From contig JQNH01000001.1 of the NCBI GenBank assembly GCA_000745135.1, positions 2,356,001-2,420,000 on the forward strand: a DNA stretch of 64,000 bases, in the 5' to 3' direction. This DNA comes from Rhizobiales bacterium YIM 77505. GTDB lineage: Bacteria; Pseudomonadota; Alphaproteobacteria; Rhizobiales; Beijerinckiaceae. Both the position numbers and the translations under genes were made by a program. The notes beneath the pieces were generated by a model. The model had not been told where the DNA came from, did not search any database, and was given only the letters and a program-made list of their open reading frames with translations. Of the stretch, positions 1-64,000 are shown piece after piece. Position 1 is the stretch's first letter; every line of letters starts with the position of its first letter.

Positions 1-161
1 TTCCAGGAGAGGTGGGCGGCGGTGCCGCCGCGCGTCACCTCTCCCCGGTGGGGAGAGGTCGGCGAGCGAAGCGAGCCGGGTGAGGGCCGGCTCCTCATCC
101 TGAGAGGGCGCACACCTCACCCGCGCCTTCGGCGCGACCTCTCCTTCCAGGAGAGGTGGGG
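1..161. repeat. palindromic intergenic repeat cluster (family A)
   Basis: Three copies of a palindrome of the form CCTCTCC-N-GGAGAGG lie here: a cut copy at 1-15, one around 37-60, and one around 140-161. They are linked by runs such as GGCGAGCGAAGCGAGCCGGG, itself a small hairpin. The same core recurs near 19421, 19630, 22252 and inside uvrC (58931-59045). This stretch sits where the next GTA tail gene would be expected and no tail ORF is visible in it. Confidence 0.7.
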
Positions 162-174
162 GGGGCGCGGCGGC

Positions 175-336
175 TCAATCCGGGAAGGCGCGCATCAGGG
201 CGGCGAGATCGCCGGGCGTGAGAGCGGCGATCGCGGAGCCGCCGCGAGTTCCTTCAACCGCCGCCGCCAGCTCGCGCGGCGTGGCGCGCCAGAAGGCGTC
301 GGGCGTCCACCGCAGGCGGCCAAGGGCGAAGGCCAT
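175..336 (-). CDS. GTA/phage tail assembly chaperone-like protein, short
   Basis: A 53-aa protein at the downstream end of the GTA-like cluster, immediately after the 108-aa GTA gene. It carries the pattern MAFALGRLRWTPDAFW followed by TPREL, typical of the small tail assembly chaperone that precedes the tape measure gene in GTA and related siphophage clusters. The only ordinary start in the right region is the ATG at 336. The family-like residues FPWEEA directly upstream are in the same frame, but no ATG, GTG or TTG lies between them and the upstream gene, so the protein may be N-terminally shortened or use an unusual start. Role inferred: chaperoning tail polymerisation. No tape measure gene follows in the window. 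Confidence 0.6.
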   Translation of the reverse strand: MAFALGRLRWTPDAFWRATPRELAAAVEGTRGGSAIAALTPGDLAALMRAFPD

Positions 337-383
337 GGCCTCCTCCCACGGAAAAGGCGAGGCCTCGGCCCGGCCGCCCGCGG

Positions 384-710
384 CTAGAGAGGGTTTTCGG
401 GGGCGTCCCCGAAGGCGAGGGCGAAGAGGTCGCCGATCGCCTCCACGATCCCGTCGAGGCCGCCCTCGAGGGGCAGCGCCGCGACCTCCGCGTCGGACAG
501 GGCGTTCCCGCCCCCGCGCAGGGCGACGGCCAGGATCTTCAGGAGGTCGCGCGCCGACAGGCGCGCGCTCGCGAAGCGCTCGGCGAGGGCCGTCAGGTCG
601 GCGGCGCCGAAGGCGTCCTCCAGTTCGGCGAGCGCGCCGAGGGTCAGGCAAAGCGCGTAGCGGCGGCCGGCGAGCTCGAGCGCGACCTCGCCGCGGCGGC
701 GGTTGGGCAT
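384..710 (-). CDS. GTA tail chaperone-like protein (GTA-gp10 family)
   Basis: A 108-aa protein matching the small gene that follows the major tail protein in RcGTA-type clusters. The N-terminus (GEVALELAGRRYALCLTLGALAELEDAFG) is the recognisable part: a short beta hairpin then a helix with LxxLxELE, as in the gene transfer agent family protein / tail assembly chaperone group. The C-terminus is Gly/Ala/Leu rich. It lies 30 bp after the major tail gene with the same orientation, so it is probably co-transcribed. Role by family: tail assembly. Identity rests on synteny plus the N-terminal pattern. Confidence 0.75.
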   Translation of the reverse strand: MPNRRRGEVALELAGRRYALCLTLGALAELEDAFGAADLTALAERFASARLSARDLLKILAVALRGGGNALSDAEVAALPLEGGLDGIVEAIGDLFALAFGDAPENPL

Positions 711-740
711 GAATGATCTCCTTTCCGGGAGCGCCTGCGT

Positions 741-1151
741 TTAGAGCGCCGTGAAGGTGAGCGGGCCGGCGGATTCGAAGGCCGTCTCGAAGGTGACCTC
801 ACCGGCATGGTCGCCGCGATATTCGAGGGCGGTGATCTGGAACGGTCCTTCGAGGCGTCCGAAATCCGGGATGATCACCTGATAGGTGCAAATCTCGCCG
901 TCGAAGAAGACCTGGCGCAGGCGCGCGTCCGACGCCTCGTCCTTGAACACGCCGGAGCCGGTGATGCCGGCGCGGCGCACGCCGGCGCCGGCGAGGAGCT
1001 CCCGCCAGCGCCCGGCGGACTCGGCATGGGTCACATCGACCGTCTCGGCGTTGAAGGCGAGCTGCCGGGCGCGAAGCCCGGCGACAGTGACGAAGCCTTG
1101 CTCTCCGTCGTCGATCTTGATGAGCAGATCCTTGCCTTTCTGAGCGGGCAT
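741..1151 (-). CDS. phage/GTA major tail protein (TP901-1 family)
   Basis: A 136-aa protein starting MPAQKGKDLLIKIDD, the hallmark N-terminus of GTA major tail (tube) proteins. It continues with a TVAGLRARQLAFNAETVDVT segment and ends in a beta-rich ...EVTFETAFESAGPLTFTAL tail, as expected for a tube-forming phage tail protein. The ATG at 1151 is chosen over an upstream in-frame start (1193) because the family begins with this motif and the extension is atypical. It sits between the DUF3168 gene and the gp10-like gene, the RcGTA order. It would polymerise into the tail tube through which DNA is delivered. Confidence 0.88.
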   Translation of the reverse strand: MPAQKGKDLLIKIDDGEQGFVTVAGLRARQLAFNAETVDVTHAESAGRWRELLAGAGVRRAGITGSGVFKDEASDARLRQVFFDGEICTYQVIIPDFGRLEGPFQITALEYRGDHAGEVTFETAFESAGPLTFTAL

Positions 1152-1216
1152 GCGGCCTCCGGGATGTTGGGGCTTGAGGGTGGGGCGCAACAACTCGCCG
1201 CGAAAGCGGCGCCTCT

Positions 1217-1627
1217 TCAGGCGGTCTCGGTGAGGGCGCGCAGGCGCAGCGTGGCGCGGGCGAGCTGGGAGGGCGGGTCGCGGTCGGCCTCGATGGCGGC
1301 GACCCGCATCAGCACCAGCCGCGCGCCCTCGGGCGTCAGGTCGGCGCCGTCGAGGAGCGCCGCCATGCGCTCCGCCGCCGCGAGGGCGCTCCTGGCGCTG
1401 CCGGGCCGCGCCCAGACGAGGATCGCCATCTCGTGCTCGTGGCCGCGGTCCGAGCCTGTGGACCAGTCCCGGGCGACCGCGTCGCCGAACACGGCGTAAA
1501 CGGGCTCCGCCGCCCGGGGCGGCTCGTCGTGAAGGCGCACGCCGCCGCCCATCAGGCTCGCGAGCTGGGGATCGGCGGAGAGGCGGTCGAGGATGGCGCG
1601 GCGAAGGGCAAGGACCGGAGCGCTCAC
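1217..1627 (-). CDS. DUF3168 tail completion/terminator protein (GTA gp8)
   Basis: A 136-aa protein starting from a GTG at 1627 that overlaps the stop of the upstream head closure gene by the GTGA arrangement, implying translational coupling. The sequence shows LRRAILDRLSADPQL, then VYAVFGDAVARDWSTGSD and ATLRLRALTE at the end, the usual DUF3168 layout (tail terminator or completion protein). The longer frame upstream of the GTG is only a shadow of neighbouring genes. Family role: caps the tail tube and prepares it for joining to the head. Confidence 0.85.
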   Translation of the reverse strand: MSAPVLALRRAILDRLSADPQLASLMGGGVRLHDEPPRAAEPVYAVFGDAVARDWSTGSDRGHEHEMAILVWARPGSARSALAAAERMAALLDGADLTPEGARLVLMRVAAIEADRDPPSQLARATLRLRALTETA

Positions 1628-1959
1628 GGCGCGATCTCCTCGACGAGGCAGACGAGGCGCTTCCTCGTGCCGTCCGGATCCGAGGCCGAGCGGATCGCGA
1701 AGCGGCGAAGGCCGCGCACGAGGCGCATGCCGCCGCTGACGCCCTCCCGGTAGCGCAGGGTCACGCGGTGGGTGACCGCCTGTTCGGCCCGCGCCGCAAC
1801 GAAGCGCTCGCTGCCCCTCAAGAGTTCGATGGCGCCCCAGAGCTGCGGCCCGGCCACGTAGCTGCGCAGCACGCCGCCGAACCCGTCGGGCGTCTCGACC
1901 GGCATCTCCAAAACGAATCGGCGCCCGCGGGCGCCGACGGACAGAGGTCTCACGGACAA
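1624..1959 (-). CDS. phage head closure / head-tail adaptor protein (GTA gp7)
   Basis: A protein of about 110 aa with the head-tail adaptor pattern: an N-terminal beta strand FVLEMPVETPDGFGGV, a central LWGAIELLRGSE and a late RVTLRYREGVSGGMRL, as in the SPP1 gp16 / HK97 gp10-like head closure family. The start is a TTG at 1959 or a GTG six bases further on; no ATG is near. It lies 36 bp after the connector gene and overlaps the next gene by 3 bases. In the particle it would close the portal channel and bind the tail. Confidence 0.82.
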   Translation of the reverse strand: MSVRPLSVGARGRRFVLEMPVETPDGFGGVLRSYVAGPQLWGAIELLRGSERFVAARAEQAVTHRVTLRYREGVSGGMRLVRGLRRFAIRSASDPDGTRKRLVCLVEEIAP

Positions 1960-1995
1960 CTCCTTTGCGCGACAAGAGCAGGAGAGAGCGGAGGC

Positions 1996-2562
1996 TCAGA
2001 GCCGCGCCCTGCGATGGCGGGCGACAAGCAGCTCGAGGGTTGAAGGCAGAGGCGCCGCCTCGTCGATCTCGTCGCCGCGATGCTCGAACCAGCGCGCGAC
2101 GAGCACGCGGACGGCCTGCCTCAACGTGGCAGGCACGTCGCCCGCAGACGCGCCGAAGCCGACGACCACGTCCAGGGCAATGCCTTGCGCGGCAAGGCCC
2201 GGCTCCGGCGCCGTCGCATCCACGATGAGGCGCGGCGGATCGCTCGAGGCCTCGACGCGATAGAGAGCGGCGGACACATCCGAAGGCGCGCCGCTCGCGT
2301 CGAAGACGCGCACGCGGTCGACGCGGATCAAGGGCGACAGGGGCAGGCGCAGGATGCGCCCTTGCGGCCAACGGTCGAGCAGGATGCGCCAGGTCTGCTC
2401 GACGAGCTGGCGGCCGCAGGCGGCCTCGACGAGGAGGCGGGCCGCGGTGATCAGGGCTGCGACGAGCTCGTCCTCCGCCTCGTCGTCAAGCCGCAGATAG
2501 GCGCGCATTTCCGCGACGCTCACGGGCTCGACGCCGGGCCCGGCGATCAGTATCGGGGTCAT
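1996..2562 (-). CDS. phage head-tail connector protein (GTA gp6)
   Basis: A 188-aa protein beginning MTPILIAGPGVEPVSVAEMRAYLRLD, the standard opening of the head-tail connector / DNA packaging family (HK97 gp6-like), with helical DELVAALITAARLLVEAACGRQL and a C-terminal ATLRQAVRVLVARWFEHR. Start chosen at the ATG at 2562; the upstream extension lacks family character. It is the first gene after a 2.1-kb insertion that separates it from the major capsid gene, so it may need its own promoter in the 59-bp space shared with the divergent protease gene. Confidence 0.85.
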   Translation of the reverse strand: MTPILIAGPGVEPVSVAEMRAYLRLDDEAEDELVAALITAARLLVEAACGRQLVEQTWRILLDRWPQGRILRLPLSPLIRVDRVRVFDASGAPSDVSAALYRVEASSDPPRLIVDATAPEPGLAAQGIALDVVVGFGASAGDVPATLRQAVRVLVARWFEHRGDEIDEAAPLPSTLELLVARHRRARL

Positions 2563-2621
2563 GGAATGATCCTGGGGAAGCCAAAGGTCGTCTCGGGCGC
2601 ACCCGAGAAAGGAGGTGAACG

Positions 2622-3365
2622 ATGCGGATGCGCGTGAGCGCGGTCGCGCTCGCTTCACTGGCGCTCGGCGCGCCGGCGCAGGCCATCGTCGGCGGCACGC
2701 CGGATGACGGGGCGCTGGCGCGCGCCAGCGTAATGATCGTCAGTCCCACCGGCATGTGCAGCGGTGTGGTGGTGGACGCCGACGTGGTGTTGACCGCCGC
2801 CCATTGCGTCACCGGCGCGCCCGATTACCGGGTCTTCCACCGCGCGGCAGCAGGCGAGCCGGTGCTGATCCCAATCGCCGCCAAGGCGGTCCATCCGCAG
2901 TTCGAGCCGAACGCCGTCGCAGCGCGCCGGCGCTCGATCGATCTTGCCCTCATCCGCCTCGCGGAGCGGCTGCCGCCCGCCTATGGCGCAGCGGAGTTCT
3001 CCGCCGCTCAGCCTCGCGCCGGGGCGCCGATCCGCGTCGGCGGATTCGGCGTTGCCCGCGAAGGAGACGCCCGCTCGACCGGAGCGTTCCGGATCGCCGA
3101 TCTCGCCGTGGTCGAGCCCCATGGCGCGAGCGCGATCCTGCTGTGGGCGAAGGGCGTCAGGACAGGCGCCTGCACCGGCGATTCCGGCGGTCCGATGGCC
3201 GCGGACGATCGTGTGGTGGCCGTCGTCACCTGGGCCAAGGGAGCGGCAGCCGGCGGTTGCGGCGCCATCTCGCAGGGCGTCCTCCTCGCGCCCCAGCGGG
3301 CGTGGATCGACCGCACCCTTGCGGCCTGGGGCCGCAAGGCGCGCTGGGCGGGCGGTGCGTCTTGA
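2622..3365 (+). CDS. secreted trypsin-like serine protease (S1 family), inserted in GTA cluster
   Basis: A 247-aa protein with a signal peptide (residues 1-21, ending APAQA) followed directly by IVGGTPDD. The chymotrypsin triad is complete: His61 in LTAAHC, Asp107 in SIDLAL, Ser188 in TGDSGGP. Signal peptidase cleavage at AQA/IVGG would itself create the free Ile-Val-Gly-Gly N-terminus that activates this fold, so no zymogen step would be needed. A strong Shine-Dalgarno (AAAGGAGGTG) stands before the ATG. It lies on the opposite strand to the GTA genes, between connector and capsid, and is followed by a second related protease. Substrate unknown; probably periplasmic or extracellular. Confidence 0.85.
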   Translation: MRMRVSAVALASLALGAPAQAIVGGTPDDGALARASVMIVSPTGMCSGVVVDADVVLTAAHCVTGAPDYRVFHRAAAGEPVLIPIAAKAVHPQFEPNAVAARRRSIDLALIRLAERLPPAYGAAEFSAAQPRAGAPIRVGGFGVAREGDARSTGAFRIADLAVVEPHGASAILLWAKGVRTGACTGDSGGPMAADDRVVAVVTWAKGAAAGGCGAISQGVLLAPQRAWIDRTLAAWGRKARWAGGAS

Positions 3366-3412
3366 CGGCCCTGTTCCATTTCGGGACCCTGGCGCGGGGG
3401 CACGTCGAATCC

Positions 3413-4255
3413 ATGAAAGCCGCCATGCGTTGTCCGCTCGCCCTTCTCGCGCTCCTCCTTCCGACCGCAGCCGACGCCGTGACCCGCGGGCAGGTCACCC
3501 GTGATCCGAACGGCGTGCGCAGCTCGGTGGTGCGCGTCGAATCCTCGCGCGGCGAGCTCTGCTCCGGCGCGGTGATCGCGCCTGACCTGGTGCTGACCGC
3601 CGCCCATTGCGTCATCGATCGCGCCCATTATCGGATCGTCGCCGTCGACCGGGCCTTCCGGCCCCGCACGATCCGCGCCGTCGCCGCCGCCATGCACCCG
3701 GCCTTTGTGGCAGGGACGACGCCGCGCACCCAGCCCGGCGTGGATCTCGCCATCCTCAAGCTCGAGCGGCCGCTCGGGCCCGACTTCGTGCCTCTCGATC
3801 CGCGCTTTGCGGGGCGGGTGGTCGAAGGGCAGCCCGTGGACATCGCCGGCTTCGGGGTCTCGGGCGAAGGCCGCAAGGGGACGGCGCGCATCCTGCGCCA
3901 GGCACGCCTCGTTTCGCTCGGGCCGCTGCAGGTGGCGAATCGCGTGGTCGTGGTGGCCGACGAGGAACGCCGGGCGGTGCTGCCCGGGGCCGGCGCCTGC
4001 CGGGGCGATTCCGGCGGACCGATCCTCACCGGCGGCCCCGGCGGCTACCAGCTCCTCGGCATCGTGAGCTGGTCGAGCGGGGCGCTGCGCTCCCTGGACG
4101 GCTCGGCCTGCGGCGGCCTCACCGCTGTCACTCCGGTCGCCGAGCATGCGGGGTGGATCGCCGCCCGCGCGGAGGACCTGCGCCGCCTGGCGCCTGGCCA
4201 GGCGACCGCTGCGCCCCGAGCGCCGGCGAGCCCCTTCGACTGGATGACCCGGTAG
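3413..4255 (+). CDS. secreted trypsin-like serine protease (S1 family), second tandem copy
   Basis: A 280-aa protein with a signal peptide (about residues 1-22, ending TAADA). The triad is His65 in LTAAHC, Asp111 in GVDLAIL and Ser200 in CRGDSGGP. Cleavage after ADA would leave VTRG at the N-terminus, close to the usual IVGG activating end. The C-terminus adds a Pro/Ala-rich tail (about residues 260-280). It follows the first protease by 47 bp on the same strand, so the two are probably an operon born by duplication; they are now well diverged. Start at 3413 (ATG) with another ATG 12 bases on. Inserted within the GTA head gene block; role there is unknown. Confidence 0.85.
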   Translation: MKAAMRCPLALLALLLPTAADAVTRGQVTRDPNGVRSSVVRVESSRGELCSGAVIAPDLVLTAAHCVIDRAHYRIVAVDRAFRPRTIRAVAAAMHPAFVAGTTPRTQPGVDLAILKLERPLGPDFVPLDPRFAGRVVEGQPVDIAGFGVSGEGRKGTARILRQARLVSLGPLQVANRVVVVADEERRAVLPGAGACRGDSGGPILTGGPGGYQLLGIVSWSSGALRSLDGSACGGLTAVTPVAEHAGWIAARAEDLRRLAPGQATAAPRAPASPFDWMTR

Positions 4256-4350
4256 CTCGGGCGTCGAGCGGAAGCGGCGACGCTTCGAGGGCTGCAACCG
4301 AAAGCCTGCCCCGGCATTAAAGCTGGCATCTTGAGCCCTGGAGAGCGCCC

Positions 4351-4659
4351 ATGCGTGCTGGCGCTGCCCGGCGGCGTTTGGCCGCCGTCACCTTTGCCCT
4401 TCTTGTGTTGTCGCCGGCCGCTTCGGCCCATGATGTCTGGATCAACAAGCAGAGGCGCACCAACAGCGCCGGCGAGTGGTGCTGCAACAGCATGGACTGC
4501 ACGAAGGTGCAGGCCAAGGAGACGCCCCGCGGCTATCTCTTCTCCACCAGCGAAGAGATTCCCCGCAGCGAGGTGATGCTGTCGGGCGACGGCGATTTCT
4601 GGATCTGCCGGCGCCCCGACAAGACCATCCGCTGCGCCTTCGCGCGGCTGGGAAGCTGA
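4351..4659 (+). CDS. small exported Cys-rich protein of unknown function
   Basis: A 102-aa protein with an N-terminal signal peptide (hydrophobic AAVTFALLVLSPAASA, residues 11-26) and a mature part of about 76 residues. The mature part carries HDVWINKQRR, a CC pair in GEWCCNSMDC, and two later cysteines (WICRR, RCAF), suggesting disulfides in the periplasm. It follows the second protease by 95 bp on the same strand and faces the capsid gene convergently. I recognise the CCN-x-x-DC pattern as common in small exported proteins of this bacterial group but know no function. Confidence 0.65.
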   Translation: MRAGAARRRLAAVTFALLVLSPAASAHDVWINKQRRTNSAGEWCCNSMDCTKVQAKETPRGYLFSTSEEIPRSEVMLSGDGDFWICRRPDKTIRCAFARLGS

Positions 4660-4721
4660 CGCGTCCACCTGCGGCGACGCGAAGGGGTTGGGCGGCAGGC
4701 CGCGCCCTCTCGCCGATGGAC

Positions 4722-5948
4722 TTACGCGAACTTCATCAGCTTGATGGCGTCGTAGTCCTGCACCCCGCCGCCGACGCGCTTGGTTGTGTAGAACAGCACA
4801 TAGGGCTTGGCCGAGAACGGATCGCGCAGCACGCGCACGCCGGCGCGGTCGACGACGAGATAGCCGCGGCGGAAATCCCCGAACGCGATCGACAGCGTAT
4901 TGGCCGCGATGTCCGGCATGTCCTCCGCCTCGACCACCGGGAACGACATCAGCGTCGCAGAAGCGCCTGCGCTCGCCGGCGGCTGCCAGAGGTAGTTGCC
5001 GTTCGCATCCTTGAACCGGCGGATCATGCTCTGCGTCTTGCGGTTCATGACGAAGGTGGCGTTCTGCCGATAGCCGGCCTTGAGCCCGTAGACGAGCTCG
5101 ATGAGCTTGTCGGAGGGGTTCGCGGCCGGGAAGGCGCCTGCCTGGCCGGTGGCGACGAAGCCCAGATTGCCCCAGCTCCAGGAACCGTTGTCCACGGCAG
5201 GCGAGGCAAGGAAGCCCTTCGGCTTGTTGATGCCGTCGCCCTGGACGAAGGCCGTCCCCTCCTGCTCGGCGAAGGCGGTCTCGATCTCGTCGGCGATCCA
5301 GCGCTCGATGTCGACGACGGCGTCGTCGAGGAGGGTCTGGGTCGCCGCCGGCATGGCGTAAAGCTCCATGGCGGGGAAGGTCAGCTCGGCCAGCGCCGGG
5401 CCGCCGGTCTGGGGCCGCGCCGCGGTCTCCGCCGTCCAGCCTGCGGCCGTGCCGCTCGTCGAGAAGGCGCGCTTGTAGAGTCCCCCGGAGATGATCCGCA
5501 CGGAGGCGATCGAGCGGATCGGCGAGATCACGGCGAGGCGGCGCAGCACCTCGCGCTCGATCGTCTCGGGCACGAGGTAGCCGCCGTCCGGGCCCGAGCC
5601 CGCCGAGAGCGCCTTGGCTTCCAGGCGCTTCAGGCTGCCGCCTTCGCCGGCGCGCATATAGGCCTCGAACGCGGCCTTGTGCTCGGCCTGAAGCGGCGAG
5701 CGAGGATCGGCGGCAGGTCCGGCCAGGGTCGGCCGGCTGCGGTCGAGCGTCAGCCGGTCGAGGTGGCGCTTCGCCTCCTCGAGCGCCTCGTCGAGGCGCC
5801 CGAGCTTCTCCTCGGTCAGGGCGTCGGCGGACAGCCGCGCCTCGATCTCGCCCAGGCGGCGGTCGTTGGTCTCCTTGAAGGCCTCGAAGATGTGGGTGAA
5901 CTCGTCGAAGGCCGCCGCCACGTCCGTCGAAGTGATGCCGGTGTCCAT
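4722..5948 (-). CDS. phage/GTA major capsid protein (HK97 fold)
   Basis: A 408-aa protein starting MDTGITSTDVAAAFDEFTHIF. The N-terminal delta-domain-like region (residues about 15-95) is helical and charged (FKETNDRRLGEIEARL), followed by the HK97 body: LSAGSGPDGGYLVPETIE, SASVRI-like strand, then WIADEIETAFAEQEGTAFVQGDG, the classic spine helix signature of this family. It ends with GGGVQDYDAIKLMKFA, typical of GTA capsids. The start at 5948 has GAAGAGGA upstream; an earlier in-frame start is rejected. It would form the icosahedral shell. It is separated from the protease gene by an opposite-strand insert and from the connector by three such genes. Confidence 0.93.
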   Translation of the reverse strand: MDTGITSTDVAAAFDEFTHIFEAFKETNDRRLGEIEARLSADALTEEKLGRLDEALEEAKRHLDRLTLDRSRPTLAGPAADPRSPLQAEHKAAFEAYMRAGEGGSLKRLEAKALSAGSGPDGGYLVPETIEREVLRRLAVISPIRSIASVRIISGGLYKRAFSTSGTAAGWTAETAARPQTGGPALAELTFPAMELYAMPAATQTLLDDAVVDIERWIADEIETAFAEQEGTAFVQGDGINKPKGFLASPAVDNGSWSWGNLGFVATGQAGAFPAANPSDKLIELVYGLKAGYRQNATFVMNRKTQSMIRRFKDANGNYLWQPPASAGASATLMSFPVVEAEDMPDIAANTLSIAFGDFRRGYLVVDRAGVRVLRDPFSAKPYVLFYTTKRVGGGVQDYDAIKLMKFA

Positions 5949-6132
5949 GAGGTCCTCTTCCGTTGGAGGTGAAAGGGTGCGGCGCCGCACGGCGCCAGGG
6001 TCGAAGCTCGGGTTCATTTCGTCCGAGGCGCCGCGACGAAATGTTGAGCCGCGCGACGACATCGGCCCGGAACGCAGGCGCGGTAGGAGGGTTGCCTATC
6101 AGCGGCTCGGACAGGCGGGCGGGAGACAGGCC

Positions 6133-6759
6133 ATGATGAAAATCGCCAAGATCACGGGGCTTGGGATCTTCGCCGCCATGCTGTGGGCGGCCTCGCATTT
6201 CACGACCGACAAGACCGACACCGCCTGGACCGGCAGGGCCGAGGCAACCGCTTCGGCAGCGCTGCCCGCGCCCCGGCCCTCGACCGCAGCCTCGCCCGAG
6301 GCGCGCGAAGTGAGGCGCATCGCCATCGTTCCCAAGGGGAGCGAAGCCACCGCCCCCGCGCCTGCGAAGGGCTGCGAGGACCAGGTCTGGCCGAACATCG
6401 CGCCGGCATGTCTGACCCGCGAGACGACCCCGGTCCGCAACGAGACGAAGGAGACCCGCGCCGTCGCATCGAGCGGGCCGTCGACCCCCGTCCAGGCCTC
6501 GGCGACCCCGGCGGATCCGCTCCCGGCGGATCCGATCACGACGGGCGCGCTGCCGCGCACGCCTGACGTCGCCATCGCAACCCCTGCCCTTCCCGGAGCG
6601 GTGGAGACGGCGCCTCCGGCCCGGAAGGCCTCTCGCGCAGGCGAGCGTCGCCGGGTGGCGCAGCGCGAGATCGACTGGCGCCCCGCCTTGCCGGCGCGCC
6701 TGCCCACATCCCGCGAGCCGATCCAGTTCCGGATCGCAGAGGGCAGCAGCAACCGGTGA
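6133..6759 (+). CDS. exported or membrane-anchored Pro/Ala-rich protein of unknown function, inserted in GTA cluster
   Basis: A 208-aa protein with a hydrophobic N-terminus (KITGLGIFAAMLWAASHF, about residues 6-23) that is either a signal peptide or a single membrane anchor. The rest is low complexity, rich in Ala, Pro and Thr, apart from a conserved-looking core GCEDQVWPNIAPACLTR around residues 77-94 with two cysteines, a pattern seen in small exported proteins of Rhizobiales, and a basic C-terminus. Two ATG codons are adjacent at 6133 and 6136. It ends 3 bp before the end of the convergent prohead protease gene. Function unknown. Confidence 0.6.
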   Translation: MMKIAKITGLGIFAAMLWAASHFTTDKTDTAWTGRAEATASAALPAPRPSTAASPEAREVRRIAIVPKGSEATAPAPAKGCEDQVWPNIAPACLTRETTPVRNETKETRAVASSGPSTPVQASATPADPLPADPITTGALPRTPDVAIATPALPGAVETAPPARKASRAGERRRVAQREIDWRPALPARLPTSREPIQFRIAEGSSNR

Positions 6760-6762
6760 CGG

Positions 6763-7374
6763 TCAGAGCGCCGCCCGAAGCCGACGCCCCGCCCGGCGGA
6801 TGGCGGCGGCAAGACCCGGCCCGTCCTGCCCGCGACCGGCCAGGGGCGGACGCCACGTGTGACGCTTGACCGTGCCGACCCGGGCGCCCGGCAGCATCGG
6901 GAAGGTGACGATCGAGATCTCCCACAGGTCGAGCTTTTCGAGGCGGCGGAGGCCGCCGCGCTCCTTGCGGGCGCGCTCGACGCGATAGCCGATGGAAAGG
7001 CCGTCGATGGCGCCCTCGCGCATCAGGGCATGGATCTCCCGCGCCCGCGCGACGCTGAGGTTCAGCCGCCCGCACACGCGAAGGCCGCGGGCATCCTCGC
7101 TGATCGACAGCCAGCGTCCAATGGGCTCGGACGCATCGTGCTGCCAGAGCATGCGCACGCCTTGCGCTCCGCGCCTCTTGAGGCACTCGGCGAAGGCGCC
7201 GGGCATTGTCACGTCCTTGCCGAGATCGGCGATCCCGAACAGGCTGGCATAGCCCTCGAAGGTCCCTCCTTCGTCAACGGCGGCAAGGGGCTGCGGCAGG
7301 AGCTTCGTCTCACGCTCCTGCAGGGCGCGCGTCCCCATCGAGGCGCTGGTGCGCGACAAGGCGGTCAGCGGCAT
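6763..7374 (-). CDS. phage/GTA prohead protease (HK97 gp4-like, S78)
   Basis: A 203-aa protein with the prohead protease pattern: GTFEGYASLFGIADLGKDVTMPGAF, catalytic His79 in MLWQHD, Ser127 in AIDGLSIGYRV, and WEISIVTFPMLPGARV near the end. It would cleave the capsid delta domain and scaffold during head maturation. The ATG at 7374 overlaps the end of the upstream 57-aa ORF by 10 bases; a later ATG (MGTRALQE) is possible. An extended frame further upstream is a shadow of the small genes. The order protease then capsid is as in RcGTA. Confidence 0.88.
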   Translation of the reverse strand: MPLTALSRTSASMGTRALQERETKLLPQPLAAVDEGGTFEGYASLFGIADLGKDVTMPGAFAECLKRRGAQGVRMLWQHDASEPIGRWLSISEDARGLRVCGRLNLSVARAREIHALMREGAIDGLSIGYRVERARKERGGLRRLEKLDLWEISIVTFPMLPGARVGTVKRHTWRPPLAGRGQDGPGLAAAIRRAGRRLRAAL

Positions 7375-7538
7375 CGCGGCGCCTCCCGCTGGGGCTGCGG
7401 TGTCGGGCGTGCGGCTTCCTCGCGCGCTGCTTCGAGCCGCTCCAGGGCGCGCACGAAGCTCGCGAACACGGTCTCGGAGGCCCGGCGGCGCGCAGCCGTC
7501 GCGGCAGGCAAGGGCCTTCCGGTTGACGTCCTTCTCAT
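7365..7538 (-). CDS. 57-aa ORF between head-formation protein and prohead protease
   Basis: A 57-aa Arg/Ala-rich peptide (MRRTSTGRPLP, then ETVFASFVRALERLEAARE as a likely amphipathic helix). Its ATG (7536-7538) overlaps the stop of the upstream gene in an ATGA junction, and its end overlaps the prohead protease start by 10 bp. This tight nesting fits a translated, coupled gene. I do not recognise a family; it could be a lineage-specific head protein or simply coding that couples translation to the protease. Confidence 0.5.
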   Translation of the reverse strand: MRRTSTGRPLPAATAARRRASETVFASFVRALERLEAAREEAARPTPQPQREAPRCR

Positions 7539-7735
7539 CGATCCTCTCCCGAATGGCGGCGGTTGAAGCGGGCAAGCTCGCGGACGAAATCGTCGAAGCG
7601 CTTGTTGGAAGCGGACAGGTCCCGCAGCACCAGGAGCGCCAGGGACGAAGCGGCGGAGGCCCACAGGAACAGGGCGAGATGGGCCAGGTCGCCCTTGGCG
7701 ACCACGGCGCCGACGATGGTATCGAGAGCGGTCAT
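7535..7735 (-). CDS. GTA head formation protein, RCAP_rcc01685-like
   Basis: A 66-aa protein in the position of the small gene between portal and prohead protease in RcGTA-like clusters. It has a hydrophobic stretch (AHLALFLWASAASSLALLVL, about residues 18-37) and then a charged helix SASNKRFDDFVRELARFNRRH. The ATG overlaps the portal stop codon (ATGA), so translation is probably coupled. Identification is by position, size and this hydrophobic-then-charged layout. Confidence 0.65.
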   Translation of the reverse strand: MTALDTIVGAVVAKGDLAHLALFLWASAASSLALLVLRDLSASNKRFDDFVRELARFNRRHSGEDR

Positions 7736-8904
7736 GGGGCACCGTCCTCGCCCATTCTCCTCCCATAGCCCACCGCCTCGCGCTTCTCGTCCGCCGTGAG
7801 GAAGGGTGCGGCGGCGATGCGGCGCCAGAGGGACTCGCGCTCGCTTGCGAGCGCCTCGACGGCGTCGAGGTCGGGCTCGAGCCGCAGGCCGTCGCCGAAG
7901 GCGGGCGCCAGCCAATGGGCCATCGCTTCGGCCGTCCGCTTGACGAGCGGGATCACCGTCTGCCGGTAGAAGGCGCGGTTGGCTTCTGCGTAGTTGGCAT
8001 GGGTGTTGTCGCCCGGGAGGCCCAGCAGCAGCGGCGGCACGCCGAAGGCAAGCGCGATCTCCCGCGCCGCGCTGTTCTTCGCCTCGATGAAATCCATGTC
8101 CTTGGGCGAAAGGGACAACGGCTTCCAGTCGAGCCCGCCGTCGAGAATGAGCGGCCGGCCGGCATTGGCCGCCCCCTGATAGCTCTCCTCAAGGTCGGCC
8201 TTGAGGCGCTCGAACTGCGTCTGCGTCAGGCGGGCGCCGCCGGGTGAGCCGAACACCAGGGCGCCCGAGGGGCGCGCCGCGTTGTCGAGGAGCGTCTTGT
8301 TCCAGGCCGCCGCGGCGTTGTGGATGTCGAGCGCCACCGCCGCCGCTTCCATCGGAGAGAGGCCGTAATGGTCGTCGGTCGGGTGAAACAGCGTCAGGTG
8401 CAGGATGGGCGGAACCGCTCCGTCCTGGACGAAGCGCACGCTCTCGGTGCCGACCGTGTAGTCGTAGGCGGCGGGCCAGCCCTTGGCGCCCGGCACCACG
8501 CGCATGCGGTCGGGCCGCAGGGTGTAGAGCTCGCGCGGGGCGCCGTCGAGGGCGATCGCCTCCACATAGGCGTTGCCCGAGACCAGGAGGTGCCCGTACA
8601 CGCCCTCCAGGAACCGCGCCCCGCCTTCACGGGGATTGGGCCGGGCCATGAGCGCGAGCAGCGGATGGGCATCGAGGCTGCGGCCCTTCTCCGTGAGCGA
8701 GAGCGGCAGGGCCGCCGCGGCCTCGACGACGAGGCGCACGGCGCGGTGTACCACCGGGTTCTTCTGGAAGCCCTCGCGGGCAAGGGCTCCATAATCGCGG
8801 GGCGTCCACACGGGTCGGCCCGCCACGTAGAGGGCGATCGCCCCACCTGCGCGCGAGGCCTTCGCCTCGGGCCGCGGCCAGAGGCGGGAGATCAGGTCGA
8901 GCAT
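7732..8904 (-). CDS. phage/GTA portal protein (HK97 gp3-like)
   Basis: A 390-aa HK97-type portal. Recognisable blocks are NPVVHRAVRLVVEAAAALPL, HPLLALMARPNP, LEGVYGHLLVSGNAYVE, LYTLRPDRMRVVPG, HLTLFHPTDDHYGLSPMEAAAVALD and GVPPLLLGLPGDNTHANYAEANRAFYRQTVIPL. The start is the ATG at 8904 (MLDLISRLW). It would form the dodecameric ring at the packaging vertex and contact terminase. Unlike the compact order elsewhere, the gap to terminase (10914) is filled with a repeat, a DoxX gene, an IS element and an exported protein gene. Confidence 0.93.
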   Translation of the reverse strand: MLDLISRLWPRPEAKASRAGGAIALYVAGRPVWTPRDYGALAREGFQKNPVVHRAVRLVVEAAAALPLSLTEKGRSLDAHPLLALMARPNPREGGARFLEGVYGHLLVSGNAYVEAIALDGAPRELYTLRPDRMRVVPGAKGWPAAYDYTVGTESVRFVQDGAVPPILHLTLFHPTDDHYGLSPMEAAAVALDIHNAAAAWNKTLLDNAARPSGALVFGSPGGARLTQTQFERLKADLEESYQGAANAGRPLILDGGLDWKPLSLSPKDMDFIEAKNSAAREIALAFGVPPLLLGLPGDNTHANYAEANRAFYRQTVIPLVKRTAEAMAHWLAPAFGDGLRLEPDLDAVEALASERESLWRRIAAAPFLTADEKREAVGYGRRMGEDGAP

Positions 8905-8919
8905 GGCTACCTCGTGCAG

Positions 8920-9115
8920 ATGTGGAGCGCTGCTTCGCAGCAATTCTTCGCTTCCGGGCGGGCCGGGATCAGGTGCGAACGGCCAATGGCGCTTCAGGCG
9001 CCCGTCCCCTTCCTGCCACGCTCCACCTTTCCCGGAGGCGTGGAGTGCCGAAGGCGCGGAACGCAGTCCGGGACGGAAGCAAAAGAAGACGTTGCGAAGC
9101 AGCGCCGTATCAGGG
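8920..9115. repeat. dispersed imperfect palindromic repeat (family B)
   Basis: Intergenic stretch containing GCTGCTTCGCAGC near 8928 and a module around 9028-9105 (TTTCCCGGA, GCGTGGAG, then GCGGAACGCAGTCCGGGA, then TTGCGAAGCAGCGCCGTAT). The two halves CCCGGA...GCGT and ACGCAGTCCGGG can pair. Related modules occur near 19450, 25950, 28895, 35580, 35660 and 49685 in either orientation. Confidence 0.7.
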
Positions 9116-9172
9116 CCGTTTGCGCCGGCGCCCCGGCGCGGCTAAGTCGCGCCGCTGAACGGGAGCAGAATC

Positions 9173-9562
9173 ATGTGGAACGTCGTCTATACGGTCGGGC
9201 GCATCGCGGTTGCGGCGATCTTCATCTGGTCGGGCGCGATGAAGCTCATGGCGCCCGCCGCCCTCACCGCCATGCTCTCCGCCAAGAGCTTCCCCATGCC
9301 GATGCTGTGGACCTATGCGGCCGGCGTCGCCGAGCTGACCCTGGGCGCCCTGGTGGCGATCGGCTGGCAGACACGGCTTGCGAGCTTCGGGCTCGTCGCC
9401 TTCACGGTCGTCGCCACTCTCATCGCCCACGACTTCTGGAACATGAGCGGCGCCGCCCGCTCCGCCAACCAGATCCACACGATGAAGAACCTCTCCATCA
9501 TCGGCGCGCTCCTTATGCTGATGGCGGCCGGAGCGGGCCGATTCTCCGTCGACCGCCGGTGA
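9173..9562 (+). CDS. DoxX family membrane protein
   Basis: A 129-aa protein with four predicted membrane helices (about residues 7-25, 45-65, 70-87, 106-121). The first helix and flanking WSGAMKLMAP match the DoxX pattern F-x-x-SG-x-x-K. DoxX proteins are small inner-membrane proteins, some linked to thiosulfate:quinone oxidoreductase or oxidative stress; the exact role here is unknown. It is on the plus strand, opposite to the GTA genes, between portal and terminase, and ends just before the left end of an IS5-family element. GGGAGC precedes the ATG. Confidence 0.8.
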   Translation: MWNVVYTVGRIAVAAIFIWSGAMKLMAPAALTAMLSAKSFPMPMLWTYAAGVAELTLGALVAIGWQTRLASFGLVAFTVVATLIAHDFWNMSGAARSANQIHTMKNLSIIGALLMLMAAGAGRFSVDRR

Positions 9563-9596
9563 GGAAACAGGCGCAAGGATCGAGCGTGCTCTCACC

Positions 9597-10406
9597 CTAG
9601 AGTCTGTTATGGACCAGTTCTGCGGCTTGACGGAGCATGAGGCAAGCGAAGGCGACGACGTGGAGGCCTGCGAGGGTTGTGTGCAGGCGCTCGTAGTCTT
9701 TGACGAGGCGGCGGCAGCGGGTGGCCCAAGCGAAGGATCGCTCGACGACCCAGCGCCGGGGCAGGAGGACGAAGCCGCGCTTGGCCTCGGGCAGGCGCAC
9801 GACCTCTAGGGCGATGCCGTGTTCGCTGGCGGCCGCGGCCGGCTTGTCGCCGGTATAGCCCTGGTCAACGAAGGCGATCTCGACGCTGTTGCCGGTGGCC
9901 TGCTGCACGGCGGCGGCCAGGCGCCCGACCTCGGCGCGGTCGTCCGCCGTGGCGGGGGTGACGTGGAGGGCCAGGAGGTGGCCGAGCGTGTCGACCGCCA
10001 GGTGCAGCTTGGAGCCCTTCTTGCGCTTGGCGCCGTCATAGCCGGCGCGGTGGCCGCTCTCGGGCGTGGAGCGCAGCGTCCGGCTGTCGAGGATGGCGGC
10101 CGAGGGTGCGGGCGGGCGCCCGGCCGCCACCCGCAACAGCACGCGCAGGTCGTGGGCGAGCGCCTCGAACGAACCGGCCCGCAGCCAGCGCTGCGCCTGC
10201 TGATACACGGCCGCCCAAGGCGGCAGATCATTCGGCATCGCCCGCCAGGCAATGCCGTTGCGGACAACATAGCGCAGCCCGTTGAACACCTCGCGCAACG
10301 AGTGCTCCCGCTGCCCCGCCGCCTCAGGCAAGAGTGCAAGATAGGGCGCAACCAGCGCCCATTCGTCATCCGAAACGTCCGAGGGATAAGACTTGCGAGC
10401 AATCAT
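9597..10406 (-). CDS. IS5-family transposase
   Basis: A 269-aa transposase. The N-terminus SDDEWALVAPYLALLPE and IAWRAMPNDLPPWAAVYQQ match the DUF4096-type N-terminal region of IS5-family enzymes. The DDE triad is visible: Asp107 in AILDSRTL, Asp181 in FVDQGYTGD and Glu222 in RRWVVERSFAW, with the typical K-rich YDGAKRKKGSKLHLAVD between. No frameshift, so unlike IS elements with a programmed shift it is read as a single protein. Its stop codon falls in the left inverted repeat. A promoter-like sequence at 10442-10470 could drive it. Confidence 0.93.
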   Translation of the reverse strand: MIARKSYPSDVSDDEWALVAPYLALLPEAAGQREHSLREVFNGLRYVVRNGIAWRAMPNDLPPWAAVYQQAQRWLRAGSFEALAHDLRVLLRVAAGRPPAPSAAILDSRTLRSTPESGHRAGYDGAKRKKGSKLHLAVDTLGHLLALHVTPATADDRAEVGRLAAAVQQATGNSVEIAFVDQGYTGDKPAAAASEHGIALEVVRLPEAKRGFVLLPRRWVVERSFAWATRCRRLVKDYERLHTTLAGLHVVAFACLMLRQAAELVHNRL

Positions 10407-10446
10407 GCCCGCACCATAGCCGCACCCTCAGTCCATAACAGACTCT
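9599..10446 (-). mobile_element. IS5-family insertion sequence, complete
   Basis: About 848 bp bounded by a perfect terminal inverted repeat: AGAGTCTGTTATGGAC at the left and its reverse complement at 10431-10446. Both ends are flanked by CTAG (the repeat plus CTAG is identical over 18 bp), consistent with duplication of a short CTAG or TA target. One intact transposase ORF fills it. It separates the DoxX gene from the rest of the portal/terminase gap. Perfect ends and an intact ORF suggest recent insertion. Confidence 0.88.
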
Positions 10447-10470
10447 AGCAGGGCAGCGTCACGCTGTCAA
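10442..10470 (-). promoter_or_regulatory. sigma70-like promoter whose -10 lies in the IS end
   Basis: Reading the minus strand, TTGACA (10465-10470), 17 bp, then TAGAGT (10442-10447). The -35 is outside the IS and the -10 is mostly the IS inverted repeat. The spacer holds the near-palindrome AGCGTGACGCT, which could be an operator. It points at the transposase gene 36 bp away. Confidence 0.5.
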
Positions 10471-10501
10471 GCATATTTTCCTAACAAGCATATTTTCCTA
10501 A
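10468..10501. repeat. 17-bp perfect AT-rich tandem duplication
   Basis: CAAGCATATTTTCCTAA occurs twice head to tail, at 10468-10484 and 10485-10501, next to the IS right end and overlapping the -35 element. This is unusually AT-rich for the window. A similar but diverged sequence follows the matching -35 at 13547-13570. Confidence 0.85.
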
Positions 10502-10512
10502 GCTGTCGCGAC

Positions 10513-10812
10513 TCACGCGCGGGCCGAGGTCACTGCCGGGGCCTGGGCGCGACCGCCGTGGACGACGGGCGTCTTGAGCCGCGGGCCAGCGCAGGGCGAG
10601 GCGAAGGGGATCGCCTCGATCGTGATCACGTCCCGGCCCTGCCCGATGCGCCAGGCCACGGGCAAGGACTCGCAGGATGCCGGCCGGCTCGCCTCGTGCG
10701 TGAACCCGAGCACGCGGCGGGTATTCGCCAGGGCAACGTCGGCGCCGCCTGCGGTCACTGCGACGCTGCCGGCCATGGCGGCGGCGGCAAAGGTGTTCAG
10801 AAGCACGGACAT
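10513..10812 (-). CDS. small exported protein of unknown function
   Basis: A 99-aa protein with a probable signal peptide (MSVLLNTFAAAAMAGSVAVTAGGADVA, about 1-27) and a mature part with two cysteines (ASCESLPVAW and ASPCAG) about 24 residues apart, suggesting a disulfide. It includes AWRIGQGRDVITIEAIPF. It is on the GTA strand, between terminase and the IS, but is not a known GTA component. Gap of about 100 bp from the end of the terminase gene. Function unknown. Confidence 0.55.
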   Translation of the reverse strand: MSVLLNTFAAAAMAGSVAVTAGGADVALANTRRVLGFTHEASRPASCESLPVAWRIGQGRDVITIEAIPFASPCAGPRLKTPVVHGGRAQAPAVTSARA

Positions 10813-10913
10813 GACGATGATTCTGGACCTGGCCGAACGCAGCTTTAGACGCGCTGGGTTTCGGCGGTGTTTCGTTCGGCCCGCCAAACGGTTTCGCGCC
10901 GGGCCGGAGACGG

Positions 10914-12278
10914 TCACAGCGCCCTGATGCGCGGCCCCTCCCCCGCCAGCATGAGGTGGGTGAGCGCCCAGACGAGGGCGTCGAGGCGGTCGGGCGAGCG
11001 TCCCGAGGAGAGGCCCGCCGGGCCGAAATCGCACATCTCGTCCTCGAGCGCCGGGAAGGTCCCCACATGGCGCACGCGGCCTCTCGCGTAGAGCACCGAC
11101 ACCGGCTCCGCGCGCAGATATTTGCCGCGCCGGGCCACCACCGGGGTGACGGGCACGCAAGGGTCCACCTGCGCCAGGACGGCGGTGGCCATCTCGCCGC
11201 CCTGGTTCGTCTCGACCACGAGCGCATCCGCTTGCACGCGGCGATAGAGGGCAAGGGCGACGGCCGCCCAGTCCGGCGGGGCAAGCCCCGCCACGGTGGC
11301 GTCCTCGAGGACGTAAGCGGTGCCGCCATCGTCGACGCCGGCGGCGACGAGGCCGCAGGCGTCGGCCGCGCGCGAGGAGGAGGCGGGCGGATCGACCGCG
11401 ACGACGATGCGCATCAGCGGCGGCGCCGTCGCTACCCGCGCCCGCTCGATCCCCTCCCGGTTCCACAAGGCATCGGGCCGGTCGTCGACGATCTCCCCCT
11501 CGATCTCCTGCCGGCCGAGGCGCGTGCCGGCATAGCGCGCCAGGACGCCTTCGAGGAAGGCCGGCGAGAGATGGCGGGCATTGGCGCCGGTCGGCGCATG
11601 GCTCCTGACGCAGGAAGGAGTGTCGAGGAGCCGCTTCAGGAGCGGGATCGGGCGTGGCGTCGTCGTCACGATCTGCCGCGGACGCTCGCCGAGGCGCAGG
11701 GCGAACTGGAGCATGTCCCAGGTGTCCTCCGCGTGGCGCCACTTGGCGAGCTCGTCGCACCAGGCGGCTTCGAACTGCGGCCCGCGCAAGGAGTCCGGGT
11801 CCTCGGCCGAGAAGACATGCGCCACCGCACCGTTCGGCCATTGGAGCTTGCGCAAGGAAGGCGACCACTCCGGACGGCTGGTGCCGCACACGGCGAGGAG
11901 GCCGGAGGGTCCCTCCAGCATCACGTCCCTTGCCGCGGCGAAGCTGTCGCCGACGAGAGCGATGCGCCCGACGGGCCTCGTCGTGAACCAGGGCTCGCCT
12001 GCGACGAGGCCCCTCACCCACTCCGAGCCCGCCCGCGTCTTGCCGGCGCCGCGGCCGCCGATGAGGAGCCACGTGCTCCAGTCCTCGCGCGCCGCCCCGA
12101 GGGGGAGCTGATGGTCATGAGCCTTGCCGATCCAGGTGTCCAGCAGGCGGCGAAGGGGCCGGTCGCCGAGCAGCCTCAGCGTCGTCGGGAGGTTGTTCCC
12201 ATCCGAGGACCTCCTGAAACGCTCGCGCAAGATCCTGATAGATCTCATCCATGTCAGCGGGGTCAGGCTCTGCGTCAT
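10914..12278 (-). CDS. phage/GTA terminase large subunit (gp2)
   Basis: A 454-aa protein with the ATPase of a packaging motor: Walker A LLIGGRGAGKTRAG with Lys80, Walker B-like FEAAWCDELAKW, and the coupling-type segment QIVTTTPRP. The C-terminal RNase H-like nuclease shows RIVVAVDPPAS, VVETNQGGEM and a late RLDALVWALTHLML. It would package and cut DNA; in GTAs packaging is headful and from random host DNA. The longest frame overlaps the small-subunit gene by 164 bp; the ATG at 12278 or 12248 is the only reasonable start, since no other start codon occurs before the ATPase domain. Confidence 0.93.
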   Translation of the reverse strand: MTQSLTPLTWMRSIRILRERFRRSSDGNNLPTTLRLLGDRPLRRLLDTWIGKAHDHQLPLGAAREDWSTWLLIGGRGAGKTRAGSEWVRGLVAGEPWFTTRPVGRIALVGDSFAAARDVMLEGPSGLLAVCGTSRPEWSPSLRKLQWPNGAVAHVFSAEDPDSLRGPQFEAAWCDELAKWRHAEDTWDMLQFALRLGERPRQIVTTTPRPIPLLKRLLDTPSCVRSHAPTGANARHLSPAFLEGVLARYAGTRLGRQEIEGEIVDDRPDALWNREGIERARVATAPPLMRIVVAVDPPASSSRAADACGLVAAGVDDGGTAYVLEDATVAGLAPPDWAAVALALYRRVQADALVVETNQGGEMATAVLAQVDPCVPVTPVVARRGKYLRAEPVSVLYARGRVRHVGTFPALEDEMCDFGPAGLSSGRSPDRLDALVWALTHLMLAGEGPRIRAL

Positions 12279-12738
12279 GAGAAAGGCTTCGCGTTGAAGG
12301 GGCCGGGGGCGAGGCGAGGGCGATCAGGGCCTTGAGATCCTCTACGGCGAGCGCGTGGAGCCTGCGGACCTCCCGAAGGGTGCGGGTCAGCAGCGCGACG
12401 ATGCGGACGCATTGTTCGCGCTCGTCGATCGTGATCTCTCCAGCGCTCGCGAGCTCGATGCTCATCAGCTGGCGCTCCGCATAAGTCTCGGCCGCCGCGA
12501 GCGTGGCGAGGCGACGGCACAGCAGGCTGCGCAGATGCGCCGCTGTGTCGAGGCGCGGCGACACCGGCGAATCGCGCTCGGCCACCGTCACCCACCCCTC
12601 CGACTGCTTCCAGTGGGACAGGGTGCGGGCCGGGACCCCGTTGTCCTGCGCGGCGGCCCTGATCGTCTTGCCGTGGACCTCAAGGTCGATCCGGCAGGCC
12701 TCGCGCGTCTCCGCGGGCCATTTGCGTGGATGGGGCAC
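12115..12738 (-). CDS. GTA terminase small subunit-like protein (gp1 position)
   Basis: A 207-aa protein starting from GTG (12736-12738). The N-terminus KWPAETREACRIDLEVHGKTIRAAAQDNGVPARTLSHWKQSEGW is a helix-turn-helix that reads like the small terminase subunit DNA-recognition domain; the rest is helical (QLMSIELASAGEITIDEREQCVRIVALLTRTLREVRRL) with a Pro-rich end. It is the first gene of the GTA run, and its last 164 bp overlap the terminase large ORF in another frame. The 149-bp space to the divergent 75-aa gene should hold the GTA promoter. Confidence 0.75.
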   Translation of the reverse strand: MPHPRKWPAETREACRIDLEVHGKTIRAAAQDNGVPARTLSHWKQSEGWVTVAERDSPVSPRLDTAAHLRSLLCRRLATLAAAETYAERQLMSIELASAGEITIDEREQCVRIVALLTRTLREVRRLHALAVEDLKALIALASPPAPSTRSLSHDAEPDPADMDEIYQDLARAFQEVLGWEQPPDDAEAARRPAPSPPAGHLDRQGS

Positions 12739-12887
12739 CCCATTTCTCCCTTCGTGTGTCGATGAACGAGTCCCCTCCCCGCCCTCCGTCCCAAGGGCGC
12801 GCGGGCGAGAGAAGAGCGCGGCGCGAGGCCGGGGCGAGGAGCCGTCGATTTGCAGGAGAGCCGCTCAGGCCATATGACTGCACGCCC

Positions 12888-13115
12888 ATGAGTGACCCGC
12901 CCCAATTTGACGCCGAGGCCTTGGCGGCCGGAGCCGTCGCCAAGGACGGCCGCACCGCCGTCATCGAGTTCGTAGCCGGCGACGAGCGGCTCTGGGTGAC
13001 GTTGCCGATCGGCGCGCTGTCATCGCTGGCGCAGGTCTGCGCCGAGCTCGAAGCGCTCGGCGCCGACGCCCGGGAACGGCGTCGCCCATCACTGGCATGT
13101 GACGGTGCCGCATGA
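12888..13115 (+). CDS. 75-aa protein of unknown function, divergent from GTA gp1
   Basis: A 75-aa acidic protein (MSDPPQFDAEALAAGAVAKDGRTAVIEFVAGDERLWVTLPIGALSSLAQVCAELEAL...). It reads as a small two-strand plus helix domain. I do not recognise a family. It is transcribed away from the GTA cluster across a 149-bp gap, so the two may share a control region; whether it regulates the cluster cannot be told from sequence. Confidence 0.55.
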   Translation: MSDPPQFDAEALAAGAVAKDGRTAVIEFVAGDERLWVTLPIGALSSLAQVCAELEALGADARERRRPSLACDGAA

Positions 13116-13523
13116 GATGCCGTTGCTCTGACGGATGACGGCAGGAGCCGCACCGTGGATCAACCCGATCAGATCGGGCTGTCAGCCCTTGCGGAGGGCC
13201 AGGCCGCGATCCTGCCATCCTGCTCGAGGGTCGTCTTGAACGGAGGCAGGGTGTGGGCGGCTTTTCTCGCATGAAGGGCGAGTGGATCGATCGGTCCGCT
13301 CGCCCTCTGGCTATCGAGCCTTGCACAGGTGTTGCCCGGACCGAGTGCCGGGTCACGAGGGGCGGATCGCAGCCGCTCCCCTCGCCTTGATCCATAGCAT
13401 GATCGGCGTGGACGGCGAAGCGAATTCGAAGCTCGGCCGAAGGAAGAGAGACGGGCCGTGAAGGCGCCGGGGCGCCATCGCCAGGAGTGCGCCCCGCGAC
13501 TCGCAGTTTCCGAGCGTGCACCG
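13116..13523. other. intergenic region with two inverted repeats
   Basis: No credible gene is seen. Two palindromes stand out: CCCGATC-A-GATCGGG at 13164-13178 (perfect, 15 bp) and a longer hairpin near 13277-13307 with arms GGGCGAG and CTCGCCC. Neither is followed by a T run, so they look more like operators or RNA hairpins than intrinsic terminators. Confidence 0.45.
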
Positions 13524-13552
13524 GTTCTAGGGGACGAGCGTCACGCTGTCAA
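13524..13552 (-). promoter_or_regulatory. promoter/operator-like element matching the one at the IS end
   Basis: On the minus strand TTGACA (13547-13552), 17 bp, TAGAAC (13524-13529). It shares TCTAG-N6-AGCGTCACGCTGTCAAG with 10444-10471, same spacing and same orientation, including the near-palindrome AGCGT-C-ACGCT between -35 and -10. No minus-strand gene starts close downstream; the nearest is GTA gp1, about 790 bp away. Confidence 0.45.
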
Positions 13553-13610
13553 GGATTTTTTGCCTATCGGCATGCGCCTTGCGCACCGCCTGTCCTGCGC
13601 AAGGCCTGAA

Positions 13611-13626
13611 CGTGATCTGGATCACG
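13611..13626. promoter_or_regulatory. CRP/FNR-family binding site-like palindrome
   Basis: CGTGATCTGGATCACG is palindromic apart from the central TG and fits GTGA-N6-TCAC (CRP type) and TGAT-N4-ATCA (FNR/FixK type). It lies about 80 bp upstream of the methyltransferase start codon, a normal position for an activator site. Confidence 0.55.
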
Positions 13627-13707
13627 GTGCGACCATCATCGGCGTGTAGCCTCGTTCCTGCCGCGACCGAGCCGCGGCCCGCAGTCTTGCCTGCAGGGAG
13701 GTTCCCC

Positions 13708-14796
13708 ATGTCCAGCGCCCTCGCCGAAGTTGCCACCTCCACCCTCGATGAAGGCAAGCTCAACGCCTTCGTCGGACGAATGCTGGGCGATGTCGGAAGC
13801 ATCATGAGCGGCGTGCTCGTGCTGATCGGCGACAAGCTCGGGCTCTACAAGGCGATGGCCGATGGCCGGCCCATCGGCCCTTATGAGCTTGCGCGCCGCA
13901 CCGGCACCAACGAGCGCTACATCCGCGAATGGCTCGCCGCGCAGGCCGCGTCCGGCTACGTCACCTATGATGCCGAGTCGAAGAAATACGCCCTCCCGCC
14001 CGAGCAGGCGGCCGTCTTCGCCGACGAGGGCAGCCCGGTCTTCCTGGCCGGCTGCTTCGACATCGCCTCCGCCGTCTGGCACGACGAGCCGAAGATCACG
14101 GAAGCGTTCAAGACCGGGCGCGGGGTCGGCTGGCACGAGCATTCGGCTTGCCTGTTCTGCGGCACCGAGCGCTTCTTCCGCACGAGCTACAACCACCACC
14201 TCGTCGGCGAGTGGCTGCCGGCCCTCGACGGTGTCGTCGCCAAACTCGAGCGCGGGGCGATGGTCGCCGACGTGGGCTGCGGGCACGGCGCTTCCACCAT
14301 CCTCATGGCCCAGGCTTTCCCGAAGTCCCGCTTCTACGGCTACGACTACCACGAGGGCTCGATCATCGCGGCCCGGGACGCCGCCGAGAAGGCCGGCGTG
14401 TCCGACCGCATCACCTTCGAGGTGGCGGCGGCGAAGGACTATCCGGCGAAGGGCTACGACCTCGTGTGCTTCTTCGACTGCCTCCACGACATGGGCGACC
14501 CCGTCGGCGCCGCCGCCCATGTGCGCCAGACGCTGAAGGCGGACGGGACCTGGATGGTGGTCGAGCCCTTCGCGAACGATCGGCTGGAGGACAACCTCAA
14601 CCCGATCGGGCGCATCTACTATTCCGCCTCGACGATGCTCTGCACCCCGGCCTCCATGGCGCAGGAAGTGGGCCTTGCCCTCGGCGCCCAGGCCGGCGCG
14701 ACCCGGGTGATGGACGTCATCTCCCGCGGCGGGTTCACGGAGGTCCGCAAGGCCACCGAGACGCCCTTCAACATGGTCCTGGAGGCGCGGCCTTGA
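13708..14796 (+). CDS. class I SAM-dependent methyltransferase with N-terminal winged helix (Rv2258c-like)
   Basis: A 362-aa protein. Residues about 15-100 form a winged-helix domain (GDKLGLYKAMADGRPIGPYELARRTGTNERYIREWLAAQAASGYV); the rest is a Rossmann methyltransferase with motif I VADVGCGHGAST near residue 190, an acidic motif II in FYGYDYHEG, and DLVCFFDCLHDMGDP as motif IV-like. This matches the Rv2258c-type methyltransferase family; the natural substrate is unknown. Start at the ATG at 13708, after GGGAGG. A CRP/FNR-like palindrome upstream suggests control by cAMP, oxygen or nitric oxide status. The gene stands alone, convergent with a chemotaxis receptor. Confidence 0.85.
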   Translation: MSSALAEVATSTLDEGKLNAFVGRMLGDVGSIMSGVLVLIGDKLGLYKAMADGRPIGPYELARRTGTNERYIREWLAAQAASGYVTYDAESKKYALPPEQAAVFADEGSPVFLAGCFDIASAVWHDEPKITEAFKTGRGVGWHEHSACLFCGTERFFRTSYNHHLVGEWLPALDGVVAKLERGAMVADVGCGHGASTILMAQAFPKSRFYGYDYHEGSIIAARDAAEKAGVSDRITFEVAAAKDYPAKGYDLVCFFDCLHDMGDPVGAAAHVRQTLKADGTWMVVEPFANDRLEDNLNPIGRIYYSASTMLCTPASMAQEVGLALGAQAGATRVMDVISRGGFTEVRKATETPFNMVLEARP

Positions 14797-14862
14797 GAGA
14801 CGCCGCTCAACCGCTGCACCGCCGCGGGCCGGCCAACGGCGCTTGAACCTGCGCCGCGGCGG

Positions 14863-16959
14863 TCAGGCCGCGCGGATGCCCTGGAGGAAGCCGTCGACCT
14901 CGCGGCCGAGATCGGCCGCGTGGCGGGCGAGCTCCTGGGCGGCCGAGAGCACCTGGGTCGCCGCGGCGCCGGTCTGGCCGGCGCCCTGCTTGACCTCGAG
15001 GATGTTGCCGGTGACCTGCTCGGTGCCGCGCGCCGCCTCCTGCACGTTACGGGCAATCTCCTGCGTCGCCGCGCCCTGCTCCTCCATGGAGGCGGCGATC
15101 CCGGTCGAGATCGACGAGATCTCGCCGATGATGCCGCCGATCGTCTGGATGGCGCTTACCACATCCTTGGTGGCGGCCTGGATCTCGGCGATCTGGGCGG
15201 CGATCTCCTCGGTGGCCCGCGTGGTCTGGCCGGCGAGCTCCTTGACCTCGCTTGCCACCACGGCGAAGCCGCGTCCCGCTTCGCCCGCGCGGGCGGCCTC
15301 GATCGTCGCGTTGAGGGCGAGAAGATTCGTCTGCCCGGCCACGGTGTTGATGAGGGCCACCACGTCGCCGATCTTCTCGGCAGTGGCGGCGAGCCCCTGG
15401 ACGATGCCGTCCGTCTGCCGCGCGCTCGCCACCGCCTGTCCGGCGATGGCCGAAGACTGCGCGACCTGAGCCGCGATCTCGCGGATGGAAGCGGCAAGCT
15501 CCTCGCTCGCGGCCGCCACGGTCTGGACGTTGGCCGAGGTCTGCTCGGCGGCGCTGGCCACGGTGACCGCCAGGCCGTTTGTCTGCTCGGCCGTCGAACT
15601 CATGGCCCCGGCCGTCGTCTCCATCTCGGCAGCGGCCGCGGAGAGGGCCCGGACGAGCGCTCCGACCTTGGCCTCGAAGCGATCCGCGAGCTCGACCATC
15701 GCACGCCGCTTTTCCGCTTCGAGGCGACCCTCCTGCGCCTTCGCCTCCGCTTCGAGGCGCTGGCGCTCGATGGCGTTGCGACGGAAGACCTCGACCGCCT
15801 GGGCCATGGCGCCGATCTCGTCGCCGCGGTCGGTGCCGGGGATGTCGAGGGTCACGTCGCCTTCCGCTAAACGCTTCATTGCGCTCGTCATCCGTGCGAT
15901 GGGCGTGGTGACTCGACGGAGCACAAGCCAGACCCCGAAGCCCGCGCCCGCAAGGCTCACGGCCAGGATGGCCAAGGCGACGAACAGCTGGTTGCGGCTC
16001 GAGTCCGAGATGGCGTGCGCTGCCGCTTCGGCCGCTGCGTCGATTTCCATCTCGAGCGCAAGGACCGTGTCGATGGCGTCCGTCGCACGGGCGAACCACT
16101 CGTCCGCGCTCACCGGGTACCGGCCCATGGTCGCGGCGCCCAGCACCGCCTCCCGCGTGCGCTGGAAATCGCGGAAGAAGGCCGTGTCGACCCGATCGAT
16201 GGCGCTGACGAGGCTTTTCGGCAGACCGTGCCTCAGGCGTCCCGCCTGGATGTTCGTCCAGGCGAATTCGACGCGTCCCCGCAGACGGGCCTGTGCACGA
16301 AGGTCTTCCGGCATGGCCGGCTTCGCACCGCTGATCCAGGATGCGATGAGGGCCCGCTCCTGGCCGGCGAACTCGGCGAGGTCGGCCGCGAAGTTCATGA
16401 TCTGCGTGAGCTGCGCGACCTCGGCGGTCGGAGGCTCGGACAGGGCGACGAGGGCGAGCCGCAACTCGGCGACGGCCTCGATCAAAGCCGTGATGGTCGG
16501 AGCAAACTCGCCCTTGACCCGCATCGAGCGCTCTGCGCTGGATTGCGCCAAGCTTACATCGGCTCGGCGACGGATCTCTTCAACCGCCGTGATCGCGTCA
16601 TCGACGGCGCCTCGTGCCGCGGCCGTGGTCTCCGCACGGGGCAACCTATCGAGCGCGGCAAGACCATTCCGTAGCGCGGAGGCGGACGCCTCGCGGCGCT
16701 TCGCGATGAGCTGCCGGCGGTCTGCGCTGGCGGCGGCGGCGGCGTGTAGCGCCATCACCGTCAGGCCTCGCTCGAAAGCCAGGTTGGCGGCGGCGTCGTT
16801 CAGGAAGTCGATGGCGCGGTAGAGATCGTAGAAGGCGCCCGCCCGCAACTTCGCCTGCCAGGCCTCGTAGGCGCGCATACCGGCATTGGCGACGGCGAGG
16901 AGCGCCACCACGGAGATCAGGGCGGGAAGAAGAGTGCGGAGCTGGATAGTCCTTAGCAT
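14863..16959 (-). CDS. methyl-accepting chemotaxis protein
   Basis: A 698-aa receptor with TM1 near residues 9-27 and a long helical periplasmic domain (about 30-325) with [11 protein letters not shown] and WISG-type spacing, resembling NIT-like nitrate/nitrite sensing domains. TM2 is [23 protein letters not shown] (about 327-349), followed by a HAMP ([23 protein letters not shown]) and the cytoplasmic coiled coil with the conserved hairpin [33 protein letters not shown]. It would feed CheA/CheW. No CheB/CheR-tethering pentapeptide at the C-terminus. No che genes nearby. The space upstream (16960-17188) is AT-rich and likely holds its promoter. The NIT assignment is an inference from helical pattern. 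Confidence 0.9.
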
Positions 16960-17188
16960 ATGGATTTCTACTGTAGCAGGATAAACGCTATGACGATGAT
17001 ATGTATATCTTGATTAAGTATTAATGACTCCGATACTTGGTCAAGTTGATGCGTGGCAACCTGACAGAATATCTACTTCAGCATCGATCGTCTTTGATCG
17101 AGGTCAAGGAGCGCGGACGAGCCGCCATCTCGCCGTTGCGATCGCCCGCCTGCCTGCCTATGGTGCGCGCCTCGCAGAAGGATCTTGC

Positions 17189-18034
17189 ATGCGCTTCCAC
17201 GGCACCGAGTCTTATGTCGCCACCGAGGATCTGAAAGTGGCGGTCAACGCCGCCATCGTGCTCGAGCGGCCGCTGCTCGTGAAGGGCGAGCCGGGCACGG
17301 GCAAGACCGTCTTGGCCGAGGAGATCGCCAAGGCGCTCCACGCCCCCCTCATCACCTGGCACATCAAGTCGACCACGAAGGCGCAGCAGGGGCTTTACGA
17401 ATACGACGCGGTCTCGCGCCTGCGCGATTCGCAGCTCGGCGATCCGCGCGTGTCCGACATCGGCCACTACATCAAGCGCGGCAAGCTCTGGGAGGCGTTC
17501 GCCTCCGAGACGCGGCCGGTGCTCCTCATCGACGAGATCGACAAGGCGGACATCGAGTTCCCGAACGACCTGCTGCTCGAGCTCGACCGCATGGAGTTCC
17601 ACGTCTACGAGACCGGGGAGACGGTGCGCGCGCGCCAGCGCCCGATCGTGGTCATCACCTCCAACAACGAGAAGGAGCTGCCGGACGCTTTTCTTCGCCG
17701 CTGCTTCTTCCACTACATCAAGTTCCCGGACGCGGAGACGATGGCGCGGATCGTCGAGGTGCATTTTCCAGGCATCAAGCGCCGCCTCGTCGAGGAGGCG
17801 CTGCGCATCTTCTTCGAGATCCGCGAGGCGCCCGGGCTGAAGAAGAAGCCCTCCACCTCCGAGCTTCTCGATTGGCTGAAGCTCCTGCTCGCCGAGGACT
17901 TCACGCCCGAGCAGCTGCGCGAGCGCGATCCGAGAAGGCTCATCCCGCCCTTGCACGGCGCGCTCCTCAAGAACGAGCAGGACGTGCACCTCTTCGAAAA
18001 GCTCGCCTTCATGGCGCGGCGGGACGGACGCTAG
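17189..18034 (+). CDS. MoxR-type AAA+ ATPase (CoxD-like)
   Basis: A 281-aa AAA+ ATPase: Walker A VKGEPGTGKTVLAEE, Walker B PVLLIDEIDKAD, sensor 1 region PIVVITSNNEKELPDAFLRRCFFHYIKFPD with the arginine finger pair. The layout fits MoxR ATPases that work with VWA-domain proteins to mature or insert cofactors in metalloenzymes (CoxD for CO dehydrogenase). No VWA partner follows here; the next gene is a convergent transporter, so any partner lies elsewhere. Start is the ATG at 17189 (MRFHGTESYVATEDL) with AGAAGGAT upstream. The 229 bp before it is AT-rich compared with the window. Confidence 0.88.
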   Translation: MRFHGTESYVATEDLKVAVNAAIVLERPLLVKGEPGTGKTVLAEEIAKALHAPLITWHIKSTTKAQQGLYEYDAVSRLRDSQLGDPRVSDIGHYIKRGKLWEAFASETRPVLLIDEIDKADIEFPNDLLLELDRMEFHVYETGETVRARQRPIVVITSNNEKELPDAFLRRCFFHYIKFPDAETMARIVEVHFPGIKRRLVEEALRIFFEIREAPGLKKKPSTSELLDWLKLLLAEDFTPEQLRERDPRRLIPPLHGALLKNEQDVHLFEKLAFMARRDGR

Positions 18035-18059
18035 GACGGCGCGCTGCGACAGCGGCGCG

Positions 18060-19298
18060 TCAGGGTTCGTGGGCGCCGCCGATGGCCGCCTGCCGCTCCG
18101 TCGCGGCCATCCAGAACGCCACCGCACCGAGCCCCGTCAGCGCGATGAGGAACCACAGGGTCGCATCGTAGCTGCCCCGCCATTCCCACAGGGCGGCGAC
18201 GGCGAGCGGCGCTGCCGTGCGCGGCACCATGAGAACCAGGTTCATCGCGCCCGAAATCGCGCCATAGCCCCGCGCGCCGAGGATCTCCGCGATGCCGGTC
18301 GCGCGGACGATGGTGAGGATGCCGTTCGCCGTGCCGAAGACGAAGGCGAAGACCGCAAGCCCGGGCAGGCCGAAGGACGCCATGGTGAGGAGCAGGAACA
18401 TGGCGAGCGGCATCAGCGGCACCACGGCGCGGCCAAGCGCGCGGGCGGTCATCCTTGCTCCGAAGGCGATGAGCGCCAGCCGGCCCACCAGCTGCGCCGG
18501 GCCGATGAGGGCCATCGCCGCCACGATGGCATTGAGGCCAAGGCCCCGCTCGGTGAGCAGCGGAATGCCGTGGAAGGTGACGGCGGTGAAGGCGAAGGAT
18601 TGGGCTCCAAAGCAGATGGCGAGCCCCCAGAAGGCCGGGCGCTTGAGGGCGGCCTTGAGCGGCGAGCCGAGAGCATCGCCGACGGCGCGCTTCTCGCCCG
18701 TCCGACTGCCGCGCAGGCCCCGCAGAAGGACCGCATAGAGGACGGCCGGGATCAGCTCGAGGCCGGCCAGCGCCCACAGCGCCTCCCGCCAGCCGAGATG
18801 TTCGATCAGCCATTGCGTGAGCGGATAGAAGACCGTCGAGGACAGGCCGCCGACGAGCAGCATGGAGGCAATGGCGCGCCGGTAGTCAGCGATGTTCGCC
18901 GAGGCGATGGCGTAGGGCAGGTCCTGCACCGTCGCGGCGGTGGCAAGCCCGATCCCGGCCCAGACGAGATAGAAGGCGAAAGGCGTCTCGACGAAGGACC
19001 ACGCCAGCAGGCAGGCGGCGCCGAGCACCGCGCCGGCGGTCATCATCAGGTGCGGCCCATGACGGTCCATCCACCAGCCGCAGGGGATGGAGGCAAGCCC
19101 GGTGACGAGGAGGCCGATGGTGAGCGCGCCGTTGAGGTCCGCCCGCGACCATCCGAGCTGTGCCTCCATGGGCGCGACGAAGAGAGCGAAGGCGAAATAC
19201 AGGGTGCCCCAGCCGATCAGCTGCCCGAGCGCGAGGCTCCAGACGAGGACGCCGGACGCGCTCAACCCTCGCGTCCCGTCGGGCTCTTGATCCTGCAT
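18060..19298 (-). CDS. MFS transporter
   Basis: A 412-aa protein with 12 predicted membrane helices. The motif GWWMDRHGPHLMM after helix 2 matches the MFS motif A (G-x-x-x-D-R-x-G). The centre has a charged loop (LRGSRTGEKRAVGDAL, about 195-215). The layout is like the MFS carriers annotated as monocarboxylate/oxalate-formate type, but the substrate cannot be assigned. It converges on the MoxR gene with 25 bp between stops. Confidence 0.85.
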   Translation of the reverse strand: MQDQEPDGTRGLSASGVLVWSLALGQLIGWGTLYFAFALFVAPMEAQLGWSRADLNGALTIGLLVTGLASIPCGWWMDRHGPHLMMTAGAVLGAACLLAWSFVETPFAFYLVWAGIGLATAATVQDLPYAIASANIADYRRAIASMLLVGGLSSTVFYPLTQWLIEHLGWREALWALAGLELIPAVLYAVLLRGLRGSRTGEKRAVGDALGSPLKAALKRPAFWGLAICFGAQSFAFTAVTFHGIPLLTERGLGLNAIVAAMALIGPAQLVGRLALIAFGARMTARALGRAVVPLMPLAMFLLLTMASFGLPGLAVFAFVFGTANGILTIVRATGIAEILGARGYGAISGAMNLVLMVPRTAAPLAVAALWEWRGSYDATLWFLIALTGLGAVAFWMAATERQAAIGGAHEP

Positions 19299-19684
19299 CT
19301 CGTGAAACGCTCCCCCGAGCCTCGCCAGGCCGTCCGTTCGCGCCGGCGGCTCGCCCCGGGGGTTACGCTAAGCGCGGCCGCGGCCGCGGACAATGCGCTC
19401 CGCCGATCGGCTCTTTGCCCTGTCACCTCTCCCGGAAGGAGAGATGGCGCTGCTGCGCAGCAAGTTGTTGCGCTTCCGTCCCGGATCGCATTCCGCGCCC
19501 TCCGGGCGCTCCACGCATCCGGGAAAGCCGTGGAGGGTGGGGAGAAGGGTGGCGCCCGATCATAACCGCAGGGTTGGCATCGAGCCTCGATGTCCGGAAA
19601 GGGCTCCCCCTCGCCCGGCTTGCTGACGCTCCCCCCTCGCGGGAGAGGTGAACCGGCGTCGCCGCCGCTCGTGCCGTCGGCGCG
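19299..19684. repeat. intergenic region with family A and B repeats
   Basis: No gene seen in 386 bp. It holds a family A palindrome at about 19421-19445 (CACCTCTCCCGGAAGGAGAG), a family B unit at about 19448-19530 in reverse orientation (CTGCGCAGCA, TCCCGGATCGCATTCCGC, GCGCTCCACGCATCCGGGAAAG), and another family A half near 19628-19650. The B unit here reads as the reverse complement of the one at 28890. Confidence 0.7.
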
Positions 19685-20752
19685 TCAAGGCCTTGCCGGG
19701 CGCAGTTCCGAGAGGCGGACGCTGTGGCGGCGGACGGGTTCGCCCTTGTCGTTGCGCACCGCGAGGGTCACGGCGCCGGCCGCCCAGTCGATGTCGACGG
19801 TGCCGAAATTGATCTCGCCATAGACGGGCCCAAGCCGGTTGGGGCCGGGCTCGCGGCTGCCGGGGAAGGAGTGGGTGAGGCCGCTCGAGGTGATCTCGAG
19901 AAGGGGGTAAGGGGTCCCCTTCGTCTCCCGGTAGAGGGCGCCGAGGTGGCGGTCTCCGGAGAGGATGATCACGCCATTGGCCCGCGTGGTGCGGATGAGG
20001 TCGAACAGGCGCTGGCGCTCGCGGGGCAGATTGCCCCAGCGCTCGAAGCCGTGGCCCTCGGCGAGCACCTGGATCGAGGAGACGATGAGGCGCAGCTCCG
20101 CCGGCTGCCGCAGCTGCTCGTCGAGCCAGGCCCATTGCGCCTCGCCGAGCATGGTCTTGTGCGGATCCTCGTCGGGAACATAGTGCTCCTTGCCCGGGGC
20201 GCCCGGCTGGTCCGAGCGCTTGAGGGGCGAGCGGAAGAAACGGGTGTCGAGCAGGATCACCTGCACGCGCCGGCCCTCGGGGCCAAAGATGGCAGCGTGG
20301 TAGATTCCCTCGCGCTCATGGCGCTCGTCGGTGGGCAGGATGCCCCAGAACTCGAGGAAGAGCTTCTGCGAGGCCTGTTTTCCCGGGAACTCCGCCCCGG
20401 CGTCGTTCTTGCCATAGTCGTGGTCGTCCCAGGTGGCGAGGGTCGGGATCGTGTCCTTCACCCGGGCAAAGCCCGGCACCGCCGCGGCCTTGGCGTAGGA
20501 GTCCCTCAAGCCGTCGAGGAGTTCGGCATCAGGAAGCGCGCGGCCCTGGCTTATGTCGCCATAGACGTTGTCCCCGGCGAAGATGAACAGATCGGGCCGG
20601 TAGGCGAGGACGGCATCCCAGATCGGCTGCGGCTTCTCCTCGTCGGCGCAGGAGCCGAAGGCGATGCGGCTGAGCGCCTCCGGCTCCTCCTCGGCGCGCG
20701 CGGCCAAGACGGACAAGAAAACGAGGATCAACAGGCTCATCCACCGCCGCAC
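19685..20752 (-). CDS. PhoD-like metallophosphatase, exported
   Basis: A 355-aa protein starting from GTG at 20752, chosen because GGGGAGAG lies just before it and the product opens with a clean signal peptide ([20 protein letters not shown]). An ATG 12 bases later is possible. The calcineurin/PhoD-type metal sites are [25 protein letters not shown], and GDRHLGAL. It differs from classic PhoD in being short and without a Tat twin arginine, resembling the small alkaline phosphatase D-like phosphodiesterases. Likely periplasmic phosphate-ester hydrolysis; substrate unknown. Confidence 0.85.
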
Positions 20753-20913
20753 GACGCTCTCCCCGCCAAGCCCGCGCCGCCGGCCGCGGCGCATCGAACC
20801 CGGAGCGGCCCGATGGAAGAACCGCAACCGGCGCCAAAATGTGGCGGTGACGAAAGGGCCGAGGCCATGGCACGGTCCGGAGGCGGGCGGCGCTTGCGCG
20901 GCGCCGTCAAATG

Positions 20914-20947
20914 GTCTCCAAGCTTTCCACTGTCATGGCGAGGAGAC
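20914..20947 (+). promoter_or_regulatory. leader hairpin that would pair with the Shine-Dalgarno
   Basis: GTCTCC (20914-20919) and GGAGAC (20942-20947) can pair; the second arm contains the AGGAGA ribosome binding site of the downstream PLP enzyme gene (ATG at 20955). The loop is 22 nt. It could lower translation until opened. It does not match the conserved parts of SAM-II or other methionine riboswitches that I can recall. Confidence 0.35.
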
Positions 20948-20954
20948 GCGGCCG

Positions 20955-22241
20955 ATGGGGGACGACAGCTACCACAAGGACCGGCTCGGGCCCCACAAGC
21001 TCAAGCCCGAGACGCTCATGCTGGGCTATGGCTACGACCCCCAGCTCTCGGAAGGCGCGGTCAAGCCGCCCGTGTTCCTTACCTCCACCTTCGTGTTCAG
21101 GAGCGCCGAGCACGGCAAGGAGTTCTTCGACTACGTCGCCGGCCGGCGCGAGCCGCCGGAGGGCCAGGCGGCGGGGCTCGTCTATTCCCGCTTCAACCAT
21201 CCCAACAGCGAGATCGTCGAGGATCGCCTTGCCGTCTATGAGGGGGCGGAAGCGGGCGCCGTGTTCTCGAGCGGCATGTCGGCCATCGCCACCACGCTTC
21301 TCGCCTTCGCCCGCCCCGGCGACGTGGTGCTGCACAGCCAGCCCCTTTATGGCGGCACCGAAACGCTCGTCACGAAGACCCTGAAACCCTTCGGCATCGA
21401 GGCGGTGGGATTTTCCGACGGGGTGAGCGAGAAGAGCATCCGCGCCGCGGCGGAGGCGGCGCTGGCGAAGGGGCGTGTTTCGCTCATCATGATCGAGACG
21501 CCCTCGAACCCTCTCAATACGCTCGTCGACATCGCGCTCGTGCGCCGTCTGGCCGAGGAGATCGGCGCGCGGCAGCAGCACCGGCCGGTCATCGCCTGCG
21601 ACAACACCCTGCTCGGCCCGATCTTCCAGAAGCCGCTCGCCCACGGAGCGGACCTCTCGATCTATTCGCTGACGAAGTATGTGGGCGGGCATTCGGACCT
21701 CGTCGCCGGCGCGGTGCTGGGGGCGCGCGAGCTCGTCAAGCCGGTGAAGCTCCTGCGCGGCGCCATCGGCACGCAGCTCGATCCGCATTCGGCCTGGATG
21801 ATCGGCCGGTCGCTCGAGACGCTGTCGCTGCGCATGACCGCCGCCTGCCGCAACGCCGAAGTGGCGGCCCGCTTCCTCGCCCTCGACCGCCGGGTGGCGA
21901 AGGTCTATTTCCCGACCTTCCTTCCTCATGGCAGCCCGGCGCGCAAGGTGTTCGCCGCCCAGTGCGGCGCCGCCGGGACCACCTTCTCCTTCGATATCAA
22001 GGGCGGCGAGGCGGAGGCCTTCCGCTTCCTCAACGCCCTGCGCATCTTCAAGCTCGCCGTCAGCCTCGGCGGCACGGAGTCCCTTGCCTCGCACCCGGCC
22101 TCCACCACCCATTCCGGCGTGCCCAAGGAGGTGCGCGACCGCATCGGCGTGACCGACGCCACCATCCGCCTGTCGATCGGCATCGAGCACCCCGACGACA
22201 TCGTCGCCGACCTCGCCCAGGCCCTCGCCGCCATCGGCTGA
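20955..22241 (+). CDS. cystathionine gamma-synthase/methionine gamma-lyase family PLP enzyme
   Basis: A 428-aa protein of the Cys/Met metabolism PLP family: [23 protein letters not shown], the cofactor-binding [46 protein letters not shown], and the Schiff-base lysine in [13 protein letters not shown]. The C-terminal [21 protein letters not shown] is the substrate carboxylate-binding part. These enzymes make or break C-S bonds (cystathionine, homocysteine, methionine). The exact reaction cannot be told; it is somewhat longer than MetB, with an N-terminal extension. Start at ATG 20955 with AGGAGA upstream; that site may be masked by a hairpin. Confidence 0.9.
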
Positions 22242-22249
22242 CCGCCTGT

Positions 22250-22275
22250 CCCGCCTCTCCTTCCGGGAGAGGTGG
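22250..22275. repeat. family A palindrome between convergent genes
   Basis: CGCCTCTCCTTCCGGGAGAGGTGGG lies between the stops of the PLP enzyme and an antiporter gene. It is the same palindrome core as at 1-161. It could act as a bidirectional terminator hairpin, though no T run follows. Confidence 0.6.
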
Positions 22276-22278
22276 GTC

Positions 22279-23988
22279 TTACTGGGGCGCGGCGCGCCCG
22301 CCGGCCTCCCCGGCCGGAGAGGCGGCGACATGGGCCGTCATGGCGCGCGCCATCTCGGAGGCGTCGAGAATGACGGCCGTCGCGCCGTGCTTGCGCAGGT
22401 GCTCCACATCGGCGTCCGTGTGAGCGCGGGCGATGATCGCCAGGCCCGGGTCGATGGCGCGGGCCTGCTCCACGATCTGGCCCGCCTCGAAGGCGTCGGG
22501 AATGGCGACGAGCAGCCACTTGGCCCCTGCCACATTGGCGGCCTTGGCCACCGCCTCCTCGGCGGCATTGCCGGTGATGACCTCGACACCCTGCTCGCGC
22601 AGCTTGGCGGCCTTCGCCCCGTCGAACTCCACGACGAGGAAGGGAATGCCCGCTTCTCTCAGCGCGGCGGCGATGAGCCCGCCGACGCGGCCATGGCCGA
22701 CCAGGACCGCATGGCCAGACAGCGCGGTCGGCACCAGGTCCGTGGTCTGCGGCGCCTCGGCCTCGACGGGCGCGGGCTCGGCGCCGGCCGGCGCCTCGCG
22801 CCGGGCCGTGAAGCGGTCGACCAGCGTGAACAGGAACGGATTGACGACGATCGAGAGGAGCGCCCCGACCAGGATCAGGTCGTTGCCCTGGTCCGGCATG
22901 AGCGCGAGGGCGACGCCGAGCCCGGCGAGGATGAACGAGAACTCGCCGATCTGGGCCAGGCTCGCGGAGATCGTCAGTGCGGTGTCAGTGGGGTGGCCGA
23001 AGAGCCGCACGATGGCGAAGGCCGCCAGGGACTTGCCGAGGATGATGATGAGCACGGTGGCGAGGACGGGACCTGGATCGTTCACCAGGATCGCGGGATC
23101 GAACAGCATCCCGACCGATACGAAGAACAGCACCGCGAAAGCGTCGCGCAGCGGCAGCGTCTCCTGGGCCGCGCGCTGGCTGAGCTCCGATTCGCTCAGG
23201 ATCATGCCGGCGAAGAAGGCGCCGAGGGCGAAGGACACGTCGAACAGCTTGGCGGCACCGAACGCCACGCCGAGCGCGATCGCCAGGACGGCGAGGCGGA
23301 ACAGCTCGCGGGATCCGGTATGGGCGATGTAGTGCAACACCCAAGGGATCACCCGCCGGCCGATGATCAGCATCGAGGCGACGAAGGCGGCGACCTTGCC
23401 GAGCGTGGCGGCGACCGGGAGCGCGAGCCCCGCAAGGCTCGCGGTGCCTGCGGCCTCGCCGCGCAGCAGAGGCGCCAGCGCCGGCAGCATCACGAGGGTG
23501 AGCACCATCGCGAGGTCCTCGACGATGAGCCAGCCGACGGCGATGCGCCCCCGCTCCGTCTCCACCAGCCGCCGCTCCTGGAGGGCCCGCAGCAACACCA
23601 CGGTGCTCGCGACCGACAGCGCCAGGCCGAACACGAGCCCGCCGCCGACGCTCCAGCCGAGCCACAGCGCGAGCCCGAGGCCGAGCATGGTGGCGAGGGC
23701 GATCTGCGCCACCGCCCCGGGAATGGCGATAGCGCGCACGGACAGGAGGTCCTTGAGGGAGAAGTGGAGGCCGACGCCGAACATCAGAAGGATGACGCCG
23801 ATCTCGGCGAGCTGGTTGGCCAGCCGCTGGTCCGCCACATAGCCGGGCGTGAACGGCCCGACCGCGACGCCGGCGAGGAGATATCCCACGATGGGCGAGA
23901 TCCGGAACCGGTGCGCGAGGGCGCCGAGCGCGAAAGCGAGCACCAGACCCACGACAATGGTCGAGATGAGGGTCGTGTCCTGGTGCAT
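22279..23988 (-). CDS. Kef/YbaL-type monovalent cation:proton antiporter with TrkA-N domain
   Basis: A 569-aa CPA2-family antiporter. About 12 hydrophobic helices fill residues 1-385 (FRISPIVGYLLAGVAVGPFTPG, LFVSVGMLFDP, SLAQIGEFSFILAG are typical CPA2 blocks), then an acidic/Pro linker (about 390-415) and a C-terminal Rossmann TrkA-N domain (HAVLVGHGRVGG). The TrkA-N part binds nucleotide and gates the channel. Most like YbaL/RosB. It would export K+ or Na+ in exchange for protons, often in response to stress. It is divergent from a second Kef-type gene, 123 bp away. Confidence 0.9.
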   Translation of the reverse strand: MHQDTTLISTIVVGLVLAFALGALAHRFRISPIVGYLLAGVAVGPFTPGYVADQRLANQLAEIGVILLMFGVGLHFSLKDLLSVRAIAIPGAVAQIALATMLGLGLALWLGWSVGGGLVFGLALSVASTVVLLRALQERRLVETERGRIAVGWLIVEDLAMVLTLVMLPALAPLLRGEAAGTASLAGLALPVAATLGKVAAFVASMLIIGRRVIPWVLHYIAHTGSRELFRLAVLAIALGVAFGAAKLFDVSFALGAFFAGMILSESELSQRAAQETLPLRDAFAVLFFVSVGMLFDPAILVNDPGPVLATVLIIILGKSLAAFAIVRLFGHPTDTALTISASLAQIGEFSFILAGLGVALALMPDQGNDLILVGALLSIVVNPFLFTLVDRFTARREAPAGAEPAPVEAEAPQTTDLVPTALSGHAVLVGHGRVGGLIAAALREAGIPFLVVEFDGAKAAKLREQGVEVITGNAAEEAVAKAANVAGAKWLLVAIPDAFEAGQIVEQARAIDPGLAIIARAHTDADVEHLRKHGATAVILDASEMARAMTAHVAASPAGEAGGRAAPQ

Positions 23989-24111
23989 GCGCTAAAATCC
24001 TTGCCCCTCGTTCTGCCGGCGGTACGGTGACCCTTAGCGGCATTCGCGCGCGAGCCAAAGCCCAAAACTCGGTCGACCGCTCGGGTCGGACCCTGGAGGC
24101 GTCCTCAACGC

Positions 24112-25908
24112 ATGGCGGCAACCGTTTCACCGGCCGACTACAAGGAGCTGATCCTCTTTCTGGCCACCGCGGGCGTCGTCGTGCCCCTCTTCCATCGGCT
24201 GCGGATCAGCCCGGTGCTCGGCTTCCTCGGCGCCGGCGCGCTGCTCGGGCCCTACGGGCTCGGCCGCTTCGCCGGCGAGGCGCCCTGGCTCACCTGGGTG
24301 ACCATCGCCCAGCGGGAGGAGATCGCGCACATCGCCGAGTTCGGGGTGGTGTTCCTCCTGTTCATGATCGGCCTCGAACTGTCCTGGGAGCGGCTGAGGA
24401 CGATGCGGCGCCTCGTCTTCGGGCTCGGCTCCCTGCAGCTCCTTCTCTCCTCGTCCCTGATCGGCCTCGTCGCCTGGCGGCTCGGCCTCGACCCCTCGGC
24501 GGCGGTGCTGATCGGCATCGCCCTCGGCATGTCGTCGACGGCGATCGTGGTGCCGGTCCTCGCCGCGCAGCGGCGGCTCGCCTCGCCCGCCGGCCGCGCC
24601 AGCTTCTCGATCCTCCTGTTCCAGGACCTTGCCGTCGCCCCCGTGCTGTTCACGATCGCCGCCCTTGGCGAGCGCGGGGCGGGGGGCGAGGCCGGCACCG
24701 CCTTCGTCCTGGCGCTCGCCCAGGCCGCGGCGGCGCTCGTCGTCATCGTCGGCGTCGGGCGCCTCGTGCTGCGTCCCCTGTTCCAGCTCGTGGCCGAGAG
24801 CCGCAGCCCCGAGCTGTTCATGGCGGCGAGCCTCCTCGTCATCCTGGTGACCGGCCTTGCCGCCGCCGCAAGCGGCCTGTCCATGACGCTCGGCGCCTTC
24901 ATCGCCGGGCTCCTCCTCGCCGAGACGGAATACCGGCGCGCGGTGGAGGCGATGATCGATCCCTTCAAGGGCCTGCTGCTCGGCGTGTTCTTCCTGTCGA
25001 TCGGCATGAGCCTCGACGTCACCCAGCTCATGAGGGATCCGGTGGCGATCCTGATCGGCGGGCTGGGGCTGATCCTGCTCAAGGCCGCGGTGGTGGTGGG
25101 GCTCAGCCCCGTATTCCGCCTCTCCTGGCCGGTGGCGGTGGAGACGGCGCTTCTCACCGCGCCGGGGGGCGAGTTCGCCTTCGTGCTCCTCGGCAGCGCC
25201 ATTCCGGCCGGTCTCGTGCCGGAGACCTTCGGGCAGGCGAGCCTCGTCATCACCACCCTGTCCATGATGTCGATCCCGCTCCTGGCGCGGGCCGGCGGCC
25301 AGTTCCGGAAACGGCTCGAGGATGCCCTGACGATCGCGGAGGCGGAACCGCCGCCGGCCCCCGAGAAGGGCCGCGTCATCATCGCCGGCCACGGCCGCGT
25401 CGGCCAGTTGGTGGGCGAGATGCTGAGCCGCCACAAGGTGCCGTATCTGGCCATCGACGCCGATCCGGCCCGGGTGCGGGCCCTGCGCCAGGCGGGCAAG
25501 CCCGTCTATTACGGCGACGCCTCGAACCCCGAGTTCCTGCGCCATTGCGGCATCGAGGGGGCGCGGGCGCTCGTGGTCACGCTCGATGCGCCCCGCGTGA
25601 TCGAGGCGGTCGTCGCCGCGGCGCGCGCGGCCGATCCCGACCTCACCATCGTGGCCCGCGCCCGCGATTCCCGCCATGCGGCGGCGCTTTACGAGCTCGG
25701 CGTCAACAACGCGGTGCCGGAGAATTTCGAGGCGAGCCTGCAGTTGTCGGAGGCGGTGCTGGTGGACATCGGCGTGCCGCTCGGCCAGGTCATCGCCTCG
25801 GTCCATGAGCAGCGCGACGCCTTCCGCCGCGCGTTGCGCAACAGCGACGGTTCCGTTCTCCCGGCGCAGGAGTTCCGGGCCCGCCGCAGGGCCGGAAAGC
25901 CCTCATGA
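24112..25908 (+). CDS. KefB/KefC-type K+/H+ antiporter with TrkA-N domain
   Basis: A 598-aa CPA2 antiporter: RISPVLGFLGAGALLGP, EFGVVFLLFMIGLELSWERL, GMSSTAIVVPVLA, FQDLAVAPVLF, GAFIAGLLLAETEYR and TAPGGEFAFVLLG define the Kef membrane part (about 1-390). A TrkA-N domain follows (RVIIAGHGRVGQLVGEML, about 420-540). KefB/C proteins release K+ to acidify the cytoplasm on electrophile attack and are gated by glutathione adducts; whether this copy responds to glutathione is not visible. It is divergent from the YbaL-like gene. No KefF/KefG partner is adjacent. Confidence 0.9.
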   Translation: MAATVSPADYKELILFLATAGVVVPLFHRLRISPVLGFLGAGALLGPYGLGRFAGEAPWLTWVTIAQREEIAHIAEFGVVFLLFMIGLELSWERLRTMRRLVFGLGSLQLLLSSSLIGLVAWRLGLDPSAAVLIGIALGMSSTAIVVPVLAAQRRLASPAGRASFSILLFQDLAVAPVLFTIAALGERGAGGEAGTAFVLALAQAAAALVVIVGVGRLVLRPLFQLVAESRSPELFMAASLLVILVTGLAAAASGLSMTLGAFIAGLLLAETEYRRAVEAMIDPFKGLLLGVFFLSIGMSLDVTQLMRDPVAILIGGLGLILLKAAVVVGLSPVFRLSWPVAVETALLTAPGGEFAFVLLGSAIPAGLVPETFGQASLVITTLSMMSIPLLARAGGQFRKRLEDALTIAEAEPPPAPEKGRVIIAGHGRVGQLVGEMLSRHKVPYLAIDADPARVRALRQAGKPVYYGDASNPEFLRHCGIEGARALVVTLDAPRVIEAVVAAARAADPDLTIVARARDSRHAAALYELGVNNAVPENFEASLQLSEAVLVDIGVPLGQVIASVHEQRDAFRRALRNSDGSVLPAQEFRARRRAGKPS

Positions 25909-25934
25909 CCTCAGGCCCACCGTCCACCACCAAG

Positions 25935-26050
25935 GGCAGCCCCGCTGCGTTCCGTGCATCCGGGATCCAGCGCAAAAACTTGCCGCGAAAGCGGCTCCTT
26001 CTTCTGTGGCGCTACCCATACGGTGCTGCTGCGCAGAAGGAGAAAGCGAC
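25935..26050. repeat. dispersed repeat, family B, degenerate
   Basis: Contains GCGTTCCGTGCATCCGGGATCCAGCGC and then GCCGCGAAAGCGGC, CTTCTTCTGTGGCGCTACC and CGGTGCTGCTGCGCAGAAG. It shares modules with the units at 28895, 35590 and 49700 but the first arm is shortened. Confidence 0.55.
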
Positions 26051-26083
26051 GGGGAGCGGTGGTGCGCGCACCCGATCGCCATC

Positions 26084-26449
26084 CTAATGGCCGCCCTTGG
26101 AGAGGCGGGCATCCCGCGGCGCGTTGAGGATCTCAAGGAGGCTCTGTGCGATGTGGCGCGCCTCGTCGTCCCTCAGGCGCAGCATGAAGGGCGGCAAGGC
26201 GCCGGCCTGGAGGGCGACGACGGCCCTGCCCTCCTCGTCGAGGCCCACATCGATGCTCGGCGAGGTGACGTCGAGCATCTCGCCCTCCATCTCGTCGCTG
26301 GTCTCGCCCAGGGCGCTCAGCATCTGCCCCAGGGCCTGGAACAGGCCCTGCGCGGTGCGCGCGTCCATGAGCACGGCCGTGGTCTGATCCCCTTTTTGGA
26401 AAGAGAGCTGGATGTTGCCGCCTTCGAGCGTAAGGGAGATGCCAGACAT
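26084..26449 (-). CDS. hypothetical protein, 121 aa
   Basis: A soluble 121-aa protein (MSGISLTLEGGNIQLSFQKGDQTTAVLMDARTAQGLFQALGQMLSAL...). It alternates beta strands and one helix, with an acidic centre (ETSDEMEGEMLDVTSPSIDVGLDEEGR) and a C-terminal helix (ARHIAQSLLEILN). No family recognised. The ATG at 26449 is preferred to an upstream start because a perfect palindrome with a TATATA core (26474-26489) stands just upstream as a probable promoter/operator. Confidence 0.6.
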   Translation of the reverse strand: MSGISLTLEGGNIQLSFQKGDQTTAVLMDARTAQGLFQALGQMLSALGETSDEMEGEMLDVTSPSIDVGLDEEGRAVVALQAGALPPFMLRLRDDEARHIAQSLLEILNAPRDARLSKGGH

Positions 26450-26473
26450 CGACGTCCCATGACCGAGAGATAC

Positions 26474-26489
26474 GCCCCTATATAGGGGC
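26474..26489. promoter_or_regulatory. perfect 16-bp palindrome with TATATA core
   Basis: GCCCCTATATAGGGGC lies 25 bp upstream of the start of the 121-aa gene. The core would serve as a -10 on either strand and the whole as an operator. A related CCTATATAG occurs at about 33559, upstream of the Tim44-like gene. Confidence 0.45.
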
Positions 26490-26599
26490 TTCCGCCCCGG
26501 CACAGGAGGGGCGGCGCCAAGCCCCCGGCCGGTGCGCAGGGCTGTCCAGGACGACGGCGCGGATTGGGGAGCGCCATCCCGCCTAAGGAGGCGGCTTCT

Positions 26600-27301
26600 C
26601 TACACGTCGATGAGGGCGTAGGGGCGGCCTGTGGGCTTCGGGATGTGCTGGGCCACGTTGTAGACCGGGGCGCCGCCGGGCGTGCGGCCCTCGTAGCGGC
26701 CGCGATGGGCATGGCCGTGGAGGACGGCGCTGACGCGGAAGCGGTCGATGGTCTCGGCAAGCCGCGACGAGCCGAGGAAGGGGAAGATCTCAAGCGGCTC
26801 CCCCTCCACCGTGTCCGGGGTCGGCGCGTAGTGGAGGACGACGACGGCGCGCCTGGAGCGCACCTGCCGCATGGCGTTCTCGAGCCGCATCGCCTCGTTC
26901 ATGCTCTCCGCCACCATGGCCTTGATCGCCGGCTCGCCGAAGGCGCCGAGCATGCGCCGTCCGAAGCCGCCGACGAAGCCCTTGACCCCGACGAAGCCGA
27001 CGCCGTCGATCTCGATCGCCTGCCCGTCGAGCAGGCGCACGCCCGCGTTCTTGAGGATTTTGGCCACCTCGTCGGGGCAGCCGGACTCGTAGTCGTGATT
27101 GCCGAGCACCGCGACGACGGGAATGGCGCAGGCGCGCAGGTCCTCCGCCAGGATCTCCGCCTCGCGGGGCTTGCCGAGGTCGGTGAGGTCGCCGGTAAGG
27201 ACGAGCACGTCGGCGGCCCGGGAGATCTCGCCGAACAGCTCGCGATAGGGCGCCGCGTGATCCTCCTTGACGTGGAGGTCGCCGAGGGCCGCCACCTTCA
27301 T
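26600..27301 (-). CDS. metallophosphoesterase, calcineurin-like
   Basis: A 233-aa protein with the calcineurin-like metal sites in order: ALGDLHVK, VLTGDLTDLG, VLGNHDYE, VVLHYAPT and VLHGHAHRGRYE. These bind two metals and hydrolyse phosphoesters. Start at the ATG at 27301 (MKVAALGDLH), 26 bp after the nucleotidyltransferase-like gene, so the two are probably one operon. The substrate (nucleotide, protein or UDP-sugar lipid) cannot be told. Confidence 0.85.
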   Translation of the reverse strand: MKVAALGDLHVKEDHAAPYRELFGEISRAADVLVLTGDLTDLGKPREAEILAEDLRACAIPVVAVLGNHDYESGCPDEVAKILKNAGVRLLDGQAIEIDGVGFVGVKGFVGGFGRRMLGAFGEPAIKAMVAESMNEAMRLENAMRQVRSRRAVVVLHYAPTPDTVEGEPLEIFPFLGSSRLAETIDRFRVSAVLHGHAHRGRYEGRTPGGAPVYNVAQHIPKPTGRPYALIDV

Positions 27302-27326
27302 GGTGCCGTCGGCTGCAGGCGGACCT

Positions 27327-28139
27327 TCAGTCGTTGCGCCACTCGCCCTCGCCTCCGACATCGGCGAACCCCCATTCCTTCACGTCGATCTCGTAATCGA
27401 TGCGCGAGAACATGCGCCCGCGGCACACCTTCATCTGGGGCGGCGGCAGGTCGAGCTGCTTGTGGAGCCGGTCGAGCAGCTCGTCCATGAGCCAGCGCGG
27501 GATCTTGTCGCGCTCGGTCGGGTAGATCCAGCGGAAGTTCAGGAGCTGGGTGAGGAGCACCTCCCAGTGCAGCTCCATATAGGCGAGCAGGCGGCGCCAA
27601 TCGATCTGGTCGTGCTGCTTGAGCAGGGTGTGCATGACGTCGGCGCCGTCATAGCGGTGGCGGAGCTGGATAAAGGATTTCGACCACACGAGTTCCGTGG
27701 GTCCGATGATGCGCACGGTCTGGCCGAAGATCTCGATCTGGCGGGCGTGCTCGAACCAGGCGTCGCCCACCGGCATGGTGCCGTTCGACGAGGCGAAGAT
27801 CACGTCGAAGAAGTGCTTGCCCTTGAAGACCTTGCCGAGCCACCGCTCGTCCTCGATCTCCACCGCGTAGCCGAGGTTCTGGAAGTGGCCGAGAATGCGC
27901 GGGTAGTCCCCCGCCTTGCAGAAGATGTCGAGGTCCTTGGTCTGGCGCGTGATGCCCGTATAGGCGCTCACGGCGTAGGTGCCGGCGAGCAGGAACGGCA
28001 CCCCGAGCGCGGTGAGTTCCCGCAGCGCCTCCCGGTAGAAGGCCTCCGCTTCCGGGTTCATGAGGGTCGGCTCGGCCTTGGCCTCGAGCGGCACGGCAGG
28101 CGTCGCGATCGGGCTCGTGGGGGGATCGTGCAGGGCCAT
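27327..28139 (-). CDS. nucleotidyltransferase-like protein (MNT fold)
   Basis: A 270-aa protein. The central part EAFYREALRELTALGVPFLLAGTYAVSAYTG followed by RQTKDLDIFCKAGD has the nucleotidyltransferase pattern hG[GT]-x-h-x... then D-x-D (here KDLDIF), as in minimal nucleotidyltransferase superfamily members. The C-terminal half (WRRLLAYMELHWEVLLTQLLNFRWIYP) is helical and conserved-looking but unassigned. The ATG at 28139 is favoured over a GTG 9 bases upstream. It is the first gene of a pair with the metallophosphoesterase, suggesting add-and-remove chemistry on one substrate, though this is inference. Confidence 0.65.
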   Translation of the reverse strand: MALHDPPTSPIATPAVPLEAKAEPTLMNPEAEAFYREALRELTALGVPFLLAGTYAVSAYTGITRQTKDLDIFCKAGDYPRILGHFQNLGYAVEIEDERWLGKVFKGKHFFDVIFASSNGTMPVGDAWFEHARQIEIFGQTVRIIGPTELVWSKSFIQLRHRYDGADVMHTLLKQHDQIDWRRLLAYMELHWEVLLTQLLNFRWIYPTERDKIPRWLMDELLDRLHKQLDLPPPQMKVCRGRMFSRIDYEIDVKEWGFADVGGEGEWRND

Positions 28140-28338
28140 CGGGATCACGGCGGTTCAAAGCGTGGCCGCGGTCGGCCCGCCTTCCACAACAGGCCAGGTC
28201 GGCGCTCGGTTCCGCCGGCCGAGGGCTCAGGGGCCCGGACCGGGAACGACCCATGCCCGCGGCCGTTGACCCGGTCGATGCAGGGCCGCGCCCTTTTCGC
28301 GCGATCCATTTCCTTCTCCAATTTCCTTGGAGGCGTTG

Positions 28339-28551
28339 ATGCCGAAGCACACGAAGACCGATATCGGGTCTCACCCGGAGATGAGCGACCTCAACCGCAA
28401 TCCGGGCATCGGCTCGTCGAAGGGAGTCTGGGGCACGGGCGCCGACCCGCGCGCCCTCGAGGGCGACAGCACCGCGGAAGGGGACGTTGGCAACGACACG
28501 ACCCCCGAGGGCGGGGTCGACCCGAACCAGCTCGGTCGAACCAACAAATAG
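28339..28551 (+). CDS. small disordered hydrophilic protein, 70 aa
   Basis: A 70-aa protein (MPKHTKTDIGSHPEMSDLNRNPGIGSSKGVWGTG...) rich in Gly, Asp, Asn and Thr, without hydrophobic core, so probably disordered. TTGGAGG precedes the ATG. Followed 29 bp later by another very hydrophilic small ORF. Such pairs resemble stress-induced small hydrophilic proteins of Rhizobiales, but no function is known to me. Confidence 0.6.
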   Translation: MPKHTKTDIGSHPEMSDLNRNPGIGSSKGVWGTGADPRALEGDSTAEGDVGNDTTPEGGVDPNQLGRTNK

Positions 28552-28580
28552 ACCCCCTCGCCTCACGGAGCCGACGAGCC

Positions 28581-28721
28581 ATGGACGAGAAGCACAACCG
28601 CGACCGCAATCGTGAGAACCAGGAGAGCCAGCACAACAAGTCCGCCGGCGGACACAAGGCTCAGCCGGGACAACGCACGGATCACCAGACGGAGCAGAAG
28701 AAGCGCTCTGGCACATCGTGA
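28581..28721 (+). CDS. very hydrophilic 46-aa protein
   Basis: A 46-aa peptide (MDEKHNRDRNRENQESQHNK, then GGHKAQPGQRTDHQTEQKKR) made almost only of charged and polar residues, with eight residues of Asn/Gln per fifteen in places. It lies 29 bp downstream of the 70-aa gene in the same orientation, likely an operon. Composition suggests a disordered, possibly nucleic-acid or desiccation-related protein; this is inference. Confidence 0.5.
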   Translation: MDEKHNRDRNRENQESQHNKSAGGHKAQPGQRTDHQTEQKKRSGTS

Positions 28722-29196
28722 GGCCGCCGGGAAACGCCATCATCCTGCGCTGATGAGTCCTGCGCTGAACAGCGCTCGAGAAGAGGTTCAGCGCCACCCT
28801 CTTCCCACCCTTCCGGGAAAGCGGCGGGAGAGATTTAGGTGCGAACCTGCAGCCGTGGTTTGACGCGAACCTCTTCACACCCTGCACGCCTTTCCCGGAT
28901 GCGTGGAGCGCGAAGCGCGGAACGCAGTCCGGGACCCAGCGCAAAGAAGGTGCTGCGAAGCAGCACCGTATCGGTGGCGCCACAGATATAGAGCCGCTGC
29001 GCGGCAGCTTATTGCGCTTCCGTCCCGGACAGCCTTCGACTTCGCTGCGCTCCGTTTCAGGCTTCCGGGAAAGAGCGGGAGAGGTTCAGGTGCGAACCTC
29101 AGGTTGGTGGGAGCGCCTTCGGAGCAGCGTGTGCGCAGCATCACCGATTTCTTAACCGTTTCGCGAGACGCTTGCCTCGGCAGGCAGGAGGCGTCC
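28722..29196. repeat. intergenic region with family B and C repeats
   Basis: No gene seen in 475 bp. From about 28790 to 29110 it holds: family C (AGGTGCGAACCTGCAGCCGTGG, about 28839), a family B unit (CTTTCCCGGATGCGTGGAGCG ... GCGGAACGCAGTCCGGGACC ... GCTGCGAAGCAGC, 28889-28965), GCTGCGCGGCAGC, then a reverse B end (TTCCGTCCCGGAC ... GGCTTCCGGGAAAG, 29020-29075) and another C piece. The inward-facing ends give a compound unit about 190 bp long. Confidence 0.7.
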
Positions 29197-29262
29197 ATGA
29201 CCCTCACCATCCTCGATCCTCAGACCGGCAAGCGCGTCACCCTCACGATCGGCCCCAAATAG
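29197..29262 (+). CDS. 21-aa small ORF with strong ribosome binding site
   Basis: MTLTILDPQTGKRVTLTIGPK is preceded by GGCAGGAGG seven bases before the ATG, one of the best Shine-Dalgarno matches in the window. It reads as a two-stranded beta hairpin with a DPQTGK turn. It stands alone between a repeat cluster and an exported protein gene. Short, but the signal and the orderly sequence argue for translation. Confidence 0.5.
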   Translation: MTLTILDPQTGKRVTLTIGPK

Positions 29263-29379
29263 CCGCCTCTGAGGCGCTTCAAGGTCCGCCGGTCCGCTGC
29301 GCCCTTGACGTCCGGCGCCTTGACTTCGCGCTCCGTTCCGGCCTCGTTGCCCGCGCGAACCGATGGGCGACGGCCGGCG

Positions 29380-30024
29380 ATGCAAGCTCCCCTTCATCCG
29401 AAACGGCTGGCGGCATGCCTTCTCGGGCTCGGGCTTGCCGCCCTGGGCCCCGGCTCGGCCGGCCTCGCGCAGACGGTCGAGACGCGGGAGACGGAGCTCG
29501 CGGGCGAGCGCTGCCGGCCGGTCCAGGGCGCCCCCACGGCGCGCCTCTGCCCAGGCCATGGCGGGGCGATGGTGGAGCTTGCGCCCTCCGGCGGCGAAGT
29601 GAGGCTCTCCCTCGTGTTTTCCGCCAAGGACCGAGCGGAGGACCTCGTCCGCGGGCGGGCCTTCGCCAAGACGATGGAATGGCGCGGCCTCAAGGGCAAC
29701 AAGGGTTTCGAACCCTTCGCCGCGCTGGTGGCGGTGGAGGTGACCGCTCCTCCGGGCGCGAAGAGGGCGGGCCGGGTCTTCGCCGTCCTGCGGGTCGATC
29801 CGCGCGAGGCGGAAGCCTGCCCCCTCGCCTATGTGGACGCGTCCCGCACCAGGAATGCGCGCGCGCTCGCCCGCCGGGCGGCGGATGAGCGCGCCCTCTC
29901 TCACCTGTGCCTCTCCGATCCGCCCGCCGTGATCGGCGCCGACACGCCGCGGATCCGGCGCCTCCTCGAGCGACCGCGCTCCTCCCCCGGCCCGGGCGCG
30001 GGGGGCGCCGCCACGCAGCAATGA
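29380..30024 (+). CDS. exported protein of unknown function, 214 aa
   Basis: A protein with a signal peptide (KRLAACLLGLGLAALGPGSAGLAQ, about 8-31) and a mature domain with three or four cysteines (ERCRPVQG, RLCPGHGG, EACPLAYVDA, HLCLSD) likely forming disulfides. It includes VELAPSGGEVRLSLVFSAKDRAEDLVRG. No family recognised. It converges on the HWE kinase gene with only 3 bp between stops. Confidence 0.6.
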   Translation: MQAPLHPKRLAACLLGLGLAALGPGSAGLAQTVETRETELAGERCRPVQGAPTARLCPGHGGAMVELAPSGGEVRLSLVFSAKDRAEDLVRGRAFAKTMEWRGLKGNKGFEPFAALVAVEVTAPPGAKRAGRVFAVLRVDPREAEACPLAYVDASRTRNARALARRAADERALSHLCLSDPPAVIGADTPRIRRLLERPRSSPGPGAGGAATQQ

Positions 30025-30027
30025 GGG

Positions 30028-31431
30028 TCAGGCGCCCGCGGGCGTCGCGCTCGGCCTCCCTGGCTCCCCGTCCGGCAACGCTCCCCGGGTGGGGGCGCGC
30101 AGGCGAAGCTCGAACCCCTCCCGCGCGAAGTTGACCTCCACTTCGGCCTGGAGCTGCGTCGTCAGCACCCGCCTCAAGAGCTTCGAGCCGAAGCCGAGCC
30201 GCGCCGGAGGCGTCACCGGCGGGCCGTCGCGCTCGCACCAGTGGAGGCGCAGGGCCACCGCGCGCCCGTCCTCGCCCCGCTCCAGCTCCCAGGTGACCGA
30301 GAGCCGGCCGGCCGGCGTCGAGAGCGCGCCATATTTGGCGGCGTTGGTGGTGAGCTCATGGATCGCCATGCCCACGGGCACCGCGTCCTCCGAGCCGAGC
30401 TCGACCCGGGGGCCGGCGAGGACGATGCGGCTTTTGGCCGGGTTGTCGTAAGGGGAGAGCTCGGCCTCGAGGAGCCCCTTGAGGGAGGCGGTCTGCCACG
30501 GGCCGTCGGTCAAGAGGTTGTGCGTGCTCGCCAGGGACAGGATGCGGCCGAGGAAGGAGGCGTAGAACTCCTCCGCCGTGGGCGCCGAGCGCGCCGTCGC
30601 CCCGACCATGGCCTGCACGGTGGCGAGCGTGTTCTTGACCCGGTGATGGAGCTCGCGGACGAGGATCTGCTGCTTCTGCTCCGCCACCTTGGCCTCGGTG
30701 ACGTCGAGCACCACGCCCGTGATGCCCTTGAGGGCGCCGTCGAGCCGGGAGCGGGCATGGCCCATAGTCAGGAGCCAGCGGGTGACGCCGTCCGAGGGAC
30801 GGTGGTAGCGGTATTCCACCCGGTAGCGGGTGCGGGCTTGAGCCGCCTCCTCGATGATGCGCTCGGCCGCCGCGAGGTCGTCGGGGTGGCAGAAGCTGCG
30901 CAGCCTGGTGCGGGTCACCTCCTCGCCCGGGGCGAAGCCGAAGATCTCCCGCGCCCGGTCGGAAAAGCTCATGAGATCGGTGGCGGCGTCCCAGCTCCAG
31001 TCCCCCATTTCGGCGGCGGACAGGGCCAGCCGGTAGCGCTCCGTGGCCTCGCGAAGGTCGGTGACGTCGTGGAGGAACACGGCGACGCCCCCCGTATAGG
31101 GGAAGACGTTGGCCTCGAACCAGGCGCCAAGCGGCGGATAGGCGGCGTCGCAGGTGGTCGTGGCGCCCTGCCGCAGGGCGGCGACGCAGGCGGCATGAAG
31201 ATCGCCGGTGAAGAGCCCGGGAAGGCTGTCCGGCGCCCTCTCGCCGACGAGTTCGCGGCGCCCGACGATACGGGCCCGGGCGCGGGCGTTGAGATAGGCG
31301 ATGCGCCACTCGGGGTCGATCAGGAAGACGCAGTCCCGGGTGCGCTCGAGAACCGTCGAGAGATCAAGACCACCCAAGGATGACGGTTCGCTCGTCGGCT
31401 GCGGCCCGCTGGTCGGTGTCCTTGGCGGCAT
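30028..31431 (-). CDS. HWE-family sensor histidine kinase with two PAS domains
   Basis: A 467-aa soluble kinase. Two PAS domains (about residues 22-130 and 131-255; the second has WSWDAATDLMSFSDRAREIFGF and RYHRPSDGVTRWLL) precede the kinase core. The phosphoacceptor is in RELHHRVKNTLATVQAM, the N-box in IHELTTNAAKYGALS and the name-giving W-x-E element in LHWCERDGPPV. HWE/HisKA2 kinases control general stress or light responses in Alphaproteobacteria through PhyR or single-domain regulators. No regulator is adjacent. PAS ligands cannot be predicted; no LOV cysteine motif (GRNCRFLQ) is present. Confidence 0.92.
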   Translation of the reverse strand: MPPRTPTSGPQPTSEPSSLGGLDLSTVLERTRDCVFLIDPEWRIAYLNARARARIVGRRELVGERAPDSLPGLFTGDLHAACVAALRQGATTTCDAAYPPLGAWFEANVFPYTGGVAVFLHDVTDLREATERYRLALSAAEMGDWSWDAATDLMSFSDRAREIFGFAPGEEVTRTRLRSFCHPDDLAAAERIIEEAAQARTRYRVEYRYHRPSDGVTRWLLTMGHARSRLDGALKGITGVVLDVTEAKVAEQKQQILVRELHHRVKNTLATVQAMVGATARSAPTAEEFYASFLGRILSLASTHNLLTDGPWQTASLKGLLEAELSPYDNPAKSRIVLAGPRVELGSEDAVPVGMAIHELTTNAAKYGALSTPAGRLSVTWELERGEDGRAVALRLHWCERDGPPVTPPARLGFGSKLLRRVLTTQLQAEVEVNFAREGFELRLRAPTRGALPDGEPGRPSATPAGA

Positions 31432-31568
31432 CGCGACAGCTTACCCCCGATCGTCGTCCGCGCTAAGTCCCGTCGGCGGCACGCCTTATCTCAAGCCCTG
31501 GGTTTTCCCCAGAGCTCTTCGAGGCGCCGCGGCGGCCGGCGCTCCCGCGCGCACCGCCGGGGCGCGCC

Positions 31569-32066
31569 TCACGCGCCCGCCTCCGGCTCGAAGCGCAGGG
31601 CGACGCCGTTCATGCAGTAGCGCAGACCGGTCGGCGGCGGGCCGTCCTCGAAGACATGGCCGAGATGCCCGCCGCAGCGGGCGCAGTGCACCTCCGTCCG
31701 CCGCATGAAGAGCGTGTTGTCTTCCGAGGTCTCGACCGCGCCCTCGAGGGGCTTGAAGAAGCTCGGCCAGCCGGTGCCGGAATTGAACTTGGCGTCGGAG
31801 CTGAAGAGCGGCGCCCCGCAGCCGGCGCAGAAGTAGGTGCCCTTCCGGTATTCGTTGTCGAGGGGGCTCGAGCCGGCGCGCTCGGTGCCGTGCCGGCGCA
31901 GCACGTGGTATTGCTCCGCCGTCAGGCGGCTGCGCCACTCCTCGTCCGGCATCGCCACCGGGAAGTCCTTACCCTCGCCTGGGGCGTCCGCGGCGGCGCC
32001 CAGGAGCTTGGACAGGCTGGCCCTGGCCGCACCGACCACGCCAAGGCTGACATCGCGCTTCGTCAT
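31569..32066 (-). CDS. msrB: peptide-methionine (R)-S-oxide reductase
   Basis: A 165-aa MsrB: DNEYRKGTYFCAGCGAPLFSSDAKFNSGTGWPSFFKP, then RTEVHCARCGGHLGHVFEDGPPPTGLRYCMNG. Zinc is bound by Cys80/Cys83 and Cys128/Cys131; the catalytic cysteine is Cys151 in RYCMNG. It reduces the R-epimer of methionine sulfoxide in proteins. The N-terminal about 35 residues extend beyond the catalytic domain and might be a weak targeting or linker segment; there is no clear signal peptide. Monocistronic. Confidence 0.95.
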   Translation of the reverse strand: MTKRDVSLGVVGAARASLSKLLGAAADAPGEGKDFPVAMPDEEWRSRLTAEQYHVLRRHGTERAGSSPLDNEYRKGTYFCAGCGAPLFSSDAKFNSGTGWPSFFKPLEGAVETSEDNTLFMRRTEVHCARCGGHLGHVFEDGPPPTGLRYCMNGVALRFEPEAGA

Positions 32067-32170
32067 GGTCCTGTTCTCCGAACGAGGGGGCAGTATGGCG
32101 GCTTTACAGCCCCGAGGCCAGTCGCCTCCGGGCCAAGGTCGGGGAGCGGCGCCCTTCCCCTTACGTTCCC

Positions 32171-32392
32171 TCAGGCGCGCGGGGCGCCGGGCGGAGGCGA
32201 GGACGGCCCGGGCTCGCCCCCGGGCTCCGGCGCGCGGCCGGGATCCACGGGGGGCGCTTCGCTCGGCGGGTGGACGGGGACCTCCGTCGGCGCGTGCCCG
32301 GGCAGGGTCGGCGCAGGCTCGGGCCGGGACGGCGCGGGCTGCGGATCGTAAGGTCCGTCCGGCTGGGGAGGCTGTTGGGCGGAAGGGGTCAT
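32171..32392 (-). CDS. Pro-rich small protein, 73 aa
   Basis: A 73-aa peptide in which Pro makes up more than a third (PPQPDGPYDPQPAPSRPEPAPTLPG...), with Glu and Ala. It must be disordered. It has an ATG start but no informative domain; it could be a real lineage-specific protein or a chance ORF in GC-rich DNA. Confidence 0.35.
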   Translation of the reverse strand: MTPSAQQPPQPDGPYDPQPAPSRPEPAPTLPGHAPTEVPVHPPSEAPPVDPGRAPEPGGEPGPSSPPPGAPRA

Positions 32393-32512
32393 GCGGCTTC
32401 TCCGGGGGCTCGGCCCTGAGACGCCGCGCGGAGGGTCGGACGGTCAGGCGCCAGTCGCGTCAAGGCTCCTGGCGTCAACCGGCGCTCCCCGGCCGGGTTC
32501 CGCCTTCCCGCC

Positions 32513-33508
32513 TCACGCCGCCTGCTGGATCGCGGAGAGCTTCCAGGGCCCGCCGGCGTCGCGGCGGAAGGTCCACAGCTCCGTCACCTCCTGCGGCCGG
32601 TCGGGATCCCCCGCCACCACCCGGCCCGTCGCCCGGTCGAGGGTGACGTCCTTCAGCGCATAGCGCATGGCGACGGTGGCGTAATCGGTCGCCCCTTCGC
32701 GCCAGGCCTCGGCGAGATCGCCCTGCACCAGCTTCACGTCGGAGATCCGGTTGACGACGTTGTTGCGGGCGTTCTCGTTGATCTCCTCCTGGAGGTAGCC
32801 CGCCATCTCGGGCGTCGCCAAGGTCCAGAGGGCGGCCACGTCCTCGCGGCCATAGGCGGTCTGGACGTCGTGGAGGGAGCGCTCGAAGGCCTCGTAGTCG
32901 GCCGGCCCGATGCCGATCTCATCGGTCCGCTCGCGGCGACGGGCCGGAGCCGCCGGTGCCGGGGCAGCGGCGCCAGGGCCTCCTGCCGCGCCGGGCAGGC
33001 CCGGCGTCGGGCCAAGCGCCGATCGCCCGTAAGCCCCGCCCGCGCCGGCCAGGGCGGGTTGCGGCTGCGAGCGGCGGCGGAAGAACTGCACGGCGAGATA
33101 GACGAGCCCGCCGATCAGGGCGACCTGCAGGAGCAGGCCCAGCATGCCGGCGAGCGAGCCGAGTCCGCCGAACAGGCCGGCGCCGAGCAGCGCGCCGATG
33201 AGGCCCGCCCCCAGGAGCCCGCCGAGGAAGCCACCGCCGAAGCGGCCCGCCGGCTGCGCGGTCGTCTGGGGCGCTGTTCCCGCCGGTCGCGGCTGGACCT
33301 GGCTCGGCGTCGTCTGCGAGCGCTGGATCGGCGCGGCCGGCGCCGGCGCCGTGCGCGTCGCCGCCGGTTCGTCGAAGGTGCGCGAGCCGCGCGAGCCGAT
33401 GCCGCCGCTGCGGCCCGGGCGCGCCTCGGCGATGCTCATCAGGCCCACCGCGAAAATGCCCGCCAGGGCGAGAACGGCGCGGCTGCGGCGCGAAAACATC
33501 ATGGTCAT
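32513..33508 (-). CDS. Tim44-like domain membrane protein
   Basis: A 331-aa protein: signal peptide or anchor (SRRSRAVLALAGIFAVGLMSIAEA, about 5-28), a Pro/Thr-rich spacer, a Gly-rich glycine-zipper membrane stretch (FGGGFLGGLLGAGLIGALLGAGLFGGLGS) and a second helix (GLLLQVALIGGLVYLAVQFF, about 137-156), then a Tim44/TimA-type domain (about 205-331: YEAFERSLHDVQTAYGREDVAALWTLATPEMAGYLQEEI). Bacterial proteins of this kind are membrane bound, of unclear function. A CCTATATAG promoter-like sequence lies about 50 bp upstream. ATG at 33508. Confidence 0.8.
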   Translation of the reverse strand: MTMMFSRRSRAVLALAGIFAVGLMSIAEARPGRSGGIGSRGSRTFDEPAATRTAPAPAAPIQRSQTTPSQVQPRPAGTAPQTTAQPAGRFGGGFLGGLLGAGLIGALLGAGLFGGLGSLAGMLGLLLQVALIGGLVYLAVQFFRRRSQPQPALAGAGGAYGRSALGPTPGLPGAAGGPGAAAPAPAAPARRRERTDEIGIGPADYEAFERSLHDVQTAYGREDVAALWTLATPEMAGYLQEEINENARNNVVNRISDVKLVQGDLAEAWREGATDYATVAMRYALKDVTLDRATGRVVAGDPDRPQEVTELWTFRRDAGGPWKLSAIQQAA

Positions 33509-33702
33509 GGCTGAAGGCTCATTCCTCTCCGGCGAGGCGCTTCGCCCCGCTCGTCCCTCTATATAGGAACTCTGCCATAAAATCAGAGTCTTTGCGCTCA
33601 AGGTTCATCGCCCCTTTCCGCCCGACGCCCTCGGCGGAACGGAGCGGGGCGACGCCCGTTGAGCCCAATGACCACGGGGCTGACGCGTCGGAGGATCCGG
33701 CC

Positions 33703-33951
33703 ATGACGGCGCAGGATGATCAGGCGACCCGCGAGGCCATCCGCAGCCTTGCGGAGGAGATCGCCCGGACGAGCCCCGAATGCGCACCGAAGGCGATGCG
33801 GATCATCTCGCTTCTCCAGGAGCTCGACGCCGCGCCAGACCGCGCCGTGATCGAGGACGCGATCGAGGCGGAGACGGAGGGGGAGCTGTCCGACAGCCAG
33901 GTCCGCAACGCGTCGGGGGCGGTGGTTCGATCGCTCGGCGATCGGTCGTGA
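33703..33951 (+). CDS. hypothetical acidic protein, 82 aa
   Basis: An 82-aa acidic helical protein (MTAQDDQATREAIRSLAEEIARTSPECAPKAMRIISLLQEL...) with one cysteine. It ends 9 bp before the start of the DUF202 gene, so the two are probably co-transcribed. No family recognised. Confidence 0.6.
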   Translation: MTAQDDQATREAIRSLAEEIARTSPECAPKAMRIISLLQELDAAPDRAVIEDAIEAETEGELSDSQVRNASGAVVRSLGDRS

Positions 33952-33960
33952 GGCACGGCC

Positions 33961-34392
33961 GTGGCGAAGGCGATCACCGAGCTGAAGAGAAGCGCCGACG
34001 AGGTGCGCAGTAGCGCCGCCGAGCTCGCCGACTCGGCCGACCGGCGCACGGAGCTTGCCGCCGACCGCACCGTGCTCGCAGCGGAGCGCACCTATGCCTC
34101 CTGGGTCCAGCTCGGCCTCGGCGCCCTGGCTGCGGGCGTCGGCGCCAAGAAGCTTCTCGCCGGCGTGGTCCCGGAATGGATGATCATCCTGCAGGGGACT
34201 CTCCTCGTTCTCTTCAGCGCCTTCTGCTTTGGCGCGGCCGTGTGGCGGCAGCTCTCCCCCGGCGTGCCGCCGCCGCGGCCCGATGTGCGGCGGCTGCCCC
34301 CGTCGCTCCTCATCGTCGTCAACGGCTTCCTCGCCCTCGTCGCCCTGTCGGCGCTTCTCGGCATCTGGTTCGGGCCGACCGGCGGCGAGTAG
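33961..34392 (+). CDS. DUF202-type membrane protein
   Basis: A 143-aa protein starting from GTG. Its N-terminus is an amphipathic helix (ITELKRSADEVRSSAAELADSADRR), then TELAADRTVLAAERTYASWVQLGLGALAAGVGA, the DUF202 signature (L-A-x-x-R-T-x-L-x-x-x-R-T-x-x-x-x-x-R), followed by two more membrane helices (WMIILQGTLLVLFSAFCFGAAVW and LLIVVNGFLALVALSALLGIW). Function of DUF202 proteins is largely unknown. Likely operon with the upstream 82-aa gene. Confidence 0.75.
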   Translation: MAKAITELKRSADEVRSSAAELADSADRRTELAADRTVLAAERTYASWVQLGLGALAAGVGAKKLLAGVVPEWMIILQGTLLVLFSAFCFGAAVWRQLSPGVPPPRPDVRRLPPSLLIVVNGFLALVALSALLGIWFGPTGGE

Positions 34393-34473
34393 GGGAACCG
34401 CCCTCCCCTCGCCCGCATTGGTCCCGGGACGCCTCAGAGCGAGGCGAGAACGAGACACGCCGAGGAGGCAAGA

Positions 34474-35220
34474 ATGGCGAGCCGCGGCGCGCAGCGCAGC
34501 TACGCAGAAAAGCAGGCCCTGAAGGAGAAGACGAAGAACGCCGAGCGCTACAGCCTCAAGCGCGAAGGGCGCCGGCGCGACTTCACCAACGAGATCGAGT
34601 TCAACAACGCCGCCACGAGCGGCCATGGGGACGAGCCGATCCCGACGAAGGAGAACAGCCGCAGCGCAGCAGCCGATCTGAGGCGCGCCGTGGCCAAGGG
34701 CGCCGGCGTCATGTCGCTGTCCAAGAAACATGACCCGGAGCTCAAGGTCGCCGGCGTGCAGGGCGGCCAGCAGGACGCAGGCGAGGGCGTCAAGACGAGC
34801 CGCGGCGCCCGCGCCGCGGACAAGAGCCTCGACAAGGGCTCGGCCAAGGCCGGCGCGACCGCCCCGCTCACCCGCCGGGCGAAGTCGAACGCGGAGATCG
34901 CCGAGAGCGTGCCGACGACGGCGCGCAAGCGGCCGGCGCCGCTCGCGGCTCCGCCCCTTGGCGGCGGCGCGACCGGCGGCGAGCCGCGGCGGATGAACAA
35001 ACGGACGGGCGGCGCAAGGCAGCGCGTGCCTGCCCCGGGCAATGTGGTCTCGGCCCCGAAGGGCGAGCTCATCCCGACGCGCGAAGGCGCTCCCGTCGCC
35101 GAGAACCAAGACGTCACCTCCTCGGCCGGCGGGCGCAAACCGCCCAAGCGCCCTGCCCGCGCAGGGCACGCGACCGGCGCATCGAAATCGAAGGGCGCCG
35201 ATATGGGACTGGAGGAGTAG
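34474..35220 (+). CDS. disordered basic protein of unknown function, 248 aa
   Basis: A 248-aa protein of low complexity rich in Lys, Arg, Ala, Gly and Pro, lacking hydrophobic segments. The N-terminal 60 residues (YAEKQALKEKTKNAERYSLKREGRRRDFTNEIEFNNAATSGHGDEPIPTK) look best conserved; the rest has repeats of RGA, PTRE and KPPKRPARAG type, resembling histone H1-like tails. It could bind nucleic acids; this is inference. GCCGAGGAGGC precedes the ATG. A strong terminator lies 145 bp downstream. Confidence 0.55.
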   Translation: MASRGAQRSYAEKQALKEKTKNAERYSLKREGRRRDFTNEIEFNNAATSGHGDEPIPTKENSRSAAADLRRAVAKGAGVMSLSKKHDPELKVAGVQGGQQDAGEGVKTSRGARAADKSLDKGSAKAGATAPLTRRAKSNAEIAESVPTTARKRPAPLAAPPLGGGATGGEPRRMNKRTGGARQRVPAPGNVVSAPKGELIPTREGAPVAENQDVTSSAGGRKPPKRPARAGHATGASKSKGADMGLEE

Positions 35221-35274
35221 GCACCCGCCGCTGTCGTTAAGGCCCTTCCGGGAGCGAGCTTGGCCGCATTCACG

Positions 35275-35399
35275 GATAGTTGATCGTAAGTTCGCCGCGA
35301 AAAGGGCTCAAATCGTGATTAGCTTGCGGGTTACCAGGGTTTCGAGACCCTTGGGTGGTCCCTTGCCCTCCTTGGCGACAGCTCAAGGAGGGCTTTTTT
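35275..35399 (+). ncRNA. candidate small RNA ending in an intrinsic terminator
   Basis: The stretch between the 248-aa gene and the repeats has no ORF but two clear hairpins: 35334-35354 (CCAGGGT, loop TTCGAG, ACCC-T-TGG) and the terminator 35365-35399. It is less GC-rich than the flanks. It could be the 3' UTR of the upstream gene or an independent small RNA; the 5' end is a guess. I could not match it to a named alphaproteobacterial sRNA family. Confidence 0.4.
35365..35399 (+). terminator. strong Rho-independent terminator
   Basis: A 10-bp perfect stem GCCCTCCTTG / CAAGGAGGGC (35365-35374 and 35384-35393), 9-nt loop, directly followed by six T. It is the clearest intrinsic terminator in the window and works on the plus strand only. 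Confidence 0.9.
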
Positions 35400-36026
35400 G
35401 TTGGGCTGATGCGTTCCGCGCCGATCACGCTCCTCGCATCGGGGAAGGGGTGGAGGATGTGAAGAGGGTGGTACCAAATCACGGCTGCAGGTTCGCGCCT
35501 GAACCCGGATTTGGCAGTTCGCGCTTGAACCTCCACCCCTTTCCCGGAAGCCTGGAACGGAGCGAAGCGGAGTGGAAGGCGGTCCGGGATCCAGCGCAAT
35601 AATGAAGCCGCGCAGTGGCTCCTTCTTCTGTCGCGTCATCATTTGGTGCTGCTTCGCAGCAGAGTTCTTGCGCTTACGTACTGGACTGCGTTCCGCGCCC
35701 TCCGGGCGCTGCACGCATCCGGGAAAGAGGGTGGAGGGTGTGGGAAGGGTGGCGGCCTTTCCGGCTGCTCTTGTGGACAGGGGGGCGCCGGGTGATTGTA
35801 AGCGGGGTGCGAATGGTGAACCCTGCGGGGGCTTTGAACCGCGGGAGGTGCCTCGGCTAAAGTCCCTTCGACATGATTCGCCAAAGCGCGGCCGTCGAGG
35901 CGCGCAGAAGGCTGTGCCGCCGCCCATCGAATACTCGACCGCCCGGGCCTTGCCCGGCAGACGACATCGTCGCGAGCTTGTCTCGCCTGTGAACTTCTTT
36001 GGCTCTTGCGAGCCGCAGGGACCGAC
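35400..36026. repeat. intergenic region with family B and C repeats
   Basis: No convincing gene in this stretch. From about 35425 to 35745 it carries family C (ACGGCTGCAGGTTCGCGCCTGAACC, about 35482), CTTTCCCGGAAGCCTGG, GGTCCGGGATCCAGCGCAA, a TGGTGCTGCTTCGCAGCAG unit (about 35644), and a reversed B end (CTGCGTTCCGCGCCCTCCGGGCGC, CACGCATCCGGGAAAG, 35688-35728). It looks like two B units head to head around a C unit, as at 28790-29110. From about 35746 to 36026 nothing is recognised. Confidence 0.6.
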
Positions 36027-36527
36027 ATGACCCAGCTTCACATCGAAACCGATCGAGCCGAGCATCCCCTCGACATTGTGGAGCGGCTGGCCGCCCTGCG
36101 CGACTGGATCTTCGATCGGGCCGACGCCAACGAGATGTCGGTGTCGGTCTCAGGACGATGGGCCGACTACCACATCGCCTTCACCTGGATCGAGGAGGTC
36201 GAGGCCGTCCACCTCGCCTGCGCCTTCGATCTCAAGGTCCCGGAGCGGCGCCGGCAGGAGGTGCTGCAACTCATCAGCCATGTGAACGAGCAGCTCTGGG
36301 TCGGACATTTCGACCTGTGGAGCGCGGAGAACGTGGTGATGTTCCGCCATGCGCTCCTGCTCGCCGGCGGGGCCGAGCCGACCCATGAGCAATGCGAGAT
36401 GCTGCTCAAAGCCGCCGTCGATGCCTGCGAGCGCCACTTCCAGGCCTTCCAGTTCGTGATCTGGGCGGGGAAATCGGCCCGGGAGGCGCTCGACAGCGTG
36501 CTGTTCGAGACCGAGGGCGAGGCTTGA
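36027..36527 (+). CDS. YbjN domain-containing protein
   Basis: A 166-aa soluble protein. DWIFDRADANEMSVSVSGRWADYHIAFTWIEEVEAVHLACAFDLKVPERRRQEVLQLISHVNEQLWVGHFDLWSAENVVMFRHALLLAGG is the YbjN fold, related to type III secretion chaperones. The proteins are thought to act as chaperone-like regulators. Start at the ATG at 36027. Monocistronic. Confidence 0.85.
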   Translation: MTQLHIETDRAEHPLDIVERLAALRDWIFDRADANEMSVSVSGRWADYHIAFTWIEEVEAVHLACAFDLKVPERRRQEVLQLISHVNEQLWVGHFDLWSAENVVMFRHALLLAGGAEPTHEQCEMLLKAAVDACERHFQAFQFVIWAGKSAREALDSVLFETEGEA

Positions 36528-36668
36528 GGCGCATCCGGAGGGCTTACCCCAGGGACGCCTGACGCATCTCGCCCCCGTCGCCTCGCAAACCGCGCCACGG
36601 CTGTCCGGACGCGGCGGCTTGAGGCGCAGACCACCGGCGGCTTGGCGGCGTCCCAAGGAGCGCCTCGG

Positions 36669-36730
36669 CCGCGCGGGCGCGGCTTTGCATGGTCCTTGAC
36701 CGCGCGGGCGCGGCTTTGCATGGTCGTTGA
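36669..36730. repeat. 31-bp tandem duplication
   Basis: Two head-to-tail copies (36669-36699 and 36700-36730) of a unit starting CCGCGCGGGCGCGGCTTTGC and ending ATGGTCCTTGA or ATGGTCGTTGA, differing at one base. It lies just upstream of an exported protein gene. Each unit contains the hairpin CCGCGC-GGGC-GCGG. Confidence 0.9.
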
Positions 36731-36754
36731 GATCAAAGGCGAGGATGGTCGGAT

Positions 36755-37201
36755 ATGCGACGGGCAGCTCTTCTCATCCCTCTGGCGCTCTGCGCGGCGT
36801 CCCCGGCGGCGGCGTTGTCGGGACGGCAGGAGGTGGTGCCCGCGGAGCGCCGCGTGCTGCCCCACGACAGCCATATCCCCGGCTGCCACGACGTCTTGGT
36901 CCTGGAGAAGGTCTCCTCCCGCTTCGCCGAGAAGGAGGCGAAGTTCTGGCGCTCGCCTTTGACGATCGTGCGCTACGAGGACATCCGGCCCATCGCTTGG
37001 CGGCCCTGGGGGCTCGACTACATCCCCCGGCGCTTCTGCACCGCCACCGCCTGGACCTCCGACGGCGCGAGGCGGCGCATCGACTATTCGGTGCGCGAAG
37101 ACCTCGGCATCATCGGCGCGACCTTCGGCGTCGAGTTCTGCGTGCATGGCCTCGACCGCAACTGGGCCTTCGCGCCGAACTGCAAGATGGCGCGGCCCTG
37201 A
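36755..37201 (+). CDS. exported protein of unknown function, 148 aa
   Basis: A protein with a signal peptide (MRRAALLIPLALCAASPAAA) and a mature part with IPGCHDVLVLEKVSSRFAEKEAKFWRSPLTIVRYEDIRPIAWRPWGLDYIPRRFCTATAW, then VEFCVHGLDRNWAFAPNCKMARP. Four cysteines probably pair. I know this layout from exported hypothetical proteins in Rhizobiales but no function. It ends 10 bp before the RNase T2 gene, so the two are likely co-transcribed. Confidence 0.7.
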   Translation: MRRAALLIPLALCAASPAAALSGRQEVVPAERRVLPHDSHIPGCHDVLVLEKVSSRFAEKEAKFWRSPLTIVRYEDIRPIAWRPWGLDYIPRRFCTATAWTSDGARRRIDYSVREDLGIIGATFGVEFCVHGLDRNWAFAPNCKMARP

Positions 37202-37211
37202 CCGTCCGCTC

Positions 37212-37883
37212 ATGAGACGATCCTTTCTGCGCGGCCTTGGGGCCGCGCTTGCGATGACGGCCGCAACCGCGGCATCCGCACAGGACGCGCGCGAGTTCCG
37301 CTCGAGCCGCCCCGGGGATTTCGACTACTATCTCCTGGCGCTCTCCTGGTCGCCCACCTTCTGCGCCGCAGAGGGCGAGGAGAAGGAGCGGGAGCAATGC
37401 GCGCCGGGACGCCGGCTCGGCTTCGTCGTGCATGGGCTGTGGCCCCAGCGCGAGGGCGTGCGCCTCGAGCACTGCGAGACCTTCGTCCGCCCGCCCTCGC
37501 GCCTGGCCCTCGAGGAGGCGGAAGGGGTCTTCCCGAGCCTTGGGCTCGCCCGCCACCAATGGCGCAAGCACGGCACCTGCACGGGGCGAAGCCCGGCCGA
37601 GTATTTCGCCGATGTGCGCCGCGCCGCGGAGAAGGTGCGCGTGCCGGAGGCGCTGATCGGGACGAACGCTCCCCGCCGGGCCGCGCCCATCGAGATCGCG
37701 CGCGCCTTCGTCGCCGCCAATCCGGGCCTGCGGCCCGACATGATGCAGATCACCTGCCGGCGCGGCCAGCTCCAGGAGGTGCGGATCTGCCTCGAGCGGG
37801 ATCTGCGGGGCTTCCGCTCCTGTCCCGCCCTCGCCGGGACGCGCTGCCCGATCGATGCCGTCGCCATCCCGGCCCCGGGATAG
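37212..37883 (+). CDS. ribonuclease T2 family protein, exported
   Basis: A 223-aa protein with an N-terminal signal (MRRSFLRGLGAALAMTAATAASA). Both catalytic segments are present: FVVHGLWPQ (CAS I) and ARHQWRKHGTCTG (CAS II), giving the two catalytic histidines. It would cut RNA without base specificity in the periplasm, through 2',3'-cyclic intermediates. The mature domain has several cysteines consistent with the T2 fold. The twin arginine at the start could suggest Tat export but the motif is weak. Confidence 0.9.
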   Translation: MRRSFLRGLGAALAMTAATAASAQDAREFRSSRPGDFDYYLLALSWSPTFCAAEGEEKEREQCAPGRRLGFVVHGLWPQREGVRLEHCETFVRPPSRLALEEAEGVFPSLGLARHQWRKHGTCTGRSPAEYFADVRRAAEKVRVPEALIGTNAPRRAAPIEIARAFVAANPGLRPDMMQITCRRGQLQEVRICLERDLRGFRSCPALAGTRCPIDAVAIPAPG

Positions 37884-37922
37884 GGCCGGCGCGGTCGGGG
37901 CTGTCGCGCAACGGGTCGAGCC

Positions 37923-38774
37923 ATGAACTACCGCCACGCCTTCCACGCGGGCAATTTCGCCGACGTCATGAAGCATGTCGTCCTGGTGCGGACGCTCCTG
38001 TACCTCGCGCGCAAGGACGGCGCTTTTCGCGCCATCGACACCCATGCGGGCATCGGCCTTTACGATCTCTCCTCCGAGGAGGCCGAGCGGACGGGCGAGT
38101 GGCGCGACGGGGTGGCGCGGCTCGAGGCGCCCTTCGCGCCGGAGGTGGAAGAGCTGCTGAGCCCCTATCGGCAGGTCCTCGACGAGGTGCGGGCCTCTCA
38201 CGGCCATGCCTATCCCGGCTCGCCCTTCATCATCCGCGCGCTCAGCCGCCCGCAGGATGTGAGCGTCTTCGTCGAGCTGCACCCGGCCGACGGCGACGTC
38301 CTGGCGGCGCGCTTCAAGGGACGCGGGGTCAAGGTGCTGCGCCTCGACGGCTGGACCGCCCTGCACGCGCTCATCCCGTCGCCGGAGCGCCGCGGCCTCG
38401 TGCTCATCGACCCGCCCTATGAGCAGCCGGGCGAACTCAAGCGCCTCGCCGCCGAGATGGTCAAGGCCTGGAGGAAGTGGCCGACCGGCGTGTTCCTCGG
38501 CTGGTACCCGATCAAGGATCCAGGCGCCGTCGCCGAGGCCGCCGGCATCCTGCGCGCCGCCGGGCCGGCCAAGGCCCTCAGGCTCGAACTCATGGTCGAC
38601 GCTCCCGACGACCCGAGCCGCCTCAACGGCTGCGGCCTGTTCATCCTCAACCCGCCCTTCGTCCTCAAGGAGGAGGCCGAGATCCTCCTGCCGGCCCTTG
38701 CCGCGCGCCTGGCCCGCTCCACCTATGCCGGCTTCCGCTGCGAGCCCTTCGGCCGGGAGGTGGCGCCCGGTTGA
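37923..38774 (+). CDS. rlmJ: 23S rRNA (adenine(2030)-N(6))-methyltransferase
   Basis: A 283-aa RlmJ: MNYRHAFHAGNFADVMKHVVL is the diagnostic N-terminus, with TLLYLARKDGAFRAIDTHAGIGLYDL (SAM site) and the catalytic VLIDPPYEQPGE. It methylates A2030 of 23S rRNA. Length as usual for the family. It is followed 63 bp later by a glutathione S-transferase gene in the same orientation. Confidence 0.95.
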   Translation: MNYRHAFHAGNFADVMKHVVLVRTLLYLARKDGAFRAIDTHAGIGLYDLSSEEAERTGEWRDGVARLEAPFAPEVEELLSPYRQVLDEVRASHGHAYPGSPFIIRALSRPQDVSVFVELHPADGDVLAARFKGRGVKVLRLDGWTALHALIPSPERRGLVLIDPPYEQPGELKRLAAEMVKAWRKWPTGVFLGWYPIKDPGAVAEAAGILRAAGPAKALRLELMVDAPDDPSRLNGCGLFILNPPFVLKEEAEILLPALAARLARSTYAGFRCEPFGREVAPG

Positions 38775-38837
38775 TTTAGCGCCGCCCCGGTGACAAACGG
38801 GGCGGACCGGCCGCGCGCCGAGAGGGGTCCCCCGCCG

Positions 38838-39443
38838 ATGATGATTCTCCGTTCCTCGCCGCCCTCGCCCTTCGGGCGCAAGGTCAAGATCGCCGCCGCG
38901 GTGCTGAACCTTGCGGACCGCATCACGGTCCTGGACACCGACACCATGAAGCCGGACGAGGCGTTCCTTGCCCAGAACGCCCTCGGCAAGATCCCGACGC
39001 TGGTCCTGGAGAACGGCGAGACCCTGTTCGACTCCCGTGTCATCGTGGAGTATCTCGATGCGCTCGCCGGCGGCGGCCGCATCGTACCATCGGGTTGGCG
39101 CCGCTTCGAGGCCCTGCGCCTCCAGGCCCTCGCCGACGGCATCATGGATGCGGCGATCCTGCGGATGTACGAGATCCGCTGGCGCAGTGAGGAGCGGCGG
39201 GAGCCGCGCTGGGTCGATCATCAGCAGGGCAAGATCGACCGGGCGCTCCGCCTCGCCGAGGAGCGCCATTCCGCGCCGGCCGCCGCCATCGACATCGGCA
39301 CCATCGCGCTCGCCTGCGCTCTCGGCTATCTCGACCTGCGCTTCGAAGGGCGCTGGCGGGAGCGCCATCCGAGGCTCGTGGCCTTTCTCGATGACTTCGA
39401 GCGGCGCGTGCCCGCCTTCGCCGCGACCCGCGTCAAGGGGTGA
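38838..39443 (+). CDS. glutathione S-transferase family protein
   Basis: A 201-aa protein with a thioredoxin-like N-terminal domain (LRSSPPSPFGRKVKIAA; the Ser-Pro-x-x-x-K/R-K region is the beta/zeta-like active site), LGKIPTLVLENGETLFDSRVIVEYLDAL as the glutathione gamma-glutamyl site, and a helical C-terminal domain ending RHPRLVAFLDDFERRVPAF. Conjugation or isomerisation with glutathione; substrate unknown. ATG at 38838. Its end overlaps the end of the convergent pgeF gene by 11 bp. Confidence 0.88.
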   Translation: MMILRSSPPSPFGRKVKIAAAVLNLADRITVLDTDTMKPDEAFLAQNALGKIPTLVLENGETLFDSRVIVEYLDALAGGGRIVPSGWRRFEALRLQALADGIMDAAILRMYEIRWRSEERREPRWVDHQQGKIDRALRLAEERHSAPAAAIDIGTIALACALGYLDLRFEGRWRERHPRLVAFLDDFERRVPAFAATRVKG

Positions 39444-40200
39444 GCGCGATCGCCGAGATCAGCCGGCCGTAGTCCGGCTCGCCGCGATGGGTGGTTCGCC
39501 GGAAGCTGAAGAAGCGCTCCTCGTCCCCATAGGTGCACAAGGCAAGATCGGCGAAGGCGCCGATGCCGGCCCTGGCCAGGCGCCAGCCGATATAGCCCGG
39601 CAGGTCGAACTGGGCGTGGCCGGGCTTCCCGCTCGGCCGGAAGAACCGCGGCGCCTCCGCCTCGTCGCGGAAGGCGGCCGCGAAATCGGGCCCCACCTCA
39701 TAGGCCGCCTGGCTGATGGTCGGCCCGAGCACGGCGACGATGCGGCCGCGGCGGGCGCCGAGACGCTCCATGGCCTGAAGCGTCCCCTCGAGGATGCCGC
39801 TCCGGGCGCCCCGCCAGCCCGCATGGGCAGCGCCCACGACGCCCGCTTCCGGGTCCGCGAACAGCACCGGGCCGCAATCGGCCGTGGTGACGGCGAGGGC
39901 GATCCCCGGCCGGTTCGTCGCCATGCCATCGGCCCGCGGCCGCGCCGTTTGAGGAAAGGGCTCGTCGACGATGACCGCCTCGGCCGAATGCACCTGATGG
40001 ACGCTCACCAGAGCCTCCGCCGGAAGGCCGAGCTGCGCCGCCATGCGGCGGCGGTTCTCGGCGACCCGCGCCGGATCGTCCGAGGAGCCGAGCCCGCCAT
40101 TGAGGGACGCATAGACGCCCTCCGACACGCCGCCCTGCCGGGTGAAGAAGGCGTGGCGGACGCCCGAATAGGAGCTGAGCTCCGGCGCTTCGATGAACAT
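39433..40200 (-). CDS. pgeF: purine nucleoside phosphorylase / peptidoglycan editing factor (YfiH/PgeF)
   Basis: A 255-aa YfiH-type protein: VRHAFFTRQGGVSEGVYASLN, VSVHQVHSAEAV, VTTADCGPVLFADPEAGVVGAAHAGWRGARSGILEGTL and a C-terminal DLALCTYGDEERFFSFRR. The zinc/copper ligands are His in HSAE, Cys in TADC and His in HAGWRG. The family cleaves purine nucleosides and prevents wrong amino acid use at L-Ser in peptidoglycan. It is the third gene of an lgt, methyltransferase, pgeF run. Confidence 0.93.
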   Translation of the reverse strand: MFIEAPELSSYSGVRHAFFTRQGGVSEGVYASLNGGLGSSDDPARVAENRRRMAAQLGLPAEALVSVHQVHSAEAVIVDEPFPQTARPRADGMATNRPGIALAVTTADCGPVLFADPEAGVVGAAHAGWRGARSGILEGTLQAMERLGARRGRIVAVLGPTISQAAYEVGPDFAAAFRDEAEAPRFFRPSGKPGHAQFDLPGYIGWRLARAGIGAFADLALCTYGDEERFFSFRRTTHRGEPDYGRLISAIALTP

Positions 40201-40227
40201 GGGCGGATCCTGTGACGCGAAAGATCT

Positions 40228-41298
40228 TCAGAAGCCGGGAAGCGGAGGAAGCCGCGGATCGCAGATCGCGAGCACCTTGAACAACTGGCCCATGTCCTGC
40301 GGTCCCGCACCTGTCAACCGCCTGAGCGCCGCGTCGATCTCCTGCGCCTGTTGCGGCGTCGCCCCGGCCTTGAGCTGGGCGGCGCGAAGCTCGATCCCGA
40401 GCGCCTTCAGGAAGGCGCCCTGCGTCAGCGGGCCGAAGGCGCGCGCGCCGCAAGCGGTCGCGGCGCGGGCGAGGGCCGCGAAATCCACATGCGCGGTGAG
40501 GTCGGCAAGACCGGGCTCGGCGAGCGGATCCGCATAGGCGTGGCCGCGCACCGCCTGGAGCGTGTCACCGAAGGCAGGCCCCTCATAGCCATAGTCGATG
40601 ACGAGCGCCGCGCCGCCCGAGGCGACGAGCCGGGCCGCGAGCGTGCGCATCGCAAGAAGGCCGGCGCCCGGCCATTCGAGCACCTGGCCGAGCCGCCCCG
40701 CTGCTTGCAGCCACGGCGTGGGCTCGGGCGACAGACCGAAGGCGAGGTCGCCGCCCTCCCCAAGGCCCACGACCCGTTCGTGCCAGCCGGTCTTGGTCCT
40801 GACGAACTGGCGGAGGGGCAAGGCGTCGAAGAACTCGTTGGCGATGACGATCGCGGGGCCCGGCTCCACCTCCTCCAGACGCTCATGCCAGGCAAGAGGC
40901 GCCCACGCGCCGGCGAGCCGCTCCTCCTGGAGGGCGCGCAGCGTCGGGCTCGTCTCGACGAGATGGACCTTGATCGCCTCGGCGAAGGCCCTGCGCACGC
41001 GGGCGGCGCGCAAAAGGTCGGCCATGAGGGTCCCGCGCCCGGGGCCGAGCTCGATCACCCGCACGGGGTCCGGCGCGCCCATGAGGGTCCAGGTCTCGGC
41101 CGCCCACAGGCCGATCATCTCGCCGAACATCTGGCTGATCTCGGGCGCCGTGGTGAAGTCTCCCGCGGCGCCGAAGGGATCGCGGCTCATGTAGTAGCCG
41201 TGGACCGGATGGGCGAGGCACAGGGCCATGTAGCGCTCGACCGTGAGCGGGCCCTCGCTCGCGATCAGGTGCTTGAGCTCGTCGCCAAGGGCGCTCAC
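40228..41298 (-). CDS. class I SAM-dependent methyltransferase, MidA/NDUFAF7 family
   Basis: A 356-aa protein starting from GTG at 41298, overlapping the lgt stop (GTGA). Family signature: [48 protein letters not shown], then [30 protein letters not shown], and [11 protein letters not shown]. The mitochondrial homologue NDUFAF7 dimethylates an arginine of a complex I subunit (NDUFS2); in bacteria the target is less certain. Second gene of the lgt run, with pgeF 27 bp downstream. Confidence 0.9.
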
Positions 41299-42182
41299 GC
41301 GGCGGAGGCTTCCGGTGCGCGGGGGCGCGGGCGCGTCGCGCCCTTGAGCGCGAGCCCGATGACGAGCGCCCCCACCGCGGCCATGGGCAGGGACAGGAGC
41401 ATCCCCATGGTGACGCCGCCGCGGAGCGCGTCCACGGAAGCGCCGAAGAGGAAGCCGAGCTGCGGGTCGGGCTCGCGGAAGAACTCGCAGATGATGCGCA
41501 CCAGCGCATAGCCGAGCACGAACAGGCCGCCGAGAAGGCCGGGGCGGCAAAAGCCGAAACGGCGCACCGCGAGGGCCAGGACCACGAACAGGACGAGCCC
41601 TTCCCCGAAGGCTTCGTAGAGCTGGCTCGGATGGCGCGGCACCGGCCCGCCATGGGGGAAAACGACGGCGAAGGGCAGGTCCGGCGCCGGCCGGCCCCAC
41701 AGTTCGCCGTTGATGAAGTTGGCGATGCGCCCGAAGAACAGGCCGATCGGCGTCACCACGGCGGCCATGTCGAGCATGGCGAGAGGGTGAAGGCCGCGGC
41801 CGCGGGCGAACAGGACGATGGCGAGCACGGCGCCGAGGAAGCCGCCGTGGAAGGACATGCCGCCCCGCCACACGGCCAGGATTTCGGACGGGTTCGAAAG
41901 ATAGGATTCGAGATTGTAGAAGAGCACATAGCCCAGGCGCCCGCCGAGCACGACGCCGAGCGCCACGAAGACGATGAGATCGTCCACATCGGCGGCCGAG
42001 GGCCGCTTGAGGCCCGTCCAGAGCGCCTCGCGGCTGGCGAGCCGTCGCGCGTAGAACCAGCCGCCGATGAGCCCGACGATGTAGGCAAGAGCGTACCAGC
42101 GGATGGCGAGCGGCCCGATGGCGATCGCGACCGGATCGACGGCCGGGAACGGGAGGGCGACAAGCGGCAGGAGGAGCCCCAT
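41295..42182 (-). CDS. lgt: prolipoprotein diacylglyceryl transferase
   Basis: A 295-aa inner-membrane enzyme with about seven helices. [14 protein letters not shown] is the Lgt signature containing the essential Asn and Arg; other conserved blocks are [23 protein letters not shown] (with the catalytic His) and HPSQLYEA. It transfers diacylglyceryl from phosphatidylglycerol to lipobox cysteines. Several lipoprotein candidates lie in this window. First gene of the lgt, methyltransferase, pgeF operon; divergent from ubiK. Confidence 0.96.
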
Positions 42183-42308
42183 GGCGCGCCTTTGAACCGC
42201 CCCGCCCTTCCATCGTCAACCCCGTTGCTCTTGGAGCTTCGGGTGCCCACATTGCGGCCATGCCCCGCGGCGCTTGACGCGGGGCCCTCTCCAACCGCCG
42301 GGCGCCCC

Positions 42309-42596
42309 ATGCCGCAGACCTCAAACCGCCTCCTCGATGATTTCGCGCGTCTCATGACCGATGCCATGGGCGCCGCCCAGGGGGTGCGCCGGGAGGCCGA
42401 GACGATCGTCCGCAGCCAGCTCGAGCGCCTCATGCAGGACATGAACATCGCCTCCCGCGAGGAGGTGGAGGTGCTGCGCGACATGGTGGTCGCGGCCCGC
42501 GAGGAGAACGAGCAGCTGTCGATCCGCATCAAGGCCCTCGAAGCCCGCCTCGAAGCCCTCGAAGGCAGCGCCGCGCGCGGATCGTCCGAGGCCTGA
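42309..42596 (+). CDS. ubiK: UbiK/BMFP family ubiquinone biosynthesis accessory factor
   Basis: A 95-aa helical protein (NRLLDDFARLMTDAMGAAQGVRREAETIVRSQLERLMQDMNIASREEVEVLRDMVVAAREENEQLSIRIKALEARLEAL). The last part, with VSREE-like ASREEVEVLR and a trimeric coiled coil, is the BMFP signature. UbiK binds the late ubiquinone biosynthesis complex in the membrane. Start at the ATG at 42309. It is followed by proC and a COQ9-like TetR gene. Confidence 0.85.
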   Translation: MPQTSNRLLDDFARLMTDAMGAAQGVRREAETIVRSQLERLMQDMNIASREEVEVLRDMVVAAREENEQLSIRIKALEARLEALEGSAARGSSEA

Positions 42597-42751
42597 GGAC
42601 GCAGGGCCCTCGCCGTCCCAGCCCCTCTCCGCCGCGGACGCCGCGGGCGCGACCGCCCTCTTCGGGTCGCGGCGAAGAAGCCGCCTCGCGGAAGCGGGCC
42701 TGCGCTGATATGGTCGAAGGCGGCAGGGTTCGCCTGACCCGATCGGTTCCC

Positions 42752-43585
42752 ATGCGCGCGCACAGCTCCCATCATCTTCCCTCCTCACTCGTGCTCATCG
42801 GCGCCGGCAACATGGGCTCGGCCATGCTCGAGGGCTGGCTGAAGGTGGGGATCAACCGGGCGACCACGACGGTGCTCGATCCGCACCCGTCGCTGGAGGT
42901 CCAGACCTTGTGCGCCGAGGAGCGCATCGCCCTCAATCCTCCTGTGCGCGACATCAGGCCCCCCCAGGCCGTCGTGCTCGCCACCAAGCCGCAGGCGCTG
43001 GAGGCGGTGGCGCCCGCCGTCGATCGCCTCATCGGCCCCGAAACGCTCCTCGTCTCGATCCTCGCCGGCAAGCGGATCGAGGACCTCAAGCGGGCGATCC
43101 CGCGGGCGAAGGCGGTGGTGCGCGCCATGCCGAACCTTGCCGCCGCGGTGCGCCTCAGCGCCACGGCCGCGGCGGCGAGCGAGGCGGTGACCGAGCCGCA
43201 GCGCCTCATCGCCCACGAGCTCCTCTCCAGCATCGGCCAGGTGGAGTGGGTCGGCCACGAGCGGCTCATCGACGCGGTGACCGCCGTCTCGGGCTCAGGC
43301 CCCGCCTATTTCTTCTACCTCACCGAATGCCTCGCCCATGCGGGCACCGCCGCCGGCCTGCCGACGGAGCTTGCCGAGCGGCTGGCGCGCGCCACCATCA
43401 TCGGCGCCGGCGAATTGCTGCGCCAGGGCGATCTGCCGCCCGCCAAGCTGCGCCACAACGTGACCTCGCCCGGCGGCACCACGGCGGCGGCGCTCGACGT
43501 GCTGATGCGGGAGCCGGGGCTGCGCGAGCTCATCCGCGAGGCGGTGGATGCGGCGAAGCGGCGCGCCGAGGAGCTCTCCGGCTGA
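42752..43585 (+). CDS. proC: pyrroline-5-carboxylate reductase
   Basis: A 277-aa ProC: NADPH site LVLIGAGNMGSAMLEGWL, VVLATKPQALE, RAMPNLAAAVRLSATA and the C-terminal signature KLRHNVTSPGGTTAAALDVL. It performs the last step of proline synthesis. ATG at 42752 is favoured over an upstream start. Followed after 64 bp by a TetR-type regulator gene. Confidence 0.95.
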   Translation: MRAHSSHHLPSSLVLIGAGNMGSAMLEGWLKVGINRATTTVLDPHPSLEVQTLCAEERIALNPPVRDIRPPQAVVLATKPQALEAVAPAVDRLIGPETLLVSILAGKRIEDLKRAIPRAKAVVRAMPNLAAAVRLSATAAAASEAVTEPQRLIAHELLSSIGQVEWVGHERLIDAVTAVSGSGPAYFFYLTECLAHAGTAAGLPTELAERLARATIIGAGELLRQGDLPPAKLRHNVTSPGGTTAAALDVLMREPGLRELIREAVDAAKRRAEELSG

Positions 43586-43649
43586 AGGCCGTTCCGGAGG
43601 GGCTGCCGGAGTCCTAGAGTCCAGGGGTCCGCGAAGGGAGAGAAAGCGA

Positions 43650-44378
43650 ATGGCGCGCCAACCGGGGTCCAGAGCGACGGCGAAGGCAAGGCCGGCCGGC
43701 CGCGAGGACGTGGTCGAGGCCCTCATGCGGCTTGCCGCCGAGCGGCCCTGGAATGACATCGAGCTCACCGACATCGCCGAGGAGGCGGGGCTCACGCTTG
43801 CCGAGATGCGGGACATGTTCCCCTCGAAGGGGGCAATTCTGGGCGCCTTCTCGCGCATGATCGACAAGCGGGTGCTCGAAGGATCGAGTGAGGATCTTGC
43901 CGGCGAGCCGGCCCGGGAGCGCCTGTTCGACGTGTTCATGCGCCGCCTCGACGCGCTTGCGCCCTACAAGACGGCGCTGAGGCGCATCGCCTATGCAGTG
44001 CGCATGGACCCCCTGTCCCTCGCGGCCCTGAACCAGGTGGCGCTGAACTCGCAGCGCTACATGCTGGCCGCCGCCGGCATCGCCACGGAGGGGCCCCTGG
44101 GGCTTCTCAAGCTCCAGGGCGCCGTGCTCGTGCACATGAACACGCTCGAGACCTGGTTCGACGACGACGATCCGGCCCAGGCCCGCACCATGGCGCGGCT
44201 CGACCGGGAGCTGAAGCGCGCCGAGCGCTTCATCGAGCGCGCCGAGGATGTCCGGCGTCTGACCGCGCCCTTGCGCGCCATCGGCCTGGCCCTGTTCGAT
44301 GGCCGCGACCGCCTGCGCCGCCGCGCCCAGACCCGCCGCGAGGACGGCGAAACGAGCGACCCCGCCGCGGCGATCTGA
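43650..44378 (+). CDS. TetR-type protein with COQ9-like C-terminus
   Basis: A 242-aa protein. The N-terminal 70 residues hold a TetR-like helix-turn-helix (DVVEALMRLAAERPWNDIELTDIAEEAGLTLAEMRDMFPSKGAILGAF). The rest (RRLDALAPYKTALRRIAYAVRMDPLSLAALNQVALNSQRYMLAAAGI, TLETWFDDDDPAQARTMARLDRELKRAERFIE) reads like COQ9, a lipid-binding ubiquinone biosynthesis factor that itself has a TetR fold. The nearby ubiK supports a role in ubiquinone synthesis rather than transcription, but this is inference. AGGGAGAG precedes the ATG. Confidence 0.7.
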   Translation: MARQPGSRATAKARPAGREDVVEALMRLAAERPWNDIELTDIAEEAGLTLAEMRDMFPSKGAILGAFSRMIDKRVLEGSSEDLAGEPARERLFDVFMRRLDALAPYKTALRRIAYAVRMDPLSLAALNQVALNSQRYMLAAAGIATEGPLGLLKLQGAVLVHMNTLETWFDDDDPAQARTMARLDRELKRAERFIERAEDVRRLTAPLRAIGLALFDGRDRLRRRAQTRREDGETSDPAAAI

Positions 44379-44454
44379 CGGGCGGCAGGAGGCCGTCCGC
44401 GCCGGGCAGCGGAAAAAGGGACAGACGCGCAGAGCGGCCCTGGCGTGAGCCTTG

Positions 44455-44535
44455 CGGTCGTGGTTCAGTGGGAGGTGCGCGCCTGAACCTCCACCGCCGC
44501 TGCGGCGACCTCGCCTTTGAGGAGAGGGCGCGCGC
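44455..44535. repeat. repeat remnants of family C and A
   Basis: GGTCGTGGTTCAGTGGGAGG and GTGCGCGCCTGAACCTCCACC (family C type) are followed by ACCTCGCCTTTGAGGAGAGGG (family A, imperfect) between the TetR-like and ilvE genes. Confidence 0.5.
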
Positions 44536-44560
44536 CCTGGGCCGGCCTGGCCGGCGCGGG

Positions 44561-45448
44561 TTAGGCCGCCTTGCGCTTCGGCTGCACCTCGGCGGCGTAG
44601 TCCTCCATGAGGACCTTGGTCATGTTGCCGGGGTTGAAGCGGTAGGGGCCGATCTCGGAAACCGGGGTCACCTCCGCGGCGGTGCCGGTGATGAAGCACT
44701 CGTTGAAGCTGGCCAGCTCGTCCGGCATGATCCGGCGCTCATACACCTCGAAGCCGCGACGCTTGGCGAGATCGATCACCGTGCGGCGGGTGATGCCGTC
44801 GAGGAAGCAGTCGGCGATGGGCGTGTGGATGGCGCCGTCCTTGATGAAGAACACGTTGGCGCCGGTGCATTCGGCGACACGGCCCTGCCAGTCGAGCATG
44901 AGGGCGTCCGCATAGCCCTTCCGCTCGGCCTTGTGCTTGGAGATGGTGCAGATCATGTAGAGGCCCGCCGCCTTGGCGAGCGAGGGCGCGGTCGCCGGGT
45001 CCGGCCGGCGGAACTCCGCCATGTCGAGGCGGATGCCCTTCATCTTCTGCGCTGGGTCGAAATAGCTCGGCCATTCCCAGGTGGCGATGGCGAGGTGGAT
45101 GGTGTTGTCCTGGGCCGAGACGCCCATCATCTCCGAGCCGCGCCACGCCACGGGGCGCACATAGGCGTCCTTCTGGCCGTTCTTCTCCAGGACGAGGGCC
45201 TTCGCCGCATCGATCTGCGCCACCGAATAGGGGATCTCGAAATCGAGCACTTGCGCGGAGCGCTTCAGCCGCTCGGAATGCTCGGTCGACTTGAAGATCT
45301 CGCCGCCATAGGCCCGCTCGCCCTCGAACACGCAGGAGCCGTAATGGAGCCCATGGGTGAGCACATGGACCTTGGCCTCCCGCCACGGCACGAGCTGCCC
45401 ATCGAACCAGATCCAACCGTCGCGCTGATCGAAGGGGATGACCGACAT
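44561..45448 (-). CDS. ilvE: branched-chain amino acid aminotransferase
   Basis: A 295-aa fold-type IV PLP aminotransferase. WIWFDGQLVPWREAKVHVLTHGLHYGSCVFEGERAY is the typical N-terminus, YVRPVAWRG carries the substrate arginine, SKHKAERKGYADALMLDWQGRVAECTGANVFFIKDG the cofactor region with the PLP glutamate, and ITRRTVIDLAKRRGFEV the phosphate loop. It interconverts Val, Leu, Ile and their keto acids. ATG at 45448. Divergent from the MarR-type regulator gene. Confidence 0.92.
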   Translation of the reverse strand: MSVIPFDQRDGWIWFDGQLVPWREAKVHVLTHGLHYGSCVFEGERAYGGEIFKSTEHSERLKRSAQVLDFEIPYSVAQIDAAKALVLEKNGQKDAYVRPVAWRGSEMMGVSAQDNTIHLAIATWEWPSYFDPAQKMKGIRLDMAEFRRPDPATAPSLAKAAGLYMICTISKHKAERKGYADALMLDWQGRVAECTGANVFFIKDGAIHTPIADCFLDGITRRTVIDLAKRRGFEVYERRIMPDELASFNECFITGTAAEVTPVSEIGPYRFNPGNMTKVLMEDYAAEVQPKRKAA

Positions 45449-45539
45449 TCCATGTTCTCCTTGCGGGCGGCTGCCGGGGCCCGGGAACGGCTATGCCCAA
45501 AAGAGGGGCCCTTGCGCTGTTTCGTTTCGCGGCAGCGGC

Positions 45540-45568
45540 TTGACGAGTAACAATCGTACTGAGATATG
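45540..45568 (+). promoter_or_regulatory. putative promoter of the MarR operon
   Basis: TTGACG (45540-45545), 17 bp, GATATG (45563-45568) on the plus strand in a locally AT-rich stretch (GTAACAATCGTACTGAGATATGTCAACAAC is cut here at the gene edge). If used, transcription starts near 45575, so the ATG at 45566 could not be translated and the GTG at 45602 would be the real MarR start. Confidence 0.4.
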
Positions 45569-45601
45569 TCAACAACGCTGACTTATTGGAGCGGTCCCCG
45601 C

Positions 45602-46117
45602 GTGACTCACGCCCTTCGCAAAGAGCCGGCCGAGGTGGCCGCCGAGGCCGGCGAGCCGCCGGCCTACGAGCTCATCGAGCTGTTCTTCTTCGCCTATCGC
45701 GACTTCGTGGGCGACCCCGACCGCATTCTCGACGATTTCGGCTTCGGGCGGGCGCATCATCGCGTCCTGCACTTCGTCGATCGCCGGCCGGGCCTGACCA
45801 TCGCCGCCCTCCTCGACATCCTCAAGATCACCAAGCAGAGCCTCAACCGCGTCCTCAAGGAGCTGATCGACAAGGGCTTCATCGAGCAGCGCACCGGCAC
45901 TGCCGACCGTCGCCAGCGCCTTCTTTTCACCACCGAGCAGGGGCATCACCTCGCCCGCCGCCTGGCGCAGCTGCAGACGCGCCGCATCGAGCGCGCGCTC
46001 GGCGGCGCCTCGAGCGAGGCCAAGGCCGCCATCAGCCGGTTCCTGTTCGCCATGATCGACCCGTCCGAGCATTCCCGCGTCGAGGAGCTTCTCGAGGGAG
46101 CGAGGATCCGCCGATGA
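45602..46117 (+). CDS. MarR family transcriptional regulator
   Basis: A 171-aa regulator from GTG at 45602; the alternative ATG at 45566 has no ribosome binding site and falls on the putative -10, while GGAG lies 11 bases before the GTG. Winged helix: ALLDILKITKQSLNRVLKELIDKGFIEQRTGTADRRQRLLFTTEQGHHLA (recognition helix and wing). MarR proteins usually repress their own operon. Its stop overlaps the next start (ATGA). It is the first gene of a MarR, response regulator, kinase operon. In Rhizobiales such a trio next to ilvE is a conserved arrangement I recall but cannot verify here. Confidence 0.85.
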   Translation: MTHALRKEPAEVAAEAGEPPAYELIELFFFAYRDFVGDPDRILDDFGFGRAHHRVLHFVDRRPGLTIAALLDILKITKQSLNRVLKELIDKGFIEQRTGTADRRQRLLFTTEQGHHLARRLAQLQTRRIERALGGASSEAKAAISRFLFAMIDPSEHSRVEELLEGARIRR

Positions 46118-46830
46118 GTCAGCCGGCCCGCGTCGAACTTCCGGACCACGCCCCGCATGTGCTCGTCGTCGACGACGACCGGCGCCTGCGGGACCTTCTC
46201 GCCCGCTTCCTCACCGACAGCGGCTATCGCGTGACGACGGCGGCGAGCGCGGCCGAGGCGCGCGCCAAGGGCGAGGCGCTCGTGTTCGACGCCATCGTGC
46301 TCGACGTGATGATGCCCGGCGAGAACGGCTTCGAATATGCCAGGCGCCTCAGGCAGACCTCGCAGGTGCCCATCCTCATGCTGACGGCGCGCGCCGATGC
46401 CGCCGACCGCGTGACGGGGCTCGAGATCGGCGCCGACGACTATCTCTCCAAGCCCTTCGAGCCGCGCGAGCTGGTGCTGCGCCTGGGCAACATCCTCAAG
46501 CGGACGACCGCCGAGACCGGCAAGGAGGCGGAGGGGCCGCAGGTCATCCGCTTCGGCCCCTTCACCTTCCGCCTCGACCGCGGCGAACTGCGCCGCGGCG
46601 ACGAGGTCATCCGCATCACCGAGCGGGAGCGGGAGATCCTCACCATCCTCGGGCACCGCGCCGGCGCCAATGTCCCGCGCGAGGAGCTCGCCGGCGGGGC
46701 CACGGGGGCGAACGAACGCACCGTCGACGTGCAGATCAACCGCGTGCGGCGCAAGATCGAGGTCGACCCCGCCAATCCGGTGTACCTCCAGACGGTGAGG
46801 GGCGTCGGCTACCGCCTGGTGGTCGATTGA
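46114..46830 (+). CDS. OmpR-family response regulator
   Basis: A 238-aa regulator: receiver domain with acidic pair VLVVDDDRR, phosphorylation site Asp64 in IVLDVMMPGENG, Thr in MLTARADA and Lys in DYLSKPFEPREL; C-terminal winged helix (FGPFTFRLDRGELRRGDEVIRITEREREILTIL, ERTVDVQINRVRRKIEVDPANPVYLQTVRGVGYRL). Coupled to MarR by ATGA and followed with 1-base overlap by its kinase. Targets unknown. Confidence 0.93.
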   Translation: MSQPARVELPDHAPHVLVVDDDRRLRDLLARFLTDSGYRVTTAASAAEARAKGEALVFDAIVLDVMMPGENGFEYARRLRQTSQVPILMLTARADAADRVTGLEIGADDYLSKPFEPRELVLRLGNILKRTTAETGKEAEGPQVIRFGPFTFRLDRGELRRGDEVIRITEREREILTILGHRAGANVPREELAGGATGANERTVDVQINRVRRKIEVDPANPVYLQTVRGVGYRLVVD

Positions 46831-48203
46831 TGAAACCGCTTCGCCTGCGCGCCTTCCCGATCCCGCCCCCGACGGCGGCCCTCGACTGGGTGGCGCGCCG
46901 GCTCGCCGGCGCCCTGCCGAAGGGCCTTTATGCGCGCTCGCTCATCATCATCATCGCGCCGGTTGTCCTGCTCCAGTCGGTGATCGCCTATGTCTTCATG
47001 GAGCGCCACTGGCAGCTCGTGACGCGGCGCCTGTCCTCGGCGGTGACCGCCGACATCGCCGCCCTCATCGACGTCTACGAGACCTATCCGCAGGACCGGC
47101 GGGCGGAGACCTTGAGCCGCATCGCCTCCGAGCGCCTCAACCTCGATATCGACATCCTGCCCGATGCCACCCTGCCGCCGCCGGGGCCCAAGCCCTTCTT
47201 CTCGATCCTCGACGAGGCCCTCTCCGACGAGATCAAGCGGCAGATCGCCCGTCCCTACTGGATCGACACGGTCGGCCGCTCCAACCTGATCGAGATCCGC
47301 GTCCAGCTCGACCGCGAGGTGATGCGGGTGATCGCCCGCCGCAGCCAGGCCTATGCCTCGAACTCGCACATCTTCCTCCTCTGGATGGGCGGCTCGTCGC
47401 TGATCCTGCTCGGCATAGCCATCCTCTTCCTGCGCAACCAGATCCGGCCCATCCTCAAGCTCGCCGAAGCAGCGGAAAGCTTCGGCAAGGGGCGCGAGAT
47501 CGAGTTCCGCCCGCGCGGCGCCCGCGAGGTGCGCCAGGCGGGCCATGCCTTCATCGAGATGAAGCGGCGCATCGAACGGGCCATCGAGCAGCGCACGGCC
47601 ATGCTCAACGGCGTGAGTCACGACCTGCGCACCATCCTCACCCGCTTCAAGCTCTCGCTCGCCCTCCTCGACCAGACGCCCGAGGTCGAGGACCTGAAGC
47701 GCGACATCGACGAGATGAGCCGCATGCTCGAGGCCTACCTCGCCTTCGCCCGAGGCGATGCCGGCGAGCAGGCGGTGCCGACCGACCTCAAGGCGCTCCT
47801 CACCGAGCTGAAAGGCGACGCCGAGCGCCAGGGCCACGCCGTCTCGCTCACCATCGTCGGCGACCCGATGGTGACCGTGCGCCCGGACGCCTTCCGCCGC
47901 CTCCTCGTCAACCTCCTCTCCAACGCCGCCCGGCACGGGGAGACGATCGCCATCCAGGCCAACCACGAGACGCGCTGGCTCGTGCTGCATGTGGATGACG
48001 ACGGCCCCGGAATCCCGCCCGACCTGCGCGAGGAGGTGTTCAAGCCCTTCGTGCGGCTCGACGAGGCGCGCAATCAGGACGAGGGCGGCTCGGGGCTCGG
48101 GCTCGCCATCGCCCGCGACATCGCCCGCTCCCATGGCGGCGACATCACCCTCGAGGACAGCCCCCTCGGGGGCCTGCGCGCCACGGTGCGCCTGCCGGCC
48201 TAA
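46830..48203 (+). CDS. EnvZ-like sensor histidine kinase
   Basis: A 457-aa kinase: TM1 (LIIIIAPVVLLQSVIAYVFM, about 38-57), periplasmic sensor (about 58-180), TM2 (IFLLWMGGSSLILLGIAILFL, about 181-201), HAMP, HisKA with His264 in GVSHDLRTILTRFKL, N-box LVNLLSNAARHGE, G1 VDDDGPGIP, and G2 GGSGLGLAIARDIA. Start ATG overlaps the response regulator stop by one base. It should phosphorylate the upstream OmpR-type regulator. The signal is unknown. Confidence 0.93.
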   Translation: MKPLRLRAFPIPPPTAALDWVARRLAGALPKGLYARSLIIIIAPVVLLQSVIAYVFMERHWQLVTRRLSSAVTADIAALIDVYETYPQDRRAETLSRIASERLNLDIDILPDATLPPPGPKPFFSILDEALSDEIKRQIARPYWIDTVGRSNLIEIRVQLDREVMRVIARRSQAYASNSHIFLLWMGGSSLILLGIAILFLRNQIRPILKLAEAAESFGKGREIEFRPRGAREVRQAGHAFIEMKRRIERAIEQRTAMLNGVSHDLRTILTRFKLSLALLDQTPEVEDLKRDIDEMSRMLEAYLAFARGDAGEQAVPTDLKALLTELKGDAERQGHAVSLTIVGDPMVTVRPDAFRRLLVNLLSNAARHGETIAIQANHETRWLVLHVDDDGPGIPPDLREEVFKPFVRLDEARNQDEGGSGLGLAIARDIARSHGGDITLEDSPLGGLRATVRLPA

Positions 48204-48294
48204 AGACGACGCGGCGGACGAGGGGCGCAGGAACAACCGCGCCGGCCGCTGGTTGTCCCTGGTTCATGCCTGCTTGAGGCCAGGGAGGCCCGCC

Positions 48295-49188
48295 ATGTTC
48301 TTGCGCATTGACAAGCTCGGAATCGAATTGCCCGCTTCGACCAAGTTCGACCCGACGGCCGCCGCCGCCGTCCAGGAGCTCCTCGGAGGGCGCTTCGGCG
48401 AGATGTCGACCCTCAACAACTACCTGCATCAGTCGGTCGCGATGAAGGCGAAGCGGCAGCTCGGCTCCTTCTACGAGCTCGTCGCCAGCATCACGGCGGA
48501 AGAGGTGGGCCATGTGGAGCTCGTCGCCGCGACCATCAACGCCCTCCTCGACCAGGCCCCCGACGACGACGATCCCGAGGACGCCCCGTTCGAGGACAAG
48601 ACCACGCCGCGGATCAACCAGCACTTCATCATGGGCGGGCCGGGGCATCTCGTCGCCAACTCGCAAGGGGCGCCGTGGTCGGGCGACTATGTCTTCAACT
48701 CCGGCAACCTGGTGATGGACCTCCTCCACAACTTCTTCCTCGAGACCGGCGCCCGCACCCACAAGGCCCGCGTCTACGAGATGACCTCTAACGAGACCGC
48801 GCGCACCATGATCGGCTATCTCTTGGTGCGGGGCGGGGTCCATCAGGCGGCCTATGGCCTGGCGCTCGAGAAGCTGACCGGCGTGCAGATGACGAAGATG
48901 CTGCCGATCCCGAACATCGACAACGACAAGTTCCCGCACACGCGTCCCTGGCAGAGCAAGGGGGAGCACACCAAGCTCTACACCTTCAGCCCCTCCGACT
49001 ATCAGAACCTCGGCGGCATCTGGTCCGGCACGGCGGACTGGGCGGACGGGGCGCCGCTCGAGGTGGTGCAGGGCCACCCGCAGGGGGCCGATCCGCCCGA
49101 AGGAACGCCGAACCAGGCAGGCTTCGCCCCCGACTACGAGCCGGGCGAGGTGTTCGAGATCGCCCAGCGGCTGATGCGCAACATGTAG
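48295..49188 (+). CDS. manganese catalase
   Basis: A 297-aa non-haem catalase: TLNNYLHQSVAMKAKRQLGSFYELVASITAEEVGHVELVAATINALL carries the first Glu/His metal ligands and VYEMTSNETARTMIGYLLVRGGVHQAAYGLAL the second His set. It breaks down hydrogen peroxide with a di-manganese centre. The C-terminal region (WSGTADWADGAPLEVVQG) is standard. It stands alone after the sensor kinase gene. GGGAGG precedes the ATG. The start of about 90 bp after the kinase suggests its own promoter. Confidence 0.93.
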   Translation: MFLRIDKLGIELPASTKFDPTAAAAVQELLGGRFGEMSTLNNYLHQSVAMKAKRQLGSFYELVASITAEEVGHVELVAATINALLDQAPDDDDPEDAPFEDKTTPRINQHFIMGGPGHLVANSQGAPWSGDYVFNSGNLVMDLLHNFFLETGARTHKARVYEMTSNETARTMIGYLLVRGGVHQAAYGLALEKLTGVQMTKMLPIPNIDNDKFPHTRPWQSKGEHTKLYTFSPSDYQNLGGIWSGTADWADGAPLEVVQGHPQGADPPEGTPNQAGFAPDYEPGEVFEIAQRLMRNM

Positions 49189-49210
49189 CGTCCGGGAAAC
49201 GGGGAGCGGT

Positions 49211-49657
49211 TCAGCCTCGAGCGCTGGGCGCGTCGTTCCGGGCGCCGACAGGGCGCCCGCTCGCCCGCGAAATGTTCAGCGCCGCGGCGGCGCGGATGAG
49301 CGCCTTGAACGCCTCCTCGTCGATGCGAGCGCCCGCGTAAAGATCGATGGCGCGCCTTAAGTTGCCGTCGAGGCCGGCGTTGAAGAGGCCTGAAGGGTCC
49401 TCCAGCAAGGCGCCCTTGGCGAAGGTGAGCTTGTCCTTGTAGATCTCGCCGGTGCAGAGGATGCCGGCGCGCTCCCATACCGGAACCCCGAGCGGATTCG
49501 ACGGCTTTCGCCACTTCACCTCCTCGGCCACGTCCGGGACAGCCTCCCTGATGAGCCTGCGGACCCACGCAAGCATCTCGCCCCGCCAATCCCCCAAGGC
49601 CTCGATCCTCGCGTCGATGAGCTCCGAGGGGGAGGCTTCTGCTCGTCTCTCCGTCAT
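49211..49657 (-). CDS. DUF1801 domain-containing protein
   Basis: A 148-aa protein with DWRGEMLAWVRRLIREAVPDVAEEVKWRKPSNPLGVPVWERAGILCTGEIYKDKLTFAKGALLEDPSGLFNAGLDGNLRRAIDLYAGARIDEEAFKALIRAA, the YdhG/DUF1801 (SAV2028-like) pattern. Function not known; some are linked to lipid or iron-sulfur surroundings. Start at the ATG at 49657 (MTERRAEASP). Convergent with Mn catalase, 22 bp between ends. Confidence 0.8.
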   Translation of the reverse strand: MTERRAEASPSELIDARIEALGDWRGEMLAWVRRLIREAVPDVAEEVKWRKPSNPLGVPVWERAGILCTGEIYKDKLTFAKGALLEDPSGLFNAGLDGNLRRAIDLYAGARIDEEAFKALIRAAAALNISRASGRPVGARNDAPSARG

Positions 49658-49674
49658 GCCGATCTTCCTTTCCA

Positions 49675-49835
49675 CATCCTCTACCCCCTTTCCCGGATGC
49701 GTGGAGCGCCTGAAAGGCACGGAACGCAGTCCGGGACCCAGCGCAACAACTTGCTGCGAAGCAGCTCCTTATGCGTAGCGCTACCAAGAAGGCGCCACTC
49801 CGCTGCGCTCCGTCGCAGGCTTCCGGGAAAGCGGC
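49675..49835. repeat. dispersed repeat, family B, complete unit
   Basis: CCCCTTTCCCGGATGCGTGG, ACGGAACGCAGTCCGGGACC, TTGCTGCGAAGCAGCTCC, a GCGTAGCGCTACC palindrome, then CTCCGCTGCGCTCCG and GGCTTCCGGGAAAGC. It is the best example of the two opposed ends bounding one unit of about 155 bp. Confidence 0.7.
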
Positions 49836-49901
49836 TCATCCGCCTTTGCTGAGCTCCACCGGTTGCTCCTTGAGCAACCGGCGGCCTGCCGGGCCGCAGG
49901 C

Positions 49902-50261
49902 TCAATACAGCCGTCCCCCGAGCGGCACCTCCCGGTCGGGGGCGATGAGCATCACCTCGCCCTTCGCGTCGGGCACGCCCAGCGTCAGGACCTCGGACAT
50001 CATCGGGCCGATCTGGCGGGGCGGGAAGTTGACGACCGCGAGCACCAGGCGGCCGGGGAGCTCGTCGAGGCGGTAGTTCCTCGTGATCTGGGCCGAGGAT
50101 TTCCTGATCCCGATGTTGGGGCCGAAATCGATGGTGAGCCGGTAGGCGGGCTTCCGTGCCTCCGGGAAAGGCTCGGCCGCCACGATCCGCCCGACGCGGA
50201 TGTCCACCTTGAGGAAGTCGTGGAAGGCGATCTGGGGAGAGGGGGAGCTTGAGCGGGTCAT
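49902..50261 (-). CDS. csaA: tRNA-binding protein, CsaA-like
   Basis: A 119-aa OB-fold protein: FHDFLKVDIRVGRIVAAEPFPEARKPAYRLTIDFGPNIGIRKSSAQITRNYRLDELPGRLVLAVVNFPPRQIGPMMSEVLTLGVPD, the CsaA/EMAP-II-like tRNA-binding domain. CsaA dimers bind tRNA and act as chaperones in some bacteria. Full family length. Confidence 0.92.
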   Translation of the reverse strand: MTRSSSPSPQIAFHDFLKVDIRVGRIVAAEPFPEARKPAYRLTIDFGPNIGIRKSSAQITRNYRLDELPGRLVLAVVNFPPRQIGPMMSEVLTLGVPDAKGEVMLIAPDREVPLGGRLY

Positions 50262-50400
50262 GCCGAGCGTTGTGCCCGATCCTGCGGCTCGGCGCTACGG
50301 GCTGAGCGCTCCGTCGCCTCTGGGAAGAGGGTGGCGCCTGAACCACATCTGGAGGTTCACGCCCGCCCCCCGCCCTTCTTGAGACGGAAGCGAGCCGGCC

Positions 50401-50592
50401 TCAGAGGTGGGGCGGCGGGCGCAGGGTGTTGCAGCCGACCTTGTGGGCGAGCGAGACGATCGCGCCTTGCCCAATGCCCACATCGGCGAGCGTGCGGGCA
50501 TCGACGCTGCGAAGCTCGGGCTCGCCCTTGCGCCGCCGCATCCTTCGACGGGCCATGGTGCGCAACAGGCGCCAGACATGAAGAAGAATCAC
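50401..50592 (-). CDS. DUF1127 family small protein
   Basis: A 63-aa protein starting from GTG at 50592 with AGGAGGGCG before it. The C-terminal part SVDARTLADVGIGQGAIVSLAHKV is the DUF1127 pattern (R-T-L-x-D-x-G-I); DUF1127 proteins bind or regulate small RNAs and phosphate/nitrogen metabolism in some Rhizobiales. It is 28 bp downstream of the cytochrome operon. Confidence 0.75.
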   Translation of the reverse strand: MILLHVWRLLRTMARRRMRRRKGEPELRSVDARTLADVGIGQGAIVSLAHKVGCNTLRPPPHL

Positions 50593-50620
50593 GGATCGCC
50601 CTCCTGTCGTTCGGGCGCTG

Positions 50621-51166
50621 TCATGGCGCGGGCGGCAGGGGATCCGGCACCTTGTTGCGGACGGCCGGGACCTGCCGGAGATACGCGAAGACGGCCTTCA
50701 AATCCTCGTCGGTCATCCGGCCGATGAAGGGCCAGGGCATGGGCGGCAGGATCGGCCGCCCCTGCCCCTGATGGCGCCCCGTCCGCAGGGTCTGGATGAA
50801 CTGCTCTTCGGTGAAGTCCCGCAGCACGCCCGTCTCCGGGTCGGGGGTGAGGTTGGCGGCAAAACTCACCCCCCACGGCCCCGACCAGGCGGTCAAGGTG
50901 GCGGAGGCGGCGGCCATCCAGGGCTCGGGGAGCCGCGCCGGAGCCTTGACCGGAAGGTCCTGCGGATGGCCGGAGAGGGCCCGGCTCATGTCGGGCTCCG
51001 GCCCTGCCGGCCCCGTCTTCAGGGGCGTGTGACAGTCGTGGCAGCTCCCGATGGTGACGAGATACTCGCCGCGTCTGACCTGCTCGCTCGTCGCGGTTCC
51101 TTGGGCAAGGCTCACGGCCGGCACGAGCAGCGCCGCGGCGACCAGGAGAGGGAGGGGACCGTTCAT
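50621..51166 (-). CDS. monohaem cytochrome c, exported
   Basis: A 181-aa protein with signal peptide (LPLLVAAALLVPAVSLAQ, about 5-22) and one haem site (SCHDCHTPL, near residue 45). The rest, with MPWPFIGRMTDEDLKAVFAYLRQVP, follows the class I cytochrome c layout including the axial Met in PPMPWP. Its ATG overlaps the stop of the upstream di-haem cytochrome gene, so the two are co-translated. It probably carries electrons in the periplasm for the partner protein. Confidence 0.88.
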   Translation of the reverse strand: MNGPLPLLVAAALLVPAVSLAQGTATSEQVRRGEYLVTIGSCHDCHTPLKTGPAGPEPDMSRALSGHPQDLPVKAPARLPEPWMAAASATLTAWSGPWGVSFAANLTPDPETGVLRDFTEEQFIQTLRTGRHQGQGRPILPPMPWPFIGRMTDEDLKAVFAYLRQVPAVRNKVPDPLPPAP

Positions 51167-52278
51167 CGGATCTGTCCTTTCTCGTTGAGTTGAGCTTTCT
51201 GGCGCGGCGCCTCTGCCTCCGCCACCCAGCGTCGGAGGAGCGCGAGCGCCTCCTCGTCGATGAGCTCGGTTCCGAGCGGCGGCATCTGAAGGGCTGGGTA
51301 GCGCGAGGCGGCGCGCTCGATCAGCGCGCTGCGGTCCGGATGCCCCGGCTCGATGCGCATGAGGGCCTCGGGCGACTGGCCGGGCGCCGGCCTCTTCACC
51401 GGATGGGCGACCGCGCTCGCGAGCGCAGGGGCGACGTTCGACCCTGCCTCGTAGCGCAGATAAAGCCCGACGGTCCTCAGCGGCCCCGCCGCGTTGTGGC
51501 AGTGGCCGCAATTGCCGTGGAGATAGCCGAGCGCGGCGCGCTCGGTCGCGGAGGCGGCGGCAATGCGCGGCGCCTCGTGGGATGGGGGATGGCCGACCAG
51601 CAGCCCCCTCGCGATGAGCTCCTTGAGATCCACCTCGGCGAAGCGTCGCGGCTCCCCATGCACCGCGCCCGGATCCCGGTCCGGCGAGAGCTGCAGGGCG
51701 CTGAATCCCAGCACGTCGCTCCTGCCGCCCTGGTGGCAGGCCTTGCAGTCGCTGATGCCGGGGATCGTATGCGAGCGCCCGTTTCCCAACGGAAAGGCGC
51801 CGCGCTGCCCCCGCTCCGAGACCAGGCGAGCCTCCCGCCCGTCGGCGCTCCAAGCATAGGCCGCATAGAGCCAGCGGCCGTCGGCCAGGCGCTCGAGGTA
51901 ACGCGTCTCGATGGGCCGCCCCGCGAAGGAAAACTCCTTCCAGAGCCGCGTTCCGACCGGGAACACCCAGGCCTCGGGGTCCGAGCCGTCGATCGCGGTG
52001 CCGGGCGGCAGGGAGATCCACCGGCGCTTCGCGGCGCCATCGGTCCACAGGGGATACTGGGGCGAGAACGCCAGGTGCCGGGGGTCGACCGCGAGGGTGG
52101 CGGCATCCGCGTAAAGGCCAGTGTCCTCGAGCCGCAGCGGGGGCTTCAAGGCGGCCGCCGGCGGCACCGCCTCGCCCGCGGCGACAAGCCCGGCGGCGAG
52201 GATCAGCGCGGCGCTCAAGGCGGCGAGAGGGACCCGCGGGCTCCCCGATACCTTCCGATGGACGATGATCCTGCGCAT
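51163..52278 (-). CDS. exported di-haem cytochrome c-type protein
   Basis: A 371-aa protein. After a signal peptide ([22 protein letters not shown]), residues about 45-180 form a non-haem domain ([26 protein letters not shown], with [13 protein letters not shown]), and two haem sites follow: SDCKACHQG and [10 protein letters not shown]. The layout resembles the SO_0930-type/di-haem cytochrome c proteins associated with oxidation of extracytoplasmic substrates. First gene of an operon with a monohaem cytochrome. Start at ATG 52278. Divergent from the HTH-TPR protein across 153 bp. Confidence 0.75.
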
Positions 52279-52431
52279 CACATCCGCTTCCCGGCGGCCC
52301 AGGACGATGACCGCCTTACGTGCGGAGCCTTTCTACGCCGGGATTTTTTCCGGGACGCTTTCCGGATATTGCCTGGATTTGCCGGCAGTTTTCCTGAGAG
52401 CCTGCGCCGTGGCGGATGAGGGCCGGACGGG

Positions 52432-53877
52432 ATGAACGACAGGAAGAAGCGGGTCGCCGCCGCGATCAGGGACCATCTTGCCCGCGAACGCCTCTCGCGC
52501 GAGCAGTTCGCCTTCAAGACGAAGCTCGGCAAGTCCACCATCGACAAGCTGCTGATCGGGCTCTTCTCCGATCGCACCCTGGCCGTCGTCGAGAGCCATA
52601 CCGGGCTTCCCCTCCGCGCCCTCTTGGAGGGCGCCGACCCGGCGCCCTCCCCGACGCAGGCCGCCGTGGCCGCTCCGCGCGGCCTGAAGCCCCTCGACGG
52701 GCCCTCGATCGCGGTCCTGCCCTTCACCAACATGAGCGGCGATCCCGAGCAGGACTATCTCGCCGACGGGCTGTGCGAGGACATCATCACGGCGCTCGCG
52801 CGCCTGCGCTGGCTCTTCGTCATCGCCCGCAACTCGAGCTTCGCCTACAAGGACCGGGCCGCCGATATGCGCCTCGTCGCGCAGGAGCTCGGGGTACGCT
52901 ACGTGCTGGTGGGGAGCGTGCGCACTGCCGGCGGACGCATCCGCGTCACCGCCCAGCTGATCGACGCCGAAACCGGCCAGCAGATCTGGGCCGAGCGCTA
53001 CGACCGCGAGCTGCGCGACCTCTTCGCCGTCCAGGACGAGATCACCGAGCGCGTCGTCGCCGTCGTCGAGCCGCACATCTACGCCCAAGAGGGGTTTCGT
53101 GCGCTCAACAAGCCGCCCGAGAGCATCGACGCCTGGGGGCTCGTCGCCCGCGCGGTGGTGCTGCTCAACCGCTTCGACCGCCAGCAGAACGAGGAGGCGC
53201 AGGAGCTCCTGCGGCGCGCCATCGCCCTCGAGCCGACCTATGCCCGCGCCCACGCGCTGCTGAGCTGGGCGGTCTACTGGGCCACCTACGCCTATTGGCT
53301 GCCGGACCGGGACGAGGCGGTGAAGCGGGCCTCGGCCCACGCCCAGGACGCGTTGCTGCACGACCCCTCCGATCCCTGGGCGCGGATGGTGTTCGGGCTG
53401 TGCCTCAGCACCGCGGGGCATCACGAGCGGGCCCTCGGCGAGCTGCAGGCGGCGCTTGCGCTGAACCCGAGCTTCGCCCTCGGCCACATCGTGTTCGGAT
53501 GGGCGCTCCTGCGGGCCGGCTATTTCGACGAGGCGCTCGTCGAGACGGGATGGGCCCTGCGCATGAGCCCGGTGGACAGCTTCGCCGGCTTCTACACGAC
53601 GGTCCACGGCCTTGCCCTCGTCGGGGCGCGGCAGTTCGAGGAGGCGCTGCCCTATCTTCGCGCTTCCGTCGCCGCCGCCGACTATGCCGGCCAGTACAAC
53701 ACCCTCATCAGCTGCTGCGGCCATCTCGGGCTGATCGAGGAGGCGCAGGAGTACATCGCCATCCGCAACCGGCTCGGGCCGCCCCTTCGGCTTGGCGTGC
53801 TCGGGCGCAACCTCGCCCCCTTCGCCCACCGCGACGTCTTCCTCGAGGGTCTCGCCAAGGCCGGCGTTCCGGAATAG
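52432..53877 (+). CDS. HTH, TolB-like and TPR protein, adenylate cyclase-regulator type
   Basis: A 481-aa protein. Residues 1-65 are an XRE-like helix-turn-helix (IRDHLARERLSREQFAFKTKLGKSTIDKLLIG), residues about 85-215 the TolB/FlgO-like domain (SIAVLPFTNMSGDPEQDYLADGLCEDIITALARLRWLFVIARNSSFAYKDR), and the rest TPR repeats (for example AQELLRRAIALEPTYARAHALLSWAV, ALNPSFALGHIVFGWALLRAGYFDEAL). Similar proteins without a cyclase domain are common in Rhizobiales and are taken as transcriptional or signalling proteins. It lies divergent from the cytochrome operon and may regulate it. Confidence 0.75.
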   Translation: MNDRKKRVAAAIRDHLARERLSREQFAFKTKLGKSTIDKLLIGLFSDRTLAVVESHTGLPLRALLEGADPAPSPTQAAVAAPRGLKPLDGPSIAVLPFTNMSGDPEQDYLADGLCEDIITALARLRWLFVIARNSSFAYKDRAADMRLVAQELGVRYVLVGSVRTAGGRIRVTAQLIDAETGQQIWAERYDRELRDLFAVQDEITERVVAVVEPHIYAQEGFRALNKPPESIDAWGLVARAVVLLNRFDRQQNEEAQELLRRAIALEPTYARAHALLSWAVYWATYAYWLPDRDEAVKRASAHAQDALLHDPSDPWARMVFGLCLSTAGHHERALGELQAALALNPSFALGHIVFGWALLRAGYFDEALVETGWALRMSPVDSFAGFYTTVHGLALVGARQFEEALPYLRASVAAADYAGQYNTLISCCGHLGLIEEAQEYIAIRNRLGPPLRLGVLGRNLAPFAHRDVFLEGLAKAGVPE

Positions 53878-53904
53878 CCGCCGCGGCGCGGGCGCAGGGC
53901 CGCC

Positions 53905-54942
53905 TCAGTAGATCCCCTGCCCTGTCGAGAGCTGCAGCGGCGGAGGCGAGGGCTCCCGGGACGGCAGGAAGGCTTCGCGGGACGTGTCGGGACGCGCGAC
54001 CGCGCGGCTCTGCGGCGGGGACGGGGAGAGCCGCGGCGGTGCGGGGGACGCGGGCGTCGCGACGGTCGGCGCAGGCCAGCCGGCGCGAGCCAGCGCGGAC
54101 GGGGCCGGCTGGGCCAGCTGAGCCGGCTGAGGCTGCGGCCGGCGCGTGCTCTCGACGGCGAAGGGATCGGTCTCTTCCTCCATGTCGGACGGCGGCAGAT
54201 CGGCCGGCTGCCATCCGCCGGGCGGCCGCTTCAGCGGGCCTGCGGCCGCATCGTCGGCAAGCCGCGGCGTGAACTTGATCGTCGGTTTGCACACGCGGCG
54301 CAGGCCCTGCGGATCGTGGCGGGCAAGATCAAGGTGAAGATGATCGTAGTGGAAGGCGTCGGATCCGGGGCCGAGCACAGTCGTGAAGTAGTTGCACGCG
54401 CCGACGAACACTTCGCGCAAGAAATCCTGTTCTTCTGGGGACCCGCGCCAACCTCGCATGACGGACACCTCCCGCCCATTGGCCAGGCGGAAGGACATGA
54501 CGTCGACGGCATTCCCGAAGGAATGCTCCGAAAGCTTGGCTCCCCGCCGATTATTCCTCGGCCGGCAAGAATAGGAGCCGGATTTCAGCTCGACGACTGT
54601 CGTTCCGAAGTAAAGCGCCGCCGCCGGCTGCACCACGTCTTGCAGCCACTGGTCCGTGCGCGCGATGATCGGGCAGGCGAGCGTCGCCTGCTGAGTCAGC
54701 GCCACCGAGCCATCGGCGAGAGCCGCGACCTTGAAAGGATGGTTCATCCCGCAAGCGCCCGGGCCGTCGATGGCCGACCGCAGCGACATATAGGCGGAGG
54801 GACGAACGAGCTTCTGCGCAAGGCAGGCGCGCTCCGCCTCGTCGCGCCAAGCCTCGCGCTGCTCGAAGCGGAACAGACCGCAGCCCGCAAGCCCGGCCGC
54901 GATCAGCGCCAGGGTCAGGAACGCAACATACCCACGCCGCAT
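53905..54942 (-). CDS. extensin-like lipoprotein, LAS-type metallopeptidase fold
   Basis: A 345-aa protein with a lipobox (IAAGLAGC, Cys21), the extensin-like C domain (about 35-235) and a Pro/Ala-rich C-terminal tail. The metal ligands of the LAS fold are visible: KLSEHSFGNAVDVMSF and FHYDHLHLDLARH. Proteins of this type resemble D-Ala-D-Ala carboxypeptidases (VanY-like) and act on cell wall crosslinks. It would be anchored to the outer or inner membrane by Lgt/Lsp processing. ATG at 54942. Confidence 0.85.
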   Translation of the reverse strand: MRRGYVAFLTLALIAAGLAGCGLFRFEQREAWRDEAERACLAQKLVRPSAYMSLRSAIDGPGACGMNHPFKVAALADGSVALTQQATLACPIIARTDQWLQDVVQPAAALYFGTTVVELKSGSYSCRPRNNRRGAKLSEHSFGNAVDVMSFRLANGREVSVMRGWRGSPEEQDFLREVFVGACNYFTTVLGPGSDAFHYDHLHLDLARHDPQGLRRVCKPTIKFTPRLADDAAAGPLKRPPGGWQPADLPPSDMEEETDPFAVESTRRPQPQPAQLAQPAPSALARAGWPAPTVATPASPAPPRLSPSPPQSRAVARPDTSREAFLPSREPSPPPLQLSTGQGIY

Positions 54943-55144
54943 GGCCCGTAAGATGCGAGAGGTCGCGTAAACGCCCCGTCAACCGCATCCCCAGGCAGGT
55001 GCCCCGATTCGACGCAACGACGGCCGAGGGTCAGGATCTCGAGAGCCAGCCGCCCCTGGGCGGATCTCATAGAGCTTTCCAGGGGAGCGGCCATGCGATA
55101 CGAGCACGAGTCAGCGCGCCAGCGTCTTCGTCCTGCGGGGTCGC

Positions 55145-56389
55145 ATGCAGTCCCTCCTCGATCTGTGCCGCCGCATCGACGCCGGCGACCTCACCCCGCA
55201 GGCGGCCCTGCGCATGAGCCACGAAGCGATCGCAGCGAGCGATGAAGACATCCGCGCCTTCGTTCATGTGGACGCAACCGCACGAGCCGGCGCGGTGGGG
55301 CCGCTCCGCGGCATCGCTGTGGGAGTGAAGGACATCATCGACACGGCCGATATGCCGACCGAGATGGGCTCGCCCATTTACGCGGGCTGGCGGCCGAAGG
55401 CCGACGCGCCGATCGTCCGCGCCTTGACCCGCGCTGGCGCGACGCCGGTCGGTAAGACCGCCACCACCCCCTTCGCCTATATCGACCCTGCGCCAACCCG
55501 CAATCCGCGCCATCCGGGACATACGCCGGGCGGCTCCTCCTCCGGTTCCGCAGCAGCGGTGGCCGCAGGGATGACGCCGCTGGCCATCGGCACGCAGACG
55601 GGCGGCTCGGTCATCCGGCCGGCCTCCTTCTGCGGCGTTGCCGCGATCAAGCCCTCCTTTCGGCTCCTGCCGACCGTCGGCGTGAAGTGTTTCTCCTGGA
55701 CGCTCGATACGGCGGGCCTGTTTGCGGCGACCGTGCCCGATCTCGCCTATGCCCTCGCGGCCCTCACCGGACGCGATGACCTCCGCACGGCCAGTCGGCC
55801 GCCGGCGCCGCGCATCGGGCTCGTCACGCAGGACTTTGCCGGCCCACCGGACCCGGATGGTGGCGAAGCCCTCGAGAGCGCGATCCGCTCGGCGGAGCGG
55901 TCCGGGGCGACAGTGCGGGCGCTGGCGCTGCCGGCCGTGATCGCGAGCGCCTTCTCGGCTCATGGCCCCCTGCAGGACTTCGAGGCGCGCCAGGCGCTCG
56001 CGTGGGAATACGAGACGCATCGCGACCTTCTGCCCCCTCTCCTGCAGCGGCTGCTCGATGAGGCCTCGACCATCGACGCGCTGGCTTATGACGAGGCTCG
56101 CCGTGCCGCGCGAGGCGCCCGCAACGCCTTGGGCGACGTTTTCGCGGAGGTGGACGTGCTTCTGACCTTCTCCGCGCCTGGCGCCGCACCGGCGACGCTC
56201 GCATCGACGGGCGACTCCCGCTTCAATCGCCTATGGACGCTTCTCGGAGTCCCTTGCGTCAATGTTCCTGGTCTTGCCAACGGGGCCGGATTGCCGGTCG
56301 GCGTTCAGGTGATCGCCGCCTTCGGACGGGATGCGAAGGCGCTCGCTGCGGCGAGCTTCCTCGCCGAGGCTATCGCCGCCCCACTCTGA
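55145..56389 (+). CDS. amidase (amidase signature family)
   Basis: A 414-aa amidase. The Ser-cisSer-Lys triad is present: Lys in IAVGVKDIID, cis-Ser in TPGGSSSGSAAAVAAG, and the nucleophile Ser in TQTGGSVIRPASFCGVAAIKPSF. It hydrolyses an amide or nitrile-derived substrate, not known here. It lacks the GatA-specific C-terminal features and has no GatB/GatC neighbours, so it is not the aminoacyl-tRNA subunit. ATG at 55145. Confidence 0.9.
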   Translation: MQSLLDLCRRIDAGDLTPQAALRMSHEAIAASDEDIRAFVHVDATARAGAVGPLRGIAVGVKDIIDTADMPTEMGSPIYAGWRPKADAPIVRALTRAGATPVGKTATTPFAYIDPAPTRNPRHPGHTPGGSSSGSAAAVAAGMTPLAIGTQTGGSVIRPASFCGVAAIKPSFRLLPTVGVKCFSWTLDTAGLFAATVPDLAYALAALTGRDDLRTASRPPAPRIGLVTQDFAGPPDPDGGEALESAIRSAERSGATVRALALPAVIASAFSAHGPLQDFEARQALAWEYETHRDLLPPLLQRLLDEASTIDALAYDEARRAARGARNALGDVFAEVDVLLTFSAPGAAPATLASTGDSRFNRLWTLLGVPCVNVPGLANGAGLPVGVQVIAAFGRDAKALAAASFLAEAIAAPL

Positions 56390-56511
56390 GGCCGAGACGC
56401 CAGCGGCGCGGACGAGCGAAGCTGTCCACAGGTCGGCCTTCTCCCGTTCTCCGCATCTTGCAGCCAAGCTTTGCTCTGCTAGGCTTTGTCGCGGCGCTGG
56501 CGGAGGGATTG

Positions 56512-56613
56512 ATGGGCCTTGTATCCTGGGGAGGGGTCGGCTCGAAGATCAATATCGCGGCGGTGTGCATCGCTCTTGGGTTCGTCGCGGCGATCGTGGC
56601 CGGCGTTTTCTGA
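56512..56613 (+). CDS. small membrane protein, 33 aa
   Basis: A 33-aa peptide (MGLVSWGGVGSKINIAAVCI, then ALGFVAAIVAGVF) with one membrane helix. GGAGGGATTG precedes the ATG. It could also start slightly upstream in the same frame. No match known; the ribosome binding site and clean hydrophobic segment are the evidence. Confidence 0.4.
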   Translation: MGLVSWGGVGSKINIAAVCIALGFVAAIVAGVF

Positions 56614-56692
56614 GCGCGTCGCTAGGGAAACTCCCCTTCGACAAGCGTGAAGGTGGTGCCGCCGTCACGCTGGCAGCGTTTTCATCGGCACG

Positions 56693-56965
56693 TCAGCTTT
56701 CCGGACAGGGCCGTTGCGTGAAGCGCCAGGAGGTATTGTTCAGCACCATGCCGCACTCGGCAAGACGCGGCCCTTCAGCGGTGGCAAGACAGGCTGTCTC
56801 CCCGACGGAGAACATGCGGCCGAGGGCACGGCAGGCGCACTCGGCGGAGTGATCCGCTTCGCCTTGAACCCAAGGACGGCGAGGCACCGGGTCATGTCCC
56901 TCGGTAGGGGTCGAGATCACCGCGACCAACATCAGGGGGAGGACGCGCACGGAAAGGCGTGACAT
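56693..56965 (-). CDS. small exported Cys-rich protein, 90 aa
   Basis: A 90-aa protein with a signal peptide (SVRVLPLMLVAVISTPTEG) and a mature part with ECACRALGRMFSVGETACLATAEGPRLAECGMVLNNTSWRFTQRPCPES: five cysteines with VGETACL and GPRLAxCGMxLNNTSW, a pattern I know from exported hypothetical proteins of Rhizobiales. Function unknown; likely disulfide-bonded periplasmic. Confidence 0.75.
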   Translation of the reverse strand: MSRLSVRVLPLMLVAVISTPTEGHDPVPRRPWVQGEADHSAECACRALGRMFSVGETACLATAEGPRLAECGMVLNNTSWRFTQRPCPES

Positions 56966-57036
56966 GCGTCACCTCCGGTCAAGCGAACCTGTCATGGTCC
57001 GCCTCGAGCCCATCGTGGTCAAGCGGGGGGACAGGA

Positions 57037-57516
57037 TCAGCCCTTGCACCACCGCGCAGCCGCCGTATCGTCCTCTTCCTTCGCCGCGACCCATTCCCCA
57101 AACGCACCGCCGGAGAGACGCTCCCGCTTCCAGAACGGAGCTCTGGTCTTGAGAAAATCCATGAGGAATTCCGCGGCCTCGAAGGCGGCTCGGCGATGCT
57201 CGGCCGCTGTCACGACCAGGACGATGTTCTCCCCCGGACGGATCTCGCCATAGCGGTGGATCACCGTGACTCCCGCAAGGGACCAGCGCGCACTCGCCTC
57301 CGCAGCGACACGAGCGATCTCGGCCTCGGCCATGCCGGGATAATGCTCAAGCTCGAGCGCCTCGAGCCGCCCGCCCTCGTCCCGGCACAGGCCGGTGAAG
57401 GTGACGACGGCGCCAAGATCGTGGCGGCCACGGAGGAGCGCCTCTACTTCCGCCGCGATCGAGAAATCCTCCCGCTGGATCGCGATCCTCGGCTTCGTCT
57501 CGGTCAGAGGTTTCAT
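57037..57516 (-). CDS. moaE: molybdopterin synthase catalytic subunit
   Basis: A 159-aa MoaE: FSIAAEVEALLRGRHDLGAVVTFTGLCRDEGGRLEALELEHYPGMAE, VIHRYGEIRPGENIVLVVTAAEHRRAAFEAAEFLMDFLKTRAPFWKRE, ending with the active-site lysine region of FWKRERLSGG. It converts precursor Z to molybdopterin together with MoaD. It lies 13 bp after moaD in the same operon. Confidence 0.95.
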   Translation of the reverse strand: MKPLTETKPRIAIQREDFSIAAEVEALLRGRHDLGAVVTFTGLCRDEGGRLEALELEHYPGMAEAEIARVAAEASARWSLAGVTVIHRYGEIRPGENIVLVVTAAEHRRAAFEAAEFLMDFLKTRAPFWKRERLSGGAFGEWVAAKEEDDTAAARWCKG

Positions 57517-57529
57517 GCGATCCCCGGCG

Positions 57530-57790
57530 TCAGCCCCCGGTCATGGGCGGGAAGAACGCCACCTCGCGAGCCTGAGCGATCGGCGCGTCCGGCCGGGCAT
57601 GGACCCGGTCCACCGCGGCACGCACGATACCTTCGCTTTCGAAGGCATGGGCGTATTCCTCGCCGCGGCCTTTGAGCCACCGCACCAGGTCGGCCACGGT
57701 CGCAACCTCGGCAGGGACCTCGATCTCCTCCTCGGCGCGACCGATGCGTTCACGCACCCAAGAAAAGTACATCAGCTTCAGGCGGCTCAT
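57530..57790 (-). CDS. moaD: molybdopterin synthase sulfur carrier subunit
   Basis: An 86-aa ubiquitin-like protein ending in the obligatory Gly-Gly (FFPPMTGG), with VPAEVATVADLVRWLKGRGEEYAHAFE. The C-terminus is thiocarboxylated and feeds MoaE. Its ATG overlaps the pgsA stop codon (ATGA). Encoded before moaE in the operon pgsA-moaD-moaE. Confidence 0.94.
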   Translation of the reverse strand: MSRLKLMYFSWVRERIGRAEEEIEVPAEVATVADLVRWLKGRGEEYAHAFESEGIVRAAVDRVHARPDAPIAQAREVAFFPPMTGG

Positions 57791-58389
57791 CGCCCGCCCT
57801 CCTCGACGATGTGCTCAAGTCCGGCCTTGAGGTAGTCCCAACCGGTGTAGATCGTCAAAGCGGCCGCGATCCACAGGAGGATGAGACCGACCGCCGTCGT
57901 CCCCGGCAGGATGGCCTCGCCCGCCGGTCCGGCGATCAGGAAGCCGACGGCGATGAGCTGGAGCACGGTTTTCCACTTGGCGATCCGGCTCACGGGAACG
58001 CCGACCTTCAACTCGGCCAGGAACTCGCGCAAGCCGGAGACCAGGATCTCGCGGCAGAGGATCACGATGGCTGCCCAGAGGTGGTAGCCCTCGATGATCC
58101 CATCGGCCACCAGCATCAGGAGGCAGGCGGCGACGAGGAGCTTGTCGGCGATCGGATCGAGCATGCGTCCAAGAGCCGACTGCTGGGCATAGAGCCGGGC
58201 GAAATAGCCATCGAAATAATCGGTGACGCTGGCGGCCACGAAGATCACGAGCGCGATCCAGCGGACCCAGTCGTCCTTCGGCCAGAACAGCAGCGCCACC
58301 ACGGTCGGGACGGCGGCAAGTCGGGCGTAGGTGAGCAGGTTCGGAAGGTTCAAGGCCTTCGACCGGCCCAGGGGAGAGGCGGCATTCAT
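57787..58389 (-). CDS. pgsA: CDP-diacylglycerol--glycerol-3-phosphate 3-phosphatidyltransferase
   Basis: A 200-aa membrane enzyme with the CDP-alcohol phosphotransferase motif DYFDGYFARLYAQQSALGRMLDPIADK (D-x2-D-G-x2-A-R-x8-G-x3-D-x3-D). About five membrane helices. It makes phosphatidylglycerophosphate, the first step to phosphatidylglycerol, which also serves Lgt. 65 bp after uvrC, and coupled to moaD. Confidence 0.95.
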   Translation of the reverse strand: MNAASPLGRSKALNLPNLLTYARLAAVPTVVALLFWPKDDWVRWIALVIFVAASVTDYFDGYFARLYAQQSALGRMLDPIADKLLVAACLLMLVADGIIEGYHLWAAIVILCREILVSGLREFLAELKVGVPVSRIAKWKTVLQLIAVGFLIAGPAGEAILPGTTAVGLILLWIAAALTIYTGWDYLKAGLEHIVEEGGR

Positions 58390-58453
58390 TGCCGGGCAGG
58401 AAACATGCGGCCCATGTCGGCGTCAACACAACGAGGGGTGAAGAGAGGCGGCG

Positions 58454-60544
58454 TCAGCTCCGGCCGTCCTGGAAAAAGGCATGAACGGTCCGGGCTGTCG
58501 CGGCGTTGATGCCAGGCACCTTCATGAGGTCTTCCAGGGCCGCGCGCTGGATCGCCTTCACGGTGCCGAAGTGGTGGAGGAGCGCGCGCTTGCGGGTCGG
58601 GCCGATGCCGGGAATCTCGTCGAGCGGGTTTCGCGCCATGTCGCGCTTGCGCTTGGCGCGATGAGCGCCGATCGCAAAGCGGTGAGCCTCGTCCCGCAGG
58701 CGTTGCACGAAGTAGAGGGCCGGGTCCCGCGGCGGCAGCTTGAAGGGCGGCTTGCCGGGGATAAAGAAGGTTTCCCGTCCGGCATCCCGGTCGCGTCCCT
58801 TGGCGATGGCAACCAAGGGTACGTCCCCTGCGCCGATCTCCGCCAGCGTCTTTCGCGCCGCCTCCAGCTGCCCCTTGCCACCGTCGATGATCACGAGATC
58901 GGGCCAGGCGGGAAAAGCCTCCTCCCTGTCTTCTCTCCCCGAGGGAGAGGTCGAGCCGCCTGAAGGTGCGTCGGGCGAGGAGCAGACCTCGGCAGCTCCG
59001 GAAGAATCGGCGCCGCCACCCTCTCCCATCGCAGGAGAGAGGGGGCGCGGCGCCTCTTTGATCAGGCGCGCGAAGCGGCGGCGCAGGACCTCTCGCATCA
59101 TCCCGTAGTCATCGCCCGGCGTGAGCTCCTCCGACTTGATGTTGAAGGTGCGGTAGTGCTGCTTCATGAAGCCGGTCGGACCCGCCACGATCATGCCTCC
59201 GACGGCATTCGTGCCCATGATGTGTGAGTTGTCGTAGACCTCGACCCGGCGCGGCGCGCTGTCGAGGCCAAAGGCTTGGCCGAGCGCGGCGAGCAATTTC
59301 GCCTGCGACGCGGTTTCAGCCAAGCGACGGCCCAGCGCCTCCTTGGCGTTGCGCAGGGCGTAGTCCACCAGTTGACGACGCTCGCCGCGCTTGGGCGCGT
59401 GAACCTCCACCTTGGTCTCCGCCCGGGTCGAGAGAGCCGCCGCCAGGAGTTCGCAATCCTCGATCTCATGCGAGAGCAGGATGAGCTTCGGGGGCGGTTT
59501 GTCGTCATAGAACTGGGCCAGGAAGGAGGCGAGCACCTCCTCCGGCGGCGTCGAGCGATGAGCCTTCGGGAAATAGGCGCGGTTGCCCCAATTCTGCCAG
59601 TTGCGGAAGAAGAAGACCTCGACGCAGAACTGCCCGGCCTGCTCGTCGAGGGCGAAGACATCGGCCTCCTCGATCGCTTGGGTGTTCACCCCTTGCGCAC
59701 CTTGAATGGCGGATAGCGCCGCGATGCGGTCGCGGAAGCGCGCGGCGCGCTCGAACTCCAGTTCCTCCGCAGCGGCCTGCATCTCGGCCACCATGCGCTC
59801 CTTCACGGCGTTCGACCTGCCCGCCAGGAACTCGCGCGCCTGCTCCGCAAGCCTCTGATACTCCTCGATCGAGATTTCCCTCGTGCAGGGGCCGGAGCAG
59901 CGCTTGATCTGGAACAGGAGGCAGGGGCGGGTGCGGTTCTCGTAGAAGCTGTCGTTGCAGGAGCGCAGGAGGAAGGCGCGCTGAAGCGCGTTGATGGTCC
60001 GGTTCACGGCCCAGACGCTGGCGAAGGGCCCATAATAATGGCCCGGCCTTGTCCGCGCGCCGCGGTGCTTCACGATCTGCGGCGCCTCATGGTCCTTGGT
60101 CAGGAGGATGTAGGGCAGCGACTTGTCGTCGCGAAGGAGCACGTTGTAGCGGGGCTTGAGCTGCTTGATGAGGTTGGCCTCGAGCAGCAGCGCCTCGGTT
60201 TCAGTTACCGTGGTGACGAACTCCATCGCCGCCGTCTCGGCGATCATGCGGGCGATGCGGTTCGAGTGCCCCTGCCCGCGCGCATAGGCGCCCACACGCG
60301 CTTTCATGGACCGGGCCTTGCCCACGTAGAGAACGTCGCCCTTGGCATCGAGCATGCGATAGACGCCCGGCGCGTTCGGCAGCGTCGCCCAGAACCGTTT
60401 GATGACCGCAACGCCCGCCTGAACGGAGCTCGGCGAGGCATCGAGGTCGAGGTCAAGCTCCGAGCCGATCTCCCCGACCGGCGCCTCGTCCTCCGCCTCC
60501 TCGAGAATGTCGGGCGGGACGTCGTTGTAGGTGTTGCGCGGCAT
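58454..60544 (-). CDS. uvrC: excinuclease ABC subunit C, with an in-frame repeat insertion
   Basis: A 696-aa UvrC: GIY-YIG nuclease ([34 protein letters not shown]), UVR motif ([29 protein letters not shown]), RNase H-like nuclease ([20 protein letters not shown], with [15 protein letters not shown]) and tandem HhH ([17 protein letters not shown]). It makes both cuts in UvrABC excision repair. Residues about 495-545, between [13 protein letters not shown] and PAWPDLV, are a low-complexity insertion encoded by palindromic repeat DNA (58931-59045), making the protein longer than usual. No frame is broken. Confidence 0.95.
58931..59045. repeat. family A palindromes inside the uvrC coding region
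   Basis: Two palindromic cores, TCTCTCCCCGAGGGAGAGG (about 58932-58950) and CCCTCTCCCATCGCAGGAGAG (trimmed, about 59019-59039), flank an Ala/Ser/Gly-coding spacer. They match the intergenic family A at 1-161 and 22250. They are translated in frame as part of UvrC. Confidence 0.75.
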
Positions 60545-60632
60545 CGATGTGATTTAAGAGTCCGCGATTCCGGTGGGAAGTGCGCATCGCAGCGCATCCC
60601 GCCGCTTAGCGCAGGCCCACCATGGGACAAGC

Positions 60633-61784
60633 ATGGCCCTTCACTTCTCCCCTCACGAATTCGCCAGACGCAAGGCCGCCCTCCTCGCCGCCATGGCAGA
60701 ACGCAGCCTCGACGGCCTGCTCCTGTTCCAGCAGGAGTCGATGTATTGGCTGACGGGCTATGACAGCTTCGGCTTCTGCTTCTTCCAATCCCTGGTTGTA
60801 ACGGCCGAGGGGCGCACGGCTCTCCTCACCCGTTCGGCAGACCTGCGTCAGGCCCAGCACACATCGAACCTCGCGGACATCCGCGTCTGGAAGGACGCGG
60901 CGAATGCCAACCCCGCCCTCGACCTGAAGGCGCTCGCCGTCGATGTCGGTCTGGCAGGAAAGCGCCTCGGGGTCGAATTCGAGAGCTACGGCCTCGTCGC
61001 CTCGAACGGGCGCAAGCTCGAGGCGGCCTTCGAGGGTCTTGCCACGCTTGTCGATGCGTCCGACATCGTCACCCGATTGAGGGCAGTGAAGTCCGACGAG
61101 GAGATCGCTTATGTCCGCCGGGCGGCGGCGCTGGCGAACGAGGCCGATGCAGCGGCGACCGCGCATATCCGGGCCGGCGCGAACGAGGGCGACATCCTCG
61201 CGGCGCAGCATGCGGCGATCTTCCGGGGCGGCGGCGACTATCCGGCCAACGAATTCATCATCGGCTCCGGTCGCGACGCCCTCCTCTGCCGGTACAAGGC
61301 CGGCCGGCGCGCACTCTCCCCGCGCGACCAGATCACCCTCGAGTTCGCCGGCGCGTATCGCCGCTACCATGCAGCCATCATGCGCACGGTCGTCGTGGGC
61401 GATCCAAAGCCTCTGCACCTCGCTTATCACCGGGCGGCGTGCGAGGCGCTGCTCGCCTGCGAGGCCGAACTGCGGCCAGGCCGCACGGCGGGCGATGTCT
61501 TCGCGGCGCATGAGCGCGCCTTCGCCGAGCGCGGCCTGTCCCAGCACCGCCTCAACGCGTGCGGCTACTCGCTCGGAGCGAAGTTCACGCCGTCGTGGAT
61601 GGATTGGCCCATGTTCTACGAGGGCAATCCCTGGGTGATCGCCTCAGGCATGGTGGTTTTTGCCCATATGATCCTGATGGATTCGGAGACGGAGACAGCG
61701 ATGTGCCTGGGGCGGACCTATCTTGTGGGCGAGGACGGTCCCGAAGTTCTGACACTCCCCGATCTGGCGCTCGTCATCCGCTGA
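60633..61784 (+). CDS. M24-fold peptidase-like protein with lost metal ligands (ectoine hydrolase/creatinase type)
   Basis: A 383-aa protein with the creatinase/prolidase N-terminal domain (about 1-140: FARRKAALLAAMAERSLDGLLLFQQESMYWLTGYDSFGF) and the pita-bread C-terminal domain (about 145-383). Where metal peptidases have D-x-G-x(5)-Y-x-x-D-x-T-R-T this protein has LEFAGAYRRYHAAIMRT; the usual HGIG is CGYSLG and the Glu in EPG is His (FAHMIL). So the dinuclear metal site is gone. RRYHA fits DoeA-like hydrolases. Likely acts as a C-N hydrolase without metal, perhaps on ectoine-like compounds; no doe or ect genes are near. Confidence 0.75.
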   Translation: MALHFSPHEFARRKAALLAAMAERSLDGLLLFQQESMYWLTGYDSFGFCFFQSLVVTAEGRTALLTRSADLRQAQHTSNLADIRVWKDAANANPALDLKALAVDVGLAGKRLGVEFESYGLVASNGRKLEAAFEGLATLVDASDIVTRLRAVKSDEEIAYVRRAAALANEADAAATAHIRAGANEGDILAAQHAAIFRGGGDYPANEFIIGSGRDALLCRYKAGRRALSPRDQITLEFAGAYRRYHAAIMRTVVVGDPKPLHLAYHRAACEALLACEAELRPGRTAGDVFAAHERAFAERGLSQHRLNACGYSLGAKFTPSWMDWPMFYEGNPWVIASGMVVFAHMILMDSETETAMCLGRTYLVGEDGPEVLTLPDLALVIR

Positions 61785-61791
61785 GCGCGTG

Positions 61792-62943
61792 ATGCGCGCC
61801 TCCGTCGTTTTCGCCGGCATGGTCGCCGCGCTGGTCGGCTTCGGCGGCACGATCGCGATCGTCGTGGCGGCGGCCCACGCGGTCGGCGCCACGCAGGCTC
61901 AGACCTCCTCCTGGGTCACGGGCCTGTGCCTCGCGATTGCCGCGACCACCGCCTTCTTGAGCCTGCTCTACCGCATGCCCGTCGTCACGGCCTGGTCAAC
62001 GCCCGGGGCTGCGCTGATTGCAGCATCGACGGGCATCCGCATCGAGGCTGCGGTCGGCGCCTTCCTGCTCGCCGCGGCGATGATCTGCTTGACAGCGGCG
62101 TTTCGTCCCTTGGGGCGCCTGATCGAACGTATCCCAACCTCGGTCGCGGCAGCACTGCTTGCAGGCGTACTGATCCGCTTCGTCATAGCCGTCTTCGACA
62201 GCGCCCACACCGCGCCGGCTCTGGTCTTGCCGCTGATCGCCACCTTCGTCCTGGTCAGACTCGTCAGCCCCACCTTCGCCGTCATCGCCGCTCTTGGGGT
62301 CGGCGTCGCCCTCGCCTTCCAGCTGGAGCTTGCGGGCGCGCTTCCCTCCCCCGGGCTGTCGTCGCTCAGCTGGATTTCTCCGGTCTTCGAGCCGAGCGCT
62401 CTGATCGGCCTCGGGCTGCCCCTGTTCCTCGTAACCATGGCCTCGCAGAACCTGCCAGGTTTCGCCGTGCTGCGAGCCTTCGGCTATTCAGCACCGACCA
62501 CGGCGATCCTCGGCGCCACCGGCGTCGCGTCGCTCGTTACAGCCCTGTTCGGCGCCCATACGAGCAATCTTGCGGCCATCTCGGCGGCGATCTGCACCAG
62601 CCCCGATGCCCACCCCGATCCGGCGAAGCGTTGGCTGGCCGGCCTCTTCAACGCCCTGAGCTATCTCGTGCTCGCCGCTTTCGGAGCCTCATTCGTCGGC
62701 CTCGTCACGGCCCTGCCGCCGGAACTCATGCGCGCCGTGGCCGGGCTTGCGCTGATCGGGGCGCTCGCCAATGCGCTCGGCTCTGCGCTCGCTCACGAGA
62801 AAGAGCGCTTTCCGGCCGTGCTGACGCTGACCGTGACCGCCTCCGGCCTCACCCTGTTCGGCATCGGCTCGGCCTTCTGGGGGCTCTGCGCCGGCCTTGT
62901 GGCGCTCTTGCTCGACCGCCTCTTCGTCCGCCCTCCGGCTTGA
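61792..62943 (+). CDS. BenE-family benzoate/proton symporter-like protein
   Basis: A 383-aa membrane protein with about 12 helices. MPVVTAWSTPGAALIAAST (with the BenE-type TPG motif), LPLFLVTMASQNLPGFAVLRAFGY and AHTSNLAAISAAICTSPDAHPDPAKRW are BenE hallmarks. BenE transports benzoate with protons; no benzoate catabolic genes are near. The gene starts 8 bp after the M24-like gene in the same orientation, so the two may form an operon; the pairing hints that the substrate is a small organic acid or amide product. Confidence 0.85.
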   Translation: MRASVVFAGMVAALVGFGGTIAIVVAAAHAVGATQAQTSSWVTGLCLAIAATTAFLSLLYRMPVVTAWSTPGAALIAASTGIRIEAAVGAFLLAAAMICLTAAFRPLGRLIERIPTSVAAALLAGVLIRFVIAVFDSAHTAPALVLPLIATFVLVRLVSPTFAVIAALGVGVALAFQLELAGALPSPGLSSLSWISPVFEPSALIGLGLPLFLVTMASQNLPGFAVLRAFGYSAPTTAILGATGVASLVTALFGAHTSNLAAISAAICTSPDAHPDPAKRWLAGLFNALSYLVLAAFGASFVGLVTALPPELMRAVAGLALIGALANALGSALAHEKERFPAVLTLTVTASGLTLFGIGSAFWGLCAGLVALLLDRLFVRPPA

Positions 62944-63003
62944 GGCAGATCGATCGGCGCCGTAGAAGGTCCAAGGCCGAGAGAACAGGCGTGGGGGTGG
63001 CTG

Positions 63004-63522
63004 ATGTTCACCGGATGGACAAGGGTGGGCCTTGCGGTCCTCGTCACCTGCGGCACGGGCGCTTGCCAGAGCGCCGGCGGAGGCGCTTTCGGGACAGGCG
63101 GCTCTCCCCTCGGCAAGCCCATCGCCCTCGAGAGCATCGAGGGGGCTCCGGCGGCCGTGCAGACCGCGCTGGCGAGCGAACTCGCCCACGCGGCTTCGGC
63201 CCGACAGGTCGAACTCGTCGGCGACAGCGCGAGCGCGCGTTATCGGGTTCGCGGCTATCTCTCGACCGAGCCGACGGCAGACGGCGGCACGGCGCTCGCC
63301 TTCGTGTGGGACGTGTTCGACGCCGAGCAGCGCCGGGCCCGGCGCCTTGCGGGATCAAGCCCGATCGGCGGCTCCTCGCGAAAGAGCCCGTGGGAGGGGC
63401 TCGACCGGGAAGCGCTCGCGCGCCTTGCGGCACAGAGCATGGACGAGATCGCGACCTTTCTGACCGCCGGCGTTCCCAGCGGAGAACAGCCGGGGAGCGA
63501 AGTGCTCCCCTCCGAGTCATAG
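63004..63522 (+). CDS. putative lipoprotein of unknown function, 172 aa
   Basis: A protein with a lipoprotein signal (VGLAVLVTCGTGAC, lipobox GTGAC near residue 21). The mature part, with ALESIEGAPAAVQTALASELAHAASARQVELVGDSASARYRVRGYLSTEPTADGGTALAFVWDVFDAEQRRARRL, reads as a periplasmic alpha/beta domain found in lipoproteins of Rhizobiales. Function unknown. Anchored via Lgt. Ends 149 bp before prs. Confidence 0.7.
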   Translation: MFTGWTRVGLAVLVTCGTGACQSAGGGAFGTGGSPLGKPIALESIEGAPAAVQTALASELAHAASARQVELVGDSASARYRVRGYLSTEPTADGGTALAFVWDVFDAEQRRARRLAGSSPIGGSSRKSPWEGLDREALARLAAQSMDEIATFLTAGVPSGEQPGSEVLPSES

Positions 63523-63671
63523 GACGGAGGGTGCTGCGCTGCCCGCCACGGGGCTATGCGCCTTGGGGGAGGCCGGGCCGATCGAGCGGCCATATTGTGA
63601 CGGCTTGGCAAGGCTGCTAAGAGCCTCGCGCCCCTCGTTCCTGAAACAGCCCGCCGGGCCTGCGGACATCG

Positions 63672-64000
63672 ATGTTGTTCAAGTCTTCCTCGATCAAGCT
63701 CGTCGCAGGCAACTCGAACCGCCCCTTGGCCGAGGCGATCGCCCATTACCTCGAGGTTCCGCTCACCCGCTGCTCCGTCCGGCGCTTCGCCGACATGGAG
63801 ATCTTCGTCGAGATCCAGGAGAACGTGCGCGGCGAGGACGTCTTCGTCATTCAATCGACCTCGTTCCCGGCCAACGACCACCTGATGGAGCTGCTCATCA
63901 TGATCGACGCGCTGCGTCGCGCCTCGGCGCGACGCATCACGGCGGTCATTCCCTATTTCGGCTACGCCCGGCAGGACCGCAAGACCGCGGCCCGCACCCC
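63672..64000 (+). CDS. prs: ribose-phosphate pyrophosphokinase, 3' end cut by the window
   Basis: The first 109 codons of Prs: [104 protein letters not shown]. The phosphoribosylpyrophosphate N-terminal ATP-binding part with [21 protein letters not shown] and [10 protein letters not shown] is clear. It makes PRPP from ribose 5-phosphate and ATP. ATG at 63672. The PRPP-binding loop lies beyond the window. Confidence 0.95.

Follow-up and report, generated by a model that had tools for sequence, protein, structure and literature searches.

Within the 64,000-nucleotide stretch of DNA analyzed here (the window; positions 2,356,001-2,420,000 of a 4.19-Mb single-contig genome), two tandem genes for secreted serine proteases, S1a and S1b, lie inside the head-tail cluster of an RcGTA-type gene transfer agent (GTA), a domesticated virus, on the strand opposite to that of the GTA genes. 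Comparison of related genomes indicates that S1a, together with its tandem relative S1b, is likely to be an old, moron-like accessory gene that functions independently at the cell envelope or outside the cell and is not a part of the GTA, and that the pair probably works for the cell and not for the particle.

Two secreted proteases within a GTA head-tail cluster

The GTA cluster occupies the left end of the window on the minus strand, in the order g10, g9, the g8 position, g7, g6, a gap, g5, g4, g3 and the terminase. Profile searches identified the genes g10 to g7, comprising tail genes, the g8 position and head closure (384-1959), followed by g6, which codes for the head-tail connector and forms the left border of the insert (1996-2562; PF05135, TIGR02215). 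The right border is formed by g5, the gene for the HK97-type major capsid protein (4722-5972; PF05065, TIGR01554), which is convergent with the insert and whose start is approximate. Further along the same strand are g4, coding for an HK97-type prohead protease (6763-7485; PF04586, TIGR01543), g3, coding for the portal (7732-8943; PF04860), and g2, coding for the large terminase (10914-12278; PF03237, PF17289). With g4, the cluster already contains a dedicated capsid-processing enzyme. The gap between g6 and g5 houses three plus-strand genes, namely S1a, S1b and a gene for a protein of 102 residues. An earlier reading of this DNA from the sequence alone had placed a tandem pair of secreted S1 proteases in a GTA cluster; both reading frames are indeed found there and their neighbors are identifiable as RcGTA genes, to which we add the opposite strand and the third small reading frame in the gap.

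S1a (2622-3365, plus strand) encodes a secreted S1A serine protease of 247 residues, with a signal peptide at 2622-2684 and a mature sequence that begins with IVGG at 2685. S1b (3413-4255, plus strand) encodes a second such protease of 280 residues, with a signal peptide at 3413-3478 and a mature sequence that begins with VTRG at 3479. The full His-Asp-Ser triads that the earlier reading had ascribed to both proteins are H61/D107/S188 in S1a (codons 2802-2804, 2940-2942 and 3183-3185) and H65/D111/S200 in S1b (codons 3605-3607, 3743-3745 and 4010-4012). The two proteins match the Pfam Trypsin profile PF00089 with 81.2 bits and 78.1 bits respectively (curated cut-off 20.6), which places both in peptidase family S1A; the peptidase domain is the sole domain matched in either of them by profile search, and they share 31% identity over their aligned part. 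Four more matches to PF00089 are found elsewhere in the same genome.

S1a and g6 are divergent and separated by 59 bp; this gap contains a strong plus-strand Shine-Dalgarno sequence, read from the sequence as AAAGGAGGTGA (2608-2618), which ends 3 nt 5' of the S1a ATG. Scans of 2400-4800 for promoters and terminators returned nothing above chance, and a search for a terminator on the GTA strand within the insert gave one weak site at chance level and none that was convincing. Sites of the CtrA type (TTAA-N7-TTAA) were absent near the insert, with one occurrence elsewhere at chance level. The base composition of the g5-g6 insert shows no departure from its surroundings. The third gene of the insert (4351-4659, plus strand), between S1b and g5, codes for a small secreted protein of 102 residues with several cysteines, which matched no family in profile searches; it was seen beside the proteases in two genomes of this genus only.

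An IS4/5-type transposase gene (9597-10406, minus strand) separates the terminase gene of the GTA from the portal gene; this genome may therefore have an impaired GTA next to intact proteases. In another genome of the genus (G001, locus L039), the capsid gene is in pieces at 3948-6327 with its C-terminal part present twice, reflecting either decay or an assembly fault; S1a and S1b look intact beside it.

Signal-peptide junction, activation and specificity

We compared the junction and the triad in 55 S1a and 23 S1b proteins of the family, the copies of the window included. The catalytic His, Asp and Ser and the GDSG motif are intact in all 78 sequences. The residue at -1 is alanine in 54 of the 55 S1a proteins (glycine in the other) and in all 23 S1b proteins, and the equivalent of Ile16, which is I, V or L (M in one case), comes directly after the signal peptide. 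Mature S1a usually starts with [IV]-V-G-G and mature S1b with V-x-x-G; in three divergent S1a proteins (L077, L078 and L085) the mature end is LGG or VGG and one residue shorter. In the window the S1a junction reads LGAPAQA/IVGG, with APAQA directly before IVGG just as the earlier reading described it, and that of S1b reads ADA/VTRG, so that the junction falls at the same place in both members of the pair and only the IVGG start has to be corrected for S1b. In every orthologue the Ile16 equivalent adjoins the predicted site of signal peptidase cleavage with no residues in between, and a propeptide to be cut by a second protease, as in zymogen-type S1A enzymes, is thus lacking from the predicted products. 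Judged from these sequences, an alanine at -1 with an Ile16 equivalent immediately behind it is not expected by chance, and the comparison points to propeptide-free processing that is conserved among the orthologues.

S1A proteases are activated by a free residue 16. In the AlphaFold2 model of mature S1a, begun at IVGG (mean pLDDT 95.9), the first ten residues are ordered (pLDDT 97); the model consists mostly of strands with a C-terminal helix, and solved S1A chains are matched by profile over nearly the full length. The conserved junction and the ordered N-terminus of the model, taken with this mode of activation, suggest that cleavage by signal peptidase alone would activate the enzyme. The same proposal in the sequence-only reading is strengthened by the conservation of the junction in all orthologues examined.

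The specificity pocket departs from that of trypsin. Position 189 is occupied by G, A or S in all orthologues and never by D, residue 216 is mostly A or S, and residue 226 is mostly G in S1a. As the Asp189 that goes with trypsin specificity for Lys/Arg at P1 is absent, "trypsin" describes the predicted fold only, and the earlier label of trypsin-like proteases holds for that fold and fails for the specificity. By these residues the pocket is non-tryptic and probably accommodates small or hydrophobic side chains.

Conservation of position and distribution

S1a-like genes are present in 146 of the 199 genomes of the family and in 36 of its 43 genera, and the GTA capsid gene, at a strict cut-off, in 115 of the same 199 genomes. 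Both are found in 100 genomes, S1a only in 46 (a few of which may reflect contig ends, e.g. G024, where g6 lies beside S1), the GTA only in 15 and neither in 38. All the GTA-only genomes belong to two genera, coded g18 and g42, in whose loci (L079-L084) g5 and g6 are directly adjacent and an S1a homologue was not found. The co-presence of S1a and GTA amounts to a positive association (Fisher p = 6e-7), which shared descent by itself can yield.

A detailed reading of 144 distinct loci showed that g5 and g6 are both in the stretch at 93 of them, and all 93 display the order g6(-) S1(+) g5(-); this includes L072, which an automatic check of the order did not pass solely on account of a ~20-bp overlap between its g6 and S1a matches. 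The link with the GTA put forward in the sequence-only reading, which was to be given up if most relatives had the pair at sites remote from GTA genes, is thus borne out by the capsid gene in 100 of the 146 protease-bearing genomes, and the suggested look for S1 genes at related GTA loci reveals the same arrangement wherever g5 and g6 are both at hand. Hosts of the insert include Microvirga, Methylobacterium, Methylorubrum, Bosea, Chelatococcus, Enterovirga, Alsobacter and Ancylobacter, and in Rhodopseudomonas S1 has g6 on one side; overall the position is common to about 30 genera. In a sample at the level of the order, homologues occur in few families only and the capsid in 161 of 249 genomes; no homologue was recovered outside the order in a sample of the class. 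The copies in Bradyrhizobium sit elsewhere, and the rule of the site is accordingly not universal. Relocation of S1 away from the GTA cluster within a GTA-bearing genome was not seen, which would also be expected under a functional link to the GTA. One insertion followed by inheritance in place would be the simplest account of these patterns. A tandem S1a-like pair also occupies the same GTA site in another family (f20; L181-L184 and L194), where it is perhaps a duplication separate from that of S1a and S1b.

Retention of the proteases after GTA loss

Several genomes carry the proteases at the site of a GTA cluster that is gone. In Methylobacterium G187 and G107, where the GTA capsid is absent at E 1e-40, S1a-S1b adjoin the response regulator and kinase genes that in G009 and G082 mark the border of the GTA cluster. 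In Chelatococcus reniformis (G092) both flanks of S1 match both borders of the GTA cluster of G063. At two Bosea loci (L130 and L137) the genes to the left (response regulator, kinase, CcmI and CcmE) are the border genes of G188, and those to the right (LOG and M20) constitute the other GTA border in that genome; the nucleotide homology of L130 to GTA-bearing relatives covers S1a-S1b alone (8055-9710) and resumes beyond the cluster. In Methylocapsa and others, S1 is likewise enclosed by genes that GTA-bearing relatives have at the borders of the GTA cluster, and at L143 a capsid remnant of 240 bp is left. Altogether, of the 46 loci that lack a GTA cluster, 33 carry one or more markers of the GTA flanks next to S1: 25 with the response regulator upstream, and 8 more with PBP or CxxCxxCC genes beside S1. 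The same response regulator (86% identical) is also encoded in the genome of the window, outside its GTA cluster. A functional tie of the proteases to the neighboring two-component system was considered and dropped, as this becomes a close neighbor only once the GTA is gone.

On the S1a tree, GTA-bearing and GTA-less states switch at least 11 times (site-confirmed rows only) against ~24 times with shuffled labels, the count being taken from a gene tree with many weak, deep branches and not from a species tree; the GTA state is thus partly inherited, yet has changed many times. The gene order at the site suggests that the direction of these changes was GTA loss, since a gain would need two GTA halves to be inserted around the protease. 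For close pairs, dN/dS lies at 0.01-0.27 among GTA-less genomes and at 0.07-0.26 among those with a GTA, which indicates that S1 is under purifying selection also where the GTA has gone.

A proposed moron-like accessory gene and the alternatives

We propose that the g5-g6 interval of an RcGTA-type head cluster received a self-activating secreted S1A protease, oriented against the GTA genes, in what was probably a single event. The recipient would be the ancestor of a group within the Hyphomicrobiales that comprises the Beijerinckiaceae sensu lato, Ancylobacter, Rhodopseudomonas and further members, and the gene would have been inherited in place thereafter. Upon export, signal peptidase I would cut the protease at the A-x-A/[IV]-x-x-G junction, and the amino group of Ile/Val16, now free, would insert and form a salt bridge with Asp194; this would yield an enzyme that is active extracellularly or in the periplasm and has a non-tryptic pocket. 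Lineages that delete GTA genes would retain it in place. As in a moron, that is, an accessory gene between phage genes with opposite or independent transcription, S1 is oriented against its neighbors at 93 of 93 loci and S1a has its own Shine-Dalgarno sequence. We prefer the term moron-like to moron, as a search of 50,697 phage records returned no relative at E 1e-3. The same absence of phage-record matches lends no support to a phage origin, and the close hits in IMG/VR are GTA clusters filed as viruses. Several such "viral" contigs (among L213-L233) are bacterial GTA clusters with the same protease insert.

A part that serves the particle only should be present with the GTA and vanish with it, but 46 of the 146 protease-bearing genomes lack the capsid and 15 GTA genomes lack the protease; S1 is therefore unlikely to be a dedicated GTA part. 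The role in lysis, cell envelope opening or capsid processing that the sequence-only reading had entertained becomes doubtful for the same reason, as a dedicated GTA function predicts the opposite both of the retention of S1 at the old site under purifying selection and of the two genera that have the GTA without it. There is a wider form of this idea, by which the proteases are GTA parts that act on envelope, capsid or tail proteins in maturation, release or uptake, and are kept elsewhere through a second job. It could explain why the g5-g6 position is conserved across about 30 genera and why S1a and the GTA are statistically associated, and it has a parallel in Caulobacter, where GTA-mediated lysis requires LypA and LypC, both of which contain trypsin-like peptidase domains (PMC13236601). 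We nevertheless deem it unlikely: the survival of S1 after GTA loss in many lineages and the two genera with a protease-free GTA speak against it, the opposite strand means that S1 is not sense RNA in the GTA transcript, the signal peptides would carry the products out of the cytoplasm where capsids are assembled, and prohead cleavage is already the task of g4. It is the survival after GTA loss, the two protease-free genera and the presence of g4 that make a host function the likelier one.

The conserved position also permits a regulatory link by antisense read-through, in which the g1-g15 GTA message would run through S1 in antisense as a non-contiguous operon, such that GTA expression silences the proteases or the reverse. 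The protease would then mark or protect non-producing cells, for example by guarding their surface against particles or lysis, and an alphaproteobacterial GTA would possess a built-in producer/recipient switch. Such a switch would fit the opposite strand at all 93 loci, the want of a convincing GTA-strand terminator in the insert and the divergence of S1a and g6 across 59 bp, but the orientation may be mere inheritance from one insertion and the GTA operon structure of this order is presumed by us to be that of Rhodobacter, and we regard this mechanism as quite improbable. Very improbable, in our estimate, is neutral hitchhiking, whereby a host protease gene landed in the GTA cluster and its position means nothing for the GTA or as phage cargo; it draws on the same data as the moron-like reading, including the lack of a relative in the 50,697 phage records, and is hard to separate from it by sequence, differing in the origin of the gene only.

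Significance and comparison with known systems

In most discussions, the genes of a GTA are retained or lost as one unit. If the moron-like reading is right, a non-structural gene in the head cluster that is inherited across families and saved upon erasure of the GTA separates the cargo from the machine. S1 between response-regulator/ccm genes and PBP or LOG genes would likewise be a marker of a vanished GTA site, and the insert provides a secreted protease on which the idea of activation through signal peptidase alone could be put to a direct test. A literature search yielded no account of S1 protease genes inside a GTA cluster, and the GTA-linked trypsin-like peptidases that it returned were LypA and LypC of Caulobacter only.

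Phage morons are accessory genes of prophages that benefit the host. S1 has in common with them an extra gene amid structural genes, with its own strand and ribosome site, that is kept by the host, and it differs in residing in a domesticated GTA cluster across ~30 genera and in repeatedly outliving the element. Secreted S1A proteases such as Streptomyces griseus trypsin and Vibrio VesC resemble S1a and S1b in profile match, triad, GDSGG motif and signal peptide, and in four invariant cysteines that fit the 42-58 and 191-220 disulfides; S1a and S1b, in contrast, are without a propeptide, have Gly, Ala or Ser at residue 189 and consist of a single domain of ~225 residues with no extra modules. 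The RcGTA g4 prohead protease (PF04586) is also a protease of the same cluster, but it belongs to another family, has no signal peptide role, is co-directional with the GTA genes and processes capsids. Lastly, LypABC is a CARD-NLR-like system required for GTA release in Caulobacter, of which LypA and LypC are larger, multi-domain proteins with CARD-like, ATPase-like and endonuclease domains (PMC13236601). S1a and S1b share with this system trypsin-like peptidase domains tied to a GTA; no CARD or ATPase domain is fused to their peptidase domain or encoded next to it, and, unlike LypABC, they are small, single-domain, secreted proteins that persist without the GTA.
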